From NCBI RefSeq assembly GCF_005796225.1, contig NZ_CM016730.1, positions 1-64,000 of the forward strand: a stretch of 64,000 nucleotides of DNA, given 5' to 3'. How positions within the stretch are numbered: position 1 is the stretch's first letter; the number at the start of each line of letters is the position of its first letter. This DNA is from Pseudarthrobacter sp. NamE5 (GTDB lineage: Bacteria > Actinomycetota > Actinomycetes > Actinomycetales > Micrococcaceae). Below, one piece after another: positions 1-64,000 of this stretch. Both the position numbers and the translations under genes were made by a program. The notes under the pieces are model-generated. The model saw only the letters and a program-made list of their open reading frames with translations, was not told the DNA's origin and made no database searches.

Positions 1-366
1 GATCAAAGATCGTTCGAATTCGGCGAAGGCGCCCATGACCGAGAGCATCAGGTTGGCCATGGGGGAGTCCTCGCCGGTGAAGACGAGGCGCTCCTTGAGG
101 AACTCCACCCGTACCCCTCGTCTGGTGAGGCCCTGGACCAGGGCGCGCAGGTCATCGAGGTTGCGGGCGAGCCGGTCCATGCTGTGAATAATCACGGTGT
201 CACCCTCCCGGACGAACCGGAGCAGCTCGGTCAGCTGAGGCCGCGCGGTGTCCCTGCCGGAGGCCTTGTCCGTGAAGACCCGGTCCAGAACCTGTCCTTC
301 GAGCTGGCGCAGCTCGTTCTGATCCAAGGTGCTGACTCGGACGTAGCCGATGCGCTGACCGTTCAC
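1..366 (-). CDS. Serine recombinase (resolvase/invertase), N-terminal part, cut by window edge
   Basis: The reading frame opens at GTG 364-366, five bases after a GGAGG ribosome-binding site (372-376), and runs 122 codons to the window edge without a stop. The start of the protein has the resolvase signature IGYVRVSTLDQN with the nucleophilic serine at about residue 12. Further on come the conserved arginine-rich motif MDRLARNLDDL and the MGAFAEFERSLI segment that leads into the linker helix. Such enzymes catalyse strand exchange through a 5'-phosphoserine intermediate and resolve cointegrates or invert DNA. The HTH part lies outside the window, so a Tn3-type resolvase and a plasmid multimer resolvase cannot be told apart. 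Confidence 0.93.
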   Translation of the reverse strand, partial: MNGQRIGYVRVSTLDQNELRQLEGQVLDRVFTDKASGRDTARPQLTELLRFVREGDTVIIHSMDRLARNLDDLRALVQGLTRRGVRVEFLKERLVFTGEDSPMANLMLSVMGAFAEFERSLI

Positions 367-561
367 CGCGGCCTCCAAACAGTGAGTGTGTGAACGAGTG
401 TCGGTCCGCGCCGGGGACACGTCAAGACCCACCTGACGCAGAGCAACGGCGCTGACCCCAAAAGCGGCAACGTATCCCCGCGGGGAATAGACCCGCCATG
501 GTGTAGGTTGCTCTCTGGTCAGGCAACAACAGGCAGAGAACAGAAGCGAGGACGGCCAAAG

Positions 562-864
562 GTGGCTACCGATTACGACGAAGTCCGTTCCGACGTCAAG
601 GAATCCCAGGACAGTTCCCTAGAGGCGTTGAAGTCCGCCAGCGCTCCGGATGCCCGCAGCGTCGTCACCGAACTGGACGAAGCGGACGCCCTGGACGAAG
701 GGCTGACTCCCGGCGGGGAAATCGTCTCCGAGGAACTCATCGTCCAGGTCATCCCGCAGGGTGCGGACGAGTTCACCTGCTCCTCCTGTTTCCTGGTCCG
801 TCACCGGTCCCAGCTGGCACGGCAGAGCAACGGCCAGTCCTACTGCATCGAGTGCGAAGGCTGA
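562..864 (+). CDS. DUF4193 family protein
   Basis: The protein starts VATDYDEVRSD at a GTG, where the family usually starts with ATDYD, so I chose this start over an in-frame TTG at 508. GAGGA lies about nine bases upstream. The C-terminal third (ADEFTCSSCFLVRHRSQLAR, then CIEC) is the typical actinobacterial DUF4193 motif with two CxxC pairs that could bind a metal. The middle is acidic and variable. Function is unknown. It is normally a chromosomal housekeeping neighbour in actinobacteria, so its presence here supports an actinobacterial host. It is alone, with noncoding DNA on both sides. Confidence 0.88.
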   Translation: MATDYDEVRSDVKESQDSSLEALKSASAPDARSVVTELDEADALDEGLTPGGEIVSEELIVQVIPQGADEFTCSSCFLVRHRSQLARQSNGQSYCIECEG

Positions 865-1020
865 GCCCGGAAGCGGCAGAACCGGCCGGCCGACAGTCAG
901 TACCCGAAGCCCCAAAATGATGTATCTGATGCAATACACAGGCTTCAGCTTTACATAACGTCGGCTATCAGCCTTTGCCCGATGATGGGGAAGGGCGCCA
1001 GACCTGGCGTATCCGTGCTT

Positions 1021-1494
1021 CTAAAGGAGGGGACGCTTGTTTTCAAATTCGCGACGAGCCTCATCTGCAAGCCAATCGAAATCTTTCCAGTATCTCCGCG
1101 CAAATGGCTTACCCATGTTGTTGCGGAATTCATTGATCATCGGCGTGCACACCTCGTGGCACCGCAGAATGCTTGCTCCATAGTTTTCGATGATCGGGGC
1201 ACGGTCAACCACGCTGCTCCGAAGCAGCGTCCCCACCAGGTCGTAGGAGGCTGACGCATTTGATGCGGTGGCCCGCTGTTCGTCTGTCCACGTCGAAACC
1301 GGAATGTCAGCCAAAACGGTGAGGACCTCGCGCCGCGAGTCACGGATGTCAGCCCTCTGAAGGTAATCCAATACAGAGAGGAGCGACTGTGCTCGTGAGG
1401 CCGACTGGGCCACGAGTACCTGCTTACGGGCGTACAGCGCACTCATCATCGCTGCTATGAGGGCTGATATTGAGACTATAAGCGCCAAATCCAT
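1021..1494 (-). CDS. Membrane-anchored protein resembling DUF4760
   Basis: 157 residues. An N-terminal hydrophobic segment (about residues 4-22, ALIVSISALIAAMMSALYA) anchors the protein. The rest is a helical cytoplasmic domain with a conserved-looking tryptophan/aromatic end (RRYWKDFDWLADEARREF). This layout matches small DUF4760-type proteins, which have one membrane helix and a roughly 130-residue helical domain of unknown role. It stands alone, with 150-430 bp of noncoding DNA on each side. The family assignment is by general resemblance only. Confidence 0.6.
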   Translation of the reverse strand: MDLALIVSISALIAAMMSALYARKQVLVAQSASRAQSLLSVLDYLQRADIRDSRREVLTVLADIPVSTWTDEQRATASNASASYDLVGTLLRSSVVDRAPIIENYGASILRCHEVCTPMINEFRNNMGKPFARRYWKDFDWLADEARREFENKRPLL

Positions 1495-1922
1495 GCCCTA
1501 ATGTTCCCAGTATTGGGCGCTCCGCAAGTTAGCAGAGCAGCGACGGCGTGTCAGAGCTCTGAACCGAGGTCGCCGCAGTGGATATTGCAAATTACTCGTG
1601 ACGCAGATGGAACTCTCCACATTTCTGCAAGTGGCTCGATGGGGAGAGTTTAAGGCCCTTCCGACCGTAGCTTTACATAAGATCCGTTATCGGCGTTCGA
1701 AAATTGGTGGGGGAGCGACCACCAGAGGGGCCGCTCGTGCCCGGTTGAGAATGTGAATGCTGAGACAAAAGTTCGTCGAGGATGAGCCTTCGTGCCCCGT
1801 CATCAAGGGTTGGGCCGCACCGGCTGGAAAGCGGGCTTCCTGAGAGGGAGGCTCTGCAACTGACGGTGTGAACAGGGGGTGAAGGACATCGCCAATCGGC
1901 ATCCTTCGACCCTGGGGTCGGC
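1495..1922. other. Noncoding stretch, 428 bp
   Basis: I see no convincing gene, RNA or repeat here. A 71-codon open frame on the minus strand (1687-1902) has low-complexity content and no family resemblance. The segment probably holds the terminator of the DedA gene and the promoter of the DUF4760-like gene, but no clear motifs were found. Confidence 0.5.
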
Positions 1923-2552
1923 CTATTGTTTGCCCCGGTCTTCGTTTCGCCGACGGTTTCTCGCGGACAACACCCGCGAGAGGATTATCCCTACAATGGC
2001 GAGGACAAAGACTGTAGCGCTCACGTCCCTGCCGGCAACCTTGGCGATCGTCTCGTAGGAACTGCCGGCAACATAACCCAGCAGCACGAAGCCCGCACCC
2101 CAGACCGCCCCACCGGCCAAATTGAAGGCCAGAAAGCGCCGATATTCCATCCCGGAACTCCCGGCGAGGGCTGGCATCACTGCCCGGAAGAATGCGACGA
2201 AACGGCCGAGGAAGATGGCTGAACCACCGCGGCGACGGAGGAACTCCTGGGCGTTGTCAAGCTTTCTCCGGTGACGGCGCACTGGTCGAGAATCGAAAAT
2301 CCGCGGCCCTACGTGCTTGCCGACCTCGTAACCCACAGAGTCCCCAACGACGGCCGCAACGATGACCAGAGTCATCATGAGCCCGAGATGCGCTTCTCCC
2401 CTGCTGGCGGCCACTCCACCGAGCACGGCAGCGGTTTCGCCGGGAATCACGAATCCAATGAAAAGGGCATCTTCGGCGAAGATAAGGCACGCTACCAGGG
2501 TGTAAGCCAGCACGGGGCTGGCTCCCAGGATTCCGTCGATGAACCCGTTCAT
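1923..2552 (-). CDS. DedA family membrane protein
   Basis: About 209 residues starting at ATG 2550-2552 behind an AAAGGCAG ribosome-binding site; the frame is open further upstream, but that part does not fit the family. DedA hallmarks are present: ALFIGFVIPGETAAVLGG near the start, VGDSVGYEVGKHVGP in the middle, and FLGRFVAFFRAVMPALAG followed by GGAVWGAGFVLLGYVAG. There are four or five membrane segments and an arginine-rich C-terminus. DedA proteins act in the inner membrane in lipid (undecaprenyl phosphate or phospholipid) translocation and envelope stress tolerance. The neighbouring PAP2 phosphatase on the same strand is a common partner in lipid-carrier recycling. Confidence 0.9.
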   Translation of the reverse strand: MNGFIDGILGASPVLAYTLVACLIFAEDALFIGFVIPGETAAVLGGVAASRGEAHLGLMMTLVIVAAVVGDSVGYEVGKHVGPRIFDSRPVRRHRRKLDNAQEFLRRRGGSAIFLGRFVAFFRAVMPALAGSSGMEYRRFLAFNLAGGAVWGAGFVLLGYVAGSSYETIAKVAGRDVSATVFVLAIVGIILSRVLSARNRRRNEDRGKQ

Positions 2553-2789
2553 TAGGCTGCCTTTCGTTGCTGCCCTACTTGCATGACGGACCGGAGGGAG
2601 CCGCAGACTTGCCAGGGAAAGTTCAGTTCCGTGTGGGCGCATTCGCTGACCGTCACGTCCCGCCATAGGGTGCCACCGCGTTCGTCACTGGCGCCAGTGT
2701 GATCCTGGCGTCGCACCGTTTTTTACGGCGAGACCAGTAGCACCGCCCGCGTCAATCAGGTTCCGGTGCCGGCACAGGGCCCAGTCTGG

Positions 2790-3494
2790 TCAGGACTGGG
2801 ATGCGCGCCAGAGCCGAGATCCCGTAGGCGTTCCAAAAACCCGTGATGAACGCTGCCCCGTCAGCGGCGTCACGAATGACGAGGCCACATCGGTAGCGTA
2901 ATGAACGCCCAGATAGACACGAGAGAGGGCCACAGCTACAGCCACCCCAGCACTGGCGAGCAGAGTCGGCCACTGCCAGCGGGTGCCACGAGCCAGCAAG
3001 AAAACGGCAATAGCCAGAGCCACGGCCAGAGCAGTATGTCCGCTGGGAAAGCTGTCAGTGCCCCTTTCAGAAGACAACGGATCAAACAGCCCCGACGGGT
3101 CAGGACGCTGCCTGGCCACAAGGACCTTGAACAACTCGCTGCTGACCCAACCCGCAACCGCGACGACCCCGGTGGCTACTGCATTAATCGGGCTCCGACA
3201 AACAACCAACAGGATCAGGCACAGGCCGGCAATCATCGCCATTCCACCCGCCGGACTGAAGACCACGTCGAGGAACAACGCGATCCCGGTCAGCGGCGCC
3301 CAGCGATCGTGGCCCAACTCAACATCTACTGCGAGATCCGCAGCGGTAAGAGCAGGCGTCCGCAAGGCCAGGCCGGCTCCGACGATCAGAGCAGCGAAAA
3401 CCAGCGGTAACACGATCCAGTGGCGCAGCTGAGGCAGTTTCGCCATCCGAATACGGTCCCGTTCCCTGTCATGACCCGTATCCGCTCTACTCAT
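2790..3494 (-). CDS. PAP2 superfamily phosphatase, C-terminus probably frameshifted
   Basis: All three catalytic motifs of the type 2 phosphatidic acid phosphatase family are intact: KVLVARQRP (KxxxxxxRP), FPSGHTA (PSGH) and SRVYLGVHYATD (SRxxxxxHxxxD). The protein has about six membrane helices and should dephosphorylate lipid phosphates such as undecaprenyl pyrophosphate at the membrane. After the last motif the frame turns into an arginine-rich, non-membrane tail. The -1 frame, continuing to a stop at 2752, instead encodes AFITGFWNAYGISALAR, a normal-looking last transmembrane segment. I infer a 1-nt deletion near 2850-2875, either real or a sequencing error. The catalytic core is unaffected. 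Confidence 0.85.
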   Translation of the reverse strand: MSRADTGHDRERDRIRMAKLPQLRHWIVLPLVFAALIVGAGLALRTPALTAADLAVDVELGHDRWAPLTGIALFLDVVFSPAGGMAMIAGLCLILLVVCRSPINAVATGVVAVAGWVSSELFKVLVARQRPDPSGLFDPLSSERGTDSFPSGHTALAVALAIAVFLLARGTRWQWPTLLASAGVAVAVALSRVYLGVHYATDVASSFVTPLTGQRSSRVFGTPTGSRLWRASQS

Positions 3495-3865
3495 GCCCGT
3501 CCCTTCGCACTAAATAGGGCAGTTACCGTTCCTGCTTCAAGTCTGGAGCGCGAAGCGGGGAAAACTCTGAGAAACTCCAGGGAACTGGGTGGGGCATGAT
3601 GGCGGTCTTCATCTGAGGAAAAGTCGCCTTCGAGTCCAGCCCACGGATGCGCTTGTTGTCTCGATTTCGGGCGTCCTGGACAACCCCGCAGGCGTTCAGT
3701 CACTTCGCCCTGATTTACCAGCGCATTCCCAACTCCATCAAGGAACGGCCGGTCAAAGCGAGAAGAAAATCCCCACTCACACCATCTGGCGGACTGAGCA
3801 CTCAGACGTTGACTTATGAACGCAGTAGCGCCGCGGTCGTGCCCATGCACTACCTAATGGCTATT
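3495..3865. other. Noncoding stretch, 371 bp
   Basis: It lies between the start of the PAP2 gene and the end of the DUF1345 gene. A 119-codon minus-strand open frame (3491-3850) exists but has no recognisable domain and overlaps the PAP2 start by four bases. I do not support it as a gene. No hairpin or repeat stood out. Confidence 0.4.
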
Positions 3866-4549
3866 TCAGGCCAAGCCGATCACAAGGTTGATAGTGGCAG
3901 CCAGGATGATCGTGCCAAACAGATAGGAAAGAAGGCCCTGCTTGAGGGCCTCCGCTCGGATCCTGTGGTTTTGCAGGTTGGTGTCTGATACCTGGTACGT
4001 CATGCCGAGGCTGGTGGCAAGGTATGCGAAGTCACTGTACCGGGGCGGCTCATCCTGATTGAAGTCAATGCCGCCCGCCGGCTCATGGCTGCCGTCGTTC
4101 CTGCCGACTTCATCGCCGCTGTAGTAGAGTTCCGCGTAGCGCAGCGTAAACAGAGTCTGCACGAGCATCCAGGACAATGCGACCGACGCCAGCGCCAGCA
4201 GTCCACCGCCCAGCCGGTTGCCGCCGTCGCCCTGATGGGAATCAACGACGACCGCACCCACTGCCGCCAGACTGGCCATGTTGGCCGCGAGGATCAGGAC
4301 GTCGGTAACGCTCCGGGAAGGATCCTCGGCGGTCGCATGAGCACGGGTTTGTCCAGGATCCATTCCCCCCACCACTATCCAGACCCAAACCACATACGTT
4401 AGCGCAGCTGTTCCCCAGCCCACGGAGGGAGCTTCCACCCAGTGTCCCGTCGCTGCCATGGAGAAACCGGCGGCAAGACCGGCGAACGCCATCACCAAGA
4501 AGCGGAGACGGCTGCGCCTGATCCTTCTTTCCCCCGGACCGTTATCCAT
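3866..4549 (-). CDS. DUF1345 domain membrane protein
   Basis: 227 residues with a basic N-terminus (RRIRRSRLRF) and about five hydrophobic segments. The family signature is present near residue 170: YSDFAYLATSLGMTYQVSD, followed by a last membrane helix (LFGTIILAATINLVIGLA). Preceding it is the RYAELYY motif. DUF1345 proteins are inner-membrane proteins of unknown function found in many bacteria. The length fits the family. It is a single gene with about 380 bp of noncoding DNA upstream. Confidence 0.9.
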   Translation of the reverse strand: MDNGPGERRIRRSRLRFLVMAFAGLAAGFSMAATGHWVEAPSVGWGTAALTYVVWVWIVVGGMDPGQTRAHATAEDPSRSVTDVLILAANMASLAAVGAVVVDSHQGDGGNRLGGGLLALASVALSWMLVQTLFTLRYAELYYSGDEVGRNDGSHEPAGGIDFNQDEPPRYSDFAYLATSLGMTYQVSDTNLQNHRIRAEALKQGLLSYLFGTIILAATINLVIGLA

Positions 4550-4933
4550 GAGTCAACCCTAGCCACCGGTTGGGCCGCAGGCGTTCTACTGATACCGGTA
4601 GTTGATGATCACCGTCCAAACCTTCCGGGTCATGCGCTGGATTGAAGAACTTCTTCGCGTGCAGTCCTGAAGCTCAATGTCCCGGTAGCGCTCACCGGGC
4701 TCGACTTTTCAGAGCCCATGTCATCGAAGCATCAGTTACGGCCATAGTCGGCATCGCAGTCCCAGAGAAGAGCCGAGCCCTATTCGGATGGCCGGCACCT
4801 GCACCGGGCACAGCAGTGCCCGGACTGCCTGGTGATTGACGGCCGGTCCGCTGCCGTTTCACGATGGTGGGACCCGGCCCGACGGGTCATGTCCTAACTC
4901 GACACCCACAATCACCCCCGGAAGGATCCCGTC
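4550..4933. other. Noncoding stretch between divergent DUF1345 and protoglobin genes
   Basis: This 384-bp divergent intergenic region must hold the promoters of both genes. Several short plus-strand frames cross it without family resemblance. GGAAGGAT (4920-4927) is a good ribosome-binding site for the protoglobin ATG at 4934. Confidence 0.4.
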
Positions 4934-5511
4934 ATGTCCCAGACGCCCGGACGTGCCTATGGGGATCGAAAGCTTGTTCAGAGTCCCGTGTCACTGGAGG
5001 ACCTTGCCAAGCTCAAGGCACCGTGCTGTGGAGCGATAAGGACCATGCACTGCTGAAGCGGGCAGGGGAAGTTCTCGTTCCACGTGCCGACCGCGTTCTT
5101 GACGTCTGGTATGGCGTTGTTGGAAGTTTGGACCATCTTCTTGTGAGCTTCTCCGACCGCCAGGGCACCCCCAATGCCGACTACCTTGCCGATGTGCGGC
5201 AGCGGTTCGCCCTGTGGATTGCCGACTTGTGTACGCGCGAATACGACCAGGAATGGCTCGACTGCCAGAACGAAATTGCCCTTCGGCACACCGCGGCTAA
5301 GAAGAACGAAACTGACGGAGTCGACTCAACCACTGAGATCCATCTCCGCTACATTGTGGCCTTTATCGTTCCGCTGACAATCACCATCCGTCCATTCCTC
5401 GCTGGAGAGATCAACGACCAGGATGAATTGGATGCGGTGTACCATGCATGGTTGAAAGCCGTGACCCTGACCGCGACGCTGTGGGCCCAGCGGTACAGCG
5501 CATCCTGGTAA
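4934..5511 (+). pseudogene. Protoglobin (globin-coupled-sensor type haem protein) with a 1-nt frameshift
   Basis: From ATG 4934 the protein reads SPVSLEDLAKLKA, the usual start of this family, then goes off frame at about 5018-5020. The next frame resumes exactly with TVLWSDKDHALLKRAGEVL and continues VLDVWYGVVGS to EIHLRYIVAFIVPLTITIRPFL and a stop at 5511. Adding one base restores a normal protein of about 190 residues. The EIHLRYI segment contains the expected proximal (haem-ligating) histidine. Protoglobins bind O2, CO or NO in the cytoplasm. Either the gene is inactivated or the sequence has a base-call error. The unusual closeness to a second 1-nt shift in the PAP2 gene favours neither explanation. 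Confidence 0.85.
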
Positions 5512-5784
5512 TCGCGTCGAGCCGGTGAGCTGATTAAGCGTGCCGATAGCGGTGTATCTGCGCCACGCCATGCTGACGTGAAACCTTCGCCATTAGTTGA
5601 CGGAATCTCCATTATCGGCGTTTTGAAATCGCCGGGAGAAGTGGCTGCGAAACCGGCAATTCTGCAGATCACTGCAAATGAAGGGCCTATCGGCCGGCGG
5701 CGGGAAGCCGGATGCCTGTTACTCCGGCCTGCATCAGACAGTGGTAGAAGTCAGCCACCCGATGGCGGCTTTTCGCGCGGATAT

Positions 5785-6441
5785 TTACGACAACGACGGC
5801 AACTCATCCGGTGAGGCTTGTGCACGTTGTGTTCGGATCTCCAGAATCTCGCCTAGCACTGGCTGCCAGTTTGACCATCCGTCTATGCGGGGACCTGGTA
5901 GATGCCGGTTGTAGTGATAGGTAAAGCGCACTAGATCCCACTCTGGTTGTGCTCGGCCAGTAACGCTGGGCTTGTCATCGATGAGGACGTCACCGCGGAC
6001 CCGAGTCTTATCGCGAGTGATCACGGTAGCCTCAGCCATCGCAGGCCCTAGGTAGCGATCCACCCAACGAAGTTTGTCCGATGCACAAGTTGGATTACTC
6101 AACCAGGGACTCGTGCAGAGTGCGACGTCGATGCCGACGGTGAGCATTTCCTGGACGGCTTCTAGTGCGCCTTTAACGGGCAGCATATTTGCGAAGAAGC
6201 TTGGCTCATCGAGGACCTTTGCAGTTGCGTGTTGCTCCTCCAGCGTAAGACCTGCAAAAAGGTCGAAGCTTTCCCGTTGCCCGGCGTCAGCAATGAGGAG
6301 GTGGGGAAACAAACGCCTGTGAGTGGCAACGAAATGCTCTTCCCACCGGCATAAGACCTCGTCCATGTCTACTAATACAACAGGGGCTCGACCGTATGCC
6401 TGTTCAAATCTACTGACCACTGTCGGGAGTTGGCGGTGCAT
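5785..6441 (-). CDS. 5'(3')-deoxyribonucleotidase-like HAD phosphatase (NT5C type)
   Basis: Starts at ATG 6439-6441 behind AGAAGG with eight-base spacing; an in-frame TTG at 6459 is less likely. HAD motif I is VVLVDMDEVLCRW (nucleophile Asp25, acid/base Asp27). Motif II is LCTSPW, and the last motif is DVLIDDKPSV. The cap and the tail FTYHYNRHL fit the NT5C family, which removes 5'- or 3'-phosphates from deoxyribonucleotides. Beside the nucleoside-hydrolase region it could feed nucleosides into that pathway, but it is transcribed away from those genes, so this is only suggestive. Confidence 0.85.
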   Translation of the reverse strand: MHRQLPTVVSRFEQAYGRAPVVLVDMDEVLCRWEEHFVATHRRLFPHLLIADAGQRESFDLFAGLTLEEQHATAKVLDEPSFFANMLPVKGALEAVQEMLTVGIDVALCTSPWLSNPTCASDKLRWVDRYLGPAMAEATVITRDKTRVRGDVLIDDKPSVTGRAQPEWDLVRFTYHYNRHLPGPRIDGWSNWQPVLGEILEIRTQRAQASPDELPSLS

Positions 6442-6493
6442 TGGCCTAACCTTCTTCAATCTCGACCAGCAAGTGCTAGAAACGCCGTCTTAT

Positions 6494-7516
6494 TCACCAA
6501 CTGAGAACTGCGGAACTTCCGGGTAGCAGTGCTGTGGTGCCGCCTGTCTGAAGGAGCGGTTCGAACTGTTCATTGACGAAGGCCGGCGGGATGTCACCAC
6601 GCATCCGGTGAACAAGCGCTTCGATGGCTGCACCTGAAATCTGTTTCAAAGGCTGCCTTACGGTCGTCAACGACGGTTCCACGATTGTTGAAAGTACAGT
6701 GCCATCGAAGCCCGTGACCTTGGTCCGACTGGGTACATCGACGCCAGCTCGTCGAAGCTGCCCGTAAGCGCCAAGCGCAATCAGGTCATCCCCACAGACT
6801 ATGGCGTCAGGAATGGGGTCCTGGATGCTCATTGCCTGGGTGCCAGTTTCGTAAGTGAACTGGTGGCGGTAAATCCCGACCAGCTCCAGTCCCACAGTCG
6901 CAGCGACTTCCTGGAAGGCTTCGGCCCGTTCTGTCCCGGGTGTGGTGGCGTCGTCGCCCCCGACAAACTGGACAGTTCGGACACCTTGGGCCGCCAGATG
7001 GTGTGCGATAAGTGTCATTCCGGCTCTGTTATCGACCCCCACGTAGTCGGCAGTGTCCTCGCCGGCCCGGCGGTCCAGCTGTACGAGTGGAATTTCTTCC
7101 GCGGTGGCCGCAACGGCGGGGGCAGACTGACCATAGCAGGCAGGAACGACCAGTATTCCGTCGACTTGTCGGGCCAGCAGAAGACCCAGGCGTTGCTCTT
7201 CGGCTTCGGTGTTGGCATGGGAATCGGCCACTATGAGCTGATACCCCTTGTCATGGAGACCGGATTCCACTGCGCGAATAAGCTCGGCGAAGAACGGATT
7301 CTCGATGTGCGGCACAACCATACCCACCGTGTTGGACCTGCCGCGGCGCAGGGCCTGGCCGATCACGTTCGGCTTGTAGCCCAGTCCGCTTGCGACGGCT
7401 CTGACGTGCTCAATTGTTTCCGCTGAGACTCGGCCGCGGCCGGTCATGGCCCGTGACGCTGTGCCCACGGAAACGCCGGCAGCAACAGCCACATCATTCA
7501 AGGTCACGGCCGACAT
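6494..7516 (-). CDS. LacI family transcriptional regulator
   Basis: Starts at ATG 7514-7516 behind AAAGGAA; a TTG seven codons upstream is less likely. The N-terminal HTH (TLNDVAVAAGVSVGTASRAM, hinge helix near GYKPNVIGQAL) binds DNA. The periplasmic-binding-protein-like core (VGMVVPHIENPFFAEL, VDGILVVPACY, VQLDRRAGEDT, DAIVCGDDLIALG, TTVRQPL) binds a small sugar-like ligand. It is divergent from the nucleoside hydrolase/MFS/ribokinase operon and a perfect palindrome lies upstream of that operon. The likely inducer is a nucleoside, ribose or a related N-glycoside. Confidence 0.95.
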   Translation of the reverse strand: MSAVTLNDVAVAAGVSVGTASRAMTGRGRVSAETIEHVRAVASGLGYKPNVIGQALRRGRSNTVGMVVPHIENPFFAELIRAVESGLHDKGYQLIVADSHANTEAEEQRLGLLLARQVDGILVVPACYGQSAPAVAATAEEIPLVQLDRRAGEDTADYVGVDNRAGMTLIAHHLAAQGVRTVQFVGGDDATTPGTERAEAFQEVAATVGLELVGIYRHQFTYETGTQAMSIQDPIPDAIVCGDDLIALGAYGQLRRAGVDVPSRTKVTGFDGTVLSTIVEPSLTTVRQPLKQISGAAIEALVHRMRGDIPPAFVNEQFEPLLQTGGTTALLPGSSAVLSW

Positions 7517-7687
7517 GCTCTGTTGATTCCTTTCCAAGCGCGCTCAATGGCGTGCCCCTGGTCAAATGCGGCTTCCATGGCCGCCGTGGCCCCTGCGCCC
7601 TCCGGCTAGCGCCTGGGCAAAGACGGGGTGGGAATCCAATCAGAGGTAAGTTCTCAGAAACCTAGTATCAACTCCCCCGGGACTCGT

Positions 7688-7716
7688 TTGACAGCATACC
7701 CTGCCATCCTTACGCT
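7688..7716 (+). promoter_or_regulatory. Candidate promoter of the nucleoside hydrolase operon
   Basis: A perfect -35 box TTGACA (7688-7693) is followed after 17 bp by TACGCT (7711-7716), a moderate -10 match. A second A/T-rich box TATAAA lies at 7717-7722 with longer spacing. The LacI-type palindrome starts 12 bp downstream, a good position for blocking transcription. Confidence 0.5.
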
Positions 7717-7727
7717 TATAAAGCGCT

Positions 7728-7745
7728 TGCGTAATCGATTACGCA
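7728..7745. promoter_or_regulatory. LacI-type operator, perfect 18-bp palindrome
   Basis: TGCGTAATCGATTACGCA is self-complementary over all 18 bases with a central CG, the classic form of LacI/GalR operators. It sits just downstream of the candidate promoter and between the divergently transcribed LacI gene and the nucleoside hydrolase operon. No second copy was noticed in the window. Confidence 0.8.
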
Positions 7746-8178
7746 CTGAGACAATGAGGTAGCAGATGTAGAGAAAATGACGGCAGAACCGCACAGCTCA
7801 TGGCGGCTGATGGGGTCGACGCCGGCGCTGCAGAGGGTTTCGAAGGGCGGAGCCGATGCAGGCCCGCTTAATCGCAACTGCACGAGCCTAAGGGCCGTCT
7901 AATTCACCGAGAGCCAGCGGACTCATACCGTTGAAATCCCCGGTGCCACGGCCCGGATTATCGCCCCAAGGGGTTGCCCGAACGCAAGCGGCACGCCCCC
8001 CTATTCCAGACAGAGGAACCTGACTGGGCTCATGGGCGCAATGCTTTGGAATGCCGGTAACACGCGTCGCATGCCATTCCACATCCCCCCGACTGATATC
8101 TCCCCCAATTCCATCGCGCCCTCATGCTTGCCCAACTCACCCATCACTGCTGATGTCACACATAGAAAGAGGAAAACA
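7746..8178 (+). other. Long leader between operator and nucleoside hydrolase gene
   Basis: About 430 bases separate the operator from the first gene of the operon. No gene or known riboswitch could be recognised. AGAGGAAAA (about 8168-8176) is the ribosome-binding site for the ATG at 8179. A second promoter nearer the gene is possible but not evident. Confidence 0.35.
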
Positions 8179-9129
8179 ATGACCAAGATCATCCTGGACT
8201 GCGATCCCGGACACGACGACGCAATTGCACTGATGCTTGCCCACGGGAACCCGGACGTGGAACTCGTGGCCGTAACGACAGTGGGCGGCAACGCCGTGCT
8301 CGAGAAGACGACAAAGAATGCATTGGGCGTGCTGACGATTGCGGGGATCGCCGGTGTCCCGATCGCTGCCGGCTGTGCACAGCCGCTAATGCGCGAAGGT
8401 GAAGACGCCGACGTCCACGGCGAGTCGGGCCTGGACGGTGTAGTACTGCCCGAACCGACGATGGAACTCGATCCTCGCCACGCGGTCGACCTCATCATCG
8501 ACACCATCATGGAAGCCGAGCCGAAGACCATCACGCTAGTGCCCACCGGGCCCCTGACGAATATTGCGATGGCCATGCGGAAGGAACCCCAGATCATCGA
8601 CCGTGTCAAAGAAGTAGTTCTCATGGGTGGCGGCGTTCACGTCGGAAACTGGTCTGCAGTCGCCGAATTCAACATCAAGATCGACCCTGAGGCAGCAGCA
8701 ATGGTGTTCGACGCCCCGTGGGAGGTCACCATGTGCGGCCTGGACGTCACCCACCAGGCCCTGGCAACCGACCAAGTAGCCGAGCGCATCAAGGCATTGG
8801 ACACTCCCCTGTCCGAATTCGTCCTCGGACTCTTTGGCTTCTTCCGCCAGGCCTACCACGATGCCCAGGGCTTCGAGTTCCCCCCGGTACACGACCCGGT
8901 CGCCGTGGCCCGGGTTATCGACCCCTCCATTGTTGGAACGGTCCGTGCACCCATCGTGGTCGAAACCCGCGGTGACTACACCCTGGGTATGACCGTAACG
9001 GAGTTGCGTCCGGCATATATCCCGGTGAACTGCCACACTCAGGCGGCGATGACCCTCGACGCCGATCGGTTCTGGGATTTGGTTATCGACGCAATTGCGC
9101 GTCTGGGCAAGGACAACTCGGATGGCTAA
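8179..9129 (+). CDS. Nucleoside hydrolase (IunH/Rih family), copy 1
   Basis: 316 residues. The calcium-binding signature DCDPGHDDA is at residues 7-15. LVPTGPLTNIA, VVLMGGGVHVGN and EFNIKIDPEAA are the other family motifs. HGESGLDG near residue 78 and PPVHDPVAV towards the end supply the two active-site histidine positions of the CU-NH/RihA-RihB group. These enzymes hydrolyse the N-glycosidic bond of nucleosides to base plus ribose in the cytoplasm. It is the first gene of a LacI-controlled operon, overlaps the MFS gene by eight bases, and precedes a ribokinase, which would take the released ribose. Confidence 0.95.
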   Translation: MTKIILDCDPGHDDAIALMLAHGNPDVELVAVTTVGGNAVLEKTTKNALGVLTIAGIAGVPIAAGCAQPLMREGEDADVHGESGLDGVVLPEPTMELDPRHAVDLIIDTIMEAEPKTITLVPTGPLTNIAMAMRKEPQIIDRVKEVVLMGGGVHVGNWSAVAEFNIKIDPEAAAMVFDAPWEVTMCGLDVTHQALATDQVAERIKALDTPLSEFVLGLFGFFRQAYHDAQGFEFPPVHDPVAVARVIDPSIVGTVRAPIVVETRGDYTLGMTVTELRPAYIPVNCHTQAAMTLDADRFWDLVIDAIARLGKDNSDG

Positions 9130-10594
9130 GGGCAGCGAGGACACTCTGGAACGGACAGAAACCCGGCTTGGTCCGCAGGAAGTGTTGGTAGCTGGCCAGA
9201 TTGTCGTTCTGAAGCGCAAGAGCACAGCGGCTCTGATGTTCGCGTTGCTTTCAGCCTGCTTCGCCTTTCAGCTCAACGCGTCGATGCTTTCACCGGCGTT
9301 GAAGGGCATGGAAACACAGCTGCACGCGACCACGGCGCAGATCGGCCTCACCCAGACGGCATTTTTTGCCTCCGCCGCTGTTTTCTCCCTGTTCCTCCCC
9401 CGGCTCGCTGACCTCCGCGGCCGCCGGCGGGTGCTCAGCCTGATGCTCCTCATCACCGCAATCGGCTGCGTGGTGAGTGCCATGGCACCCAACGTCACCT
9501 GGTTGTTCGTTGGCCGCATCATTCAAGGCGTGGCAGGCCCAGTCGTGGTCATGTGCTTGATTCTCTTGCGCACCCACGTCACTGATCCCAGGAAGTACGC
9601 CCTGCTGTTGGGCATCATCACCTCGGTCAACGGTGGAATCGCCGGCGTTGACGCCATCGCAGGCGGATGGCTCTCGGAGAATTTCGGTTTCTCCTCGATT
9701 TTCTGGTCCATGGCTGTCGTTGCCGTCTTCGCGGCATTGGCGCTGCAGCTTATGGCAAACGAATCCACCGTCGCGGATCCGCCGCCCATGGACTGGATCG
9801 GCACCATCCTGCTCGTCGTCGCCGTCGGCAGCCTCTACCTCGTCTTCAACGAGCTGGCGGCCTTGGAGAGCACCAATTGGGGACTCATTGGGATTCTGGC
9901 AGTGGTGGCCGTAATCGCTTTTGTCGCCTTCTGGAAGACCGAGTCCAAAGTCGCCCATCCCCTGGTGACAATCAAGTACCTTCGGAGCCGCGCCACCTGG
10001 GGTCTGTTGCTCACGACGCTGCTGACGCTGACCGGCGTGTTTGCCGTGATGAACCAGATCGTCCCGGCCATCGCCCAAGATACGGAGTCAGGGGCAGGAC
10101 TGAGCGCCTCGCATGCTCCATTCGTAACCCTCACGCCTTATGCGCTTGCAGGACTGGCGATGGGGCCGGTCTCGGGATACTTGGCGGGCAAGTTCGGGTA
10201 CAAGCGCGTTCTGCAGGTCGGACTGTTCTGCAGTGTTGTGGGAGTGGTGCTGACCCTTGCTTTGATCAAGTCGGAAAATCTGCCGCTTTTGACCGGGATA
10301 TCGATTCTGGTCGGAGTCGCATACGCCGGCATGGCCAACATCATGCTTAACGGACTGTGCGTGGTCCTTTCACCAGCGGACAATCCCGGCTACCTGCCGG
10401 GCCTGAACGCAGGTGCATTCAACCTTGGAGCAGGGCTGTCATTTGTGGTGCTGCCCCTCGTTCAAACTGCCCTTCATGAGCACGGTGGAGTTGAAACCGG
10501 ATATACCGGGGGCATCGTCACTGGTGCGGGCATTCTCCTGCTGGCTTTTGCCGCCAGTTTCCTGATTCCAAAACCTCAGGACAGCCGCGGCTAG
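9122..10594 (+). CDS. MFS transporter, probable nucleoside or base permease
   Basis: ATG 9122 overlaps the end of the nucleoside hydrolase; AAGGA lies upstream. The protein has about 14 membrane helices, and the MFS loop motif appears as LPRLADLRGRRRVL between helices 2 and 3. GGIAGVDAIAGGWLSENFGF resembles motif C of drug/H+ antiporter-2 type transporters. Because it lies between a nucleoside hydrolase and a ribokinase under LacI control, I infer uptake of a nucleoside, or release of the base left after cleavage. The sequence does not settle direction or substrate. Confidence 0.88.
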   Translation: MAKGSEDTLERTETRLGPQEVLVAGQIVVLKRKSTAALMFALLSACFAFQLNASMLSPALKGMETQLHATTAQIGLTQTAFFASAAVFSLFLPRLADLRGRRRVLSLMLLITAIGCVVSAMAPNVTWLFVGRIIQGVAGPVVVMCLILLRTHVTDPRKYALLLGIITSVNGGIAGVDAIAGGWLSENFGFSSIFWSMAVVAVFAALALQLMANESTVADPPPMDWIGTILLVVAVGSLYLVFNELAALESTNWGLIGILAVVAVIAFVAFWKTESKVAHPLVTIKYLRSRATWGLLLTTLLTLTGVFAVMNQIVPAIAQDTESGAGLSASHAPFVTLTPYALAGLAMGPVSGYLAGKFGYKRVLQVGLFCSVVGVVLTLALIKSENLPLLTGISILVGVAYAGMANIMLNGLCVVLSPADNPGYLPGLNAGAFNLGAGLSFVVLPLVQTALHEHGGVETGYTGGIVTGAGILLLAFAASFLIPKPQDSRG

Positions 10595-10695
10595 TCTGTC
10601 GAATCCCAAACTCCGTGCTGGCGGGGGGACTGTTCGTGTCCCCGCCGCCCACCCATCTTTACCCGCTGACTATTACACAGAGGAGCGTGCCCAGC

Positions 10696-11706
10696 GTGGC
10701 CCGAGTAACCTCTCTGCCCGCCGAAATTTATCTTGCCCGGGCACTGGAACATATTCATGGAAGAGTCACCGTGGTCGGCTCGGCCAACGCTGACCTCACC
10801 CTCCACACAAACACCCTCCCTCGTCCGGGGCAGACGGTCCTTGGCACACCCGTCCGCGTCCTTCCCGGAGGCAAGTCCTCAAACCAGGCAGTGCAGGCAG
10901 CGCTGCTGGGTGCCAGCGTCAGGTTTGTTGGTGCTGTCGGCAAAGACCATTACGGCGAACTGCTCCGGGCATCCATGCACCGGGCAGGCGTGGTCCTGAC
11001 CGACTGCGTGCAGTCGACCAATGAAACCGGGACGGCAGTTGTTGTCGTTGACGACAGCGGGGAAAACACCGTTGTTATTTCCCCTGGGGCCAACAGCGAT
11101 GTCACCGACGCAATGGTGAACGACCACGCAGATGCCGTGCGGCAGGCCCAGGTGCTCGGGCTGTGCCTGGAGACGCCGGTTAGCGGGGCGCTGGCCGCCG
11201 CCCGTCTCGCTGCGGCCAGCGGCACTCTCGTTCTTCTCAACCTCTCCCCGTATTGCAACGTTCCGGCCGAACTCCTGCGCCTGACCGACGTGCTGATCGT
11301 TAATGAGAACGAGCTGTCAGACCTGCTGCCCATGCATGTCACTTCCGGGCCGAACGACTTCGACTGTGCCGAGCAGGACAGGGTTGCGGCCGGCCTGTCA
11401 AAGCTGGGCATTGATCAAGCTGTCATCACCCTGGGCTCCCGCGGTTCCCTTGTCATTGAGGGTGCCAGCACCACCGTAGTTCCCGCCATCCCTACGGATG
11501 CCATTGATACCACCGGCTGCGGTGACGCTTTCTTCGGGACGGTCCTGGCGGCGATGGCCTCCGGAACACCGCTCCTGGACGCCTGCCGTTTGGCCAGTTG
11601 CGTAGCAAGCATGGCGGCAACAGGACACGGCGCGCAGGCCAGCTACGCGGACCGCGCCCGGACAGCGGCCTACTTGACGTCCTTGGCCAGCCTGCAAATC
11701 CGATGA
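10696..11706 (+). CDS. rbsK: Ribokinase (PfkB family), copy 1
   Basis: Starts at GTG 10696 with AGGAG ten bases upstream. About 20 residues precede the usual ribokinase start (VTVVGSANADLTLHT). Substrate loop GGKSSNQA (58-65), the anion-hole/catalytic segment DTTGCGDAFFG and the C-terminal GAQASY are conserved. The enzyme phosphorylates D-ribose at O5 using ATP. It is third in the LacI-controlled operon, where ribose from the nucleoside hydrolase would be its substrate. A second, separately regulated ribokinase lies at 13340-14278. Confidence 0.92.
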   Translation: MARVTSLPAEIYLARALEHIHGRVTVVGSANADLTLHTNTLPRPGQTVLGTPVRVLPGGKSSNQAVQAALLGASVRFVGAVGKDHYGELLRASMHRAGVVLTDCVQSTNETGTAVVVVDDSGENTVVISPGANSDVTDAMVNDHADAVRQAQVLGLCLETPVSGALAAARLAAASGTLVLLNLSPYCNVPAELLRLTDVLIVNENELSDLLPMHVTSGPNDFDCAEQDRVAAGLSKLGIDQAVITLGSRGSLVIEGASTTVVPAIPTDAIDTTGCGDAFFGTVLAAMASGTPLLDACRLASCVASMAATGHGAQASYADRARTAAYLTSLASLQIR

Positions 11707-11793
11707 GCACGACCATGCCGCAGGTCACGGTACCCGGTTCGGCCCAAGCTGCACGGGCTGAGCCGGACAACTGCAGAGAAAACGCAGGCACGC

Positions 11794-12135
11794 ATGGAAT
11801 CCTTCAATTCCCGGGCGGGCAGAATGCTTGAGCTTGTCGCCAACATACTTGGCTGGGTCGGGACCATCGCGCTGCTGCTTTCCTTCTGGCTCCTCACCGT
11901 GAAGCGCATTAAGTCCGACGGGTACCAATATCAGTCACTCAATGCCGTCGGCGCGTTCCTCCTGGCGATCACCACGGCGCAAGCCCAGGCGTGGTCCGCC
12001 GTGGCTCTAAATTCCATCTGGTGCATCGTCGCCTGTGCCGGGCTTCTGCGTTTAAGAAAGGAACGGCCAGCGCCGTATCCGCAACGAGTACCTGAAATTC
12101 ACGATCCCCCGGCACGGACTAAACCTCATCGGTGA
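11794..12135 (+). CDS. Small membrane protein with CBU_0592-like domain
   Basis: 113 residues with three hydrophobic segments: ANILGWVGTIALLLSFWLLT, LNAVGAFLLAITTAQ and AVALNSIWCIVACAGLL. The pattern of a glycine/tryptophan first helix, YQYQSLNAVGA and ALNSIWC fits the CBU_0592-like family of unknown function. An internal ATG at 11824 is an alternative start, and neither start has a strong ribosome-binding site. The tail is proline-rich and polar. It converges with the glycerate kinase gene. Confidence 0.7.
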   Translation: MESFNSRAGRMLELVANILGWVGTIALLLSFWLLTVKRIKSDGYQYQSLNAVGAFLLAITTAQAQAWSAVALNSIWCIVACAGLLRLRKERPAPYPQRVPEIHDPPARTKPHR

Positions 12136-12206
12136 TGTGGGGGACGCCGCGGTTGGAGGAAACCTTTGCTGTTCCTACCTCGCCCGGACGGCGGGAATGG
12201 CAGCCG

Positions 12207-13343
12207 TCATGACCGGGCTGCAAAGTTGGAGGCAAGTTTGGCGCCGGCGATTCGGAGGTACGTCTCCGGATCGGTCATTGCTGCCCTGGAATCCCCGGCG
12301 AGGTCCGATAGGGACATTGCGCTCGAATATCCTTCTGGTTCCGACCCGATGGCACCGGCAACAAGGGCAACCGGCACGTCGAACGCGTCGGCGGTATGGC
12401 GCAGTGTTCCCACGACTTTTCCCAGGTCCGATTGCTGATCGAATCTCCCTTCCCCGGTGATCAGGAGATCCGCGTGTTCGATGCGCGACGGCAGGTTAAG
12501 GAGTGAGGAAATCTCTTCGGCCCCGGACTTAATGTCCGCGCCCCAGACCATGAGGCCGAATCCAGTCCCGCCGGCCGCCCCTGCGCCAAGCGCTTGTGGA
12601 CTGATGTTGAATAGCGCTGCGAAATGCTCCAGCGCGGAATCCATGCGGGGGATGTCTTCCGCGGATGCACCTTTCTGAGGCGAAAAGACAGCTGCTGATC
12701 CGTTCGGCCCGGTGAGCGGATTGGTTACGTCGCTCAGGACAACTACGCCGCTTTCGGGCAACTGCATAGCGGCGGATGCATCAACCCGTACCGCATCGGG
12801 CAGTCCCCTGTTCCCGGGCCTGATTCGTCTCCCGCTTTCGTCAAGGATCCGGTAGCCCAGCGCTTGCAGCATCCCTGCACCTCCGTCGGTGGATGCGCTT
12901 CCACCGATGCCCAGGATAAGCCTCGACACTCCTGCCTTCAGGGCAGCAACGATCGCCTGCCCAAACCCGGTGCTGTGGGCATCGAGGGGACTTAATTGGT
13001 CCAGCAGAGTGATGCCGCTGGTTGACGCCAGCTCCACCACTCCTGTGCTTCCCCGAGCGCCGAAGGCCGGCGGCAGGTAGAGCCATTCGGCTTCCGTAGC
13101 CTGTCCGCCGGGACCTGCGACGCGGATCGGGCGCCGGTCCGCAGAGGGATAGACCGACGTCAGCGCATCGATCGTTCCTTCGCCGCCGTCGGCCATGGGT
13201 GCCAACTGGATGTGGTCCTGTCCGCGCACGGAGGACCAGCCAAGGGCGATATTGCTGGCCACGGCCTCCGCGGTTGCTGAACCCTTGAAGGAATCAGGTG
13301 CGATCAGAATCCGCGCCGGCCGTGGAGCCGAAAGTGGGCTCAT
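12207..13343 (-). CDS. glxK: Glycerate kinase (GlxK/GarK type)
   Basis: 378 residues from ATG 13341-13343, which overlaps the ribokinase stop as ATGA, so the two are translationally coupled. Family motifs: ILIAPDSFKGSATA at the N-terminus, PMADGGEGT, the glycine-rich GIGGSASTDGGAGMLQALG, and ITGEGRFDQQSDLGKV. The enzyme phosphorylates D-glycerate (usually to 2-phosphoglycerate) and is the last step of glyoxylate/allantoin and glucarate breakdown. It is the last gene of the 13-gene leftward run. Together with the PuuE-like and cyclic amidohydrolase genes it suggests recovery of C2/C3 carbon from ring opening. Confidence 0.94.
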   Translation of the reverse strand: MSPLSAPRPARILIAPDSFKGSATAEAVASNIALGWSSVRGQDHIQLAPMADGGEGTIDALTSVYPSADRRPIRVAGPGGQATEAEWLYLPPAFGARGSTGVVELASTSGITLLDQLSPLDAHSTGFGQAIVAALKAGVSRLILGIGGSASTDGGAGMLQALGYRILDESGRRIRPGNRGLPDAVRVDASAAMQLPESGVVVLSDVTNPLTGPNGSAAVFSPQKGASAEDIPRMDSALEHFAALFNISPQALGAGAAGGTGFGLMVWGADIKSGAEEISSLLNLPSRIEHADLLITGEGRFDQQSDLGKVVGTLRHTADAFDVPVALVAGAIGSEPEGYSSAMSLSDLAGDSRAAMTDPETYLRIAGAKLASNFAARS

Positions 13344-14278
13344 GGTTGTGGCCTCGCTTCCCAAAGAAAGGTTTGGAGGTCGCTGTGCCTTCCGTAGGAG
13401 GCCTGAGCTCCCCGGTTTTGGGCGGCCCATGCTCCCGCTAAGGCACCGGTTTTGGCTGCCTCAACCAGGGGAAGTCCGGCGGCCAGTTCGGCAGCGATGG
13501 CGCCCATAAAGGCGTCTCCGCATCCGGTGGTGTCCACTGCCGTGACCTGAACGGCGTCGATGGAGGTTACAGCGGGTGCCGGCTCCCCGGGTTCAAAGAC
13601 CACGGCCCCGGACTTGCCCCTGGTCACGATCGCGCACGTGGGTCCCAGGCCGAGAATTTTGCGGGCGTAATAGTCCCACCCTTGGGCCAGATCCTGCTCC
13701 CCCAGCAGGGCCAGCATTTCGCCTTCGTTGATGATGAGGACCTCGACGTTCGCAAGGAGCTGGGCCGGGAGTGCTTGCATGGGCGAGGCGTTGAGAAGGA
13801 CGTGGGCGCCAGCGGACGCGGCGCGTTCAGCAACGGAGATGACTGTTTCAAGGGGCACTTCAAGTGCCATCGCAACGATGGGTGCGCCTTCAAGGTCGGC
13901 GTCGGGAAGGTCTGCAGGTGCGAGGGTGGCGTTGGCGCCAGGGGAAACGATGATGGTGTTTTCGCCGTCGTGGTTCACTGCGATCATCGCTGCGCCCGTG
14001 CTTTTGTCAGGGCTTCGTCTGACCCGGGAGGTGTCGACGCCTTTTGCTGCAGCTTCAATAATGAGGCGGTCACCCAGTTCGTCTGCCCCCACGACACCGA
14101 CCAGGGCCACGTCCGCTCCGAGGAGCGCAGCCGCCGCTGCCTGGTTAGAGGATTTGCCGCCGGGTTCTGTCCTGAGATCGGTCCCCAGGACGGTTTCACC
14201 GGGGGAAGGGAACCCCCCGACAGTGGTCGTAAGGTCTGCATTCATCGACCCCACGACCAGTACTTTCACGTCGGGCAT
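13340..14278 (-). CDS. rbsK: Ribokinase (PfkB family), copy 2
   Basis: 312 residues. It starts VKVLVVGSMNADLTTTV, has the sugar-binding loop GGKSSNQA (residues 40-47) and the C-terminal catalytic DTTGCGDAFMG, and ends GAQASYG. It is closely similar in layout to the rightward copy but belongs to the GntR-headed run and overlaps the glycerate kinase gene by four bases. It would phosphorylate ribose released by the two nucleoside hydrolases of this run. Two ribokinases under different regulators suggest different inducers or slightly different sugars. Confidence 0.93.
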   Translation of the reverse strand: MPDVKVLVVGSMNADLTTTVGGFPSPGETVLGTDLRTEPGGKSSNQAAAAALLGADVALVGVVGADELGDRLIIEAAAKGVDTSRVRRSPDKSTGAAMIAVNHDGENTIIVSPGANATLAPADLPDADLEGAPIVAMALEVPLETVISVAERAASAGAHVLLNASPMQALPAQLLANVEVLIINEGEMLALLGEQDLAQGWDYYARKILGLGPTCAIVTRGKSGAVVFEPGEPAPAVTSIDAVQVTAVDTTGCGDAFMGAIAAELAAGLPLVEAAKTGALAGAWAAQNRGAQASYGRHSDLQTFLWEARPQP

Positions 14279-14314
14279 CTGTCGGAGCCTTTCTGTCGAA
14301 ACCGATGAAGCAGG

Positions 14315-15082
14315 TCAGGAAACCGGCATAAAGACCGTTAGGCCGCCGTCGACGACCAGGTGCTGCCCGGTTATGTAGCTGGCTTCTTCGCTGCTGAAGA
14401 ACCTGACAGCGTGAGCTATCTCCTCGGGGCGTCCCACTCGTCCGATCGGGATTTTTGCCCCTGCCGTAGCCAGACCGTCGCGGCCGAATGAATTCGTGCT
14501 GTCCTGGGTCTGAGCCGTGTCGATGACCCCTGGAATGATGGAGTTGACCCGGATTCCACGGGGAGCCAGTTCCACGGCGAGGGCCTTGCAGAGGCCAAGG
14601 ACTCCTGCTTTGGCGGCCGTGTAGTGGGCGTGGTCGGCCCACCCGTAGACGCCTCCGGAAATGGAAGAGATGCCTACCAGGGCACCGCCGTGGTCCATGC
14701 GGGAGGCCGCGCTGCGGAAGACGCGCATGACCCCGCCCAGATCCACCGACATCAGGTCGTTCCAGGCCTCGTCGGTGAGTTCGGCCAGCGGATGCAACCG
14801 GACGATTCCTGCGTTGGCGACTGCTACGTCGAGGCGTCCCCATTCGTCGACGGCGCGTTGGGCGAAGTTATCCACTTCGTCGGCGCTGCGTACGTCGAGT
14901 TCGTGGACGACACCTTCTCCCCCGGCTTCTTTTACGAGTTTGAGGGTTTCGTATGGGTCATGGGGATCGCCGGGAAACGATCCGATGACGGTTCGGATTC
15001 CTGCCTTCGCAAAAGCTACTGCGGTGGCTTGGCCGATGCCGCTGGCCGCACCTGTGATGACCGCAGTCTTGAAATCTGTCAT
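14315..15082 (-). CDS. Short-chain dehydrogenase/reductase (SDR), copy 1
   Basis: 255 residues with an AAGGAA site before ATG 15080-15082. Classical SDR motifs: TGAASGIG for the cofactor, ANAG, the catalytic serine in [11 protein letters not shown], and YTAAK (Tyr and Lys catalytic). The C-terminus is [15 protein letters not shown]. It oxidises or reduces an alcohol/ketone with NAD(P). The substrate is unknown. In this operon it could act on a sugar or on a hydroxy acid from ring opening. The gap to the ribokinase is 36 bp. Confidence 0.92.
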
Positions 15083-15099
15083 GGTTCCTTCTTGGGTGG

Positions 15100-16227
15100 T
15101 TACTGGTGTGAGCGGCTGATCCGCCGCAGCGTTTTGGGGTACTGGGACAGGGGGATGCCGCCGGTTTCACCCACAATGTAGGTGTTGGCGATCCCGATCG
15201 CGTCCTGTCCGTCCTCACTGACAAGGCTCGGGTGCAAGGCAATGGCCTCGCCGTCGAGCAATGTCCACGCGGACCCATCGGTGATGGGAAGGGGAATCTC
15301 ATCGAGGCCAGTGCAGTGCCCGATTCCGATCGTGCGGCGTCCTTGTCGGGCCACGAATTCCGCTACGGCACCGGCCTGGTGTCCGGTACGGAGGTAAGTC
15401 GCCGCACCGTCGAGAGTTTTCATGGCCTGGTCGGCGAGCTTGAGGCGCCGGGTGGACACGCCGCCCACGGCGAACAATGCACCGAGTTCGACCCAGTGGC
15501 CGTCGGCCGCGGAGGTTTCGATGAAAACGGTGACCAGGTCCCCGTCCAGGATTGGCCTGTCACCGGGGTGCTGGCCATGGAACCCGTTTGCGGCGACATG
15601 AATGATGTCAAAGAGCGAGCCGTGGGAACGCAGATACTGGGCGATGGCACCGGCGACTTCTGCTTCGGTGCCATTGCTTCGCAGTTGGTGTGCAGCGGCT
15701 TCCATTGCGCCCTCGGCTCTGGCCATGGAACGGCGGAGATGCTCGGTCTTGACCGTTTCCGGTTGCCGGCGCAGTGATTCCAGAATGCTGGCAGCGTCGA
15801 TGACCTTTGAGCCGGGTTCCAGGGCTGCAAGGATGCCGCTGTGGTCGTTGTACGCCAGACCATTTTCATCGGAGGCGGCCAGCCCTACGGTTCCGGGTCC
15901 CGTGGCTGCCGCGATTTCCTTGTACAGGGCTGCGGCCGGGCCGTTGGCTGGAGCGCGGACGACGACCCCGGGTGCCAGAGACGCGTCCAGGAGGACATAG
16001 CGGGCGGCCTGGGCCGAGGCGGCGACGACCTCCGGTGCGCGGTCCCGGGTGACCACCGCGAACAATCCCTTGTTGCTGGGAATATGCCCGGTGAGGTGGG
16101 CAATGTTGCCGTAGTGGGCAACCTGTCCTCGCCCGTGGATCACCAGTGCGTCCAGTCCCGCGCTTTCGAGGCTTTCCCAGACCGCGCGCCAGCGGGACTG
16201 ATACGGAACCTGTTCGCCGGTCAGCAA
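15100..16227 (-). CDS. M24 (creatinase/prolidase-fold) protein lacking the usual metal ligands
   Basis: 375 residues with the two-domain M24 layout: N-terminal creatinase-like domain (1-150) and pita-bread C-terminal domain (165-370). TTG 16227 overlaps the PuuE-like stop by seven bases, and translation is probably coupled. The [10 protein letters not shown] histidine is kept. The metal ligands of aminopeptidase P/prolidase (two Asp, two Glu) are not: where VDxG and SDxTR are expected the protein has [15 protein letters not shown], and the late Glu sites read ALHPSLV and GIANTYIV. Metal-independent creatinase is a known precedent. In a ring-opening cluster a C-N hydrolase role is plausible but inferred. 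Confidence 0.8.
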
Positions 16228-17150
16228 GACGCACGCAGGCTATCGACGAGTGGGAAGTCCTGGTGGTGTGCCGACCACCAGTTTGCGATGTCATTTCGTC
16301 GTGCAAACCAGACGCCGCCCTTTTGCTGAGCGTAGCTGATGAACTCGCGCAAAGCGGAGGTGCGGGCGGCTTGGCCGACCAGCCTGGGGTGCAACCCGAT
16401 GGACATCATCTTGGGGAAGCCGCGTTCGCCTTCGAGCCACAGTTCATCGAAGGCACGTTTGATGTAGTCCAGAAACTCTGAGGGGTTTTTGGATCCTTGG
16501 GAGTCGTTGTAGGTCTGGGAATACGGCACGACGAGGTGTTCCTTGCCGCTGACTGTGGTGAAGTACGGCAGGTCGTCGTTATAGGCGTCGCAGTCGAAGG
16601 CAAAGCCTCCTTCTTCGACGACCAGTTCGCGGGTGTTCACGGATGGTCCGTACCTGCAGTACCAGCCGGTGGGCCGGCTGCCCCATGTCTTTTCGAAGGA
16701 TTCCACGGCCAGGCGGATGTGTTCGCGTTCCTCATCCCGGCTCAGGCGCCAGTGCTCTTCCCATCGCCAGCCATGTGAGACGAGGTCATGTCCTGCCTGG
16801 CTGGCGTAGGCGGCGACATCGGGATTCTTTTCGAAGGCTACGGCGCAGCCGAAGAAGGTCACCGGTACGTGCAGCTCGTCGAAGAGCCTCAGGAGCCGCC
16901 AGATTCCGGCTCTGCTCCCATACTCGTACATCGACTCCTGGGCCAGGTCGCGAACCCCTGCCGGGAACCGGTAGCCGGAGTCGCCCAGCACGTCGTTTTC
17001 ACCGTCTCCTGCGGCGTAGGAGTACTCGGAGCCTTCTTCGTAGTTCACCACGATGTTGACTGCGATGTTTGCGTTGTCGGGCCAGGTGACTTTCGGGATG
17101 CGCGCCCCGTAGCCCACCAGGTCGCGCTGAGGTCCGGTAACCGTTGTCAT
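16221..17150 (-). CDS. puuE: PuuE-like allantoinase / polysaccharide deacetylase family protein
   Basis: ATG 17148-17150 shares one base with the upstream SDR stop. The order of motifs is that of the PuuE family: RDLVGYG at the N-terminus, VVNYEEGSEYS, ESMYEYGSRAGIWRLLRLF, VTFFGCAVAFEKNP, HDLVSHGWRWEEH, GWYCRYGPSVNTR, DCDAYNDDLPYF, and MMSIGLHPRLVG. PuuE-type proteins are NodB-fold, metal-independent allantoinases that open the hydantoin ring of allantoin to allantoate. The length fits. No uricase or transthyretin-like hydrolase is nearby, so its substrate here may be another cyclic ureide. Confidence 0.85.
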   Translation of the reverse strand: MTTVTGPQRDLVGYGARIPKVTWPDNANIAVNIVVNYEEGSEYSYAAGDGENDVLGDSGYRFPAGVRDLAQESMYEYGSRAGIWRLLRLFDELHVPVTFFGCAVAFEKNPDVAAYASQAGHDLVSHGWRWEEHWRLSRDEEREHIRLAVESFEKTWGSRPTGWYCRYGPSVNTRELVVEEGGFAFDCDAYNDDLPYFTTVSGKEHLVVPYSQTYNDSQGSKNPSEFLDYIKRAFDELWLEGERGFPKMMSIGLHPRLVGQAARTSALREFISYAQQKGGVWFARRNDIANWWSAHHQDFPLVDSLRASC

Positions 17151-17941
17151 CAGTACGCCATCCATCCGCCGTCAACCAAAAGGTTGTGCCCGGAAATGTA
17201 GCTGCAGTCGTCTGATGCCAGGAACAGGGCGGCACCCGCGACGTCCTCAGCCCGGCCCAGCCGTGGGAAGGGGGTGCGGGATCGTGAGTATTCGAGGACG
17301 GGGTCTGTCATATCGACTTCGCCGGGATGGGTGCCGGTGATGATGCGTCCGGGGGCGATGCCGTTGACGATGATCCCGTGCTTGGCGTAGTCGACAGCGA
17401 GCTGCCGGGTCATCTGAATCATCCCGCCTTTGCTGACCGCATAGGCAAAGAAGTCAGGAGGGCCGACAAGGCCGTGCTGGGATGCCACGTTGATTACCCG
17501 GCCGCGGACTTCTCCGATGGGGTCCTGGTCGATCATCTGCCGAATGCCCCGTTTGCAGCTGAGGAACTGTCCGCGGAGGTTCACGTCCATGAGCCGGTCC
17601 CAGTCGTCTTCACTGGTGTCGAGCACAGAGGATGAGAACACGAGGCCGGCGTTGTTCACCAGGATGTCGAGACGTCCGTATTGGCTGACGGCCCGTTCTA
17701 CCAGCCCGTCAATGGCAGCGGCGTCCGAGACGTCGGTCTGGTGGAATACCGCTGCGCCCTTTTCGGCCGTGATCAGGTCGGCTGTCGGTGCCTCTTCTTC
17801 TCCGTTCCATATTGGCTCTTCCCGGATGTCGCTGACGACGACATTCGCCTCCTCGCGGGCGAAGCGGAGTGCGATGGCGCGGCCAATTCCGGATGAGCCT
17901 CCGGTGACGATAGCTGTGCGGCCTGCGAGGCGCATGGTCAT
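17150..17941 (-). CDS. Short-chain dehydrogenase/reductase (SDR), copy 2
   Basis: 263 residues (ATG 17939-17941, or ATG two codons later). Motifs: TGGSSGIG cofactor loop, DIREEP after the second strand (the Asp favours NAD over NADP), NNAG, INVASQHG with the catalytic serine, and YAVSKGG. It ends CSYISGHNLLVDGGWMAY. It has a charged insert (PIWNGEEEAPTADLI) after the cofactor strand. It differs clearly from copy 1, so the two probably use different substrates. Immediately upstream of the PuuE-like gene, with TGATG coupling. Confidence 0.92.
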   Translation of the reverse strand: MTMRLAGRTAIVTGGSSGIGRAIALRFAREEANVVVSDIREEPIWNGEEEAPTADLITAEKGAAVFHQTDVSDAAAIDGLVERAVSQYGRLDILVNNAGLVFSSSVLDTSEDDWDRLMDVNLRGQFLSCKRGIRQMIDQDPIGEVRGRVINVASQHGLVGPPDFFAYAVSKGGMIQMTRQLAVDYAKHGIIVNGIAPGRIITGTHPGEVDMTDPVLEYSRSRTPFPRLGRAEDVAGAALFLASDDCSYISGHNLLVDGGWMAY

Positions 17942-18013
17942 GCCTTTCTGTAAGCGAGCAAAGTGCCGTCCCGGCCTGCCGAGGCGCAGGCCGGGACGGA
18001 CGGGGTGATCCAG

Positions 18014-18964
18014 CTAGCTGACTTGCTTGATGGCGTCGATGATGAGATCCCAGAAGGCGTCAAAGTCCAGGGTCGTGGCCGCGAGGTTGTTGAAGGGCAG
18101 CCCGTAGGAGCCGAGGAAGTCAGTGACGGTTTCGCCATAGGTCCACTTGCCCTGCGTTTCGACCGCGATGAATGCCTCCTTCACCTGCACGACCGAGGGG
18201 TTGATCACCCGTGCAACGGCGCAGGCGTCGTGGATCGGCGGGTACGGCATCTTCCACACGGAGTCGTAGTTCGCACCGAAGAAGTCGAGCCATTCTACGA
18301 CTACCCGTGAGATGGGCGTTCCGATGGCCCGGATGCGTTCCTTTATTTCCGGCGTTGCGACAGCCTGGTGGGTCAGGTCGAGGCCGACCATGGTGACCTG
18401 CCATTCCGCTGCGAACACGGCTGCGGCGGCTTCGGGGTCCGCGAGAATGTTGAACTCGGCTGCCGGCGTGGCATTTCCCTGGGTGTAGGCGCCGCCCATG
18501 AGGACGACTTCTTTGACCCGGTCCACAATTTTCGGTTCCAGCCGCATCGCGAGGACGATGTTGGTCAGCGGGCCTGTGGGAACAAGGGTGTACTCGTCCT
18601 GTTCGCCGGCCATAACGAGATCAACAATCAGCTCGGCTGCGTGGCGGGGATCCAGGTCCATCGCCGGTTCCGGCAGCTCGGGGCCGTCCAGCCCGGAGAC
18701 GCCGTGGACTGAGCCTGCAACAACTTCACCGTCAGTGATCTGTTCGCGCATCAGCGGGTACTTGGCGCCCGCCGCGATCGGAATGTCTGTTGCGCCAACG
18801 AGCGTGGCGACGCGCTGTGCGTTGTAGGTGGTCTTCTCCAGGATCTGGTTGCCTGCCACCGAGGTGATGGCGGCCAGTTCGATGTCAGGGTTTCCCTGGG
18901 CCAGCAGGATGGCGATGGCGTCGTCGTGGCCGGGGTCGACATCGAGGATGATTTTCTTGGGCAC
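18014..18964 (-). CDS. Nucleoside hydrolase (IunH/Rih family), copy 2
   Basis: 316 residues starting at GTG 18962-18964. DVDPGHDDAIA near the N-terminus, HGVSGLDGPELPEP, LVPTGPLTNIVLAM, VVLMGGAYTQGN, EFNILADPEAA and PPIHDACAV are conserved. It is the copy most like the one at 8179 and belongs to the same HGxxGLDG group with a PPxHD active-site histidine. It lies directly downstream of the two ABC permease genes, so the importer's cargo is very probably a nucleoside or similar N-riboside. Confidence 0.95.
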   Translation of the reverse strand: MPKKIILDVDPGHDDAIAILLAQGNPDIELAAITSVAGNQILEKTTYNAQRVATLVGATDIPIAAGAKYPLMREQITDGEVVAGSVHGVSGLDGPELPEPAMDLDPRHAAELIVDLVMAGEQDEYTLVPTGPLTNIVLAMRLEPKIVDRVKEVVLMGGAYTQGNATPAAEFNILADPEAAAAVFAAEWQVTMVGLDLTHQAVATPEIKERIRAIGTPISRVVVEWLDFFGANYDSVWKMPYPPIHDACAVARVINPSVVQVKEAFIAVETQGKWTYGETVTDFLGSYGLPFNNLAATTLDFDAFWDLIIDAIKQVS

Positions 18965-18995
18965 TTACTTTGCTCCTTTGGAGGTTGTGGGTGGC

Positions 18996-19925
18996 TTATT
19001 TCAGTCCTGTCCGGGCGAGCCCGGGGATGAAGAGCCGTTGCAGGAAGATGAAGAGGATGACGAGCGGAATGGTCGCCACTGAGGCGCCTGCGAATGTCAG
19101 GCCCCAGTTGGGCAGCGCACCCGGGGATACGGATTGGGCGACGGCGACCTGCACCAGGGTGTTCTCAGTGCTTTGAATGGCGACCAGGGGCCACAGGAAC
19201 CCGTTCCAGGAGAACAGGAAAATCATCAGCACGAACGTGACGATGTCTACCCGGACGACCGGGAGGATGACCGACCAGAAGATCCGGAAATGCCCCGCGC
19301 CGTCAAGCTTCGCGGCTTCGTCCATTTCAAGCGGTACGGCTTCAAAGGACTGCCGGAGCAGGAACAACCCGAAGGCGCTGGCGATCCAGGGAACGCCCAC
19401 GGCGAGCAGCGTATCCTGCAGGCTCATTGCCGAGATCAGTTGGTACAGCGGAACAACCAGGGCTTCGGCCGGGAGCATGAAGGTTGCCAGGATGATGGCG
19501 AACACCACGTTCCGGCCCTTGAAAGCAATCCGGGTGAGCGCGTATGCAGCAAGCGTGCAGAGGACCAGCGAGCAGATTACCTGGAACGCCGCGACCAGGA
19601 ACGAATTCAGCAGCGCGCGTCCGACCCCGCGTCCGACGAACAATTCGATAATGTTCTCGAACGTCACCTCAACCGGAATGAACGTCTTCCAGCTCAGCGG
19701 ACTGATGTCTGCAAAAATTCCGGACTGCGTCTTCAGGCCGGAAGCGAACATCCACTCGTAAGGCAGGAGGAAGGCGATAAGAATCGCCAGCACGACCAGG
19801 CTCGTCCATACCCGTTGCCACAGCCGTCCAGGGCCACGTTCTTTCAACCGGCCCAGCCGGCCCTCTGGTGCGGTGGTCTCCGGGCCGCTGGCGGTATCGT
19901 TCTGCTGCGAAGCGAGCTGTGTCAT
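18996..19925 (-). CDS. Carbohydrate-type ABC transporter permease (MalG-like)
   Basis: 309 residues with a cytoplasmic N-terminal tail of about 45 residues and six membrane segments. The ATPase-contacting EAA loop is MDEAAKLDGAGHFRIFWSVI. The C-terminus (RLFIPGLARTGLK) is typical of the carbohydrate uptake transporter-1 family. It ends one base from the partner permease at 19927. No ATPase gene is in this operon, as often seen in actinobacteria where a shared MsiK-type ATPase serves many importers. Confidence 0.94.
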   Translation of the reverse strand: MTQLASQQNDTASGPETTAPEGRLGRLKERGPGRLWQRVWTSLVVLAILIAFLLPYEWMFASGLKTQSGIFADISPLSWKTFIPVEVTFENIIELFVGRGVGRALLNSFLVAAFQVICSLVLCTLAAYALTRIAFKGRNVVFAIILATFMLPAEALVVPLYQLISAMSLQDTLLAVGVPWIASAFGLFLLRQSFEAVPLEMDEAAKLDGAGHFRIFWSVILPVVRVDIVTFVLMIFLFSWNGFLWPLVAIQSTENTLVQVAVAQSVSPGALPNWGLTFAGASVATIPLVILFIFLQRLFIPGLARTGLK

Positions 19926-19926
19926 C

Positions 19927-20841
19927 TCAGTAATCCCATCGGGTTCGCAGGAGTCTCATTTGCACGAGGCTGATGGTGATGGCCCCCACCAGCAGCAGGA
20001 CGGACAGTGCCGAAGCGAAGCCGGGGTCCTGCAGCGTGAACGCCTGCTTGTAAATCTCGTAGACGAGAAGGTTGGTTGTTCCACCCGGAGCGCCCTGCGT
20101 CATGACGTATGCGGGGGTGAAGGACTGAAGCGCAAAGACGGTCATGATGACCACAACCATGACCGTGGTCCTGGTCAGCAGCGGAATGACGATCAGGAAC
20201 GTCCGCTTCAGTCCACCTGCGCCGTCAAGTGTTGATGCTTCCATCACGTCTCCAGGGATTGACTGCAGGCCGCCCAGGTAGAGGATGGTGGCCATGCCTA
20301 CCTGTTGCCAGACACTCATGATGATGATCGACGGCAGCGCCAGGGACTGGTCGGTCAGGAACGACATGGTGCTAAAACCCAAAGAGTTCAGGGCTGCGTT
20401 GACGAGACCTTCGTTGGCGAGGAGGAAGTTCCACAGCGTCGCGACAACAACAGATGAAGTGATGACGGGCAGGAACACCGCGGTTCGGAGGATGCCCCTG
20501 CCGGGCAGGGGCCGGTTGAGATAAGACGCCAGGAGGAATCCAAGCGGGATGATCAGCACCACTACGCCAACGGCAAAGATCAGCGTGACCAGAATCGTCT
20601 GAAGCGTCGTGGGATCTTTGAAGATGCGCGCAAAATTCTCAAGTCCAACAAAGGTCTGGAGATCCGGATTGATGAGCGTGTAGCCGAAAAGGCTGTTTTT
20701 GACCAGCAGTCCAACGGGGACGTACTGGAATATCACGAGGATGATCAGGAATGGGGCCAGGAAGCCGGCCGCGACGAGCAACTCTCGCCGCGACCGCTTC
20801 CGTTCGGCTCCACGAACGAGCCTCGTCGTCGTGGATGACAT
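19927..20841 (-). CDS. Carbohydrate-type ABC transporter permease (MalF-like)
   Basis: 304 residues and six membrane segments. The first helix is AAGFLAPFLIILVIFQYVPVG. The EAA loop reads MEASTLDGAGGLKRTFLIVI. The gene starts 11 bp after the solute-binding protein gene and is followed immediately by the MalG-like permease gene, forming the usual SBP-F-G order. The predicted cargo is a nucleoside or riboside, based on the flanking nucleoside hydrolases. Confidence 0.94.
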   Translation of the reverse strand: MSSTTTRLVRGAERKRSRRELLVAAGFLAPFLIILVIFQYVPVGLLVKNSLFGYTLINPDLQTFVGLENFARIFKDPTTLQTILVTLIFAVGVVVLIIPLGFLLASYLNRPLPGRGILRTAVFLPVITSSVVVATLWNFLLANEGLVNAALNSLGFSTMSFLTDQSLALPSIIIMSVWQQVGMATILYLGGLQSIPGDVMEASTLDGAGGLKRTFLIVIPLLTRTTVMVVVIMTVFALQSFTPAYVMTQGAPGGTTNLLVYEIYKQAFTLQDPGFASALSVLLLVGAITISLVQMRLLRTRWDY

Positions 20842-20852
20842 TGGTGGTCTCC

Positions 20853-22208
20853 TTACCGAGACAGCAAGGGCGACAGCTTGGACACGGCCTGATCCAGCTG
20901 ATCCTTGGGATCGCCGCCATATGCGATGTTTTTCAGGGCGGTTTCAACGATCTGGCTGTACTGAGAGAACTGTGAGGTCGGCGGCCGCGGCTGGCCCCAT
21001 TCCTCGAGTTCCTGGTAGAACGTGCTCAGCGGTGGCTCCTGGAAGTCCGGAAGCTCCTTGTAGACACTTCCGAGGGTAGGCAAGCGGCCGTTCTTCTGGT
21101 TGTATTCCTTCGCCATATCCCCGGTGCTCAGTTCAACTACGAACTTCGCCGCAGCATCGGCCTGCTTCGACTTGCCCGAGACGCCAATGGTGATCGCGCC
21201 CGTGTGCACAATCGGAGTCTTGATGTACGGCAGCGGCGTCACACCCCACTCGTAGGAAACGTTCGCGTCCTTCAGGGGCTGGACCTGTCCGGCGTGGAAC
21301 ATGTCGAAGCAAGCCTTGCCGTCGATGAACGCGTTCGGCCGGCCAGTCTTAGAGGTGACCGCCTTATCGCCCTCGTACAGCGACTGGTAGAACTTGGCCG
21401 CCTCGACGGCTTCGGGAGTGTTCAACCAGCCGTCGACCTGCTTGCCGTCCGGGGAGATGGCGTAGAAGGTCTTGTAAGCCGATGAATCACTAGGCGCCTT
21501 GGGGTCGCCGGCGCTGCGCAGGTACAGCAGGTCACTGTAGATGGGACCCGGAGTACCGGAACCCAGCTGGGTCGGAGCAAGCCCGTAGATCGTTGGGTTT
21601 CCCGGCGTTCCCTGCTGGCACTTAAGCATCGCGTCCCGGGCCTCTTCCCAAGTCCAGCCCTCATCAAGGGTGGTGGGAACCGTAATGCCGGCCTGGTCGG
21701 TCAGGGTCTTGTTGTAGTACAGGCCCAAAGCGTCCTGCTGGACACCGAGGGTGTAGACCTTGTCCTGGTAGCTGCCCTCCTTTAGGGTCGCGGGAAGGAC
21801 ATCTTCCTTCCACCCCTCGGGAAGGTACTTGTCCAGCGGAAGGAGCACGCCCTTGGATGCGTAGTTCGCCGTCTCAGGCATATCAAAGCCGTAGATGTCC
21901 GGGGCATTTGCCGAAGAGCTGAGCACGCTGACCTTGTCGGCATACTGCCCGAAGGGAACATCCGTGACGTCGAAGGTGACGCAGTCGTTCGTCTTCTTGG
22001 TGTACTCGTCCATTTGGGCGTCCGTCGGGACGTTAGTCGTCGAGCGAAGGACCTTGAGCGTCGCAGACCCTTCCGGGCACTCCGCCGTTTTGGCGCCGCC
22101 GGACGAGCTCGGAGAGCAGGCCACCAAAGTTGAGGCGAGTGCACCGATGGTAAGGGTGGTAAGCATCACGGTAGCCCTACGCCCACGTGATGTAAGGTTG
22201 TACTGCAA
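20853..22208 (-). CDS. Extracellular solute-binding lipoprotein (family 1)
   Basis: 451 residues. TTG start behind a strong AAAGGAG site. A signal peptide (positive MQYNLTSRGRR, hydrophobic core to about residue 27) ends in the lipobox LVAC with Cys31 as lipid anchor, followed by a Ser/Gly-rich linker. The mature part shows the ABC sugar-binding fold: FDVTDVPFGQYADKV, DIYGFDMPE, ALGLYYNKTL, AAKFVVELSTGD and NGRLPTLGSVYKELP. It captures the substrate outside the membrane for the adjacent permeases. Resemblance is to sugar binders, but context suggests a ribosylated compound. Confidence 0.94.
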   Translation of the reverse strand: MQYNLTSRGRRATVMLTTLTIGALASTLVACSPSSSGGAKTAECPEGSATLKVLRSTTNVPTDAQMDEYTKKTNDCVTFDVTDVPFGQYADKVSVLSSSANAPDIYGFDMPETANYASKGVLLPLDKYLPEGWKEDVLPATLKEGSYQDKVYTLGVQQDALGLYYNKTLTDQAGITVPTTLDEGWTWEEARDAMLKCQQGTPGNPTIYGLAPTQLGSGTPGPIYSDLLYLRSAGDPKAPSDSSAYKTFYAISPDGKQVDGWLNTPEAVEAAKFYQSLYEGDKAVTSKTGRPNAFIDGKACFDMFHAGQVQPLKDANVSYEWGVTPLPYIKTPIVHTGAITIGVSGKSKQADAAAKFVVELSTGDMAKEYNQKNGRLPTLGSVYKELPDFQEPPLSTFYQELEEWGQPRPPTSQFSQYSQIVETALKNIAYGGDPKDQLDQAVSKLSPLLSR

Positions 22209-22285
22209 GATAACTCCTTTGTTTCTTGGGTGGGATGGGTGTTGTTTCCTAGGCAGACACCCATTCCCCGGGGATGATGTAGCGC

Positions 22286-23242
22286 CTATCTCCCTTCGCT
22301 GATGGCTTCGTAAAGCAGCTTGTTGAACCTTTCCGCGTCCGCATCAAGGGCCACAAACGCATTCGGCTTTTTGCGCGTGCGCGCGGCGACGTCGACGATC
22401 GTCTTGCCAAATCCGACCGGACTGACTGTCTCGATGGCGACGTGATACGGAGCGATGTCGATAACCGCTGGGTCCATGAGGTAAGCGATGCAAAGGGCAT
22501 CGTGCACGGGCGCGCTATCGGGCTGGACCTGCGGTTGTGTCTCGTTGTAGCCGTGAATCCTCTGCTCGACAATGTCGGCAGCCACTCGAGCCGCGGGACT
22601 AATAAGGGACCGTAGTGCCGACGTGTGCTCGAGCGACATGTTGGCCTTGTGCGTTGCGTCCAGGGGTACGAGCACAAGGCGCTCAAAGCCGGCTTGGAAA
22701 ACAACGTCGGCCGCCACTGGGTCGTGCCAGATATTAGCTTCCGCGGACGCCGTTACATTTCCTAGGGCATGTGCTCCACCCATGATGACAATTTCATCCA
22801 CGGCCTCGGTGATCTTGGGGTCGAGTGTGAGTGCTGCCGCGATGTTGGTCAAAGGGGCGACAGGTACCAAAGTGACCTGTTCCGTTGTCGCGCGAAGCGT
22901 TTCAACCAGCCACTCGACTGCCGGCTGATCCGCTGCCTTTAGCTGTGTGGGCGGGGCTGGAAAGTCATGCGGGTGGATGATCTCCCGCTCGCTATCCACG
23001 TGGCCTTCGAACAGGAAGGGGATCGGCGCGAAGGGTTTGCCAAGTCCCTTGTAGACCGGGATGTTACCGCGTCCGATCAGGTCCAGGATGCGAAGGGTGT
23101 TTGTGGTTGTGGTGCCGACGTCGTGGTTACCCCACGCCGTGGTGCAGGCCATGAGGTCAAGGGCCGGCGCATATGCCGCGAGCATGATTGCGATTGCGTC
23201 GTCGGTTCCCGTGTCAACGTCGAGAATTACTTTTCTGGTCAT
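22286..23242 (-). CDS. Nucleoside hydrolase (IunH/Rih family), divergent copy 3
   Basis: 318 residues; its ATG overlaps the stop of the cyclic amidohydrolase gene as ATGA. DVDTGTDDAIA replaces the usual DxDPGHDDA, and the HGxxGLDG motif of the other two copies is absent: that region reads FEGHVDSEREIIHPHDF instead. LVPVAPLTNIAAAL, IVIMGGAHALGNVT, EANIWHDPVAA and APVHDALCI remain. It is a distinct subtype with a changed substrate pocket, perhaps for a different base or a modified nucleoside. Its coupling to the ring-opening enzyme suggests the released base is that enzyme's substrate or precursor. Confidence 0.93.
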   Translation of the reverse strand: MTRKVILDVDTGTDDAIAIMLAAYAPALDLMACTTAWGNHDVGTTTTNTLRILDLIGRGNIPVYKGLGKPFAPIPFLFEGHVDSEREIIHPHDFPAPPTQLKAADQPAVEWLVETLRATTEQVTLVPVAPLTNIAAALTLDPKITEAVDEIVIMGGAHALGNVTASAEANIWHDPVAADVVFQAGFERLVLVPLDATHKANMSLEHTSALRSLISPAARVAADIVEQRIHGYNETQPQVQPDSAPVHDALCIAYLMDPAVIDIAPYHVAIETVSPVGFGKTIVDVAARTRKKPNAFVALDADAERFNKLLYEAISEGR

Positions 23243-24729
23243 GCCAGCAGTTCCTCGCTTTCAATTTCGGCGTACGTGGTCTGGGAGCCACCGGTGACCG
23301 TGGCGGCAAGAAGGGGCACCGCATCGAGCTGGGCTTTGGAAGACAAGTGGCGGCCGACGGGCCCGGGATCATGGAATCCGTCGTCATCCACGACGACCCG
23401 GCCGCCGCTGATCACGGTGGAGGGCCAGCCGGTGAACTCGCCTCCCTCGTAAGGTGAGTAGTCGGACTTCATGTGATGGCTGGTGGCGCTGATGACGCCC
23501 GTCTTGCGCGGGTCCAGGACTACGATGTCGGCATCGGCGCCCGGTCCGATCCAGCCCTTCGAGCGAAGTCCATTCAAGATGGCGGGGTTGGTGGAGAACA
23601 TCGCGACAAAGTTTTCGACGCTCATTCCGCCCTTGACGACCAAGGTGTCGAAGGAGACGGTCAGTCGGTTTTCGACGCCTGGAAGCCCATTAGGCATTGA
23701 CCGGACGTCGTGCGAATACTTTTCCTTCTGCTGCGTGGAGTAGCAGCAGTGGTCGGAGCCCAAGGTGTGCACCAAACCCCACGAGGCACGTTCCCTAAGA
23801 CCCAACACGCTGCTGTTGGGCCGCAGAGGCGGGCAGCAGACAAAGAGCTCTGAGCGGTCGCTTTCGTAAACTTCCTCGTTCAGCGTGAGGTAATGGGGGC
23901 AGGTCTCCGAGTAGGCCCGTGTTCCCGCTGCCCGGGCAGCAGCAACCAGGTCCACAACCTCGGGCGTAGTTTGATGAACGAAATAAACGGCAGACCGCGT
24001 CTCGTCGGCAAGCTGAAGGGCCCTCTTCACAGCCGATGCCTCAGCGGCTTCCGGGCGAGTGAGTGCGTGGTGTCGTGAACCGCCACGGCCCTTGGCCAGC
24101 TCCTCCGCCTGAGCCTGCTCGATCACGTGGTTCTCTTCAGCGTGGATGATCGCGACACCTCCAACGCCCGCCAGCACTTCCATGACCTTCTCGATCGTGT
24201 CGAAGCCGGCCATAACGCCGTCCCGGTACGTCGTAAACATTTTGACGGTCAAGACCCCAAGGTCAGCAAGGGCCAGGAGCTGGTCGCGAGTTGTCCGATC
24301 CCACGACACAACCCCTCCATGAAGGGCCAGGTCGGTTCGGCAGTCTTGAGCCGCCTTACGCTTCTCATGCACGGCCTCAAGGGGGCTCTGGCCCGGTTCG
24401 GGGATGGCGAAATCGATAATGGTTGTCGTTCCGCCCCACAGCGCGGCGATACTCGCCTGCGCGTGATTGTCCAGCATGGAAAATTCTCCGAGCACCTGCC
24501 CGACGTGACAGTGAGGATCAACGCCGCCGGGAATTACCAGCTGACTCCTTGCGTCGATTCGCCGTATATGGGCGGGAAGAGGGGCCCCAGCGTCGAGGAT
24601 ACCTGCGATGAGGCCATCCTTTACAAGGACTGTGCCCAGCCGCGAACCTGTAGCGTTCACGACCAGACCGTCAGTGATAACTACGTCGTAGGGCTCGAAA
24701 AACTGATTACCCACGAGCGGGGCCTCCAT
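23239..24729 (-). CDS. Dihydropyrimidinase/hydantoinase-type cyclic amidohydrolase
   Basis: 496 residues. The metal centre is complete: GGVDPHCH (two histidines), LTVKMFTTYR (lysine expected to be carbamylated), AIIHAEENH, the later CPHYL histidine, and GSDHCCYS (catalytic aspartate). The protein opens a cyclic ureide or amide ring, such as dihydrouracil or hydantoin. It overlaps the GntR gene by 23 bases and the nucleoside hydrolase copy 3 by four. No dihydropyrimidine dehydrogenase or beta-ureidopropionase gene was seen, so a standard reductive pyrimidine pathway is not complete in this window. Confidence 0.93.
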   Translation of the reverse strand: MEAPLVGNQFFEPYDVVITDGLVVNATGSRLGTVLVKDGLIAGILDAGAPLPAHIRRIDARSQLVIPGGVDPHCHVGQVLGEFSMLDNHAQASIAALWGGTTTIIDFAIPEPGQSPLEAVHEKRKAAQDCRTDLALHGGVVSWDRTTRDQLLALADLGVLTVKMFTTYRDGVMAGFDTIEKVMEVLAGVGGVAIIHAEENHVIEQAQAEELAKGRGGSRHHALTRPEAAEASAVKRALQLADETRSAVYFVHQTTPEVVDLVAAARAAGTRAYSETCPHYLTLNEEVYESDRSELFVCCPPLRPNSSVLGLRERASWGLVHTLGSDHCCYSTQQKEKYSHDVRSMPNGLPGVENRLTVSFDTLVVKGGMSVENFVAMFSTNPAILNGLRSKGWIGPGADADIVVLDPRKTGVISATSHHMKSDYSPYEGGEFTGWPSTVISGGRVVVDDDGFHDPGPVGRHLSSKAQLDAVPLLAATVTGGSQTTYAEIESEELLA

Positions 24730-25423
24730 TCAAGAACATAGCGCGGTCAAGATGACCAAGATGGGCACGCATTGCATCGGCAGCGGACACACCGTCACCG
24801 TCCCGCACCGCCTTCAGGACAGCGCGGTGTTCGTCAACCTGCAACTGACGGGATGCCGGATCGGGCAGACCCTGCTGATTTACGAGGACCCAAAGTGGAT
24901 GGAATTCGATGTTCACAAGCTGTTTGATGACCCCGGCCAAGAGAGAGTTACCACAGCCTGGCGCCAGATCGGAGTGAAACTGGAGACCGAGGGCCACAAA
25001 CTCGGCGATACCGTTCGGGTCCTCGACGAGCTCAGACTGCCTGTCCAGGTATCCCTCAAGGGTGGCAAGCTGTTCCGGTGTGGCCCGGCTGGCAGCGAGG
25101 TTGACCGCGACAGGTTCTATGGCCATGCGGGTCTCGATCAATTCCCGGGGAGGAACATCGAGAGGGTTGCCATCGCCTCCCACCCTGGCCACACTGCGTA
25201 CAAAGGTGCCATCACCGTGCCGGACTTCGATCGCGCCGATCAGCTCCAATGCCAAAAACGCCTCACGTGCGGTCGGACGCGACACCTGGAACTTGGCGGC
25301 GATTTCCGTATGCGCCGGCAGGCGATCCCCGGGCACATATTCGCCCTTATTGATGGCAATCAGGAGTTCTTGAGCCACATTCAGGTATCTGCGCTGCCGC
25401 CCGGACTCATCTGATGTCTGCAT
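24707..25423 (-). CDS. GntR family regulator, FadR/FCD subgroup
   Basis: 238 residues. Winged HTH at the N-terminus (YVPGDRLPAHTEIAAKFQVS, VSRPTAREAFLALELIGAIE, GDGTFVRS). An FCD-type all-helical ligand domain follows, with ETRMAIEPVAVNLAASRAT, FVALGLQFHSDLAPGCGN and HRAVLKAVRDGD. FCD domains bind carboxylates with a metal. It heads the 13-gene leftward run and is divergent from the hydroxyacid dehydrogenase gene; it probably represses both and responds to an acidic intermediate. It overlaps the next gene by 23 bases. Confidence 0.94.
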   Translation of the reverse strand: MQTSDESGRQRRYLNVAQELLIAINKGEYVPGDRLPAHTEIAAKFQVSRPTAREAFLALELIGAIEVRHGDGTFVRSVARVGGDGNPLDVPPRELIETRMAIEPVAVNLAASRATPEQLATLEGYLDRQSELVEDPNGIAEFVALGLQFHSDLAPGCGNSLLAGVIKQLVNIEFHPLWVLVNQQGLPDPASRQLQVDEHRAVLKAVRDGDGVSAADAMRAHLGHLDRAMFLNGGPARG

Positions 25424-25427
25424 GTCT

Positions 25428-25442
25428 AGACTCTATAAGTCT
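25428..25442. promoter_or_regulatory. Inverted repeat, possible GntR operator
   Basis: AGACT-ctata-AGTCT sits within the 69-bp gap between the divergent GntR and hydroxyacid dehydrogenase genes, directly next to the GntR start codon. Size and position suit an autoregulatory site, but the arms are short and only one copy is seen. Confidence 0.4.
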
Positions 25443-25492
25443 TACCAGCTACCTTCAAGAGGTCATATCTCTTTTAATTTTCGGAGGCAGTT

Positions 25493-26428
25493 TTGAAGGT
25501 TTTGATCCCTTCGACCATCTCGCTCGAACTCCCTCAGGAGCCGGACATAGCGTTCCATACATACGATGTGAATGCACCGGTGCCCGCGGAGCATCATGAC
25601 GCAGAATTCCTCGTAGCCTGGCAAAACCCTGCGGCCCAGTTGGTGCGGGCGGCAGCGGACCTTCACCGCTTGCAGCTGGTCCAAGCACTGGCCTCGGGTG
25701 CCGACGCCATCATGGCCGCTGGCTTTCCGCAGTCCGTGAAAATCTGCTCAGGACGTTCGTTGCACGATGGACCCGTCGCTGAACATACCCTTGCGCTGCT
25801 TTTTGCTTGCATCAGGCGGCTCGACACCCTGCAGCGTGCCAAGCAAGCAAAAACGTGGGACGTGGAGTACGCCCGCCGGCAGGCACAACCGGAAACGGCA
25901 AACAACTACACGCTGTCCGGCGCGAGTGTTCTTATCTGGGGCTTTGGATCCATCGCTGCAAAATTGGCGCCGGTACTGACTATGTTGGGTGTCCACGTGG
26001 CAGGCGTTGCCAGTTCGGCCGGCAACCGTGGTGGCCACCCAGTCGTAACGAAGGAACAGGCCAGGGATCTGTTGCCGGTCACGGACGTGGTGATCTCGCT
26101 CCTTCCCGCCACTGGCGGCACAAAAAACTACTTCAACGGCGAGTTCTTCAACTGCATGCGTCCGGGCTCTGTGTTCATCAATGTTGGCCGTGGATCAACT
26201 GTCGACGAGGCGGACCTCATCAGCGCACTGAATAGTGGCTCACTCAGAGTCGCTGCGATTGATGTGGCAAAAGAGGAACCCATCCCCCCGGCGTCACCAC
26301 TGTGGACGACTAAGAACCTCATCATTACGCCTCACGTAGCAGGCAACAGGCCCCAGAACGCGATGGAGCTAATCAGCACGAACATGAAGGCCATTCAAAC
26401 GGGCGCCCCACTGACAAATCTCCAATGA
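25493..26428 (+). CDS. D-isomer specific 2-hydroxyacid dehydrogenase
   Basis: 311 residues from a TTG start five bases after GGAGG. The NAD-binding motif VLIWGFGSIAAKLAPVL deviates slightly from GxGxxG (third Gly position is Ala). The catalytic triad is present: INVGRGSTVDE (Arg), VAKEEPIPP (Glu), IITPHVAGN (His). Such enzymes reduce 2-keto acids or oxidise D-2-hydroxy acids; glyoxylate/hydroxypyruvate reductases belong here. Divergent from the GntR gene, it may make glycolate or glycerate and connect to the glycerate kinase of the same region. Confidence 0.9.
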   Translation: MKVLIPSTISLELPQEPDIAFHTYDVNAPVPAEHHDAEFLVAWQNPAAQLVRAAADLHRLQLVQALASGADAIMAAGFPQSVKICSGRSLHDGPVAEHTLALLFACIRRLDTLQRAKQAKTWDVEYARRQAQPETANNYTLSGASVLIWGFGSIAAKLAPVLTMLGVHVAGVASSAGNRGGHPVVTKEQARDLLPVTDVVISLLPATGGTKNYFNGEFFNCMRPGSVFINVGRGSTVDEADLISALNSGSLRVAAIDVAKEEPIPPASPLWTTKNLIITPHVAGNRPQNAMELISTNMKAIQTGAPLTNLQ

Positions 26429-26686
26429 CAGGCGCGGCCGCCAATTTCACAAACACGTCCAGCGGGAGCGACACGCGGCTCTGCCCGCAGGGCCGCACGG
26501 TCATCCCGTCAGGCCACGTGGGTCACGTTGCAAAGGATCCGGCATTTTCGGCAGGTACCTCATGAGGCGGGGCCTTCTTCTTTCTTGAGCTTGCGGCAAA
26601 CCACCCGCTGGCCCTGCTGGGATCGATTTAGAGCACAGCCTAGCCTGACGGAAACGCAACTCTTCAGGCTAACACCCACCATCATC

Positions 26687-27151
26687 ATGCAGCTGGAGGC
26701 GAGGAAGTCTCTTGCAGCTGACGAGAAGGGCGACGAGCTTTCATTCAACGACTGGAGGAGGAGCAAAACAGTGGAGCCCCTTACTGAAATCCGCCAGAGC
26801 GCCGACGAAAACAGGCGCTCCCCCTTCCCCAGCTCTCGATCGCCGCAGGACTTCCAGTCGGAGAGTGTTGTGGTTGTCCTGGGCGTGATGTATCCAAGTG
26901 TCCTCCCACAGCTTATTGAAGCTAACACCCGCCTTGACCTGATACCTCTACCTCCTGGCTTGGTTACAGGCCAGCAAAGCGTGGGCGTTGTCTTTTACGA
27001 CCCGCTGTCACCAAGTAGGAACGGTTATGAGCTTTCCCAGACCGCGAAGTATCAAAAAAATCCTGAGGGGCATGGTCACGTGAATCGTGCGGAGGCCCGG
27101 AAGGCTGTTGCCCGCGATCTGGCTTTGCTTTCGTTAGGAAAACGCAGGTAG
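26687..27151 (+). CDS. Hypothetical protein
   Basis: About 154 residues from ATG 26687; the frame is open further upstream to 26528. The first half is polar. The second half (SVVVVLGVMYPSVLPQLIEA, VVFYDPLSPSRNGYEL, NRAEARKAVARDLALL) looks like a folded alpha/beta segment with a basic helical end. I recognise no family. It precedes another small hypothetical gene by 79 bp. The opposite strand has a 122-codon frame that I consider a shadow. Confidence 0.4.
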   Translation: MQLEARKSLAADEKGDELSFNDWRRSKTVEPLTEIRQSADENRRSPFPSSRSPQDFQSESVVVVLGVMYPSVLPQLIEANTRLDLIPLPPGLVTGQQSVGVVFYDPLSPSRNGYELSQTAKYQKNPEGHGHVNRAEARKAVARDLALLSLGKRR

Positions 27152-27230
27152 CACCCCTCTCGACGCCACCAGGTTGGGATACCAGAATCCGCTTTGAATT
27201 ACTCGTCCGTGCTGAATCAAGAAGGGCTTC

Positions 27231-27449
27231 ATGACACCAACCCCTTTCGAGATCTTTGACTGGAACGGGATAAGACCCGGGGATGAGATTGAGGTGCTCG
27301 ATGACGGCCTAGCCATTGCACGTGGGGTAATCGAAAACGTGACTTCGGATCAAAGGATCATCTGGCTCAAACTCTCGTACGGGAGAGGTGGACGAAAATA
27401 CCGCCGCGAGGACGGCTGGCAGATTCGCACCATTCGCCGAGAATCGTGA
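27231..27449 (+). CDS. Small hypothetical protein
   Basis: 72 residues, ATG 27231. A compact beta-rich sequence (FDWNGIRPGDEIEVLDDGLA, GVIENVTSDQRIIWLKLSYG) with a basic tail (GRGGRKYRREDGWQIRTIRR). The pattern of alternating hydrophobics around a GDEIEV turn recalls small SH3-like or KOW-like barrels, but this is only a visual impression. No family recognised. Confidence 0.5.
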   Translation: MTPTPFEIFDWNGIRPGDEIEVLDDGLAIARGVIENVTSDQRIIWLKLSYGRGGRKYRREDGWQIRTIRRES

Positions 27450-27762
27450 GCCTAGCCGTGACATTTGCTACTCCTTACCCGCAAGGTGAGGCACACCCCA
27501 ACCTGACGTCAGGAAGCAAGGATAAGTGCGTCAGAATAGGGTCCGGAACAGCCTTTCGGCACCCTTCGCTGAAAAGGTCCTAGATTTCAACCGGACGGTC
27601 ATGCTGCCCACCACTCTTGCCCGCGCGGTCAGGTGTTAGCCGAACTAGGCTTTCGACTGCTCTTCAAAAACCTCACAGCAGGACGGATATTTCACAATAT
27701 CGTTTGACGGTTAGGAGGCTAAAGGGGCCCCGAACATAGCGATTATACCCGCGCTCCCACCA
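27450..27762. other. Noncoding stretch, 313 bp
   Basis: It lies between two convergent hypothetical genes. No gene, hairpin or repeat was evident. Confidence 0.35.
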
Positions 27763-28566
27763 CTAGCTCGTGAAGGAGTTAGGGATCGCAGACCCTTCTG
27801 CGGGGACCTGCCCTTTCACCTCGCAAACGACCAGCGGACCTGGGAAATACAGCAGCAGGGAACCGGGTATGGCCGCTGAATACCAGTACTTCACGTTTTG
27901 GACGGTGTGCTTCCAGCTCTGACTAATGGCGGTGTACGCCACCGAGGCACCTGGTTCAAGGACGAACTCGCCCATGCTCGGCTGTCCGGGCGGCGGCGCC
28001 CAGTCATAGGTCCCGTAGAGCTCGATGACAATGGACTGCCCTCTGTCATCCAGCCCTTGGAAGTTAGGAATGTCATCTTCCCCCACGGCGATAGGCGAGG
28101 ACGTGCCGTTGGTCAGAACGCCGCGCGCTCTCACATCGATGTCGTACATAGTGGGGTTGTCCACATCAAATTCCACAGACGTAAGTCGGGCAGATACCGC
28201 ACCGGACGGGCATTCCCTGCGTTGCTGCGGACCAGGTACGTGGAGTGGCGGAGGCGCGTCAGCCGATGGTGCCGGAGTGATTAGCTGTTCGGGCTCAAGC
28301 ACGGGCGCAGGTCCGGGTGCCGGCAGAGCAGGCTGAGTTGAGGGATCTGCGGCCGCGGTCTCGGTCCCGGTCTCTTCGGGATCTTCCCGCCAAGTCCGCT
28401 GGATCGCTTCACCTTGCTGCGCGGCCGCCGCGGTCGCTGCCTTCGCCAGGGGCTTCTTCCCTGATTCGATTACCCCTGCCGCGATCGCACCAGCTGCGAC
28501 GGCCACTGCCAGAATCACAAGGACCACGGTTACCCAAACCGGCATCCCGGGCCGTGATGATTTCAT
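27763..28566 (-). CDS. Membrane-anchored extracytoplasmic hypothetical protein
   Basis: 267 residues. A short basic N-terminus, then one membrane helix (VWVTVVLVILAVAVAAGAIAA, about residues 11-31), a long Ala/Pro/Glu-rich linker (about 40-115), and a globular domain from CPSGAVSARL to the end. The domain contains VEFDVDNPTMYDIDVRARGV and SPIAVGEDDIPNF, resembling immunoglobulin-like beta domains such as the DUF4352 type, and two cysteines (CPSG and VVCEV) that could form a disulphide outside the membrane. No family is certain. It lies downstream of the STAND operon on the same strand but 480 bp away, so it is probably separate. Confidence 0.65.
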   Translation of the reverse strand: MKSSRPGMPVWVTVVLVILAVAVAAGAIAAGVIESGKKPLAKAATAAAAQQGEAIQRTWREDPEETGTETAAADPSTQPALPAPGPAPVLEPEQLITPAPSADAPPPLHVPGPQQRRECPSGAVSARLTSVEFDVDNPTMYDIDVRARGVLTNGTSSPIAVGEDDIPNFQGLDDRGQSIVIELYGTYDWAPPPGQPSMGEFVLEPGASVAYTAISQSWKHTVQNVKYWYSAAIPGSLLLYFPGPLVVCEVKGQVPAEGSAIPNSFTS

Positions 28567-29048
28567 ACCGGCATATTACGTCCGGGCGCCCTGAGAGCCA
28601 TCAGTGGAAGCGCGGTATGGGGTTTCGTTACGTGTTTTCAAACTAGTTTTCTTGCCCTTGCGTCAAAAGAGGGTGAGCTGTCCTTCGGAGACATCCCGCC
28701 AGTGTGCCGGCCGGTCACGTGCTATCCAAACGCACTCGATGGAGCAGAATTTCCAGCCCTTTCACCCCTTTCCATCAGGCATTGTGAAGGTGCTGTTTTG
28801 TGCAGACAGTGTCTGCACAAAACTTTGACGCGAGCGACAGCTCTGCCAGTCCGATGTGCACCACAGCTGAATTGTCCAAGGTTCTATGGACGGCTAGGTG
28901 CTCGAGGACGAAATTACCGCCGGCGATAGCCTTAAGACAGACGAGTTTTACGGATCCTTCCCCCCGATTAAAAGGCCGATAACCCTCGTTATTGTAAAGC
29001 ACTATATGTAAAGCCGAGCGGTTAGGAGGGGCGGAAGGGGCTTCCAAA
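28567..29048. other. Noncoding stretch, 482 bp, holding the palindrome
   Basis: Between the STAND NTPase gene (ends 29049) and the membrane-anchored protein gene. Apart from the 29-bp palindrome no gene or RNA was recognised. Local composition is somewhat richer in A/T than the surroundings, as expected for acquired DNA. Confidence 0.4.
28795..28823. repeat. Perfect 29-bp palindrome (14-bp arms, 1-bp centre)
   Basis: The arms GTTTTGTGCAGACA and TGTCTGCACAAAAC are exact reverse complements around a single G (28809). It lies 226 bp after the STAND gene end and 229 bp before the start of the membrane-anchored protein gene. It may be an operator, a recombination site or an intrinsic bidirectional terminator. 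The T-run in each arm allows the last. Confidence 0.75.
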
Positions 29049-32000
29049 CTAAGTTGCATCTGGTTCTAAGTGAACAAGCTGAATGTGCCGCCATAGATTT
29101 GCATGTGCTTGGTACACTCGGCGAACCCACTGAGGTGAAGGCGAAAACATCTCAAATGGGGGCTCCCGCTCACCCCAGACGATTTGAACAAGCTTTCGAC
29201 CTCGGGCGTATGCAGCTAGAAGGTCCTGCCGCAGATACATAACATCCCCGGACCATCCCTTAGGTGCACGCCGGGTGGCGCTGGCAAGGTGGCCTTGGGA
29301 GTCGACGAAATCTAGCCCAGACGGGGTTCCGCGAAGGGTCAAGTGTCGGCAGATCTCGTGTGAGGGAACACTGTACTCCCCTGCCCGCAGCCCTAGGCTG
29401 GACTCATATCCTGAAGCAGTATAGTTCTGCCCTAGGAGTTCGATACTGATATCGGCGTCGTCCGTAATCCTTATGAATTCACGGTGCGCGCTAGTGGAGT
29501 CTTCATTAGCAGGAATTTCGAAGTTCCGGCTCCAAGGCATTTCCCCCGCAAAGCAGTCTGCTGGGGATGGGCACCGTGGGATGAGATCGTTTCCCAGATA
29601 CTCTTCGGAAGACAAGAATTGAACAATCGAATCCGCGTCCTGAGCATCTACGAGGAATGACCGAGCGAAGCCCCACACCTTCCTCCCGTTGTCTGACTTG
29701 TGCTCAAGGTGCCCTTCAATGAGGATGAACTCCGAGTTATCCGGAGCGAGCTTCCGGGACTTGAGCAACTCATCGGGTACGTCTATGCCCCCTCCACGCA
29801 ACCAATCGGGCGTGGAAAGCTCTGCATCGGAAGCACTCCAAGGTAGTATCTCGACAGACAATTCGCCAGGTTCGTTCGGGAACGTTGGGTCTATGTCTGG
29901 TGTAACCCCGCGGTAAGTGTCCCAGGGGGAAGAACGTAGAGCGCCTTGGCTGTGCCGTCGTCCAGCAAGTTCGAAGTACGCTATCCAACCGTACTTCTTG
30001 CCATATCGCTCTGTTGCTCCATGCTGATCATGGCGGGCATGCGATCGTTCTGAAATTTGTCTGTCGATCGGACCGAATTTCTCTTTGCGCCAGCCGAGGT
30101 CCCAGATCCGCCTACGGACCTCGGCCGCACCCAACGCATACTCACTGTTTTTGAAGTCGTAATTGCGCCGGTCGGGGAACAAGTAACCGAGAGTGTAGTT
30201 GGAGAAGTCCATGTGCATGGCGTGATCCGCTTCGTAGCCTTCGTCACCTTCCTTCAGAGCAGGGATGGGCTTCTCGGCTTGATGAAAGCGATATGTCGCT
30301 GGGTCCAGTCCAGACGGCAACGCATCAGGGTGAAGCTTGGCTGCGTACTCGATCAGCGCTTCTGTGTAGCTCCGAATATTGATGTTCCATGTCGGGCCAA
30401 GAGCATCGGAACTTAAATACTTCTTGTCGAGTCGGTCGAGTAGTCCTCGCAACGAAGGCATAAGCGAACTGGCCTGTTCCGGCATCTGGTGGTCAGTGAC
30501 CGCACCAAATACTGCGGCCAAGACGCGTTCGATAACGTAGGGATCGTTTACATCAAGCATGGAGATCGCGACTTTAGCGAGCCGGGCGGGCTCGGGAGAT
30601 GCAAAAACTTTAAGGGCTCTCGTCGCGTTGTCTCTCAGATTCCGGTTAGTGGATGTAAGAAGCCAGGCAATGGAGTAGGCCCGAAGATCATCAGCATCGC
30701 TGCGCATACTCCGGCTAAGCCAATCGGAGCTCCAGCGATGAAGTTGGTTGACCAGTGATTCGGCATTAGACCTTGTCCACTCCGACCAGCTCAGATCCCG
30801 ATCGGCCATGTCTTGGCCGTCCAGCACGGTGTTGAGGAATTCGCCATTCAAGCGATGTTTGGGGCTGTCGGCGATCTGCCAGAGTATTGTCCAAGGAGAA
30901 GAACGTCCTTTGCGCTGCTGCCAGCGACGAATCAAGGGCGCCAACTCGATGATCGTGTCATCGTCTATAAGATCTGACTCCAGTATCAGAGTCTGAATAA
31001 GGGCTGCGTCCCGGGTGTCCTCCGGTGCGAACTTCCAGAGCTGCTGTTTATAGCTGCGCCGCGGAACTAGTGCTACCAACGAAAGTAGAACGTCGTCGGC
31101 GAGTTCGTGCCTCTGTGTGCCGGCAGCCGAAATTCGGTTCCACAACTCCTCATCTCCGAGTAGTTCGGCCCAGTCCCTGGTTGCAACCGAGGAGAGGATG
31201 CCGTCGGCTACGAGGTAGCCGGCCAAAGCATCGTAGAGGATGCCCGATTGCTCGTTTTTCACGCCGTCGCTGTCATCCCGATAGAGGACGCCTTCTTCTT
31301 CCAACCGCCGCAGAAGGCTGTGATTCCAGTCAATGTTCGATTCGTCGAGCAAAGACTTTGCCTCGTCGTATGGAATCGTTCTGCGGCTCCCAGCCCATAT
31401 GGCCTGGGAAAAATCTGCGAGCTTCCTCTCGATATGACCTGGGGGAAAAGCTGGATGACCAGCCTGATTCCGGAGGCGGGCAGCCACCGCGTTTATGTAA
31501 AGCTCAAACACCTCCGCGAGGGAGCTGGGATATTTTTCCGGGCCTACTTCATCTTCACGGCTAGGATTTGTCGCCTCGCAGTACAGCTTCAGAAACAGTG
31601 GAGATTTGAACAATTGGCGGGGAACACGGATCCGCCCACGTTCGATCTTGTAATGCTTGAAGTATGCGTCTGTGAGACGCTCACTTGTTGAGTCGTTCCA
31701 GTCGAGTTCGAGCCTAGAGACGTTTGACGGAAGGCACTCGTCGAGCACTGCGCCGCGCACAGTCAGGATCAGAACCACGTATGGATGCTGTTCTACGTAT
31801 GGGATTGCCTCTTCCAGAAGTGACTTCCAGTCTGACGGCCGCTGGGATTCATTGAGTCCATCAATGACAATTGGTACTCGATAACCGATACGTTGACCGA
31901 GTGCGTCGGCGGCTCGGACAAGATCGTCGAAGGTTTTTAGTCCGAGGCGGGGGATGCGTTTCGTTAACTCGTCGAGTCCTGTCCCGGCTGCTAGGTGGGC

Positions 32001-33092
32001 GGCTCGGATAAAGACTCCAGGTCGCGACTGATCGGAACCTGTTAGCTCAGCGGCTAGTTGTGTTTTGCCTTTTCCTGCGTCCCCTACGATTGCTATAACA
32101 CTGGGTGATGCCCTTTGGGATAGCTCATCTCTCAGGCGGAGTGCCCGGACGACTTCGATTTCCGCTGCTGCGACATCGAGCGCTGCCGCCGCTTGAGATT
32201 TGCGCATATAGCGACCCAGGCTCCGAACGCAGGAAATCGAAATGTTCGGGGTCCATGAACTGCTGATCTCGAGTGAAAACTGGTTAAGCCTCCCCTCCTC
32301 AACGTGACGAGACAGCTGTGAGAAATGAATGCTGAGGTCGGCCATATCCGATGCCAGAGTTCGGAGGGCTCTGCCCGCGTCACTGTCAGGGTCTTGGCTG
32401 GCCGTTCGGGACAGGCTGTCGGCCAGTACCGCCAGTCTTTCTGCATGGGCGGCCAGTTGAGGCATACTCCCTGGGCGCAACAGGAGAAGATTCAGTTGGC
32501 TTTCTGTTGGGCTCGCCGTGTGGACTTCGCGAAACCATCGATCTTTAATTGGCGCCACCGATCGAGTATGAGCATCTGCGACTTCCTGGCGGGACATGAC
32601 AAGCTCACCAAAGAATGTACTGCGGACTTCTGCCGCAGCGCCAACTAGGTGGGCCTCAAAGTCTTCATCTGCCCAAAGGTGCAGTGTCATGGAAGTCGGT
32701 AGCTCGTAGTACCACTTTATGTCTCCAGATTTTGGACGTTTCGGCAGGCAGAGAACAAAGTCCGTGATGGCTTCATCTGACTTTTCTGCTTTGGCCACTG
32801 CCTCGGCAATTTCCTGTTTGCGCGTCTGGCTCAGGGCCCCCGACTGGGGTAAAGGGTAGTACCACTTGCATTGCCAACCCCAGCATCGACCGGGTGAACC
32901 AAGCTCGCCTTCGGTGTGTATGCGCAGGGTGAACTCAACGCCGGCTTGATTCCGGTAGTTGGACAGGACCCCGTAGCGCTGGAAACGCCGCATTACGATG
33001 GCCCTGCAAAGGGTCTCAAAATTCCTGGTTGGGGCGCCCTCTAAAGAGACGAAAGCCTGCCAATCGATGGAAATAGGATTTGTGGCGTGCAT
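29049..33092 (-). CDS. STAND NTPase with N-terminal restriction-endonuclease-like domain (Avs-like)
   Basis: 1347 residues. N-terminal domain (about 20-165): NQAGVEF (Glu53) followed by WGWQCKWY (Gln74, Lys76), the E...QxK core of Mrr-like PD-(D/E)xK nucleases. A helical linker leads to a STAND/NACHT-like ATPase: Walker A GDAGKGKT (337-344), Walker B VPIVIDGLNE (406-415), then a winged-helix region with SPLFLKLYCEA. The remaining 750 residues, helical then beta-rich with many tryptophans, look like a sensor. This is the architecture of Avs-type defence proteins, which recognise a phage protein, oligomerise and cut DNA. Its ATG overlaps the stop of the small upstream gene by one base. I recognise no named subtype, and the radical-SAM partner is unusual. 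Confidence 0.88.
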   Translation of the reverse strand: MHATNPISIDWQAFVSLEGAPTRNFETLCRAIVMRRFQRYGVLSNYRNQAGVEFTLRIHTEGELGSPGRCWGWQCKWYYPLPQSGALSQTRKQEIAEAVAKAEKSDEAITDFVLCLPKRPKSGDIKWYYELPTSMTLHLWADEDFEAHLVGAAAEVRSTFFGELVMSRQEVADAHTRSVAPIKDRWFREVHTASPTESQLNLLLLRPGSMPQLAAHAERLAVLADSLSRTASQDPDSDAGRALRTLASDMADLSIHFSQLSRHVEEGRLNQFSLEISSSWTPNISISCVRSLGRYMRKSQAAAALDVAAAEIEVVRALRLRDELSQRASPSVIAIVGDAGKGKTQLAAELTGSDQSRPGVFIRAAHLAAGTGLDELTKRIPRLGLKTFDDLVRAADALGQRIGYRVPIVIDGLNESQRPSDWKSLLEEAIPYVEQHPYVVLILTVRGAVLDECLPSNVSRLELDWNDSTSERLTDAYFKHYKIERGRIRVPRQLFKSPLFLKLYCEATNPSREDEVGPEKYPSSLAEVFELYINAVAARLRNQAGHPAFPPGHIERKLADFSQAIWAGSRRTIPYDEAKSLLDESNIDWNHSLLRRLEEEGVLYRDDSDGVKNEQSGILYDALAGYLVADGILSSVATRDWAELLGDEELWNRISAAGTQRHELADDVLLSLVALVPRRSYKQQLWKFAPEDTRDAALIQTLILESDLIDDDTIIELAPLIRRWQQRKGRSSPWTILWQIADSPKHRLNGEFLNTVLDGQDMADRDLSWSEWTRSNAESLVNQLHRWSSDWLSRSMRSDADDLRAYSIAWLLTSTNRNLRDNATRALKVFASPEPARLAKVAISMLDVNDPYVIERVLAAVFGAVTDHQMPEQASSLMPSLRGLLDRLDKKYLSSDALGPTWNINIRSYTEALIEYAAKLHPDALPSGLDPATYRFHQAEKPIPALKEGDEGYEADHAMHMDFSNYTLGYLFPDRRNYDFKNSEYALGAAEVRRRIWDLGWRKEKFGPIDRQISERSHARHDQHGATERYGKKYGWIAYFELAGRRHSQGALRSSPWDTYRGVTPDIDPTFPNEPGELSVEILPWSASDAELSTPDWLRGGGIDVPDELLKSRKLAPDNSEFILIEGHLEHKSDNGRKVWGFARSFLVDAQDADSIVQFLSSEEYLGNDLIPRCPSPADCFAGEMPWSRNFEIPANEDSTSAHREFIRITDDADISIELLGQNYTASGYESSLGLRAGEYSVPSHEICRHLTLRGTPSGLDFVDSQGHLASATRRAPKGWSGDVMYLRQDLLAAYARGRKLVQIVWGEREPPFEMFSPSPQWVRRVYQAHANLWRHIQLVHLEPDAT

Positions 33093-33580
33093 CAGTCCTC
33101 TGAGGGGGTAGACGGGTTCTCCTGCTCATTGTCATTGGACGGCTGACCTGCCCTCAGGTCGTTAAGTTTCTCACTGAGTTCATCGGCTAAGGACGAATCC
33201 CAGTCATGCCTTGAGTAGATTTCCACTCGGGCGCCGTTCGCGATCATCGTCTTGAGTAGACCCTGGATGTCACCTTCATCCGTGCTAATTTCTATTCTGT
33301 TCCCGTTCAGGGTGAGCGTGTGGTCGTATCCAAACTGCTCAACTTCCCCGAGGGTCAGATCATAAAGGCCGAGTTCGCGAAGGAATGCCCAAAAGGTCTC
33401 ATCAGGCCGAGGTGAAGGGTCATCCCAGGTAGGTTCTTGGGCAGAAACAAGCCCGACCGCTGCTTCCGTCAGTTTGTTAATTATCGATTCCGCTGTTCTA
33501 GCTTTTTCAATAGTCGGAAAGTGCCCTACTAAAACCATGCTGTACGAATGTTCTGATCCGTACCCTTGCCAAATCTTCAT
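33092..33580 (-). CDS. Small protein resembling DUF6375, linker gene of the three-gene operon
   Basis: 162 residues. It starts MKIWQGYGSEHSYSMVLVGH and has a second conserved-looking block EVEQFGYDHTLTLNGNRIEI, STDEGDIQGLLKTMIANGAR and VEIYSRHDW. These match my memory of the DUF6375 family (small alpha/beta protein of unknown role). The tail after residue 140 is acidic and disordered (PSNDNEQENPSTPSED). It starts one base after the radical-SAM stop and ends overlapping the NTPase start, so all three are made together. It could be a substrate, carrier or inhibitor; the sequence does not say. Confidence 0.8.
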   Translation of the reverse strand: MKIWQGYGSEHSYSMVLVGHFPTIEKARTAESIINKLTEAAVGLVSAQEPTWDDPSPRPDETFWAFLRELGLYDLTLGEVEQFGYDHTLTLNGNRIEISTDEGDIQGLLKTMIANGARVEIYSRHDWDSSLADELSEKLNDLRAGQPSNDNEQENPSTPSED

Positions 33581-33581
33581 G

Positions 33582-34499
33582 CTATGCGGCCTCGCGTAGT
33601 TCCGTCAGGGCGTCAATCACAGATCCCTGGATAGGAATTCTCTGATCCGTGAAGGCATCTGCCCTTAGGTACCCGTTTGCATCGATATGGGCATGTGCGG
33701 AAAGACGATCTTCCATAGGGAATGCGTCAGCGAGGGCAATCCCTGAAAGATCTGCCATCCTGGAGATGCCCACCCTGATTTTCGATGGCCGGTGACTGGC
33801 TAGCCAACGAGTCATTTCATTGCGAGCCGACTCACCAATCCCGGCTCGGCCTGCTACTCCCTGTTCCGGAAGTAACAGGAGCTCTTCTGCCCCCCAGCGC
33901 TCTGCATAATCCAGCAAACCATCCAACTCCCAAACCGTAGTATCACCGACGACGACGTTGACGCCGAAGCGGCAGATGCCTGCAATCAGGTCGATCCTGT
34001 TCTCCAGCTCATCGAAAGCACGCCCTCGGTTTCTCTCGTACGTTTCCCCGATACCATCTACCGATACCCGGATGAAGTGAACACTTCCGCGGAGCTGGGT
34101 TGCTAGCTTTTCAGTGATGCGGTGTCCATGCGTGGTGAAGGAAACAGCCATGCCTGTCTCAATCGCCGTCTTTTGACAAATCGTTGCGAATTCAGAGTGA
34201 AGTGTAGGTTCTCCGCCACCAAATCCGACACCCAGGCATCCGTTGCGGTTTAATTCCCTAAGCCAAGGGCTAATCTCCTCGGCACCTAATCTGGCAGGTT
34301 TTTTCGCAGCGTAACAATACGGGCACCGGAGCTCGCATGCGTTTGTTAGTGCCACCGAGACATACCTCGGAGCAACCGCCCACGTCTGTTCTGGTGGCAT
34401 GACTTCCTCGAGAAGTACGTTGATCCCTGTCTGCCGTTCGAAGAAGTGGACACCATACCTAGTTGCTCGGGACTTCCAAAGCCGACTTTGCTCAAACAT
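33582..34499 (-). CDS. Radical SAM protein, first gene of the STAND operon
   Basis: 305 residues. The iron-sulphur motif is NACELRCPYCY (Cys55, Cys59, Cys62, CxxxCxxC), followed by the SAM-binding GFGGGEPTLH and later SFTTHGHRI and IRVSVDGIGETYERNRG as in the MoaA/PqqE-type barrel. The C-terminus HIDANGYLRADAF lines up with the twitch/SPASM segment of peptide-modifying enzymes, but its cysteine is replaced by alanine, so no auxiliary cluster is expected. It lacks the viperin-type motif. It might modify the small protein, the NTPase or a nucleotide. A long noncoding gap (about 500 bp) lies upstream. Confidence 0.9.
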   Translation of the reverse strand: MFEQSRLWKSRATRYGVHFFERQTGINVLLEEVMPPEQTWAVAPRYVSVALTNACELRCPYCYAAKKPARLGAEEISPWLRELNRNGCLGVGFGGGEPTLHSEFATICQKTAIETGMAVSFTTHGHRITEKLATQLRGSVHFIRVSVDGIGETYERNRGRAFDELENRIDLIAGICRFGVNVVVGDTTVWELDGLLDYAERWGAEELLLLPEQGVAGRAGIGESARNEMTRWLASHRPSKIRVGISRMADLSGIALADAFPMEDRLSAHAHIDANGYLRADAFTDQRIPIQGSVIDALTELREAA

Positions 34500-34995
34500 C
34501 CGTTGCAGTCCGACTGACGACTGGGCCGCGACACTCCCGAGCCTGTCCCTCTTCCACGCAGATATGATCTGGCCGCTTTCTAGTCCTGCCGAGACCGTTC
34601 AATTTCAGCATAAATAGAGCCTACGTTAAAGGAGTGTCGGCTTTGGCTAAATCGCTAATCTTCCCTGTCGCTGTGTTGCACAGCAGGTTGACAAGTGGAA
34701 GACGAACCAACTGTTCGTCCCGCCCTGACGGCTCATCACAGCCGTTTGCCGTCACCGTTCCTCGCCAGGAAGATCAAAGGCCGGGAGACTAGATTTTAGG
34801 CTCAGCTCCCTGCCCGAGCTCGCGGCGATTCCGCTTCCCCATGTAGCTGTTTGAAGAACACCCCACACGACGTCAGACGGCGACGCAAATACAGTCAAGA
34901 TAAAGCGTAGATCGCGTTTTCCGTACCCTTCTAACGCGCACTCTTACAGTCCAGTCTGAGAGCCCGGTGAACCTTACCTATATGGTTAGCTGTTA
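34500..34995. other. Noncoding stretch upstream of the radical-SAM operon
   Basis: 496 bp between the start of the radical-SAM gene and the end of the PLD-like gene; both are leftward, so the promoter of the three-gene operon should be here. No operator, hairpin or small gene stood out. Alternating G/C-rich and A/T-rich patches are present. Confidence 0.4.
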
Positions 34996-35823
34996 CTAGC
35001 TTGCGGGGAAATCTGTCTCCTTGGATTCAGATACGTCGTTGAGCAAAGACGATTGCTGCCACAGCTTTTCGTACGCCTCCGAGATGAACTTGGACCCCAT
35101 CCTGTCGAGTGGAGTGATCACCCCTTGACGGTGGGCGATTGAGTTCAAACTGCTTCCCAATACAATTACGGAGCCCGCCTCTGAGATTACGTACCTGTCG
35201 TGGAGCGACTTTTGGTCCAAATATCGGATCTCGAAATCTGATCTGGACCGCATAACGATGCTGAATCTTCCTTGAAGCTTGCGAATATTACGATCACCAG
35301 TCAGGACCCTCTTTACTGTGTGTATTTGCGCCAAATCGATGGCCGTCTCAGCACTAAGATAGGGATCAACGACGAGAGATTCGCCAACCTGAGCAATCTT
35401 GTTCATCACCTGAGCGTAGGCAAACTGATTGCTGGGATCGATCAGGACCTCAATGGTTGAATCGCCTTCGAGATTCGCGCTATTGGCGGCTTCAAGTACG
35501 GCCTTCCCTAGCTGAGTCAAGTGGACGGCACCATCGCTGACCTCGATCCAATGCAGCCGCGAGAGGAACCGGTCGAACGCTTCGTCGGAAATCCACGGCT
35601 CATCGTTCTCGCTGCTGACCTGGGCGGATATGAGAACGCCACGACCGGCCTGCCCAGCATACATATCATTAAAAATGATCCGCTCAGGTTGTTTGCCATA
35701 TGCGTTCAACGCTTCCACCGATAACTTGCCTCCGCAACTTTCAACGGCCGCTATGTACGTCAGTACGAGGTGCGAAAGATCGTCGATGATCATCACTGGT
35801 TCAGACCTCACCTTGCTTGCCAT
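34996..35823 (-). CDS. Phospholipase D-like domain protein
   Basis: 275 residues. The first 110 residues form a helical, HTH-like domain (FLSRLHWIEVSDGAVHLTQL is winged-helix-like). The second half has VVDPYLSAETAIDLAQ, VKRVLTGDRN, FEIRYLDQKSLHDRYVISE and SVIVLGSSLNSI, the pattern of one PLD-type half-site (HDR-x-hydrophobic then GSSLN) as in PLD-like nucleases and toxins. The classical HKD is not complete. Its start lies inside the end of the YhcG gene (23-bp overlap), so the two are coupled. Role is probably nucleic-acid or nucleotide processing in defence. Confidence 0.65.
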   Translation of the reverse strand: MASKVRSEPVMIIDDLSHLVLTYIAAVESCGGKLSVEALNAYGKQPERIIFNDMYAGQAGRGVLISAQVSSENDEPWISDEAFDRFLSRLHWIEVSDGAVHLTQLGKAVLEAANSANLEGDSTIEVLIDPSNQFAYAQVMNKIAQVGESLVVDPYLSAETAIDLAQIHTVKRVLTGDRNIRKLQGRFSIVMRSRSDFEIRYLDQKSLHDRYVISEAGSVIVLGSSLNSIAHRQGVITPLDRMGSKFISEAYEKLWQQSSLLNDVSESKETDFPAS

Positions 35824-36889
35824 CGCTCACATCCGGCTCAGCCCATTCCAAGGCTGCAACTAAATGCCCTTCATCTGGCAAAGCTTGCTGCTCTACGAGG
35901 GGCAGCTTGTCATAAGTGTAGGCAGCAACAGCCATGGGCGATGTCGATCGGCCGAGGCTGTATCGGACGCTTCGGTCATTCTTGGTACCGCAGATGAGGA
36001 TTCCGATGGTCTCGTTGTGGTGTTCGCGCCGTAGCAGATCGTCCACGAGGGCGACGTAGAAGTTGAGCTTCCCGGCGTATTCGGGCTGGAACTTGCCGGT
36101 TTTGAGTTCGACGACGACGTACCGGAGCTGCTCGATGTGGAAAAACAGGAGATCTATGTAGAAGTCGTCTCCGTCCACATCGAATTGCACTTGGCGTCCA
36201 ACGAAGGAGAAGCCAGGGCCCAATTCGCGGAGGGTTTCCGTGATTCTGCTGGTAAGGGCGTTTTCGAGGTCCCGTTCGGCTACTTCGCCTGAGAGACCGA
36301 GGAATTCAAAGTTGTAGGGGTCCTTGGCGACCTGTTGGGCGAGTTCAGAATCTGGTGCAACAAGCTGTTGCACAAAGTTCGAGGGCGCAGCCCCTGTACG
36401 CTCCATTGACCTGTTCATCATCATGTTCAGGAGGACATTCCGGGACCATCCATATTCTGCGGCCGCTGAGGCGTACCATGCCCGTTGGTCCGCGGTTTCG
36501 GCTTTGTCTAGCAACACGGTGATGTGACCCCAGGGCAATTGTGCAACAGCCTGTTGCACAATTGGCTCGGGCCAGGCGGCGGCGAATCCACGCATGTAAA
36601 AGAGGTTGCGGCGGGAAAGGCCCTTCATATCAGGGAACTCCGACCGAAGGTCATCTGCCAGCCGGCCCATAACGCCGCTCCCCCACTGTTCAGCCTCCTG
36701 GCGTTCCAAAATGGTTTTCCCAATCGACCAGTACAACTCGATGAGCTGAGTATTCACGGTGCGCAGTGCCTGTACGCGGGCGGCCCGTACGCGGTTTTTG
36801 AGCTCGCCGAGGAGGTCGGTGTAGTCGCTGGGAAGGGCCAGGTCACGGGCATCTGTCATGGGTTCGATCCTATCGAGGGCCACGGACAT
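35801..36889 (-). CDS. YhcG/DUF1016 family PD-(D/E)xK nuclease
   Basis: 362 residues from ATG 36887-36889 behind AAGGGGGAG. The N-terminal DUF1016 region (VNTQLIELYWSIGKTILERQ, GLSRRNLFYMRGFAAAWP, QLPWGHITVLLDK) is followed by a nuclease domain with Asp246 (FYIDLLFFH) and Glu261-x-Lys263 (VVVELKTGKF). It ends with EHHNETIGILICGTKNDRSV. YhcG proteins occur widely in restriction and defence islands; the catalytic core is intact, but its biological target is not settled. It is the first gene of a two-gene operon with the PLD-like protein. Confidence 0.93.
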   Translation of the reverse strand: MSVALDRIEPMTDARDLALPSDYTDLLGELKNRVRAARVQALRTVNTQLIELYWSIGKTILERQEAEQWGSGVMGRLADDLRSEFPDMKGLSRRNLFYMRGFAAAWPEPIVQQAVAQLPWGHITVLLDKAETADQRAWYASAAAEYGWSRNVLLNMMMNRSMERTGAAPSNFVQQLVAPDSELAQQVAKDPYNFEFLGLSGEVAERDLENALTSRITETLRELGPGFSFVGRQVQFDVDGDDFYIDLLFFHIEQLRYVVVELKTGKFQPEYAGKLNFYVALVDDLLRREHHNETIGILICGTKNDRSVRYSLGRSTSPMAVAAYTYDKLPLVEQQALPDEGHLVAALEWAEPDVSDGKQGEV

Positions 36890-37147
36890 GGCGGCCGCTC
36901 CCCCTTCTGCCCTTGCTGGCGTCTATACCCGGTGGCCGTAATCGAGTGCTCCCTCACTCGGGCCGGCGCAAGGCAGCGCGGATCCGGGGTTGACTTGCGC
37001 CGGCGTTATCCAGTGACTGTCTGCTGGTCTGACGCAAGACGGCTGTTTGTTGCCTTTCCAGCATTGTTGGGAAGGGTTGCGCGGGATCCCCTATAGATTG
37101 TCTGAAGGAGGACATTAGGGGATGACCGTGGCTGAGATTCACCAGGC

Positions 37148-37834
37148 ATGAGGGACAGTCGACGCGCTGCTCCGCACCCTGAGTGGGTGGACATGTACCG
37201 GCGGGGTATTCGGCCGTCAAGGATCGCGGTGCTCGATTCGGCGCCGGTCACCACCGTGCGCTACCACCTTCAGGTCGCGAAGAAGATCGAGCCCGGGCTC
37301 GAGGCAGAACACGCGGCAGCGCTTCCAGAGAAGGCTCCAGGTCCGTCGGAGGCGGCTCTGCAAAGGATGCAGGACCTTGTTTCCTTCTACCGAACGGAGG
37401 GGCGGCTCCCCTTAGCGCACGCGAAGTCACCGCAGGAGCAGACCCTCAGCAGCTGGCTGTACCTTCGGCGCCGGGACTCTGCACAGGGAACCCTCTCCCC
37501 CGCTTTCCGTGACGGCCTGGACGTCATTCCCGGCTGGGATCAAGCCTCTCCGAAGAAGACTGAGGACGAGGCCCGGTGGCAAAAGCGTTTTCAGCAAGTG
37601 AAGGACCTTCGGGCAGCTGGCTGTGACTGGCCGCGCCATCAGAAGACCCCGGATACGGCCGAACGCGTCCTGGGTGTGTGGCTGCATGGTCAGCGAATCA
37701 ACTACAACCAGGGGAAGCTGGCACCGGAGAAGGAAGTACTGCTAGATGAGCATCTGCCCGGGTGGCGCGAAGGCAGGCGCCGCACCGGCGGCCGACGACG
37801 GAGACCGCGAACCCAGATGCCAGCTAGACCGTAA
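37148..37834 (+). CDS. Helicase-associated (HA) domain protein
   Basis: 228 residues. An HTH-like start (MYRRGIRPSRIAVLDSAPVT) precedes two tandem HA repeats: about 70-125 (GRLPLAHAKSPQEQTLSSWL, then GLDVIPGW) and about 140-210 (AAGCDWPRHQKTPDTAERVL, LGVWLHGQRINY, LDEHLPGW). The protein ends in an arginine-rich tail. HA domains are winged-helix-like modules common in actinobacterial plasmids and helicases and probably bind DNA. There is no helicase core. It converges with the mobilization genes and may be plasmid-linked. Confidence 0.8.
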   Translation: MRDSRRAAPHPEWVDMYRRGIRPSRIAVLDSAPVTTVRYHLQVAKKIEPGLEAEHAAALPEKAPGPSEAALQRMQDLVSFYRTEGRLPLAHAKSPQEQTLSSWLYLRRRDSAQGTLSPAFRDGLDVIPGWDQASPKKTEDEARWQKRFQQVKDLRAAGCDWPRHQKTPDTAERVLGVWLHGQRINYNQGKLAPEKEVLLDEHLPGWREGRRRTGGRRRRPRTQMPARP

Positions 37835-37887
37835 GCCAGAAGGGGGGACTGCGCCTTGGCAGCCCCTCCCTTTGTCTGCCCGTTGGG

Positions 37888-39120
37888 TTATCGGCTGGGG
37901 CCGCTCTTGGACCTTTCGGCTCCGACGGCTGCCCCCGCGCGGCTCTTTCTAGCCTTGGCCGCGCCCTTGCCCATGGTGACCGCAGAACTGGGGTGGGTGC
38001 CTTCGCTGCGTGCCGCAGTGAGCCGCCCGCGGATCTGCGCTTCATTGGCGCCGGTACTCTCGAGGGACTCCGCGAATTTTGCGCGGTGTTCGGCTGAGCC
38101 ATAGCCGGTAGCTGATGCGGTTTCCGCCGTGAGTGCCTGGTCTTTGAGTTGGCTGCTGTCGGTGCCCGTGACGCGGTTTTCGATCTCGCGGCCCACGCCC
38201 TCAAGGCGGGCAAAGAGTTCCTTTTCGGCCCGTTCATACCGTTGTTCCATTGATGCGAATTGAGAGCCTGTGAATCCGCCTTCGGCCAGGAGTTTAGCTT
38301 CGTGCATCTCCTTGGCTGCTTTCACGAACTGGGGATCGTTGAAGTGGGATTCGCCGGCACCGTTGAGGTTCGCGGTGGTTTCTTTGCGCAGCTGATCGAT
38401 GTCGGGGCCGTTGATGCCGTCCTTGCCAATGAGGAACATGCGTTCCTTGATGTCGGCGTCTGCAGCCGCAGCAGCTTTGGGTGTTTTGGCGTTGTGGGCA
38501 CGCTGCAGGGCCTGTGCCAGTTCGGGGTTTGCCAGGTACTCCACGGGGATCTGGTGGCGCTCCATTTCGGGTGCCAGCTTCGCCGCCTGGGCTCGAAGTT
38601 CTTCAGCCTGCGCGGCCGCGATCAGCTGCATGGCTTTTTCGTGTTCGGCAGCGGCTTTCCGTGCTTCTTCCTGGCTTCGTGCCAGCTCGTCCAGCCGGGC
38701 TTTCTCGGTTGCGATGGTCGCAATTCCCGATTCAAGGTAGGCGGTGTCCGTGCCGACGTCGTGGGTGTCGATACCGTACCGGGCGAGGACTTCTTCGCGG
38801 ATCTTCGCGGAGGCTTCAAGGGCGGTGGGATCGTGGTCTTTCCAGCCTTCGGCGACGGCGTGTGCCGTGGCAATGTCGGCCGGCTGGGCCTTGTCCCACC
38901 ATTCATCTTTCTGTACGGGTGCAAGGACAGCGAGGGCTGAACTCCGTTCAGCACTAAGGCGCACCTGGGCTTCGTGCGCCGCCTGTGCGTCCAGGTGTTC
39001 CTGCTGTCGCTGGGCTTCCTGCCGGCGGCGGGCCAGCGTCTCGGCGATGCGCGCGGCGACCATCAGGGATTGCCGCATCCCGCTGTCGAGCACGTCGTCG
39101 ATGCCGTCTGATTCACTCAT
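37888..39120 (-). CDS. Coiled-coil accessory protein of the mobilization operon
   Basis: 410 residues, very rich in Ala, Glu, Lys and Gln. Long heptad-like stretches occur at about 20-65 (ETLARRRQEAQRQQEHLDAQ) and 130-180. The C-terminal third resembles plasmid accessory proteins of Arthrobacter type and ends in a basic Ser/Lys/Arg tail. No enzymatic motif is seen. It follows the relaxase gene by 30 bp and is probably in the same mob operon, perhaps as a relaxosome or coupling factor. Confidence 0.7.
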   Translation of the reverse strand: MSESDGIDDVLDSGMRQSLMVAARIAETLARRRQEAQRQQEHLDAQAAHEAQVRLSAERSSALAVLAPVQKDEWWDKAQPADIATAHAVAEGWKDHDPTALEASAKIREEVLARYGIDTHDVGTDTAYLESGIATIATEKARLDELARSQEEARKAAAEHEKAMQLIAAAQAEELRAQAAKLAPEMERHQIPVEYLANPELAQALQRAHNAKTPKAAAAADADIKERMFLIGKDGINGPDIDQLRKETTANLNGAGESHFNDPQFVKAAKEMHEAKLLAEGGFTGSQFASMEQRYERAEKELFARLEGVGREIENRVTGTDSSQLKDQALTAETASATGYGSAEHRAKFAESLESTGANEAQIRGRLTAARSEGTHPSSAVTMGKGAAKARKSRAGAAVGAERSKSGPSR

Positions 39121-39150
39121 GGTGTTCCCCTTGCACTAGTGGTGTGATTC

Positions 39151-40758
39151 TTATCGGTCCAGTCCGGGCCCGGTGCCCCGGTTGGGCTGATAGGTCGTTG
39201 CTGGTGTCGCCGGCGTCGGTGTCATTGGAACCACCGACCCGGGACGGATCGGGGCCATGCCGCGGCGGGCAATATCAACTGCTCTCGGCTGCACCGCAGC
39301 CTTTTCGGCCGGCGGTTGTTCAGCTCCTACGGTCACGGGCTTGGGCATCGTCGCGGTGAACGGTGCCAGCTGGTTTTCGACCACTGATCGGATGCGCTGG
39401 GCTTCACGGGCGCGGCCGGACTGGGCGTGCATCTCGTACACAGCGAATGCGGTGTTGATCAGCTGCACCATGAGTGCTGTTTGAGCGGCTGTTTTGTCCT
39501 TGCTGGACGCTGCCATGAACAACATGGCCGTCCCGGCAATGGAGGGTAGTGCTACGGGTTTGCCGTGCTGGCGGGGTGCGCGCAGCTGGGCTGTACGGGA
39601 CAGCTCCGCTGCGGTGGCTGCCAATGGCCCGGGTGTCGATTCGAGCCGGTATGACCAGGCTGCAAAGGCACCGGAAACCTCACGCGCTGCCTTCGCCCAG
39701 GTTGCGTGATCATCGCGCGGAATAGTCCGCAGCTGGTCCGCCAGTGCTGTGGCGTTGCGGGTGTATTCCACCCACGCATCCGCAGACGGGGCCCTGTTCT
39801 CGGGACCGTTCGTGAAGGCTTTGCGTTTGTTGCGTGCTGCGGCGTTCCACTCGGCCGCTGCTTCTGTTGCCGCCTGCGGAGTGTCGGTCCATTCCTGCCG
39901 CAGTTGTCCAAGGCGTAGGTCGGTGGCGAGGGTGCCGCCGCCGAACCAGATGGGCCTCTCCCCCGGCTTCGGTCGTTCAGCCACGGAGTAGCCGACGATG
40001 ACGTCGGTGGTGTCCTTCGCATACCGTGGCCGGACCAGCAGACCAGTGTCCCTGGCTCGGCGAACGAACTCCGCTTCACTACCGGAGGCGGTAGCACTGG
40101 CACGCACCTTGCGGGCGAGGGAGGCCCGGTGCATCTCGCGCTGGTCGCGTGCCGCAGTGGCCCTTTCGGCCCGTTCGTAACCGCGGGTGGCGTGCACACT
40201 GGAGAGCTCTTCAAGCCCGTACTTCGCCTCCAGCGCTCGGCAGGTTTTCTGGGCTCTGGCGTAGTCACCGTGGGTGGAGGCTTTGGTGCCGTCTTCACGG
40301 ACCAGGGACACAGCAATGTGGATGTGGTGATTACCGTTCTCACTGGTTCCGTGGTTGATCGCAACCCACCGGCACTGCGCTTTACCGCTGGCTTCGGTGA
40401 AGCCCATCGCGTCGACGAAGTCGTTGGCGATGTCGCCCCATTGCTGGTCTGTCAGGGCGCCTTCCTCGGCGCGCAGGCTCAGCGAGCAGTGCCACACGCT
40501 GGCATCCTTGTAACCGGCGAAAACGCGCTGCTTCTTCACCGGATCCCAGACCATGTCCTTGACCCGGACCTCGACGCCAAACGCCTTGCGCGGCTGGTCC
40601 AGATGCTTCGAGATCGCCGCCGCATCGTCCTTGTCCAGGACACCGTCGTCGTACCAGGCCATGATCGCCGCGTCCCCGGCGACAAGGTGCGGGTCGGTGT
40701 GAGCGTTCTTCGTCTTATCCGCATCCGTCGACACCAGGTACACCATCAGGCCGGCCAT
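39151..40758 (-). CDS. Relaxase/mobilization nuclease (MobA/VirD2-like)
   Basis: 535 residues from ATG 40756-40758. The metal-binding histidine triad is NHHIHIAVSLV, preceded by WGDIANDFVDAMGF, the usual third relaxase helix. Relaxases nick oriT and stay covalently bound to the 5' end for transfer. The first ATG gives MAGLMVYL, but the typical start IPNITRGSRM is encoded just upstream in frame; the only plausible start there is CTG 40786-40788, with GAGGGG upstream (about 40800-40806). The frame is closed by TGA at 40804-40806. The protein is linked to MobC upstream and has a proline-rich tail. Confidence 0.9.
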   Translation of the reverse strand: MAGLMVYLVSTDADKTKNAHTDPHLVAGDAAIMAWYDDGVLDKDDAAAISKHLDQPRKAFGVEVRVKDMVWDPVKKQRVFAGYKDASVWHCSLSLRAEEGALTDQQWGDIANDFVDAMGFTEASGKAQCRWVAINHGTSENGNHHIHIAVSLVREDGTKASTHGDYARAQKTCRALEAKYGLEELSSVHATRGYERAERATAARDQREMHRASLARKVRASATASGSEAEFVRRARDTGLLVRPRYAKDTTDVIVGYSVAERPKPGERPIWFGGGTLATDLRLGQLRQEWTDTPQAATEAAAEWNAAARNKRKAFTNGPENRAPSADAWVEYTRNATALADQLRTIPRDDHATWAKAAREVSGAFAAWSYRLESTPGPLAATAAELSRTAQLRAPRQHGKPVALPSIAGTAMLFMAASSKDKTAAQTALMVQLINTAFAVYEMHAQSGRAREAQRIRSVVENQLAPFTATMPKPVTVGAEQPPAEKAAVQPRAVDIARRGMAPIRPGSVVPMTPTPATPATTYQPNRGTGPGLDR

Positions 40759-40790
40759 CCGTGAGCCGCGGGTGATGTTCGGAATCAGCC

Positions 40791-41180
40791 CTACATCAGC
40801 CCCTCAATGGTGCGGTCGATCCGCATCGCAACCTCGCGCACATACGCCAGCACAACCTTGGCGTCCTGAGGGAACTCGTCGCCGGCGTTTGCATGCCGGG
40901 CGATCTGGTTCACGTTGTTCGACACCCGGGCCAGCAGCGTGTGGATCGCCATCAGTTCAGCCATCGCAGCCCGCCGCTCCGTCGGGGTCTCCGACGACTC
41001 CGACAACGCAGCGGTCAGCAGCAGGTTCGGCACGGTGACTTTCTGCCGGGCGGCCTTCGCGATCAGCGCGGCCTCTTCCTCCGCCGTGACCCACACATCG
41101 CGGCGCTTCTTCGTCCCCGCAGGGGAATTCGCCCGCCGCCGCCGAGAAAGCCGGGAACGGGGCACATCCTCGTCAGACAC
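40791..41180 (-). CDS. MobC-like relaxosome accessory protein
   Basis: 129 residues. GTG 41178-41180 (VSDEDVPRSR) follows GGGGGAG and is preferred over a start at 41264. A basic N-terminus (RSRLSRRRRANSPAGTKKRR) leads to a ribbon-helix-helix-like domain (DVWVTAEEEAALIAKAARQK) and the MobC signature LLARVSNNVNQIARHAN. MobC helps the relaxase open oriT. It lies next to the candidate oriT and just upstream of the relaxase; their reading frames almost touch. Confidence 0.88.
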   Translation of the reverse strand: MSDEDVPRSRLSRRRRANSPAGTKKRRDVWVTAEEEAALIAKAARQKVTVPNLLLTAALSESSETPTERRAAMAELMAIHTLLARVSNNVNQIARHANAGDEFPQDAKVVLAYVREVAMRIDRTIEGLM

Positions 41181-41296
41181 GCACTCCCCCAATCCCTCGG
41201 TTTCCGCAATCAAAAGCCCAGCGCAGCGACCCCGAAACCGGGGACCCACAAGCCAGTGTGCCAAAACAAGCCGCAGGCGCCGTGCAGGACACGCCC

Positions 41297-41330
41297 GTCT
41301 ACACCCGTGTAAACGTATAGCTTGCTCCGC
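41297..41330. other. Candidate origin of transfer (oriT)
   Basis: An imperfect inverted repeat, GTCTACAC-CC-GTGTAAAC (41297-41314, one mismatch per arm pair), is followed by GTATAGCTTGCTCCGC. An inverted repeat just beside a nick-like segment, directly upstream of mobC, is the normal layout of oriT in mobilizable plasmids. The nick position cannot be read from the sequence alone. Confidence 0.55.
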
Positions 41331-41442
41331 CCGGGTCGACTCAAGCCCTATTCACACCCCAGGTGCTGACCAGGTCGCCAATTGGAGCTCCGCTGCGCGT
41401 CGCTCCACCACAACCGGCATCCGCTGTGGTTACGGTGGGAGC

Positions 41443-41751
41443 ATGCCTACCATCGATATTGAACAGACCCGCAACCAGGCCCGCGCCCTGCTGGATTCGC
41501 GCATCGAATCCGTCACGAACCTGGTCAAGACCAGGCAACGAATTACCGACCTGCGCGGGCAGCTCGCCGAAGCCGAGCGTGAAGACAAGCGCGCCTACGT
41601 GCGCGCCACCAAGGACGGGTGGAGCCCCGATGAACTGAAAAAGCTCGGGCTCGAATCCGGCGCCGCAGCGCGGCGCCGGAAACCGGCCACCACCCGCACC
41701 ACAGACGACAGCACGCCGACCTCAGCCAGCGGGGACACCGGGGCTGAGTAA
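41443..41751 (+). CDS. Small coiled-coil protein next to oriT
   Basis: 102 residues from ATG 41443 (MPTIDIEQTRNQARALLDSR). Residues 5-70 form an amphipathic helix with heptad character (VKTRQRITDLRGQLAEAERE); the tail is Thr/Ser-rich and disordered. It is divergent from mobC across the candidate oriT, a typical place for a small accessory gene on Arthrobacter plasmids. No family name is known to me. Confidence 0.7.
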   Translation: MPTIDIEQTRNQARALLDSRIESVTNLVKTRQRITDLRGQLAEAEREDKRAYVRATKDGWSPDELKKLGLESGAAARRRKPATTRTTDDSTPTSASGDTGAE

Positions 41752-42028
41752 ACCTGCCCCTCGTCCACATGGGCACGGCAAAAGCTAAAACCTTACGGTG
41801 ATTGAGGCTGGATTGGGGGCGTTGTAGGCTCTCGACCAACCCAGGGGTGCCGGGTATGGCTAAAAGCTAAATGGCCGGACTTGGCGTGACGGCTCCGAAG
41901 GATTGGCCGCCCGGCATCCCGCGATGGCTCGACCGCTAATTGAGAGAAGCGACCTGATCGCCATGTAAGGACACGACGGCGCGGCCATCTGCTTGGGTCC
42001 ATATCTGGACAACGCGATGGAGGGATAC
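41752..42028 (+). ncRNA. Leader of IS110-family element, possible bridge RNA
   Basis: 277 noncoding bases directly precede the IS110 transposase. IS110 elements of this group encode a structured bridge RNA of about 150-200 nt upstream of the transposase gene that pairs with target and donor DNA. The segment has several G/C-rich self-complementary patches. I cannot fold it here and cannot give exact RNA ends. AGGGATAC is near the start codon. Confidence 0.4.
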
Positions 42029-43222
42029 ATGCCTGAACTCTGGGCCGGCATCGACGCCGGAAAAGCTCATCACCACTGCGTACTCATCGACGACGAAGGC
42101 AACCGCCTGCTGTCGCGCAGAGTGGCCAACGACGAGACCGCACTCATTGAACTTCTCCGCGACGTCCGTACCCTTGCTGCAGGCAGGGAAGTCCTCTGGG
42201 CTACCGACCTCAACCGCGGCGGCGCCGCCCTCCTCATTGGAGTGCTCGAAGCCCACCAGCAAACGCTTGTCTACATCCCTGGTAGATCCGTCTACCACGC
42301 CGCCCGCACGTATCGAGGAGACGGAAAGTCAGACGCAAAAGACGCAGCAATCATCGCTGACCAGGCACGGATGCGCCGGGATCTCCACCCCATCCGCAAT
42401 GGCGACCAAATCAGCACCGACCTGCGTCTGCTCATATCCCGTCGCACAGACTTGGTCTGCGACCGAACTCGCGCGATCAACAGGCTTTGCGCCGTCTTGC
42501 TCGAATACTTTCCCGCCCTAGAGGCAGCCTTTGACTACGCCATGGTCAAGGCTGCAGTAGTTCTCCTCACCAAGTACACGACCCCGGCCGGCATCCGCCG
42601 GGCAGGCGAAGCGCGCATCGCCGCCTGGCTGCGCAACCAGGGCTGCTACAACGCGAAAACGATCGCCGCCCGAGCCGTCACAGCTGCCCGCGCGCAAGAA
42701 ACCACAGTGCAGGCACAGGGTGTTGGTGCTGAACTCGTTGCCGCTCTCGCCCGAACTGTTCTGGACCTGCACGAGCAAGTTGCGCAGATTGAGAAGCGGA
42801 TCGAAACTCGATTTCGCGAACACCAGCAGGCCGAGATTCTTCTCAGCATGCCAGGCTTCGGCACGCTCCTTGCCTCCGAGTTCCTAGCCGCCACCGGCGG
42901 CGACCTCACCGCTTACGACAGCGCAGCTCGTTTGGTTGGCGTCGCTGGCCTCGCACCAGTCCCCCGCGACTCAGGACGCATCAGCGGGAACTTCCACCGA
43001 CCTAAACGTTACGACCGTCAACTCCTCAACGCCTTTTACCTGGCTGCCCAGTCCGCTGCTCGATACTGCCCGCAGAGCCGCACCTACTATCAACGCAAAC
43101 GCAGCGAAGGCAAGAACCACAAACAAGCCGTACTATCCCTCGCCAGACGCCGCCTCAACGTCCTTTGGGCAATGCTTCGCGACAACACTCCCTACCAACA
43201 CTCGGCTGTCCCAGCTGTGTGA
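42029..43222 (+). mobile_element. IS110-family transposase, element A
   Basis: 397 residues from ATG 42029 (GGAGGG upstream). The N-terminal DEDD/RuvC-like domain starts LWAGIDAGKAHHHCVLID and continues with SDAKDAAIIADQARMRRDL. The C-terminal Tnp_20 part has LLSMPGFGTLLASEFLAATG, ARLVGVAGLAPVPRDSG and the conserved serine region GRISGNFHRPKRYDRQLLNA. IS110 enzymes insert circular intermediates at sequence-specific sites guided by the bridge RNA, without terminal inverted repeats. It is full length and apparently intact. Confidence 0.93.
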
Positions 43223-43281
43223 GTTCCAGCCAGTTCCGGGAACGATCTACCGCACATCCGCCACGGGAGTAGGCTCTTCCC

Positions 43282-43725
43282 ATGGGGGACAACTACAGGG
43301 ATTCGACGACGCCGCTTGCGGCGATCTTTTTCAAAACCGCTCTGATCGGCCTCGCGGTGGGAGCCTTGCTTTCCGTCACCGTGCATATGGTGCCTCTCGG
43401 CGCATCTGCCCCACTTGAGGCGGGTAAGCTTCCGCTGGTCCTCCTGTCCGGAGCCGGCTTAGGAGCGATCCTGGGTGGCAGTTCCGCAGCCTGTTCCCTT
43501 GCCCTGCATTCCCTGGCCAAGGGACTTACTCGAGTTCAACGAGCCGTAGCTGCAGGAATCGGAGGAGCGGCCGGAGTCCTTCTTCCTCCGCTTCTGATTC
43601 TGGGCCCATCCCTGTTGACGGCCACCACCACTTGGTGGCTTCCCGTTTGCACTGTCGCAGGTGCCCTTCTTGCAGTCATTACAACCCGTCCACTAAGGGA
43701 CCGAGTAGAAAAGGCCACGAGCTAA
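43282..43725 (+). CDS. Small membrane protein, hypothetical
   Basis: 147 residues, ATG 43282, with four hydrophobic segments (FFKTALIGLAVGALLSVTVH, LVLLSGAGLGAILGG, AGIGGAAGVLLPPLLILG, LPVCTVAGALLAVITT). The ends are polar and charged. I recognise no family. It sits between the two IS110 elements and may be a passenger. Confidence 0.6.
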   Translation: MGDNYRDSTTPLAAIFFKTALIGLAVGALLSVTVHMVPLGASAPLEAGKLPLVLLSGAGLGAILGGSSAACSLALHSLAKGLTRVQRAVAAGIGGAAGVLLPPLLILGPSLLTATTTWWLPVCTVAGALLAVITTRPLRDRVEKATS

Positions 43726-43761
43726 CTCCCAGAAGCACCAACTGGCTCAGTCACGTTTCAG

Positions 43762-43887
43762 GCTGCCCACAGCCGGGGACAATTCTTCATGGGTTATCCA
43801 CCGCTACTACTGCCGAGGGGAGCTACCCCAATGGCTCCCAAAAAACCCAGCCGTGGATAACCCGAATTGCCCCCAACTGTGGGCAGC
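43762..43887. repeat. Long imperfect inverted repeat with DnaA-box-like arms
   Basis: Left arm 43762-43801 (GCTGCCCACAG...GGGTTATCCAC) pairs with right arm 43853-43887 (GTGGATAACCC...CTGTGGGCAGC), with three mismatches and a five-base insertion in the left arm. The 51-bp spacer has its own hairpin (GGGG-agcta-CCCC). Each arm contains TTATCCAC, eight of nine bases of a DnaA box, in opposite orientation. A small nonautonomous element or an origin-like structure are both possible. Confidence 0.7.
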
Positions 43888-44127
43888 TCACCTCACCTTG
43901 GGTGCCACCGGAGTCAGGCAGAAAAGCATCAATTGTCCTTGACAATCCCTATTGAGAATCCTTCGGGCTTTTCCCGCACCCACGTGGACGACGGGACCCA
44001 CCTGACCGACTGCACACAATCGCCAGGCCACCAAGGCGCGAACCTCACCGCCAGGACCGGCGAATGTGCACAGCCTGGAACCGCTGAAATCACCAACGGA
44101 GCCCTTCCCCATGGACTGTAAGTCTTT
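43888..44127. other. Noncoding stretch between the inverted repeat and IS110 element B
   Basis: With the next leader this makes over 600 bp without a gene. No gene or RNA is recognised; short plus- and minus-strand frames look unrelated to known proteins. Confidence 0.35.
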
Positions 44128-44391
44128 ACCCGGTTGCTCTGTGAGCGGCTGGCAGTCTGGTGCTGTGGCCGGGCCTAGGTGTGACTCACCCATGGGTTTG
44201 CCTCCAAAGTGACCTTTGCGGAGTGCGCTTTCTTGGATATGTCCGCCTTGGCCGGGTCCAGCATCGGTTCTGTCTACAGCGCTGGCCTGATTAGAAGCAT
44301 GCCCACCCGAGCTCCGGGTGTGGCCCATTACAGACCTGCCACGCCGTAACCCACTGATGCACTTTCATTTCCGGTACTGAGGAGGAACAGG
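44128..44391 (+). ncRNA. Leader of second IS110 element, possible bridge RNA
   Basis: About 260 noncoding bases upstream of the second IS110 transposase, with GGAGG before its ATG. As for element A, a bridge RNA is expected in this position by family knowledge. Several G/C-rich complementary stretches exist. Exact boundaries are not determinable by eye. Confidence 0.35.
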
Positions 44392-45456
44392 ATGATCGTC
44401 GCAGACCACTTCGGCTTCGTAGTAGGCATTGATACGCACGCAAAAACGCACACACTAGCCATCATCAACACCGCAAACGGCGAGGAAATAGCGAACGAAA
44501 CATTCCCAGCCAACGCGACCGGAGGCAATCGCGCCCTATCCTGGATCCTGCGCTGCACCGACGGTAATCCTGAGCAGGTTCTACTCTCCATGGAGGGAAC
44601 AGGGTCGTACGGCGCGAAACTTCGGCAACAAGCCTCCGACGCCGGCTTCCAAGTGACAGAAGCGCCCGTACCTAACCAACGACTCGGCCGATACCAGGGC
44701 AAATCCGACTCCATCGATGCCACCCGCGCAGCACGCGCGACCCTGAGCATCCCTATGGACCGTCTCCGGGAACCCCGGTCCGGGCAGAACCACATGGCAT
44801 TACGGATCCTCTCGAACGCGCGCCGCACCATGGCGCGGGAACGCACCGCAGCCATCAACGCTCTGACAGCCCTCCTGCGCGTCGTAGACCTCGGCATGGA
44901 TGCACGGAAACCATTGACCGTCACTCAGATCCAGACCATCGCAGCATGGCGGGAAAGGGACGAGGAATTTGGAGTCCAAACCTGCCGCCGGGAAGCCACA
45001 CGCCTCGCGAAACAGATCCTGACCCTGCAGGAACAGATGGCCAAAAATCATTCAGAACTCGAGGCACTCGTGCAGCAAGTTCAGCCGGCTCTTCTGAATG
45101 TCTACGGTATTGGTCCGGTGCTGGCTGCAATCATCCTCACAGCATGGTCACACACCGGGAGGCTGCGCTCCGAGGCCGCATTCGCAGCCCTGGCCGGCAC
45201 CTGCCCCGTCCCAGCCTCCTCCGGCAGCAACACCAGATTCCGGCTGAACCGCGGCGGCGACCGTCAACTCAACAAAGCCATTTACACCATCGCCCTCATC
45301 AGAATGAATAGGGATGCCGCTACCAGAGACTACGTCGCCAAACGGACAAGCCAGGGCAGAACCAAGAAGGAAATCATCCGAAGCCTAAAGAGATACATCA
45401 CCCGGCAGATATACCGGACGCTCATGGCCCAGGAGGCTCTCCTGCCAGCAACATGA
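44392..45456 (+). mobile_element. IS110-family transposase, element B
   Basis: 354 residues from ATG 44392. DEDD domain: GFVVGIDTHAKTHTLAIIN, later SMEGTGSYGAKLRQ and GKSDSIDATRAARATL. C-terminal part: LLNVYGIGPVLAAIILTAWS, FAALAGTCPVPASSG, NTRFRLNRGGDRQLNKAIY. It is only distantly related to element A (different length and different motif details), so the two IS copies arrived independently. Full length and apparently intact. Confidence 0.93.
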
Positions 45457-45552
45457 TTCTTGGGGCAGGACGGGCTGGAGATTTGAGCAGCATGCTACCG
45501 TCTTCCCTATGACTCGACAGCAAGATGGGGACCTGGGCGAAGGCGAGACACG

Positions 45553-45573
45553 GCGCGGGCTGTAAGCCCGCGC
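45553..45573. repeat. Strong hairpin after IS110 element B
   Basis: GCGCGGGCT-gta-AGCCCGCGC, a perfect 9-bp G/C stem with a three-base loop, about 100 bp after the transposase. It lacks a T-run, so intrinsic termination is doubtful; it may mark the element's right flank. Confidence 0.5.
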
Positions 45574-45664
45574 GTCGTAGAACTGCACCTTAGCGCGGCC
45601 GTGTAAACGGCCCTATTTTGTGCTGCCCCGACGCGGTCCATTTTCACCGTCGTAGGAGTCATCA

Positions 45665-46909
45665 ATGAGTTTCAAAATTTCCCCAACCCAAAGCTCGTCC
45701 AAAACAAAACGCAGGCACTACGCCCTGGCTGCCCTCCTGTTCCTCACTCTTGGCGCTCATGTGGGGGTCTGGGCGGTCCAGCTATCCGACCTTGCCCGGG
45801 AATTTAGCCTCTCACCAGGGCAGCTCGGAGGGCTCCTGGCAGTGCCTGCCATAGCTGGCCTCGTTACCCTTTTCGGTGGGGGCTATCTTGCCGATCGATT
45901 CGGACGAAAGCCCGTCCTGCTGATAGGACTCACCGGCACCGCCGTGTCGTTCCTTCTACTAAGCCATGTCACAGCTGTCAGCCACCTCGTTGTCGGCCTT
46001 CTTCTTTACGGTCTGTTCATCAGTTTCGTCGATTTAGGAGCCAACTCCGTTGGCGCCGACTACGAATCGGAGCATCGAGTCCTGGCAATGACGGGTCTTC
46101 ATGCCTGGTTCAGTTTCGGGGCTCTTGCCGGAGCCGTCACCGCAGGCCTCTTGCTGGCGGCCGGTGTCGGATTCAGAGCCGTCTATACGGCACTCGCTGT
46201 TGCGTTGCTGACCACGGCATTGGTCGTGTTTGTCGCAACCCTCCCCGTGCCCGCCCTGCCCGATGAACAGAACCCTGCACCTAAGGAGAATCGTGGCCAG
46301 CTATGGGGACTGCCTGGCGTCGGCATAGCGATTGTTATGGTCACTATCTGCTTCTTCGGAGATGGTGCGCTGGAAAGCTTTCTCTCCATCTACCTCAGGG
46401 ACACTCTGGCGACAGGGCCCCTTATGGCAGGAATCGGCATCGGCAGTTTCCACTTAGCGTCACTGTTGGGCCGGCTACTTTCTGCCTCCGTCCAGCATCG
46501 AATCGGTGAACGTCGCACACTGACGTTCTCGGCTCTACTGGCCGCGGCCGGGATCGCGTTAGCAGTCGCTACAACCAATGCCACCATTGCCATCTTCGGC
46601 ATACTGGTAGTCGGCTTCGCTATCGCCCCCATTGTTCCGACATCGCTCTCCCTGGCAGCCAGAGCTGCACCGGGCAAATCAGGTCAAGCCGTCGGGCTGG
46701 CCACCGCCGTCGGTTATGGATCATTCATCCTCAGCCCCGTAGTCATCGGCGCCGTTGCAACTGCAACGACGCTTCGCATCGGGCTAGGCACATTGATCCT
46801 GACTGCCCTGGCCATGGCCCTAGTGGCCGCCAAATGGCCGGGTCGGTCTTCAACGGATGTTCCGACCACCACTTCTACTGAGTACCAGTTGGACGAGCCG
46901 CGTCCTTAA
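45665..46909 (+). CDS. MFS transporter (12-helix)
   Basis: 414 residues from ATG 45665 with AGGAG upstream. Motif A of the superfamily: GGYLADRFGRKPVLLIG between helices 2 and 3. Twelve hydrophobic segments in two halves with a central loop rich in Pro, Asn and Glu. The protein resembles MFS exporters or sugar transporters with FISFVDLGANSVGADYE and GLHAWFSFGALAGA. Substrate unknown. Single gene, followed by a strong hairpin. Confidence 0.88.
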   Translation: MSFKISPTQSSSKTKRRHYALAALLFLTLGAHVGVWAVQLSDLAREFSLSPGQLGGLLAVPAIAGLVTLFGGGYLADRFGRKPVLLIGLTGTAVSFLLLSHVTAVSHLVVGLLLYGLFISFVDLGANSVGADYESEHRVLAMTGLHAWFSFGALAGAVTAGLLLAAGVGFRAVYTALAVALLTTALVVFVATLPVPALPDEQNPAPKENRGQLWGLPGVGIAIVMVTICFFGDGALESFLSIYLRDTLATGPLMAGIGIGSFHLASLLGRLLSASVQHRIGERRTLTFSALLAAAGIALAVATTNATIAIFGILVVGFAIAPIVPTSLSLAARAAPGKSGQAVGLATAVGYGSFILSPVVIGAVATATTLRIGLGTLILTALAMALVAAKWPGRSSTDVPTTTSTEYQLDEPRP

Positions 46910-46928
46910 CTCACGACGGACTCTCTAT

Positions 46929-46970
46929 TTGGTTGGGTCCGGGTGGAGCACTCGAGCCGGACCCAACCAA
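46929..46970 (+). terminator. Hairpin after MFS transporter
   Basis: A perfect 14-bp stem, TTGGTTGGGTCCGG (46929-46942) with CCGGACCCAACCAA (46957-46970), loop 14 bases, 20 bp after the MFS stop. No long T-run follows. Confidence 0.65.
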
Positions 46971-47301
46971 GTCCCCCTATTCCTGAATCGAGGGACAAAA
47001 GAGAATGGCTTGACGGATATAGAAGCATCCAAGACAGACGTCGCCGGCCAGCCTGTCACCAGTCAGGTTTCTTTCAGCAGGGACGACACACACCCTCCAG
47101 GCGGGGCGAAGTTTGGGCAGCGACGGAACCGTAGCCAGGAAGCGACTTCTAAGACGCACGGGGGCTTCCAGCCCGGTCACCGGCGGTGACAACCACAAGC
47201 TGCAGGGCGGCGCTCATCACCACCCAGTACCACAGGCCCGCGTGATCCAAGCAATGGCACCGGCCGCACATCCGGGCACCACAAACATTCATGATGACGA
47301 C
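46971..47301. other. Noncoding stretch, 331 bp
   Basis: It lies between two convergent transcription units (MFS gene and the plasmid maintenance operon). Short frames on both strands have no family likeness. Confidence 0.4.
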
Positions 47302-47332
47302 GAAGGCCGGCACCCGATAGGTGTCGGCCTTC
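47302..47332 (-). terminator. Hairpin ending the ssb-parB-HTH operon
   Basis: GAAGGCCGGCACC (47302-47314) pairs with GGTGTCGGCCTTC (47320-47332) with one G-T wobble and a five-base loop. It starts 25 bp after the HTH gene stop, on the operon's 3' side. Confidence 0.6.
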
Positions 47333-47356
47333 ATGTTGCTCGGGGAACTGGGTTCT

Positions 47357-47644
47357 TTAGCTGCCACCAGGAGTGTCGACGTCCGGGATCTGCCCGGACG
47401 CGATGCGCTCTGCGGTCTTCTCATAAGCGGCATCAATGAAGGCTGCGAGGTCATCCTCACGCACCCGCCAGACATTGCGTCCACCAAATTGGGCAGCCCT
47501 CAACTCGCCGCTTTTCACCAGCGCATAAATCGACGGCATGCCCAGGTTCAGGACTTCCTGAACCTGTTCAAGGGACAGCATCCTGGGCAACGTCGGCGGT
47601 GCCGGGACCTTCCCTTGATTCATTTCTTCGGTCAACCTTCCCAT
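47357..47644 (-). CDS. Helix-turn-helix (excisionase-type) DNA-binding protein
   Basis: 95 residues. HTH_17/MerR-like core: MLSLEQVQEVLNLGMPSIYA, then LVKSGELRAAQFGGRNVWRV and REDDLAAFIDAA. These are the hallmarks of excisionase-like winged-helix proteins, often found at the end of plasmid partition operons. Preceded by the small ParB gene with a two-base gap. It may regulate the operon or direct recombination. Confidence 0.85.
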   Translation of the reverse strand: MGRLTEEMNQGKVPAPPTLPRMLSLEQVQEVLNLGMPSIYALVKSGELRAAQFGGRNVWRVREDDLAAFIDAAYEKTAERIASGQIPDVDTPGGS

Positions 47645-47646
47645 CG

Positions 47647-47916
47647 CTATGCGTCCTCGTTCCGGTGCTGCATCTCATCCATCGTTCGCTGCCCGCGGCG
47701 CAACTCCCCGGCTTTCACTCCAGGCCACGGCTTGCCGCCGTTGTACTTGCGCTGCAGGCGCTTCGCCTCGCGCATGCTCGCCCGGACGATGAAGTCCGAA
47801 ACACTCGCGTCACCCTCTTCGGTCTTGCCGGCATTCACGAAGGCGGCACGGACTTGCTCGGCCTGCTCCTTGGTGTAGTAGGGCGTGAACGCAGCAATCT
47901 TCTTTGGCTTGGCCAT
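47647..47916 (-). CDS. Small ParB-like centromere-binding protein (pCXC100 type)
   Basis: 89 residues from ATG 47914-47916. The sequence AKPKKIAAFTPYYTKEQAEQ then SVSDFIVRASMREAKRLQRK and NGGKPWPGVKAGELRRGQR matches the C-terminal ribbon-helix-helix domain of the ParB proteins of actinobacterial plasmids such as pCXC100, which bind centromere repeats as dimers. No ParA gene is seen in the window. It is coupled to the HTH gene downstream. Confidence 0.78.
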   Translation of the reverse strand: MAKPKKIAAFTPYYTKEQAEQVRAAFVNAGKTEEGDASVSDFIVRASMREAKRLQRKYNGGKPWPGVKAGELRRGQRTMDEMQHRNEDA

Positions 47917-47931
47917 CACCACACGCTGGCC

Positions 47932-48384
47932 TTACTGGACTGCACGGAGCACCGGCGGCCACGGGTGCAGGCTATCCAGGTAGCCCTTCCCCAGCGACAT
48001 GGACCCGTCCTGATTAAAGCGGACGTCGGAGTGCTGGTGGCTGCCGCCGGCGTGCGCTATGGCAGCAAGCAGGAGGTCGAGATTATCCCGGTCAAGGCCC
48101 GGCACAAGATCACCCAGAACTACCGGCACATCCTCGGCCAATGACGCAGCCAGGAGCAGGAAACGACGCTCCCCACCGGAGAGCACACCCGCCTCCTCCG
48201 GGATGGCTGTGAAGTCAATCCATGCACTTACCTGGCCGGGGCCTTGCGGCTCGGTGCTGGTGTGCACCCATGGGTTACCGCGGGCGGCAAACTTCCCAAC
48301 AAAGCCCCGGATCAGCAACTCGGTGGCCGCCTCGATTGTGTACATGCCCCTTGCCCAGGCGCGAAGGTCATCTGCGTGCGTCAT
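47932..48384 (-). CDS. Hypothetical protein of the plasmid maintenance operon
   Basis: 150 residues. Conserved-looking blocks: ARGMYTIEAATELLIRGFVG, VSAWIDFTAIPEEAGVLSGG, ERRFLLLAASLAEDVPVVLG and LDSLHPWPPVLRAV. I recognise no domain; similar proteins occur next to ParB/SSB genes in Arthrobacter plasmids, from general memory. The ribosome-binding site AAAGGGATATTCC is upstream of the ATG. Same strand as ssb and parB with small gaps. Confidence 0.6.
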   Translation of the reverse strand: MTHADDLRAWARGMYTIEAATELLIRGFVGKFAARGNPWVHTSTEPQGPGQVSAWIDFTAIPEEAGVLSGGERRFLLLAASLAEDVPVVLGDLVPGLDRDNLDLLLAAIAHAGGSHQHSDVRFNQDGSMSLGKGYLDSLHPWPPVLRAVQ

Positions 48385-48471
48385 GGTGGAATATCCCTTT
48401 GCTCGTGGTCCGGGGTAGCTGGCGCTGCCTGTCGGGGCCAGCGTATCTGCTGACCCCGACAGTTGTACTGC

Positions 48472-48996
48472 TTAGAACGGGGGTTCGGACTCGGGTCCGT
48501 TGCCCCAGCCGCCGCCGGCGTTGCTGGTCGCCGGGATGCCCCAAGGGTCATCCTGCGGGGCTGACTGCGAACCCTGGTTGCTGCTTCCCTGGCCGCCGAA
48601 ACCACCGCCAGCCGGCCCGCCCTGGTTGCTGCGCTGGGAGCGGTTGACCTTGGCATTCGCGTACCGCAGGGACGGGCCGATTTCATCGACTTCGAGTTCG
48701 ATCACCGTGCGCTTCTCGCCTTCCTTGGTTTCGTAGGAACGGGACTTCAGCCGGCCCGTGACAATCACGCGCATGCCCTTGGCCAGAGATTCGGCCACAT
48801 TCTCAGCCGCTTCCCGCCACACACTGGCCCGGAGGAAAAGCGTCTCCCCGTCCTTCCACTCATTAGACTGACGTTCGAAAGTCCTGGGCGTTGAAGCGAT
48901 GGTGAAATTCGCTACCGCCGACCCACTCGGAGTGAAGCGCAACTCTGGATCTGATGTCAGGTTTCCAATGACAGTAATCGTGGTTTCGCCGGCCAT
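48472..48996 (-). CDS. ssb: Single-stranded DNA-binding protein
   Basis: 174 residues from ATG 48994-48996, behind AAAGGGAAGC. OB fold: [75 protein letters not shown] Gly/Gln/Asn-rich linker (110-160) ends in SEPPF, close to the conserved acidic DDDIPF tip. It coats single-stranded DNA during plasmid replication or transfer. The frame is open for 130 further codons upstream, see the next entry. Confidence 0.95.
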
Positions 48997-49386
48997 GATG
49001 CTTCCCTTTCCTCGTGTGCTGGTGATGTTCTCGACGTCCGTTGTGGGTTCGTTCTGAAGTTCGGTCCCACCCGGTTCATCGTGGGTGAGGTCGTTGAGTT
49101 GGTACTGGGTCGCAGTGTGTTCATCCCAGAGCCCGCCCTCCCCGATCGGGGCGCGGCTAATCGCCTCAAGGTACCGGTCATCCCCTCCCTTGTCCCGGAC
49201 GTCGTAGCCGTCGTACAGGTCCTCAACGCAGGGTTCCACAATGGCGGGTTCCACAACGTAGGGGTCCACAACGTCGGGGTAGATCCTGCCGCTGGGGTTG
49301 ACCTGCCGGAACAGGTCCACCTCCAACGGGATCCGTGGGCTGAGGTTGAACCCGACGACCGGGCGCGGGGTCGGCACGGCCCTCAC
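48997..49386 (-). CDS. In-frame leader ORF fused to ssb (possible N-terminal extension)
   Basis: From GTG 49384-49386, which overlaps the glutaredoxin gene stop as GTGA, 130 codons run without a stop straight into ssb. The protein is acidic ([53 protein letters not shown]) and has no recognised fold. A 15-bp repeat (49231-49275, three copies) encodes the VVEPA-type pentads. Either the real product is a 304-residue SSB with a long N-terminal extension, or a separate gene lost its stop, with SSB made from the internal ATG. I favour two starts. Confidence 0.5.
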
Positions 49387-49649
49387 GCTGCCTTGTGAGT
49401 CATGGCTGCGTGGACGAGCTTGTCGCGGCGCAGGCCGGACCAGTGGTCCTGGTCATCGGTGTTGTTCACGACGACCGGTGCCTGGGAGTAGCCGAGTTCG
49501 GCGGTGATGTACTCCAGTGCTGCCGGCACTTCGGTAATGTCCACGGCCGTATAGGTGATGCCCCTGGAGTCGAAGTAGTCCTTCGTCTTCTGGCAGTTAG
49601 GGCAGTCGGGCTTGGTGTAGACCGTGTAAGCGGTGGGTGAAGCAGTCAT
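49383..49649 (-). CDS. Glutaredoxin-like protein
   Basis: 88 residues from ATG 49647-49649 (AGGTGC upstream; a TTG eight codons earlier is possible). Thioredoxin fold: [20 protein letters not shown] with the CPNC redox motif (Cys16, Cys19), then [19 protein letters not shown] and the cis-proline site SQAPVVV. It ends [14 protein letters not shown], like NrdH/mycoredoxin-type glutaredoxins, which reduce disulphides in, for example, ribonucleotide reductase. It heads the operon with ssb and parB. Confidence 0.9.
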
Positions 49650-49718
49650 TTTCAGCACCTGGTTTCGTATCAAATGAGTTTCGTTCGTCTGGCTGACTTG
49701 CTACTTCAATTCTATCAA

Positions 49719-49734
49719 TCATTCAACTGAATGA
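49719..49734. promoter_or_regulatory. Palindrome upstream of glutaredoxin-ssb operon
   Basis: TCATTCA-ac-TGAATGA, exact 7-bp arms, lies about 70 bp before the glutaredoxin start, in an A/T-rich stretch that suits a promoter. It is a possible operator. Confidence 0.45.
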
Positions 49735-49930
49735 ATAGGGGTTTTACGGCTTATTCTAGGGCTTTTCGGAAACCCTTTGTCTCAGATGGGTTGCTTCCTG
49801 CCCCCTGGACCACGGTTACGGGCTGTCGATTTCAAAGCTGATTGCACTTATGGCAGAAGTCCTCTGCACTTCGCCTGGTTGAGAACTACATCCGCCATTG
49901 TCAGAAGCTGGCGGGATAAGTTTTGTCACT

Positions 49931-50272
49931 ATGGCACTCACTTCGGCGCAACGATCTGCGCAACGGTCACTTGTCGGTCTCATTCGGGCGGGGAGCGCCG
50001 TCGTCAGTCGTAAAGAGGGACTGAGCATTTGGCGTGCGCGAGGTAGCGAGGAATGGCAGGTCAGCGTGGACGAGATCACGAATCATCTTGACGTTCTACA
50101 AGTGCCTTACTCAGTTGCTGTTGTCCTGCGGCCGGCGCACGGAAAACAACCCCGACAGGCGGGCTTCTCTGTCCAGGTGGAGTGGGATCGGCTTGACTCC
50201 CTAGTGCGTTGGGTTCCTTCGCTCCGCGTGCTCATGGATGCCGTTGATGAGAGCCCTGAGGGCACCAAGTAG
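49931..50272 (+). CDS. Hypothetical protein
   Basis: 113 residues from ATG 49931 (an in-frame TTG at 49898 is an alternative). Alpha/beta character: LVGLIRAGSAVVSRKEGLSI, WQVSVDEITNHLDVLQVPYS, GFSVQVEWDRLDSLVRWVPS. No family recognised. It precedes the DinB-like gene by 12 bp, so they are probably co-transcribed. Confidence 0.5.
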   Translation: MALTSAQRSAQRSLVGLIRAGSAVVSRKEGLSIWRARGSEEWQVSVDEITNHLDVLQVPYSVAVVLRPAHGKQPRQAGFSVQVEWDRLDSLVRWVPSLRVLMDAVDESPEGTK

Positions 50273-50284
50273 AAAGCAGTTTTC

Positions 50285-50866
50285 ATGTCCATGGATAAAA
50301 GAGGGCCACAGCTTCGTGAATATCTGAACGATGCCCGAGAAGCAATCCTGTGGAAATGTGAGGGCTTGAGTGATGCCCAGGCGCGCACTCCCCTTACTCC
50401 GACAGGCACTCACGTCATGGGCCTACTGCTCCACCTGGCCGTCACCGAATCCCAGTACTTCATCTCGTGTCTTGGACGGGAGATTGAGAACCCCGTTATC
50501 CGCAGCATTGTCGAATCCGAGGACCCCCAGGCAGACTTCCTCCCGCCGCCAAATATGACGCTGGCCGATGCTGTTGATATCTATCGGGAGACAACCGTCG
50601 CAGCCGATGCCGTGCTGGACGACCTGGAACTGGATTCACCGGCCGTGGTGCAGTGGTGGATAAAGCATCGGCACACTACGGTGGAGCGCCTGCTGGTACA
50701 TATGATCGCCGAATCTCACCGTCATGCCGGACACTTGGACATCGTCCGCGAGCAGCTGGACGGTTTCATCGGCTTGCGCCCATCCGCTCCGAACATTCCA
50801 GACCTCACGCCTGATCAGTGGAAAGAGCAGCGTCTGCGAATGGAAGAGCTAGCCGACGGGGCTTAG
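50285..50866 (+). CDS. DinB superfamily protein (DUF664 type)
   Basis: 193 residues. Four-helix DinB fold with three putative metal histidines: GLLLHLAVTESQYF and HMIAESHRHAGHLDIVREQL. DUF664/MST-type DinB proteins bind zinc or nickel and include thiol-dependent enzymes (mycothiol or bacillithiol transferases). Mycothiol is the actinobacterial thiol, so a role in detoxification is plausible. The start ATG 50285 is near the upstream stop. Confidence 0.85.
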   Translation: MSMDKRGPQLREYLNDAREAILWKCEGLSDAQARTPLTPTGTHVMGLLLHLAVTESQYFISCLGREIENPVIRSIVESEDPQADFLPPPNMTLADAVDIYRETTVAADAVLDDLELDSPAVVQWWIKHRHTTVERLLVHMIAESHRHAGHLDIVREQLDGFIGLRPSAPNIPDLTPDQWKEQRLRMEELADGA

Positions 50867-51257
50867 GGGACGGTCAGTCATTCTGGGATATCCGGCCGGG
50901 CGAACTGGGAACAGGACTTTAGGGCAAACAGACACTCGTTGAGGAGTAACGGACAGCCCCTGATCCGAACCGGTCTTCACAAAGCCCGGAACTCAGCGGA
51001 AAGTTGTGCAGTCAGCTTCTGAAAATGACACGGACGGTGAGCCCCGCCGCCGGCTACTGTGGTCATCCCCGCAGGTTCGCCGCGCCGCAGCCCCCCTGTG
51101 CCTGAAAAGTCCCCTTGGTCGTCTGGGTGATGGGGGCACCTGGCGGGAATGGCAGCGCTGAATTGGTGTCGTCCCTGCTGAAAAAACCCGACCCCCGCAA
51201 CGGGTCACCCGCCAACGCAGGGTGTGGACCATGGAGAACGTGCCCGCGCCTGTGCTT
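50867..51257. other. Noncoding stretch, 391 bp
   Basis: It lies between the DinB-like gene and the end of a leftward membrane protein gene. No gene, terminator or repeat was found with confidence. Confidence 0.4.
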
Positions 51258-51644
51258 CTAGGAGTCCTGGGCCTTTCCTAATACCCAGCGGTTCCACCGG
51301 CTGGAGGATCCGGGTGGTGGGCCGAGGGTGCGGATTGCCTTCTTGCACCAGCGGTTGCAGAGGTAATAGTGGGCCGCACCAAGGACAAGGAGGCCGGCCA
51401 GGATGATCAGGGACTGATCCTTTGCGGCCTGGTACTCGTAGTATCCGGGCTGGCCGTACGCCAGTTCCCCGGAAACCAATGGGCCGGTCACGGCCAAAAA
51501 GTAGTTGAGGGCCAGGCCGAACGGGAACATCAGCAGAAATAGCGGCAAAAGCACCATGGCGAAATATTTGAGCCAAAGTTTGCCGCAGCGTTTGTTCCAG
51601 GTCGCCAGCTGCTGTTTCTGGTCGGCATCGATCGCCTGCGCCAT
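51258..51644 (-). CDS. Small membrane protein, hypothetical
   Basis: 128 residues from ATG 51642-51644 directly after GGGGGAGAGT. A charged N-terminus (AIDADQKQQLATWNKRCGKL), then two membrane helices (YFAMVLLPLFLLMFPFGLAL and SLIILAGLLVLGAAHYYL) and a basic C-terminus with cysteines (YLCNRWCKKAIRTLG). No family recognised. Confidence 0.65.
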   Translation of the reverse strand: MAQAIDADQKQQLATWNKRCGKLWLKYFAMVLLPLFLLMFPFGLALNYFLAVTGPLVSGELAYGQPGYYEYQAAKDQSLIILAGLLVLGAAHYYLCNRWCKKAIRTLGPPPGSSSRWNRWVLGKAQDS

Positions 51645-51875
51645 ACTCTCCCCCAATGAGCGTCTCTTGTGCACAGCTTACGGCCTCGGAACGCCCACCA
51701 ATTTGAAAAGTAAGCATGCTTTCTATTAGTTTGGTGTCAGCTTCTTCGCCTGTCCCCCCATCTGGCGGAGTGGTTGCCAGGAAAGGCCCCGCTTGTGCCC
51801 AGTGCTGCGGGGCTTTTCGCTGTCTGCGCTTGCGCGGCGGCTGTCAGTTAGTTCGGAACGGCAGAGGAGTATGCA

Positions 51876-52103
51876 ATGGCCCAGGGCGATATCGAGACGT
51901 ACCACCAAGACGGTGCCTGGAAGAACAAGCGCGAAGGCAGCGACCGGCCGTTCGGGACCGGCTACGGGACCAAGGACGAGGCAATAGCCGCCGGCCGGGA
52001 CGCCGCGAAAGCTGACAAGGTCGAGCACGTCATCAAGAACGAGAACGGCCAAATTGGTGAGAAGAACAGCTACGGCAACGATCCCCGGAACGTGCCGGGC
52101 TGA
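51876..52103 (+). CDS. DUF2188 domain protein
   Basis: 75 residues, GAGGAG upstream of the ATG. DIETYHQDGAWKNKREGSDR then TKDEAIAAGRDAAKADKVEH and VIKNENGQIGEKNSYGNDP is the DUF2188 pattern (small DNA-damage or stress-linked protein of unknown role). Followed by a very strong terminator hairpin. Confidence 0.88.
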   Translation: MAQGDIETYHQDGAWKNKREGSDRPFGTGYGTKDEAIAAGRDAAKADKVEHVIKNENGQIGEKNSYGNDPRNVPG

Positions 52104-52145
52104 TCGAGCGGTGTAGCCGCCCCGTGTGTTTGTGCCGGGGAGACA

Positions 52146-52182
52146 AGAAGGGCCGGCCCAGTTCAAACGGGCCGGCCCTTCT
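52146..52182 (+). terminator. Terminator hairpin after DUF2188 gene
   Basis: AGAAGGGCCGGCCC (52146-52159) pairs perfectly with GGGCCGGCCCTTCT (52169-52182); nine-base loop. It starts 43 bp after the stop codon. The stem with A/T ends is typical of intrinsic terminators in high-GC actinobacteria. Confidence 0.8.
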
Positions 52183-52420
52183 GCGTTCTCCTCGGCAAAG
52201 GAAATCAACGGATTCAGCCTAGCTGAATATTGTCGGTGGTGCCTGCAGCTGCCAGGTAAACGTCGTTGTCCCTGGCAATCGCGGCACCTGGGTGGTGCCT
52301 GTGATGGGTGCGTTAATTGGCGGTCCGCCGCTGGTGAGTGGCTGCTGTGGTTCGCCCTGCGCGGCGGACCCCCCGACTTCTGGAAGGTTCCCTGCCCCTC
52401 CGTGGCGATTGGCCGGGGTC

Positions 52421-52456
52421 TTGCCGGGCGGGGTTACCGCCCGGCAAGGGTGTTTT
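52421..52456 (+). terminator. Terminator-like hairpin with T-run, in a 369-bp gene-free stretch
   Basis: TTGCCGGGCGG (52421-52431) pairs with CCGCCCGGCAA (52437-52447), followed by GGGTGTTTTT. The same 11-bp stem recurs at 54591-54621. The surrounding gene-free stretch 52183-52551 holds nothing else that I recognise. Confidence 0.7.
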
Positions 52457-52551
52457 TACGCGGCCGCGTCGTCCTCGGCAGGTTTGAGGCCGTCGAGGAT
52501 GATCTGCTCAACCTCGCTGGGGGTGTATCTTCTCCGGACTAGTTGCGCCAA

Positions 52552-53130
52552 TCAACTTCCCTTCGCGGCCTTGTCCGTCAGGGGGGTACCCGGCCGAACA
52601 CGGAACGCACCCCCGTGGAACCGTTTCCGTAAGATTCTCAGGATGCCTCTGCGCCTCCGCCCAATTGCCCTGGCCACCAAAAGTAGTGAAACGGCGCCGA
52701 GCACAATGAAAAACCAGCCCATCACATACCAGGTGAACGACCCAGGACCCGTGCCTAACTGGAATACGTTTGGAAACTGCAATAGAGCGAGTCCGAAGAT
52801 CAAACACGTGATGGAGTAAACGATCCCTTCGATCCAGTTCCTGACTTTTCTATTCTTGGGCGTCGACAACACCAAGTACTGCCGAGATGCTTCATGGCCA
52901 GAACGCAGCAAGTCATTCCGAAGATAGGGAGCGTGTGCACTACCGGCGTCACCTGGCCCGAGCTCACCAACAGCCTTCGCTAGGGCGTAGGACTCAGTTG
53001 CGATATTGTGCGCCCGTATCCGACCACTTGACTCACGAATCTTCAGGAACAATGTCACCAGTGACACCCCGGGCGCCACGACGGCAGCGGCGATAGTCGG
53101 GACGCTCTTCCCAACTTCGTTCCAATCCAT
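52552..53130 (-). CDS. Membrane protein, hypothetical
   Basis: 192 residues from ATG 53128-53130 behind AGGAAG. One hydrophobic N-terminal segment (TIAAAVVAPGVSLVTLFL), a soluble helical middle (IATESYALAKAVGELGPGDA), then two membrane helices (IVYSITCLIFGLALLQFPNV and WYVMGWFFIVLGAVSLLLVA) and a strongly basic tail (RAIGRRRRGILRILRKRF). No family known. A short paralogous fragment of its start lies at 55719-55769. Confidence 0.65.
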   Translation of the reverse strand: MDWNEVGKSVPTIAAAVVAPGVSLVTLFLKIRESSGRIRAHNIATESYALAKAVGELGPGDAGSAHAPYLRNDLLRSGHEASRQYLVLSTPKNRKVRNWIEGIVYSITCLIFGLALLQFPNVFQLGTGPGSFTWYVMGWFFIVLGAVSLLLVARAIGRRRRGILRILRKRFHGGAFRVRPGTPLTDKAAKGS

Positions 53131-53404
53131 TCTTCTTCCTGCCCTATTCATGCCAAGAACGGGGATATAGCGTCTTGGCGCAATATGTTTTCGTAGTCGG
53201 GCTGTACAAGCGTAGAGCAGGGAAAGGTCCGCCTTTCTTTGCGTCTTCAGCCATCTAGCTCCACCGATCGCATTGCTGCGGAGACCTTCCCGGCGAAGGA
53301 CCGGTCTAGTGGCTCTCTTCTAAGCCGCCGGCGCGCTCACCCAGCGATACAGTAAGGGGCGGCGTAGAGACACGCCAACTTGACTGTAGTGGTTTGGGGG
53401 AAAA

Positions 53405-54538
53405 GTGTTTGCTGGAAAGAAGGAACGCAATAAGGGCAGAGTGACCGCTAATTTGGTGGCTCATTGTCTGTGGGCTCTGCTAGGAGCGGCGGTAGCCTTT
53501 GCCGTGGCGCTTTATCTTCTCGCCAGCTGGTCCAGTGGTGATTTTTGGCCGTTCGACAACGGTGCGCAGATCCCCTGGGAACCGTTGGCCCGACTAGCCC
53601 TTCCCGTCACGGCACTTCTAGGTGGAATCCTGGGTGCAGTTATCGCAGGGCACGGTCAAGCCACTCGTATTGAAGAGCTACGAAATTCACGAGACGCGGA
53701 CGTAACTGAAAGGTACACGAAGGCAATCGAGCAGCTCGGGAGCACTCAGACTGCCATAAGAGTGGGCGGGATTTTCGCGTTGGAGAGGATCGGACACGAC
53801 TCCGAACGGGATCGAACGACAGTCGTCAATGTTCTCGCTGCCTCCCTTTTCAGAGAGCTCGACCCGGCAGGTGGAAAGCCTGGTACGCCGGTCGTGATGT
53901 CAAAGGCGGAAGAGTCGGCGTTGATGGTCTCGCTGATGCGTCTCCGCAGGCCGGGTGAAAGGGACAAGCTTGGCAGTTACCTGTGGGTCAAACCAAGCTT
54001 TGAGAACGCGGACCTACGCGAAGCCTATTTGGCAGACTCCGGCATGTCTCGGTTTCCTCTGATGGACGCCAACCTTTCAAAGGCAGACCTTTCTGGGGCC
54101 AGCCTTCGATGGGCATTACTTTTTGGAGCGAACCTCACCAACGCCAACCTGAAGCATGCAGATCTCAGCGAGGCGGACGCTATGGAAGCCGACTTCACAG
54201 GCGCTGATCTAACATCCGCCACTTTGAAGGACGCAGATCTGCCAGATACCAAGTTCGACGGAGCCACGTTACGGTCTGCCAACTTACAGGGCGCAAAACT
54301 TGAGGGCGCAAGCTTTGTTGGGGCTGATCTCATAGGGGCGGATCTAACAGGCGCGGAACTGACGGGCACAAAGTTTAGCGGTGCAAAGTTGAAGGATGTT
54401 CAAATCGACGGGAACACCGCTAACTGTGGGGCCTTCACTCGCGAGCAGCTTCGGGTCATGCAAGTCACGGATGCTGACTCGTCGCCGGCGATCGCCGAAT
54501 CTAGAAATGCAGCTCAGGATATCGCCGCAGGCAGCTAA
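53405..54538 (+). CDS. Membrane-anchored pentapeptide-repeat protein
   Basis: 377 residues from GTG 53405. Two membrane helices (LWALLGAAVAFAVALYLLAS; LARLALPVTALLGGILGAVI) precede a cytoplasmic helical domain with TERYTKAIEQLGSTQTAIRV and GGIFALERIGHDSERDRTTV, a combination common in STAND- or defence-linked pentapeptide proteins. Residues 200-345 are about 25 A(D/N)Lxx repeats forming a right-handed quadrilateral helix. Function unknown; a membrane-tethered regulator or sensor is plausible. It stands alone on the plus strand, with an Abi-type gene convergent downstream. Confidence 0.88.
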   Translation: MFAGKKERNKGRVTANLVAHCLWALLGAAVAFAVALYLLASWSSGDFWPFDNGAQIPWEPLARLALPVTALLGGILGAVIAGHGQATRIEELRNSRDADVTERYTKAIEQLGSTQTAIRVGGIFALERIGHDSERDRTTVVNVLAASLFRELDPAGGKPGTPVVMSKAEESALMVSLMRLRRPGERDKLGSYLWVKPSFENADLREAYLADSGMSRFPLMDANLSKADLSGASLRWALLFGANLTNANLKHADLSEADAMEADFTGADLTSATLKDADLPDTKFDGATLRSANLQGAKLEGASFVGADLIGADLTGAELTGTKFSGAKLKDVQIDGNTANCGAFTREQLRVMQVTDADSSPAIAESRNAAQDIAAGS

Positions 54539-54590
54539 GTCCACCCGAGACTCCGGGAGGTTTCTGGCCGGGACGGTGGCGGTTGTCGCC

Positions 54591-54621
54591 TTGCCGGGCG
54601 GTTTCTGCGGCCGCCCGGCAA
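54591..54621. terminator. Hairpin between convergent genes, second copy of an 11-bp stem
   Basis: TTGCCGGGCGG (54591-54601) and CCGCCCGGCAA (54611-54621) form a perfect stem with a nine-base loop between the convergent pentapeptide and Abi_C genes. The stem is identical to that at 52421-52447. Confidence 0.65.
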
Positions 54622-54629
54622 GGGGATCC

Positions 54630-55598
54630 TCAGGCGGCAAGAAATCGTGTCAGCGTGTGGGCTGTATCCACAACGAGAAGTGCATGGGATGATTCCAAAC
54701 CGGCTGGGTGCTGAGCTTTTCCGTGGCCGGACCCCACCTTGTTCCGAAGTTCACCCAGGTTCTGGACTAACGACACTTGACTGCTGATGAGTTTGATAAG
54801 CGAGCCGTCCGTTGAACCAAGAGCCTTATCGATACTTTTGTCGGCTAGAAGCGGCCGTAGGGCCTTCCACCAGTCGGTAAGGTCCGGGGTCGCTTTCGTG
54901 GGGGCCACGCTGTGCTTCGCTGAGAGCGCTTTGAAGGTCGCCTCAACTATTTCCTTCGAAGCCCCTATTGCGTTTGAGATTTCCGACCGTGTCCGGCGCG
55001 TACGCATCTGTCGTAGGTGACCGTCGATGATCGAGTCTGCAACCAACCCGCGCAAATGCGGCCAACCGCCTACGGCATCACGTATGGCCGGCGCAACATC
55101 CTCATTTTCGCCAAGATCACGGAGCGACCCTGTGAGCTCGAGGACTCGCGCCCGGATGTCTACGGTGAGTTTGATCAAACTCTGCTCGACTGATCCGGGG
55201 TTGGAGCCGCCAGTCGCTACAAGCGGCGGGTCACCGAGGGCTTGGTAGCTCTCGAAACGATCCTGACTGAATATTCGCATCGCCGCATCATTTACGTCCG
55301 CGACCCACTTGCTGATTTTTTCGAAGGCGCGATTTTCCTTCTGGTCAATAAGAACCCCCAGGGCGATGTCGTGGTCACGGCGTGCCTCAGCACTGAAGAG
55401 TGTTCGAAAGGGCGTGAGGCGTGACGAGCCCTGGATCGTTCCTAGGAGTTCTTCGTTCCGAGCTTCTGCAATCTGCGCTTGACGGAGATAGAAGGGAACA
55501 GCCTCATGCAGGAAGACGAGGTGTTGCACGCCCAAGCGGACGAGTGCGCGTATTCGTTTGATGCGATCCTCTAGCAACCAATCATCGTCAATGGTCAC
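54630..55598 (-). CDS. Abortive infection (Abi_C) family protein
   Basis: 322 residues from GTG 55596-55598. The C-terminal domain carries the Abi_C signature: LGELRNKVGSGHGKAQHPA and HALLVVDTAHTLTRFL. The middle (GGWPHLRGLVADSIIDGHLR and IVEATFKALSAKHSVAPTKA) is also typical. Proteins with this RN...GHG motif occur in phage-exclusion loci and resemble HEPN-like RNases, where R and H would be catalytic; that reading is from general family knowledge. It is a lone gene next to other unknown membrane genes. Confidence 0.8.
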   Translation of the reverse strand: MTIDDDWLLEDRIKRIRALVRLGVQHLVFLHEAVPFYLRQAQIAEARNEELLGTIQGSSRLTPFRTLFSAEARRDHDIALGVLIDQKENRAFEKISKWVADVNDAAMRIFSQDRFESYQALGDPPLVATGGSNPGSVEQSLIKLTVDIRARVLELTGSLRDLGENEDVAPAIRDAVGGWPHLRGLVADSIIDGHLRQMRTRRTRSEISNAIGASKEIVEATFKALSAKHSVAPTKATPDLTDWWKALRPLLADKSIDKALGSTDGSLIKLISSQVSLVQNLGELRNKVGSGHGKAQHPAGLESSHALLVVDTAHTLTRFLAA

Positions 55599-55718
55599 GA
55601 ACCCATCCCGCCAACCACCTTAACCAGCGCCGTCCTTATATTTGTTTTGCTCTGCAATAGTTTCTCTTTCTATCCCTGTCGCGTTCCCGGCATTGCCCGC
55701 AATGCAGCCGTATGTCGA

Positions 55719-55769
55719 TCATCCACCCGCGGTAGTCAGAGCGCTCCTACCAACATCGTTCCAATCCAC
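55719..55769 (-). pseudogene. Fragment of a paralogue of the 52552-53130 membrane protein
   Basis: GTG 55767-55769 opens 16 codons, VDWNDVGRSALTTAGG, then TGA. This matches the start MDWNEVGKSVPTIAAA of the gene at 52552-53130, and the flanking DNA (ribosome-binding site GGAAGA and about 50 bp around it) is similar too. Only the first part of the gene remains, so this is a decayed partial duplication. Confidence 0.55.
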
Positions 55770-55829
55770 CGTTCTTCCTACCTATCCATGTCAAAACTGC
55801 GAACCCACCTTGTTGCATGGTTCCTGCTG

Positions 55830-56888
55830 TCAGCGCCGATCTAATGCCGACGCCCGTAGGTTTTGGGCCCTCGAGGCGATAAAGAACCATTCTCGGCGCC
55901 CAGCCCAAGGCGGCTGATCAGGAATTTCCTCGAAGTCCGCCAGTAGCTGAGCAGAGTTGTGGGTTGGACAGTAGAGGCCTCGATTCGTGAGATACCAGGT
56001 GTTCTCGTGATCGAGAAACTCGCTCAAACCGCCTTCCAACGGGGGCGCGCCTTCGGTCTTCATGCGAGATTCTATGGCCGCCTTAACAGCCGTTTCGAAG
56101 CGCTGCAGGATCGGTCCCCACTGAATTCTTTCGGCCAAACCTCGCGACCCACTTGAGTTGAGACCTACCGCCAATTCAAGAGCAACATCCTCGAATGTCA
56201 TGTTAGGCGTCCAAGCAACCTCTGGGGAGGCCCACCAGTCACCGGTAGAAGGCCACGCGGCAATGTGAACTTCGTTCCAGTCGTCGCCTGGCGGTCTCAA
56301 GGTGGAAGGGTCGGTCCAGGGCGTCCCATGGGGGTGATGCCAGCTGAATCGGACTCGTAAGTTGCCGATCTCGTCGTCGGCTTCGACCAAGAGTGCATTC
56401 TCGTGCAGCGCCCGAAGCGTGGCAGCTTCCTCAAATAGTTTGCTCACACGTTCGTGAGTGAAGTCAGAGCTCAAATCGCTTACTAAGTCGGATTGTTCCT
56501 TCAACTTCGCATCGTAACGAGCGTTGATGCGGTCCGCTAAAGTTGCGAACCGGTCTTCAAAATCTTCTTGCACCGCCTCGCGGACCTCGTCTTTGAGCCC
56601 TTCTGTAGCGGTTCTGACCGTATCTGTCACGGTGTCCGTAACGTCAGCCTTAACAGCTCTACGGAATTTTGGTTCCAGAAGGAAGAGCACGGCGGCCGAG
56701 AAGAACCCGATTCCGAGGTTCGTCAGAATCGATTGAGTGACAGCCAAATCGTCATCACCCATATCCGGAACGAGGCGAGAAACGAAATAGGCCGCGACAC
56801 CTACCAGGAGACCGCCTGCCGCAAGCAGCGCGACAAGTAGGTAGTGAGTGTTTTTAGGAGCAACTCCTGAATCAGGTACTTGTGACAT
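55830..56888 (-). CDS. Membrane protein with cytoplasmic coiled-coil domain, hypothetical
   Basis: 352 residues from ATG 56886-56888 behind GGAGGG (the frame is open further upstream). Two membrane helices (HYLLVALLAAGGLLVGVAAY and LTNLGIGFFSAAVLFLLEP), then a helical coiled-coil (VTDTVRTATEGLKDEVREAV, FATLADRINARYDAKLKEQS), then a mostly soluble domain with many Trp residues (FSWHHPHGTPW, WNEVHIAAWPS, DWWASPEVAW). No family named. It resembles membrane-anchored accessory proteins seen in variable islands. Confidence 0.65.
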   Translation of the reverse strand: MSQVPDSGVAPKNTHYLLVALLAAGGLLVGVAAYFVSRLVPDMGDDDLAVTQSILTNLGIGFFSAAVLFLLEPKFRRAVKADVTDTVTDTVRTATEGLKDEVREAVQEDFEDRFATLADRINARYDAKLKEQSDLVSDLSSDFTHERVSKLFEEAATLRALHENALLVEADDEIGNLRVRFSWHHPHGTPWTDPSTLRPPGDDWNEVHIAAWPSTGDWWASPEVAWTPNMTFEDVALELAVGLNSSGSRGLAERIQWGPILQRFETAVKAAIESRMKTEGAPPLEGGLSEFLDHENTWYLTNRGLYCPTHNSAQLLADFEEIPDQPPWAGRREWFFIASRAQNLRASALDRR

Positions 56889-57005
56889 TCCAGGAACCCT
56901 CCTACGGGTTAGCGAAGTTTGCCTAGTTCTTAATAGCGCAGGGGACGGACGCGAACATCCGCCCCCTGCTGACCCGCCCCTGTCCAGGGACGGAACGACC
57001 AAGCG

Positions 57006-57266
57006 TTAGATACCCGGAAGGTCGTCGAGGTTGTTCCGGGAAGTGTTGTCCCGGTCCGTACGCAGATATGGACCGTAGGGTCCGCGCACCACGCGGATCT
57101 CTGTGCGGCCGGACTGCCAGGGGACGTAATAGGAGTGTGTCCCTGTCTGGATGTCGTTGATGATCAAGGATGATGAACGCACCGACCACACTGCGCTCGG
57201 GTTTCCGAGTGCAGTGATGTCTCCATGCTGATCTTTGCGTGAGTGGGTAACCGGTCGATCTGCCAT
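57006..57266 (-). CDS. DUF3892 domain protein
   Basis: 86 residues. MADRPVTHSRKDQHGDITAL, then SLIINDIQTGTHSYYV and the C-terminal GPYGPYLRTDRDNTSRNNLD with LPGI are typical DUF3892. The small beta-rich protein has unknown function. It is just upstream of the membrane protein gene on the same strand. Confidence 0.9.
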   Translation of the reverse strand: MADRPVTHSRKDQHGDITALGNPSAVWSVRSSSLIINDIQTGTHSYYVPWQSGRTEIRVVRGPYGPYLRTDRDNTSRNNLDDLPGI

Positions 57267-57360
57267 TTTCGCTCCAAACTATGTGGTCGCAGCTTGTGCT
57301 GCTTCAGGGTTTCTTCAACAAACGGCCTGGAAGGCCGGGGATAGGCGCTACTTCGTCCTA

Positions 57361-57543
57361 ATGCGGCGGGTGGTCGTAGTGACCACGATGCGCACTGTGA
57401 CCGGACCGCGACGCACGGTCTGGGTCCTTCGAATGACTCCCATTGCTGGCTCCTTCCTTGGGATGAACTACCCCGAGGAAGCAGCAACCCTAGCGATTGC
57501 AGAAAACTTCGATAAGCTAATAGCTGCTGATGCAAACAGCTAA
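57361..57543 (+). CDS. Possible small basic protein
   Basis: 60 residues from ATG 57361 (the frame is open from 57235). It begins RRVVVVTTMRTVTGPRRTVW and ends PEEAATLAIAENFDKLIAA. It has no ribosome-binding site that I can see, and the minus strand also has a long frame here. Listed with low confidence. Confidence 0.3.
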   Translation: MRRVVVVTTMRTVTGPRRTVWVLRMTPIAGSFLGMNYPEEAATLAIAENFDKLIAADANS

Positions 57544-57654
57544 GCCCCTCGGGGTGAACTGGCTCGACCTGCTCCAACAGGTCGGGCCAGACCTCTATAT
57601 ACCCTGGGCCGTCCTCTTCCACGAGTACACGGCCACCGGGTGAAACCTTTTTAT

Positions 57655-58077
57655 TTACGACTCATCTGCATCCTCTGATTCGTTACCCTCGCTTTTCTTG
57701 GAGCGATTGCCGCGAATTTCCGCGCTTTGTCCCTTGAGATCGATGCACAACATGCCGTCTTTCTCGTAGGGTACCCAGCGCCGACTAACAGTCGTGTCTA
57801 TGTCGTAGTACTGAGTGAAGGCCGTCGCCGACAGGATTGCCTGGCCAGAGCTTCGTTGCGACTGAGGTCGAATGCTATAGGCATGTGGCGAAGGGCCATC
57901 AGCTGGCCGGATGGCGATGATCCGTTCTTCGCGGTCGTACAAAAGCTCGACCAATTCAGCAGAACCGATCATCTCGTGCGCAACCTTGTTGATGGACAGG
58001 ATGCCCCGCTTTTGGATGGTGACACTTGGTGCTTTGGAGACTGGCACCAGTCGCTTGTCGAACAACTCGAAGCCCAT
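57655..58077 (-). CDS. Conserved hypothetical protein near the recombinases
   Basis: 140 residues. MGFELFDKRLVPVSKAPSV, GILSINKVAHEMIGSAELVE, LLYDREERIIAIRPADGPSP, AFTQYYDIDTTVSRRWVPYE and DGMLCIDLKGQSAEIRGNR form a beta-rich protein that I have the impression of having seen in many actinobacteria beside integrases, but with no known function. The C-terminus is acidic and disordered (KSEGNESEDADES). It lies about 640 bp from the recombinase genes, across the repeat array. Confidence 0.65.
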   Translation of the reverse strand: MGFELFDKRLVPVSKAPSVTIQKRGILSINKVAHEMIGSAELVELLYDREERIIAIRPADGPSPHAYSIRPQSQRSSGQAILSATAFTQYYDIDTTVSRRWVPYEKDGMLCIDLKGQSAEIRGNRSKKSEGNESEDADES

Positions 58078-58215
58078 CTAGCTCACCAACCCCTTCTGTT
58101 TCTCAGCCTGCATGACTTGAGCGTACACGATCTGAAGTGTCCTGTCATTGCTTCCATCGTTTTTGTGAACACGTACCCGAAGTCGGCGGCATCGTTTGGG
58201 TGAAAAGTGAACATT

Positions 58216-58590
58216 CACTTGTCATCGGGTGCTTGCAATACCTGCCAACCGGTGCCAAACGTTCCGTGTTGCACATGCGCAAGTCTGTGCATGAAAAAGC
58301 GCTCACGTTTCACGCGCGCGCACCAAAATGAGTGCGCCACTTGTCATTGGGTGCGTGTAGTACATGCCAAACGTTCCGTGTTGCACATGCGCAAGTCTGT
58401 GCATGAAAAAGCGCCCACGTTTCACGCGCGCGCACCAAAATGAGTGCGTCACTTGTCAGTGGGTGCGTGTATTACCTGCCAACCGGCGCCAAACGTTCCG
58501 TGTTGCACATTCGCAAGTCTGTGCCTGAAAAAGCGCTAACGTTTCACGCGCGCGCACCAAAACGAGTGCGTCACGTGTCAGCGGGTGTAT
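58216..58590. repeat. Tandem array of about 120-bp repeats, three full copies and a partial fourth
   Basis: Units start at 58216, 58338, 58450 and 58572 (periods 122, 112, 122). Each begins CACTTGTCAT or close to it, then a GGGTGCGTG segment, CCAAACGTTCCGTGTTGCAC, a TGCACA/TGTGCA hairpin, and a GTTTCACGCGCGCGCACC block. The second unit lacks about ten bases. A 16-bp palindrome (58205-58220, AAGTGAA-ca-TTCACTT) borders the first unit. There are no unique spacers between the units. Confidence 0.85.
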
Positions 58591-58718
58591 GCAAACCGAG
58601 CTAACTTTCCTGCAGCTCATAAGCAGGCCCTACGCATGGATGAGCGCGCTCCTGCTTCACCCGCCAACACATGAGCGCGTCCCTATGCGGCCTGCTGCTG
58701 TCCCCCGATGGAGCATCC

Positions 58719-61040
58719 TCAAGACTTAAACACCTCGGGCATCCCCAGTGATACCGGCCGACCCATCTGAGTCAGCTTTTCCCTCGCTGCATTCAAACTA
58801 ATTTCTATACCTTCGAGCTCACCGTGCCATCCCCGTTCTTCGGCCTCAACTTTGCGGCATTCAAGGGCTTCAACAAGTTCTTCAAGGCGTGGACGTTGTG
58901 TTGGATCAGGACGCAGCATTGGGCATCGGATGCACGCATGTTCATGCACGCATCGTGTTCCGTAAGCCCTCCCGCAGCTGCCGAGTTCGACCTTCCTCTT
59001 TTTGAAGTGTTCGTGGAACTCGCTTATTTCTGCGTCCGTCGGTTCGAGATAATCGTCGGTTGGACGAAGTGACCTGCGCCTATCAAGGAAGCTGCGGAAG
59101 TTACGGAGGGTTTCCTCGTCATGGATGGCTGCATATCCCTGAGTTGTGGAGATGTTCTGATGGCCCATGAGCTTGGCGAGGATGTGTATGGGCAGCCCTG
59201 CAGATAAGGCCGACGTGGCGAAGAGCCTTCGAAAGTCGTGTGGGGTGAATTTGTAGTCGTTCCCATTCTCGTCTTTGAGGCCGGCCCTGCTGATCGCGTC
59301 CTTGATGGTGATCCTGACCCAGGCGGGTGACATGGTTCGGCGTTCGCTTCCGGTGTGTAACTGGAATAGGTGCGGTAGGGGCGGGCTGTAGACGCGCTCG
59401 GCTTCGTCATAGCGGACGGCCGGGGGAACGCGTCCGTCGGCGGTGGTAATCCGCCTCTTCACGAGGGCGAAGACATGGGCGAGTTCGGGAGAGATGAGGA
59501 GTATTCGTTCCCTGTCGGTTTTTGACGGGACGATCTGAAGAAGGGGAAGCGCCTCCCCGGTCTCGGGCAGTCGGTAAATGGAGAACGCATGAGTGGTGAT
59601 CTCGACCAGTTCCTCGATCCTTACTCCTGTCTCGCTCAGTGTATTAATCAGAGCCCAACTCCAGAAGCAGTTGTCCTCGAGTTGAGTCAGGTCAAAGCGG
59701 CGTTCATAGGGGCCACCAATGACCCAGACGCGGCCTGATCCTCGCGGCGCGTTGATCGTTCGCCGCCTCAGCTCGATGCGGCGGTAGGTGATTCCTTGAT
59801 GTTCGAATTCCTCTCCTTGATCAACGGCTGTTCCTGCGGCTAATAGTGCTTGAGCATCCTTGAGTTCCTGGGCGGCGCTGGTCAGCAACTTCGGCAGAAT
59901 CGGACTGAGGTCTCGGATTCTTTGATGGATTCGGGCTTGATTCCGACGCTTATGTTTGGTCGCCCCGGAGGTATCTTCCCGCGTCAGGAATGAAGGGGCG
60001 GCCCATTGGGCCCAGTAGGCGTCGTCGGTGGCCCAGGATGCGATGTCCAAGTAAAGGCCTCTAACGATAAACAGCGTGCGGTGCTTGGTCGAGATGGATC
60101 CGTGCGTGAATCGGCTGAGCCACGCTCGGCCTTCTTCGAAGCTGATACGCAGGCTGTTAGCTTGGGGGTTGTGAGCTTCAATATCGAGCCAGAAGTTCTT
60201 GACGAGTTCGTAGACCATCCAGCGAAGGGTGGAGTAGTCCACCGAGGGTTCTCGAATTTGGAGGTACCGCACCAGCATGTCCCTTACCTGTTGGTTTCGG
60301 ATGCCGTAGGAGTCGACCATTTCGGACACGGAGGGCCGTCGGCCGGCGACTGCCTGCAATAGTCCTGGTGTGGTGGAGCCAAAGATCCCGAGATCTTTCA
60401 GCGCGGCCCAGGCATAGGTGAGCCCGTCCGGTGTCTTGCCCCGGCCGATCTGGTAATCCCGGAATCACAGCAGATGTTCCGGTCGTAGCTCCTGCAAGTG
60501 CGCGCCGGTGTGGGCCAGTACTTTCGTCATGACCGTGAGGCCGTTTTCGATGTTTGAAGGTCTCACCTGTAGCCCTAGCCCATGTTCAGTCATCTGAGTG
60601 AAGAAGTCCGGATGCCTGTTCAAGCGAATTCGGCGGAGCCTTGGTGATCCTTCTCGAAGCCAGGTGTAACTGGGGCGGATCGCATCCAGCGCTATGAGGT
60701 CTGCGATTCCGTTCGCGGATTCGAAGGCTGCCCGGTTAAGATAGATCCCTTTCCAGGGGCTGCCGAGCCGGTCTTTCCAGTCACGGCCAGGGTCTTGGCA
60801 GCCAGCGTTTTGCCACCGTTGCTGCCATGTTTGCCCCTCGAATTCACTCAACGCTTTCAGAATGACCCTGACGCCCCGGACAGTAACCGCATCGGCGCCA
60901 GTGAGGCTTTTGGCGCGTTCAATTAGCTCGTCCTGGGCTATCGAGGAGAGGCGTGGCATACAGTCTTGCGGCTCGACTTCCGGCGTTGGAGGAGCTGTGG
61001 GGACAGGCGATGAGGGGATGTAATCGCGAACTATTGCCAC
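58719..61040 (-). pseudogene. Large tyrosine recombinase (Tn554 TnpB-like), split by one in-frame TGA
   Basis: GTG 61038-61040 opens 191 codons that end at TGA 60465-60467. The same frame then continues for 581 more codons to 58719. The protein sequence across the stop (HTGAHLQELRPEHLL, stop, FRDYQIGRGKTPDG) reads like one normal TnpB-type protein, so TGG-to-TGA or readthrough is likely. Downstream catalytic features: GVRIEELVEI (Arg), HDFRRLFAT (His, Arg), MGHQNISTTQGYA (His, Tyr), and a C-terminal CVHEHACIRCP zinc-binding-like cluster. Full length would be 773 residues. The start overlaps the TnpA-like gene end by ten bases. Confidence 0.85.
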
Positions 61041-62248
61041 TGGCTGCCTCCAAAAAGTTCGGTCATGTCTGCAGCCGAGTACGGCGATGGACGATCAGGA
61101 GGGGTCACGGGACTCCGCTTCGCTGCCGCTCGCGAGATGAAATGCTGATTCACCCGTTCGATGACTTCGTCCTCGCGGAGCCGTAAGTAGTTCTCAGTTG
61201 TGGTGATGTGGACGTGTCCGAGAACCGCCTGGATATCCGTAAGGGAGACGTTCGGATCTCGTGCCATGCGGATGGCAGCTGTGTGACGGAAGTCGTGGAG
61301 GGTCCAGTTAGCACCCAGAACAGTATTCACACGCCGAAGAATGCCTCTGGCGGCTTCGTAGTTCAGCGGCCGGTAGGGCTTTCGTAAAGTCCACCAGGCG
61401 GCGGACCCTGCCTGGATGAGATCTTCGGGCAGCGAGTCCTGGTAAAGCCGAAACCACGTGAAGGCCTCGTTAGACGCGGGGATCCGCTGGACCGCCCCGG
61501 AACCCTTGCGCACGACGGAGATGCATTGTTGCCCCACATCGACCATGCCGTTGGTTAGTCCGACAAGCTCCGAGGGTCTGGCGGCGCTGGAGACGTAAAA
61601 GGCGACCAAGGCTCTGTCCCTGTCCGTGCCGAGCCTGGTGAACAGGTCCTCGAAGGCCTGATCAGGAATGGAGCGGGGCGCCTGGACGGGAACTTTTTGG
61701 CGGTAGTCAGCTCGAGGTCCCTGTCGGTATTCCTCTTCTGGGTTGTGGTGCGCCCCAAAACGACCGTACTGTCCCGCCCGCTCCGGCACGGGATTCCGCA
61801 ATGGCCCGGTCAATGCTCTTCGGTGGAAGTCATAGAACGCGAAGAGCACTGACAGGTTGTGATTGATAGTTCGTGGCGAGTATTGGGCGCTCAAATAGGG
61901 CTTGCCCGACACTTCGTTAACAGCCGGCACCGGCCGCCGTGGCCGCGCCGGCTTCTTCGTCGATGCCCGAAGCATTGCCACAAATTCCCGTATGTCATCG
62001 CGGGTCACGCGGTTCCATTCCTTGCCGGAACCCCATAAAAAGCGGAACCACCTTAAAAGGTCCCGCGCATAAGACTCCACACTCGACGAGCTCACCCCCC
62101 GTGCCCAGAAATCCTGCAAATACCGCTCCACACTGGGCACGCGCGCATCATCACGGTCCAACATTTTCCAATACGGAGACACTGGCAAGGCTCTAACCCT
62201 GCCATCGGATGGGAGGTCACCCACGATGCCCTGATTCTGAATACCCAT
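61031..62248 (-). CDS. Tyrosine recombinase (Tn554 TnpA-like integrase)
   Basis: 405 residues from ATG 62246-62248. N-terminal SAM-like DNA-binding domain (SSSVESYARDLLRWFRFLWG). Catalytic residues: Arg224 (SSAARPSELVGL), Lys248 (RKGSG), His318 and Arg321 (LHDFRHTAA), His345 (GHVHITTTENYL) and the nucleophile Tyr354. It catalyses site-specific integration or excision. It is coupled with the larger TnpB-like recombinase, the order seen in Tn554-type and recombinase-trio elements. Confidence 0.93.
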   Translation of the reverse strand: MGIQNQGIVGDLPSDGRVRALPVSPYWKMLDRDDARVPSVERYLQDFWARGVSSSSVESYARDLLRWFRFLWGSGKEWNRVTRDDIREFVAMLRASTKKPARPRRPVPAVNEVSGKPYLSAQYSPRTINHNLSVLFAFYDFHRRALTGPLRNPVPERAGQYGRFGAHHNPEEEYRQGPRADYRQKVPVQAPRSIPDQAFEDLFTRLGTDRDRALVAFYVSSAARPSELVGLTNGMVDVGQQCISVVRKGSGAVQRIPASNEAFTWFRLYQDSLPEDLIQAGSAAWWTLRKPYRPLNYEAARGILRRVNTVLGANWTLHDFRHTAAIRMARDPNVSLTDIQAVLGHVHITTTENYLRLREDEVIERVNQHFISRAAAKRSPVTPPDRPSPYSAADMTELFGGSQWQ

Positions 62249-62393
62249 ACTGCAGCCTCCGTTGGCCCAGTCGTCCGAGGCCAGCAACCTCAGGGTCTGA
62301 CAGATCCTTACTTCACGAGGATCATGCTGCCGCGGAGCACTGACATTTCATTACCTCCGGGCTGCAGTGTCTTAGTCCCCGTGATCCGTTTGC

Positions 62394-63716
62394 CTACGCC
62401 AGGGAGGAGACGCCTGCCTTAGTCCGGTCAACATATCCCCACGTGACCAGCTGGTTCAGGTAGTCCCGGTGCGTCCGGCTCGGTGACCGCCACGAGTCTT
62501 TGGCGATGGTCTTCTCATACCCTGCGCAGACCAGCGCGATCAGGGAGAACTCGGGCCGTGCTTCGGTTTTGGCGACGTGGTCACGCAGCGGGTTCCATCC
62601 CCACCGGTTGGCCTCTTCAACCTTGGCACCGACCATTTCAGCGGCGACTTTCCCGTCGTAGCCGCTGGCGGTTTCGGAGTGGTGGGTGATGGCGTGGACG
62701 GTGAAGTACTGCCAGCCCTTCGGTGCCTGCTTCCTGGCCAGCAGGGTCTTGACGAATTCGCGGCGGACCTTGGTCGCGGACTCCATGGCCTTGTTGTTGG
62801 CGATCAGGGTCTTCCGCTCGGCCTTCTGTTCCTCAGTCATGGGGCCTTTCTGGGCCTGCGTCCCGCCGTCGTAGCGTTCATACTTCGGGGTGAAGCCCAG
62901 TTCCTTCCAGTCGCTGATAACAGGTTCGGCCCTGTGCTCACCCCGGTAGTTGGTGCTGATTACGTAGGCGTTGGCGTCCTCGTCGGTTGCCGGTTCACCG
63001 TCTGCCCGCTTGGCCGCTGAGACGTACAGGTTCTCCTCGTCGGCGTAGTGCCCGGCGTCCTCGACGATGGCCTTGCCCTGGGCAATGAGTTTCTCGATCA
63101 GCGCGGCGAGCTGGGCCTTGGATTCGCGGTCGTCCCGGAGCTTTTGGGCAATGTGGTCAAAGTACTGTGGCTCGTCCCGGATGACTGATTCCAGTTCATC
63201 CACCGCGTCCTGGTCCCCTTCGAACTCAGCCATTACCAGCGCCATGTCGAGGGTGTAGCCGCTCTCGAGGGCCTTGGTTCCGGTGGTGGAGGCCTTGGCT
63301 TTGAGCGCGTTTTCGACCTTGTCCTTCGTCCGGCCCGTCTTCTTGGCGATCGCGGCCGCCGAGACGCCGATCAGGGACAGCTGGTGGTAGGCGTCGGCCT
63401 CGTCCGCTTCGGTCAGTTCGGCGCGCTGGATGTTCTCCACGACCTGCGTGACGATGCGCACGGCTTCCTCAGGCGAGTCGATGATCAGGACCGGGATGAG
63501 GGGCCGTTCGGCTTCGACGGCGGCGCGGGTGCGGCGCTGGCCCATCAGGACGTGCACGGTGCCGTCGTCCTTACGGTGTGCGATCACTGGTTCCATCACG
63601 CCGTGTTCTTTGATGCTGGCGATGAAGTCAGCAGTCAGGGCGGCGTCCTTTCGGACATTGACGTCCACGGTCAGGGTTGCCGGATCGAGCATTTCAAGCG
63701 TGGGTGTTGCGTTCAT
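62394..63716 (-). CDS. ParB/RepB/Spo0J family protein
   Basis: 440 residues. The N-terminal ParB-N domain (LTADFIASIKEHGVMEPVIA, VHVLMGQRRTRAAVEAERPL) includes the conserved GxRR. A HTH follows (GVSAAAIAKKTGRTKDKVEN). The C-terminal half is long and specific for actinobacterial plasmid ParB-like proteins (NKAMESATKVRREFVKTLLA). ParB proteins bind parS and hydrolyse CTP to spread. No ParA partner is visible. A direct repeat lies upstream. Confidence 0.92.
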   Translation of the reverse strand: MNATPTLEMLDPATLTVDVNVRKDAALTADFIASIKEHGVMEPVIAHRKDDGTVHVLMGQRRTRAAVEAERPLIPVLIIDSPEEAVRIVTQVVENIQRAELTEADEADAYHQLSLIGVSAAAIAKKTGRTKDKVENALKAKASTTGTKALESGYTLDMALVMAEFEGDQDAVDELESVIRDEPQYFDHIAQKLRDDRESKAQLAALIEKLIAQGKAIVEDAGHYADEENLYVSAAKRADGEPATDEDANAYVISTNYRGEHRAEPVISDWKELGFTPKYERYDGGTQAQKGPMTEEQKAERKTLIANNKAMESATKVRREFVKTLLARKQAPKGWQYFTVHAITHHSETASGYDGKVAAEMVGAKVEEANRWGWNPLRDHVAKTEARPEFSLIALVCAGYEKTIAKDSWRSPSRTHRDYLNQLVTWGYVDRTKAGVSSLA

Positions 63717-63763
63717 GGTGTTGTTCCTTCTTGCCGAGAAGTTGGGTGGGTGGGGCGACCAAG

Positions 63764-63790
63764 GGTGACCGGCCAGCTTCCCCTCTCCCC
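63764..63790. repeat. Direct repeat upstream of parB, copy 1
   Basis: GGTGACCGGCCAGC followed by TTCCCCTCTCCCC; matched at 63864-63890 with one difference, exactly 100 bp apart. Candidate ParB binding site or operator. Confidence 0.7.
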
Positions 63791-63863
63791 GACGCTTCTA
63801 TGTCTGTCAAGCGGGCGGAAAGCGGGTGCGGGCACGGACTAAGTTGTCGCCTGGGGCGGCTAT

Positions 63864-63890
63864 GGTGACCGGCCAGCGTCCCCTCTCCCC
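63864..63890. repeat. Direct repeat upstream of parB, copy 2
   Basis: GGTGACCGGCCAGC followed by GTCCCCTCTCCCC, 26 of 27 bases identical to copy 1. Both lie 50-175 bp before the parB start in a gene-free region that extends to the window edge. Confidence 0.7.
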
Positions 63891-64000
63891 CGTTGTTTTG
63901 GCTGCTGGCGAAGCTTGCGGAGCTGTGGCCGAGGAGGCCTGTCTACCCGTAAGGGCAAGGGGCGGGAAATTCCCGGAGGAAATCAGCGACGAAGGAGCGC

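Follow-up and report, generated by a model that had tools for sequence, protein, structure and literature searches.

A conserved operon for a radical-SAM enzyme, a DUF6375 protein and an Avs2-like nuclease-STAND: a candidate phage alarm with a putatively modified partner

To our knowledge, Avs2 (AVAST type 2) is a one-gene system that has no need of dedicated partners. Why, then, should an Avs2-like gene of Pseudarthrobacter sp. NamE5 be preceded by genes for a radical-SAM enzyme (rSAM) and a small protein of the DUF6375 family, and do the three belong together? We addressed this question in the window, that is, the whole stretch of 64,000 nucleotides analysed (contig NZ_CM016730.1, positions 1 to 64,000), and in related loci of other genomes and plasmids.

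Operon layout and recurrence

The three genes are minus-strand ORFs in the order rSAM, DUF6375 and STAND, located at 29049-34499. A single base (33581) separates rSAM from DUF6375, and the DUF6375 stop codon overlaps the STAND ATG by one base (33092), so that the arrangement given in a preliminary description of this DNA, a one-base gap followed by a one-base overlap, was confirmed by the ORFs and the sequence. The genes and the parts of them discussed below are as follows, with the basis of each assignment in brackets.

33582..34499, minus strand: radical-SAM (rSAM) gene, 305 aa, at the 5' end of the operon (Pfam Radical_SAM, invariant cysteines, fold)
34314..34337, minus strand: CxxxCxxC, the 4Fe-4S cluster motif of the superfamily, residues 55-62 of rSAM (sequence; invariant in 63/63)
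33092..33580, minus strand: DUF6375 gene, 162 aa, with a predicted ferredoxin-like core and a flexible N-terminal tail (PF19902; structure model)
33545..33580, minus strand: codons 1-12 of DUF6375, for the N-terminal tail MKIWQGYGSEHS in which the modification is proposed to lie (conservation; pLDDT)
29049..33092, minus strand: Avs2-like nuclease-STAND NTPase gene, 1347 aa, predicted alarm and effector (Avs2 profile matches; trio clade in trees)
32598..33074, minus strand: N-terminal nuclease domain of STAND, about residues 7-165, with E53 ... Q74-C75-K76 (Avs4 nuclease match; conservation)
31203..32180, minus strand: NTPase core of STAND, about residues 305-630, limits approximate, with Walker A GDAGKGKT at 337-344 and Walker B with D411 (conservation)
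29052..30455, minus strand: C-terminal half of STAND, about residues 880-1347, with motifs DFxNY, RYGKKY, DP, AGE and WGER (alignment, column counts, tblastn to Avs2)

Recurrence was assessed starting from each of the three genes. A genome-contig scan starting from rSAM covered the best 80 of 141 relatives, and DUF6375 adjoined rSAM in 79 of these 80 loci, the contig of the remaining one (L078) ending there. When four loci whose contigs end too early (L017, L030, L078 and L079) were left out, STAND or a piece thereof followed DUF6375 in 75 of the 76 assessable loci; in the exception, L065 (Candidatus Uhrbacteria), STAND was absent over more than 9 kb downstream. The rSAM and DUF6375 pair of that locus occupies 9977-11307, and its tail is intact. 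In 64 of the 75 loci the STAND ORF spans 1300 aa or more, and among the other 11, seven reach the contig end or near it and four are interrupted (L014, L019, L025 and L068). The three genes lie on one strand in 75/75 loci and in a fixed order, with rSAM and DUF6375 ahead of STAND, and a 4-base overlap joins rSAM and DUF6375 in 57 of these loci. Given this order, the shared strand and the overlaps, the trio recurs more than chance would have it. The 80 loci represent 15 named phyla (one MAG is unassigned), and the 75 STAND-bearing loci represent 13; a Deinococcus plasmid adds one further phylum.

Starting from DUF6375, we searched four phyla (396, 398, 386 and 392 genomes) with the PF19902 profile. 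Besides the four centres, eight genomes (0, 3, 3 and 2, respectively) gave matches above the cut-off, and all eight carry rSAM upstream and STAND downstream, one STAND having an internal stop; three matches below the cut-off (L088, L106 and L107) were accompanied by neither rSAM nor STAND. Among 72,556 plasmid records, DUF6375 was matched in 16, with rSAM adjoining in 16/16 and the STAND C-terminus also matched on 15. The sixteenth plasmid (L082, Deinococcus peraridilitoris) has transposase genes where STAND would lie. The pair was also matched in 25 of 5426 complete genomes of E. coli, and STAND, split in one case, follows the pair in the three E. coli loci opened. A search starting from STAND gave full-length matches in two of 295 genomes of the window's family (that of the window and G1720), both with the pair, as well as partial Avs2-like matches of at most 251 bits in six more, which lack the pair. 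The proposal that the trio is a conserved unit was therefore borne out, both by the assessable rSAM loci (75/76) and by the genomes found from DUF6375 (8/8). Two outcomes had been named in advance as counting against it, namely a trio confined to this lineage and a pair mostly found without STAND. Neither occurred: the trio spans 13 named phyla, and the pair stands without STAND in one of the 76 loci (L065) and on one of the 16 plasmids (L082).

The encoded proteins

The 1347-aa STAND protein passed none of the Pfam cut-offs. Six PADLOC Avs2 models match it (best E=1.3e-119, residues 7-932), and its top match among solved structures is Avs2 (PDB 9o4e, E=4.4e-37). The NCBIfam Avs2 model NF041813 was matched by all 16 trio STANDs scanned (best E-value 5.3e-91), the window STAND scoring 291.1 bits, which is below the equivalog cut-off of 1000. 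STAND residues 10-114 match the start of the NCBIfam Avs4 nuclease model (NF041815), so that the N-terminal nuclease domain is common to the two, and the remainder is without a match. The protein has the Avs/AVAST architecture, comprising an N-terminal effector, a STAND NTPase core and a long C-terminal half. E53, G340, G342, K343, D411 and E415 are each identical in 64/64 aligned trio STANDs, and the QxK positions of the nuclease vary (n=64), position 74 being Q (50) or S (14), and position 76 K (53) or R (11). The effector domain is thus of the same kind throughout the sample; the label 'Mrr-like' for this domain is a reading of its motif. In the C-terminal half, RYGKKY is conserved in 63-64 of 64 sequences per position, and DP and GER in 64/64. 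This half matches an annotated Vibrio Avs2 by tblastn (E=1e-6), the GKKY motif being common to both, and is by homology a putative sensor. Because it is both conserved and homologous to stand-alone Avs2, it is not by itself assignable as the DUF6375-binding part. The Avs-like architecture attributed to the large protein in the preliminary description thus agrees with the Avs2 and Avs4 model matches and with the conserved nuclease and Walker A/B residues, and on the basis of homology and intact motifs we consider it very likely that the protein is an Avs2-type alarm nuclease.

The kinship with Avs proteins at large, as suggested earlier, can be narrowed to a relationship with Avs2 that includes the C-terminal half, in a clade of its own. 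A tree built on 61 NTPase regions has a branch with a support of 100 (SH-aLRT, quick search) that splits 29 trio STANDs from seven stand-alone Avs2-like proteins, an annotated Vibrio Avs2 being on the latter side; the 25 unlabelled context rows of this tree are uncounted, and nine of them fall within the trio clade. A smaller tree agrees in setting the trio STANDs apart from stand-alone Avs2. Neither rSAM nor DUF6375 was present beside the seven stand-alone Avs2-like genes examined. Pairwise distance matrices, computed from 63 loci with uncut genes (the window included), are correlated at 0.88 for rSAM-DUF6375, 0.93 for rSAM-STAND and 0.93 for DUF6375-STAND, against 0.20-0.25 for the best of 2000 permutations per matrix pair.

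The window rSAM scores 62.7 bits with Pfam Radical_SAM (cut-off 29.5), and C55, C59, C62 and C108 are conserved in 63/63 aligned trio rSAMs. The other cysteines fall short of invariance (C88 in 45/63; one C-terminal column is C in 39/63). SPASM/twitch peptide maturases carry extra C-terminal cysteines for auxiliary Fe-S clusters, and conserved cysteines of this kind are lacking in the 63 aligned sequences. The nearest folds of a structure model, made for the relative in L053, are SkfB and SuiB, aligned over 285-306 residues; the model shares their overall fold, and fits them better than viperin and over more residues. Viperin models of PADLOC match rSAM over residues 47-184, and the NCBIfam viperin model NF038283 gives 59.5 bits, failing its cut-off of 180 and no better than the mycofactocin maturase model (59.8). 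We thus predict rSAM to be a protein- or peptide-modifying enzyme without an auxiliary Fe-S cluster. Relatives of rSAM amount to 2489 matches at E<=0.001, the best 120 of which were listed and not all of which are necessarily orthologous. Two in-frame stop codons were seen inside otherwise open rSAM frames: a TAG at 10493 of a Halomonas chromosome (L015), where STAND is intact, and a TGA at 2778 of a Chloroflexi MAG with a coverage of about 4 (L055).

DUF6375 of the window scores 125.5 bits with PF19902 (gathering cut-off 27.5). Its structure model, built from 73 sequences (pLDDT 82.7), has a confident ferredoxin-like core, for which fold comparison returned only generic ferredoxin-like folds and no informative relative. 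Confidence is lowest at residues 1-10 (mean pLDDT 46), and the first ten residues are predicted to be unfolded or flexible. Nevertheless, conservation peaks in this tail, with a mean majority of 0.87 at residues 1-12 vs 0.52 at residues 13-130, in an alignment of 80 rows, two of which are copies from one Streptomyces. The tail consensus is MKIWxGYGSEHS, and W4, E10, H11 and S12 are identical in 79/79 rows with letters there; the row of L042 has none because its DUF6375 frame is broken. An invariant tail that is predicted not to fold looks like an enzyme substrate or a docking peptide. In a joint model of rSAM and DUF6375 (pTM 0.72), the tail was left undocked, with pLDDT below 50 at residues 313-318 and 320-325. 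The DUF6375 of an Acinetobacter (L052, 6321-6848) ends with a long run of PEN triplet repeats.

A proposed licensed alarm and its alternatives

How might the three proteins work together? We tentatively prefer to read the operon as an anti-phage alarm with a modified partner, in which the modification licenses the Avs2-like nuclease-STAND. At the sequence level, the three genes abut or overlap and keep a fixed order. rSAM would abstract a hydrogen in the DUF6375 tail (W4-x-x-Y7-G8-S9-E10-H11-S12) and leave a lasting change, and the modified DUF6375 would dock on STAND, rendering it competent to sense. By homology to Avs1-4, a phage protein would then bind the Avs2-like C-terminal half, the NTPase would bind ATP and oligomerise, and the nuclease would cut DNA, stopping the infection at a cost to the cell. 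That rSAM acts on the DUF6375 tail is probable in our judgement, considering (i) the obligate pairing of the two, (ii) the invariant and flexible tail and (iii) the maturase-like fold of the enzyme. Several observations count against a modified partner, namely the L065 pair without STAND, an rSAM devoid of the auxiliary-cluster cysteines of SPASM-type maturases, the undocked tail in the joint model and the PADLOC viperin models that also match rSAM. Moreover, the invariance of the tail can come from plugging into STAND instead of rSAM, and STAND, having an Avs2-like C-terminal half, might sense phage without DUF6375. The neighbourhood scan described below, made without a control and with no defence model matching more than two of 96 neighbours, is a further point against.

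The modification could also act in the opposite direction, the modified DUF6375 restraining the STAND nuclease until the modification is stopped, by SAM consumption by the phage, loss of Fe-S clusters or shut-off of host synthesis, so that the rSAM reaction itself is guarded. The order of the genes, restrainers first, would suit such a lock, as would the at least eight loci in which STAND is broken or missing beside an apparently intact pair (L014, L019, L025, L068, L082, L083, L091 and L109). Breaks confined to STAND are the direction expected if loss of the restrainer is lethal, and these loci count against licensing, albeit their number is biased because most loci were found via an intact rSAM. 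Conversely, STAND is intact beside the rSAM interrupted by a stop codon in L015 and beside the DUF6375 with a frame break after the tail in L042, which is the basis on which we prefer licensing over locking; breaks known from single genomes may be sequencing errors or recoding. We regard the lock as rather unlikely. We give a similarly low probability to the idea of a new type of bacterial immune receptor, whose alarm would be set through a modification that radical chemistry installs on the tail of a partner protein. STAND would then read the chemical state of DUF6375 and in this way also keep watch over machinery that phages disturb, namely that of SAM, iron-sulphur and synthesis.

A viperin-like rSAM, making an antiviral nucleotide or small molecule which DUF6375 and STAND bind or sense, appears improbable: the viperin score is far below its cut-off and equalled by that of a mycofactocin maturase, SkfB and SuiB fit the rSAM model better and over more residues, and we know of no need of viperins for a dedicated small partner with an invariant tail. 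Pyruvate-formate-lyase activase makes a glycyl radical, and rSAM might likewise install one on DUF6375, at G8 within GYG, the signal then being either the radical itself or its loss when oxygen destroys it. This is very improbable, since the activase match to rSAM is far weaker than those to SkfB and SuiB, and several trio hosts (Streptomyces and Pseudomonas) are aerobic. Lowest of all we rank a mobile passenger pair with a function unrelated to STAND and a purely historical linkage. L065, which has the pair and lacks STAND over the 9 kb downstream, is what such a passenger would leave, but STAND is found in the same place in all other assessable loci, the distance matrices of the three proteins agree, and the examined STANDs outside the trio clade are without the pair.

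Comparison with known systems places the trio beside several of them. It shares with Avs2 the effector-STAND-sensor architecture and sequence homology including the C-terminal half, but the trio STAND falls short of the equivalog cut-off (291 bits where 1000 are required) and forms a separate clade, and rSAM and DUF6375 precede it in 75/75 placed loci, in contrast to the stand-alone genes. The trio thus looks like an Avs, yet fails the Avs2 equivalog test and brings two all-but-constant partners. SkfB and SuiB, which are RiPP maturases, resemble the trio rSAM in having a small protein partner encoded next door; they differ in their auxiliary-cluster cysteines and in acting on a short precursor peptide, whereas DUF6375 is predicted to be a folded domain that bears a tail, and a STAND nuclease accompanies the trio rSAM. 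With prokaryotic viperin (pVip) the trio has in common the radical-SAM core and the defence setting, but the trio rSAM fails the viperin cut-off and has obligate partners. In FtsH ternary conflict systems, a radical-SAM protein is proposed to modify a peptide effector, as stated in the cited portion of Kaur et al. 2020 (PMC7159879), and the likeness lies in an rSAM modifying a small protein within a conflict system; those systems are built on vWA-MoxR-FtsH machinery, and the cited portion mentions neither an Avs2-like STAND nor DUF6375 (PMC7159879). No PADLOC model (2023) matches the window DUF6375 at E<=1, NCBIfam (2026) gives STAND distant Avs matches only, and open-licence PMC full text, a scope that excludes preprints, closed journals and DefenseFinder, yielded no account of or name for the trio.

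Avs proteins, the bacterial equivalents of NLR immune receptors, reportedly recognise phage proteins directly (PMC12931631). That a widespread Avs2-like clade has retained an rSAM and a small protein with a near-identical tail in at least 13 phyla points to a further requirement of this receptor, probably a post-translational modification by radical chemistry. The trio is predicted to be a phage-defence system that would depend on chemical modification. DUF6375 thereby gains its first functional setting, and an unnamed rSAM family a likely substrate. The question is tractable, as only three genes are involved and two of the proteins have obvious dead mutants.

Genomic neighbourhood

G+C content at 26-36 kb is 53-57%, with 59-65% over most of the remaining window; the 52-60 kb part is likewise low (56-59%). 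The low value at 26-36 kb is compatible with acquired DNA, though not specific to the operon. The preliminary description had the trio surrounded by other nuclease genes. The nearby DUF1016/YhcG nuclease gene (35801-36889, Pfam) is real, but together with a 275-aa partner it forms a separate pair, ending 496 bases before the start of rSAM. This pair (34996-36889, minus strand), in which the two genes overlap by 23 bases, is probably a two-gene defence candidate of its own: the DUF1016/YhcG gene matches the candidate PDC-S02 (E=1.9e-140), and the partner, phospholipase-D-like in our reading of its sequence, has a weak VPA1262-like C-terminus (30 bits vs a cut-off of 80). On the plus strand, a 228-aa ORF at 37148-37834 matches a helicase-associated (HA) domain and has no helicase domain of its own.

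Elsewhere, the 96 neighbours scanned, with no control set, gave no PADLOC model with more than two matches and no Pfam family with more than three. Examples picked by eye, likewise without a control, include trios carried by mobile elements and trios within or next to R-M, BREX, MADS-like and AbiE genes. In a Spartobacteria MAG (L048, 5138-18153), the trio has an HsdS-like gene on one side and an HsdR-like gene on the other, with ends that overlap, which gives it the look of a part of a type I R-M operon. A gene adjoining the trio encodes a type I methylase-specificity fusion in L053, and the adjoining gene is PglX in L045, mad3/mad8-like in L049, mad8-like in L072, AbiEii in L021 and HsdM in L003, and brxL and pglZ lie beyond STAND on a Vibrio plasmid. 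In E. coli MLI107, the trio belongs to an integrase-bearing element at tRNA-Thr, and a 762-aa Mrr-nSTAND3 gene of that locus (L089, 19392-21680; PDC-S73 match) overlaps the STAND end by 4 bases.
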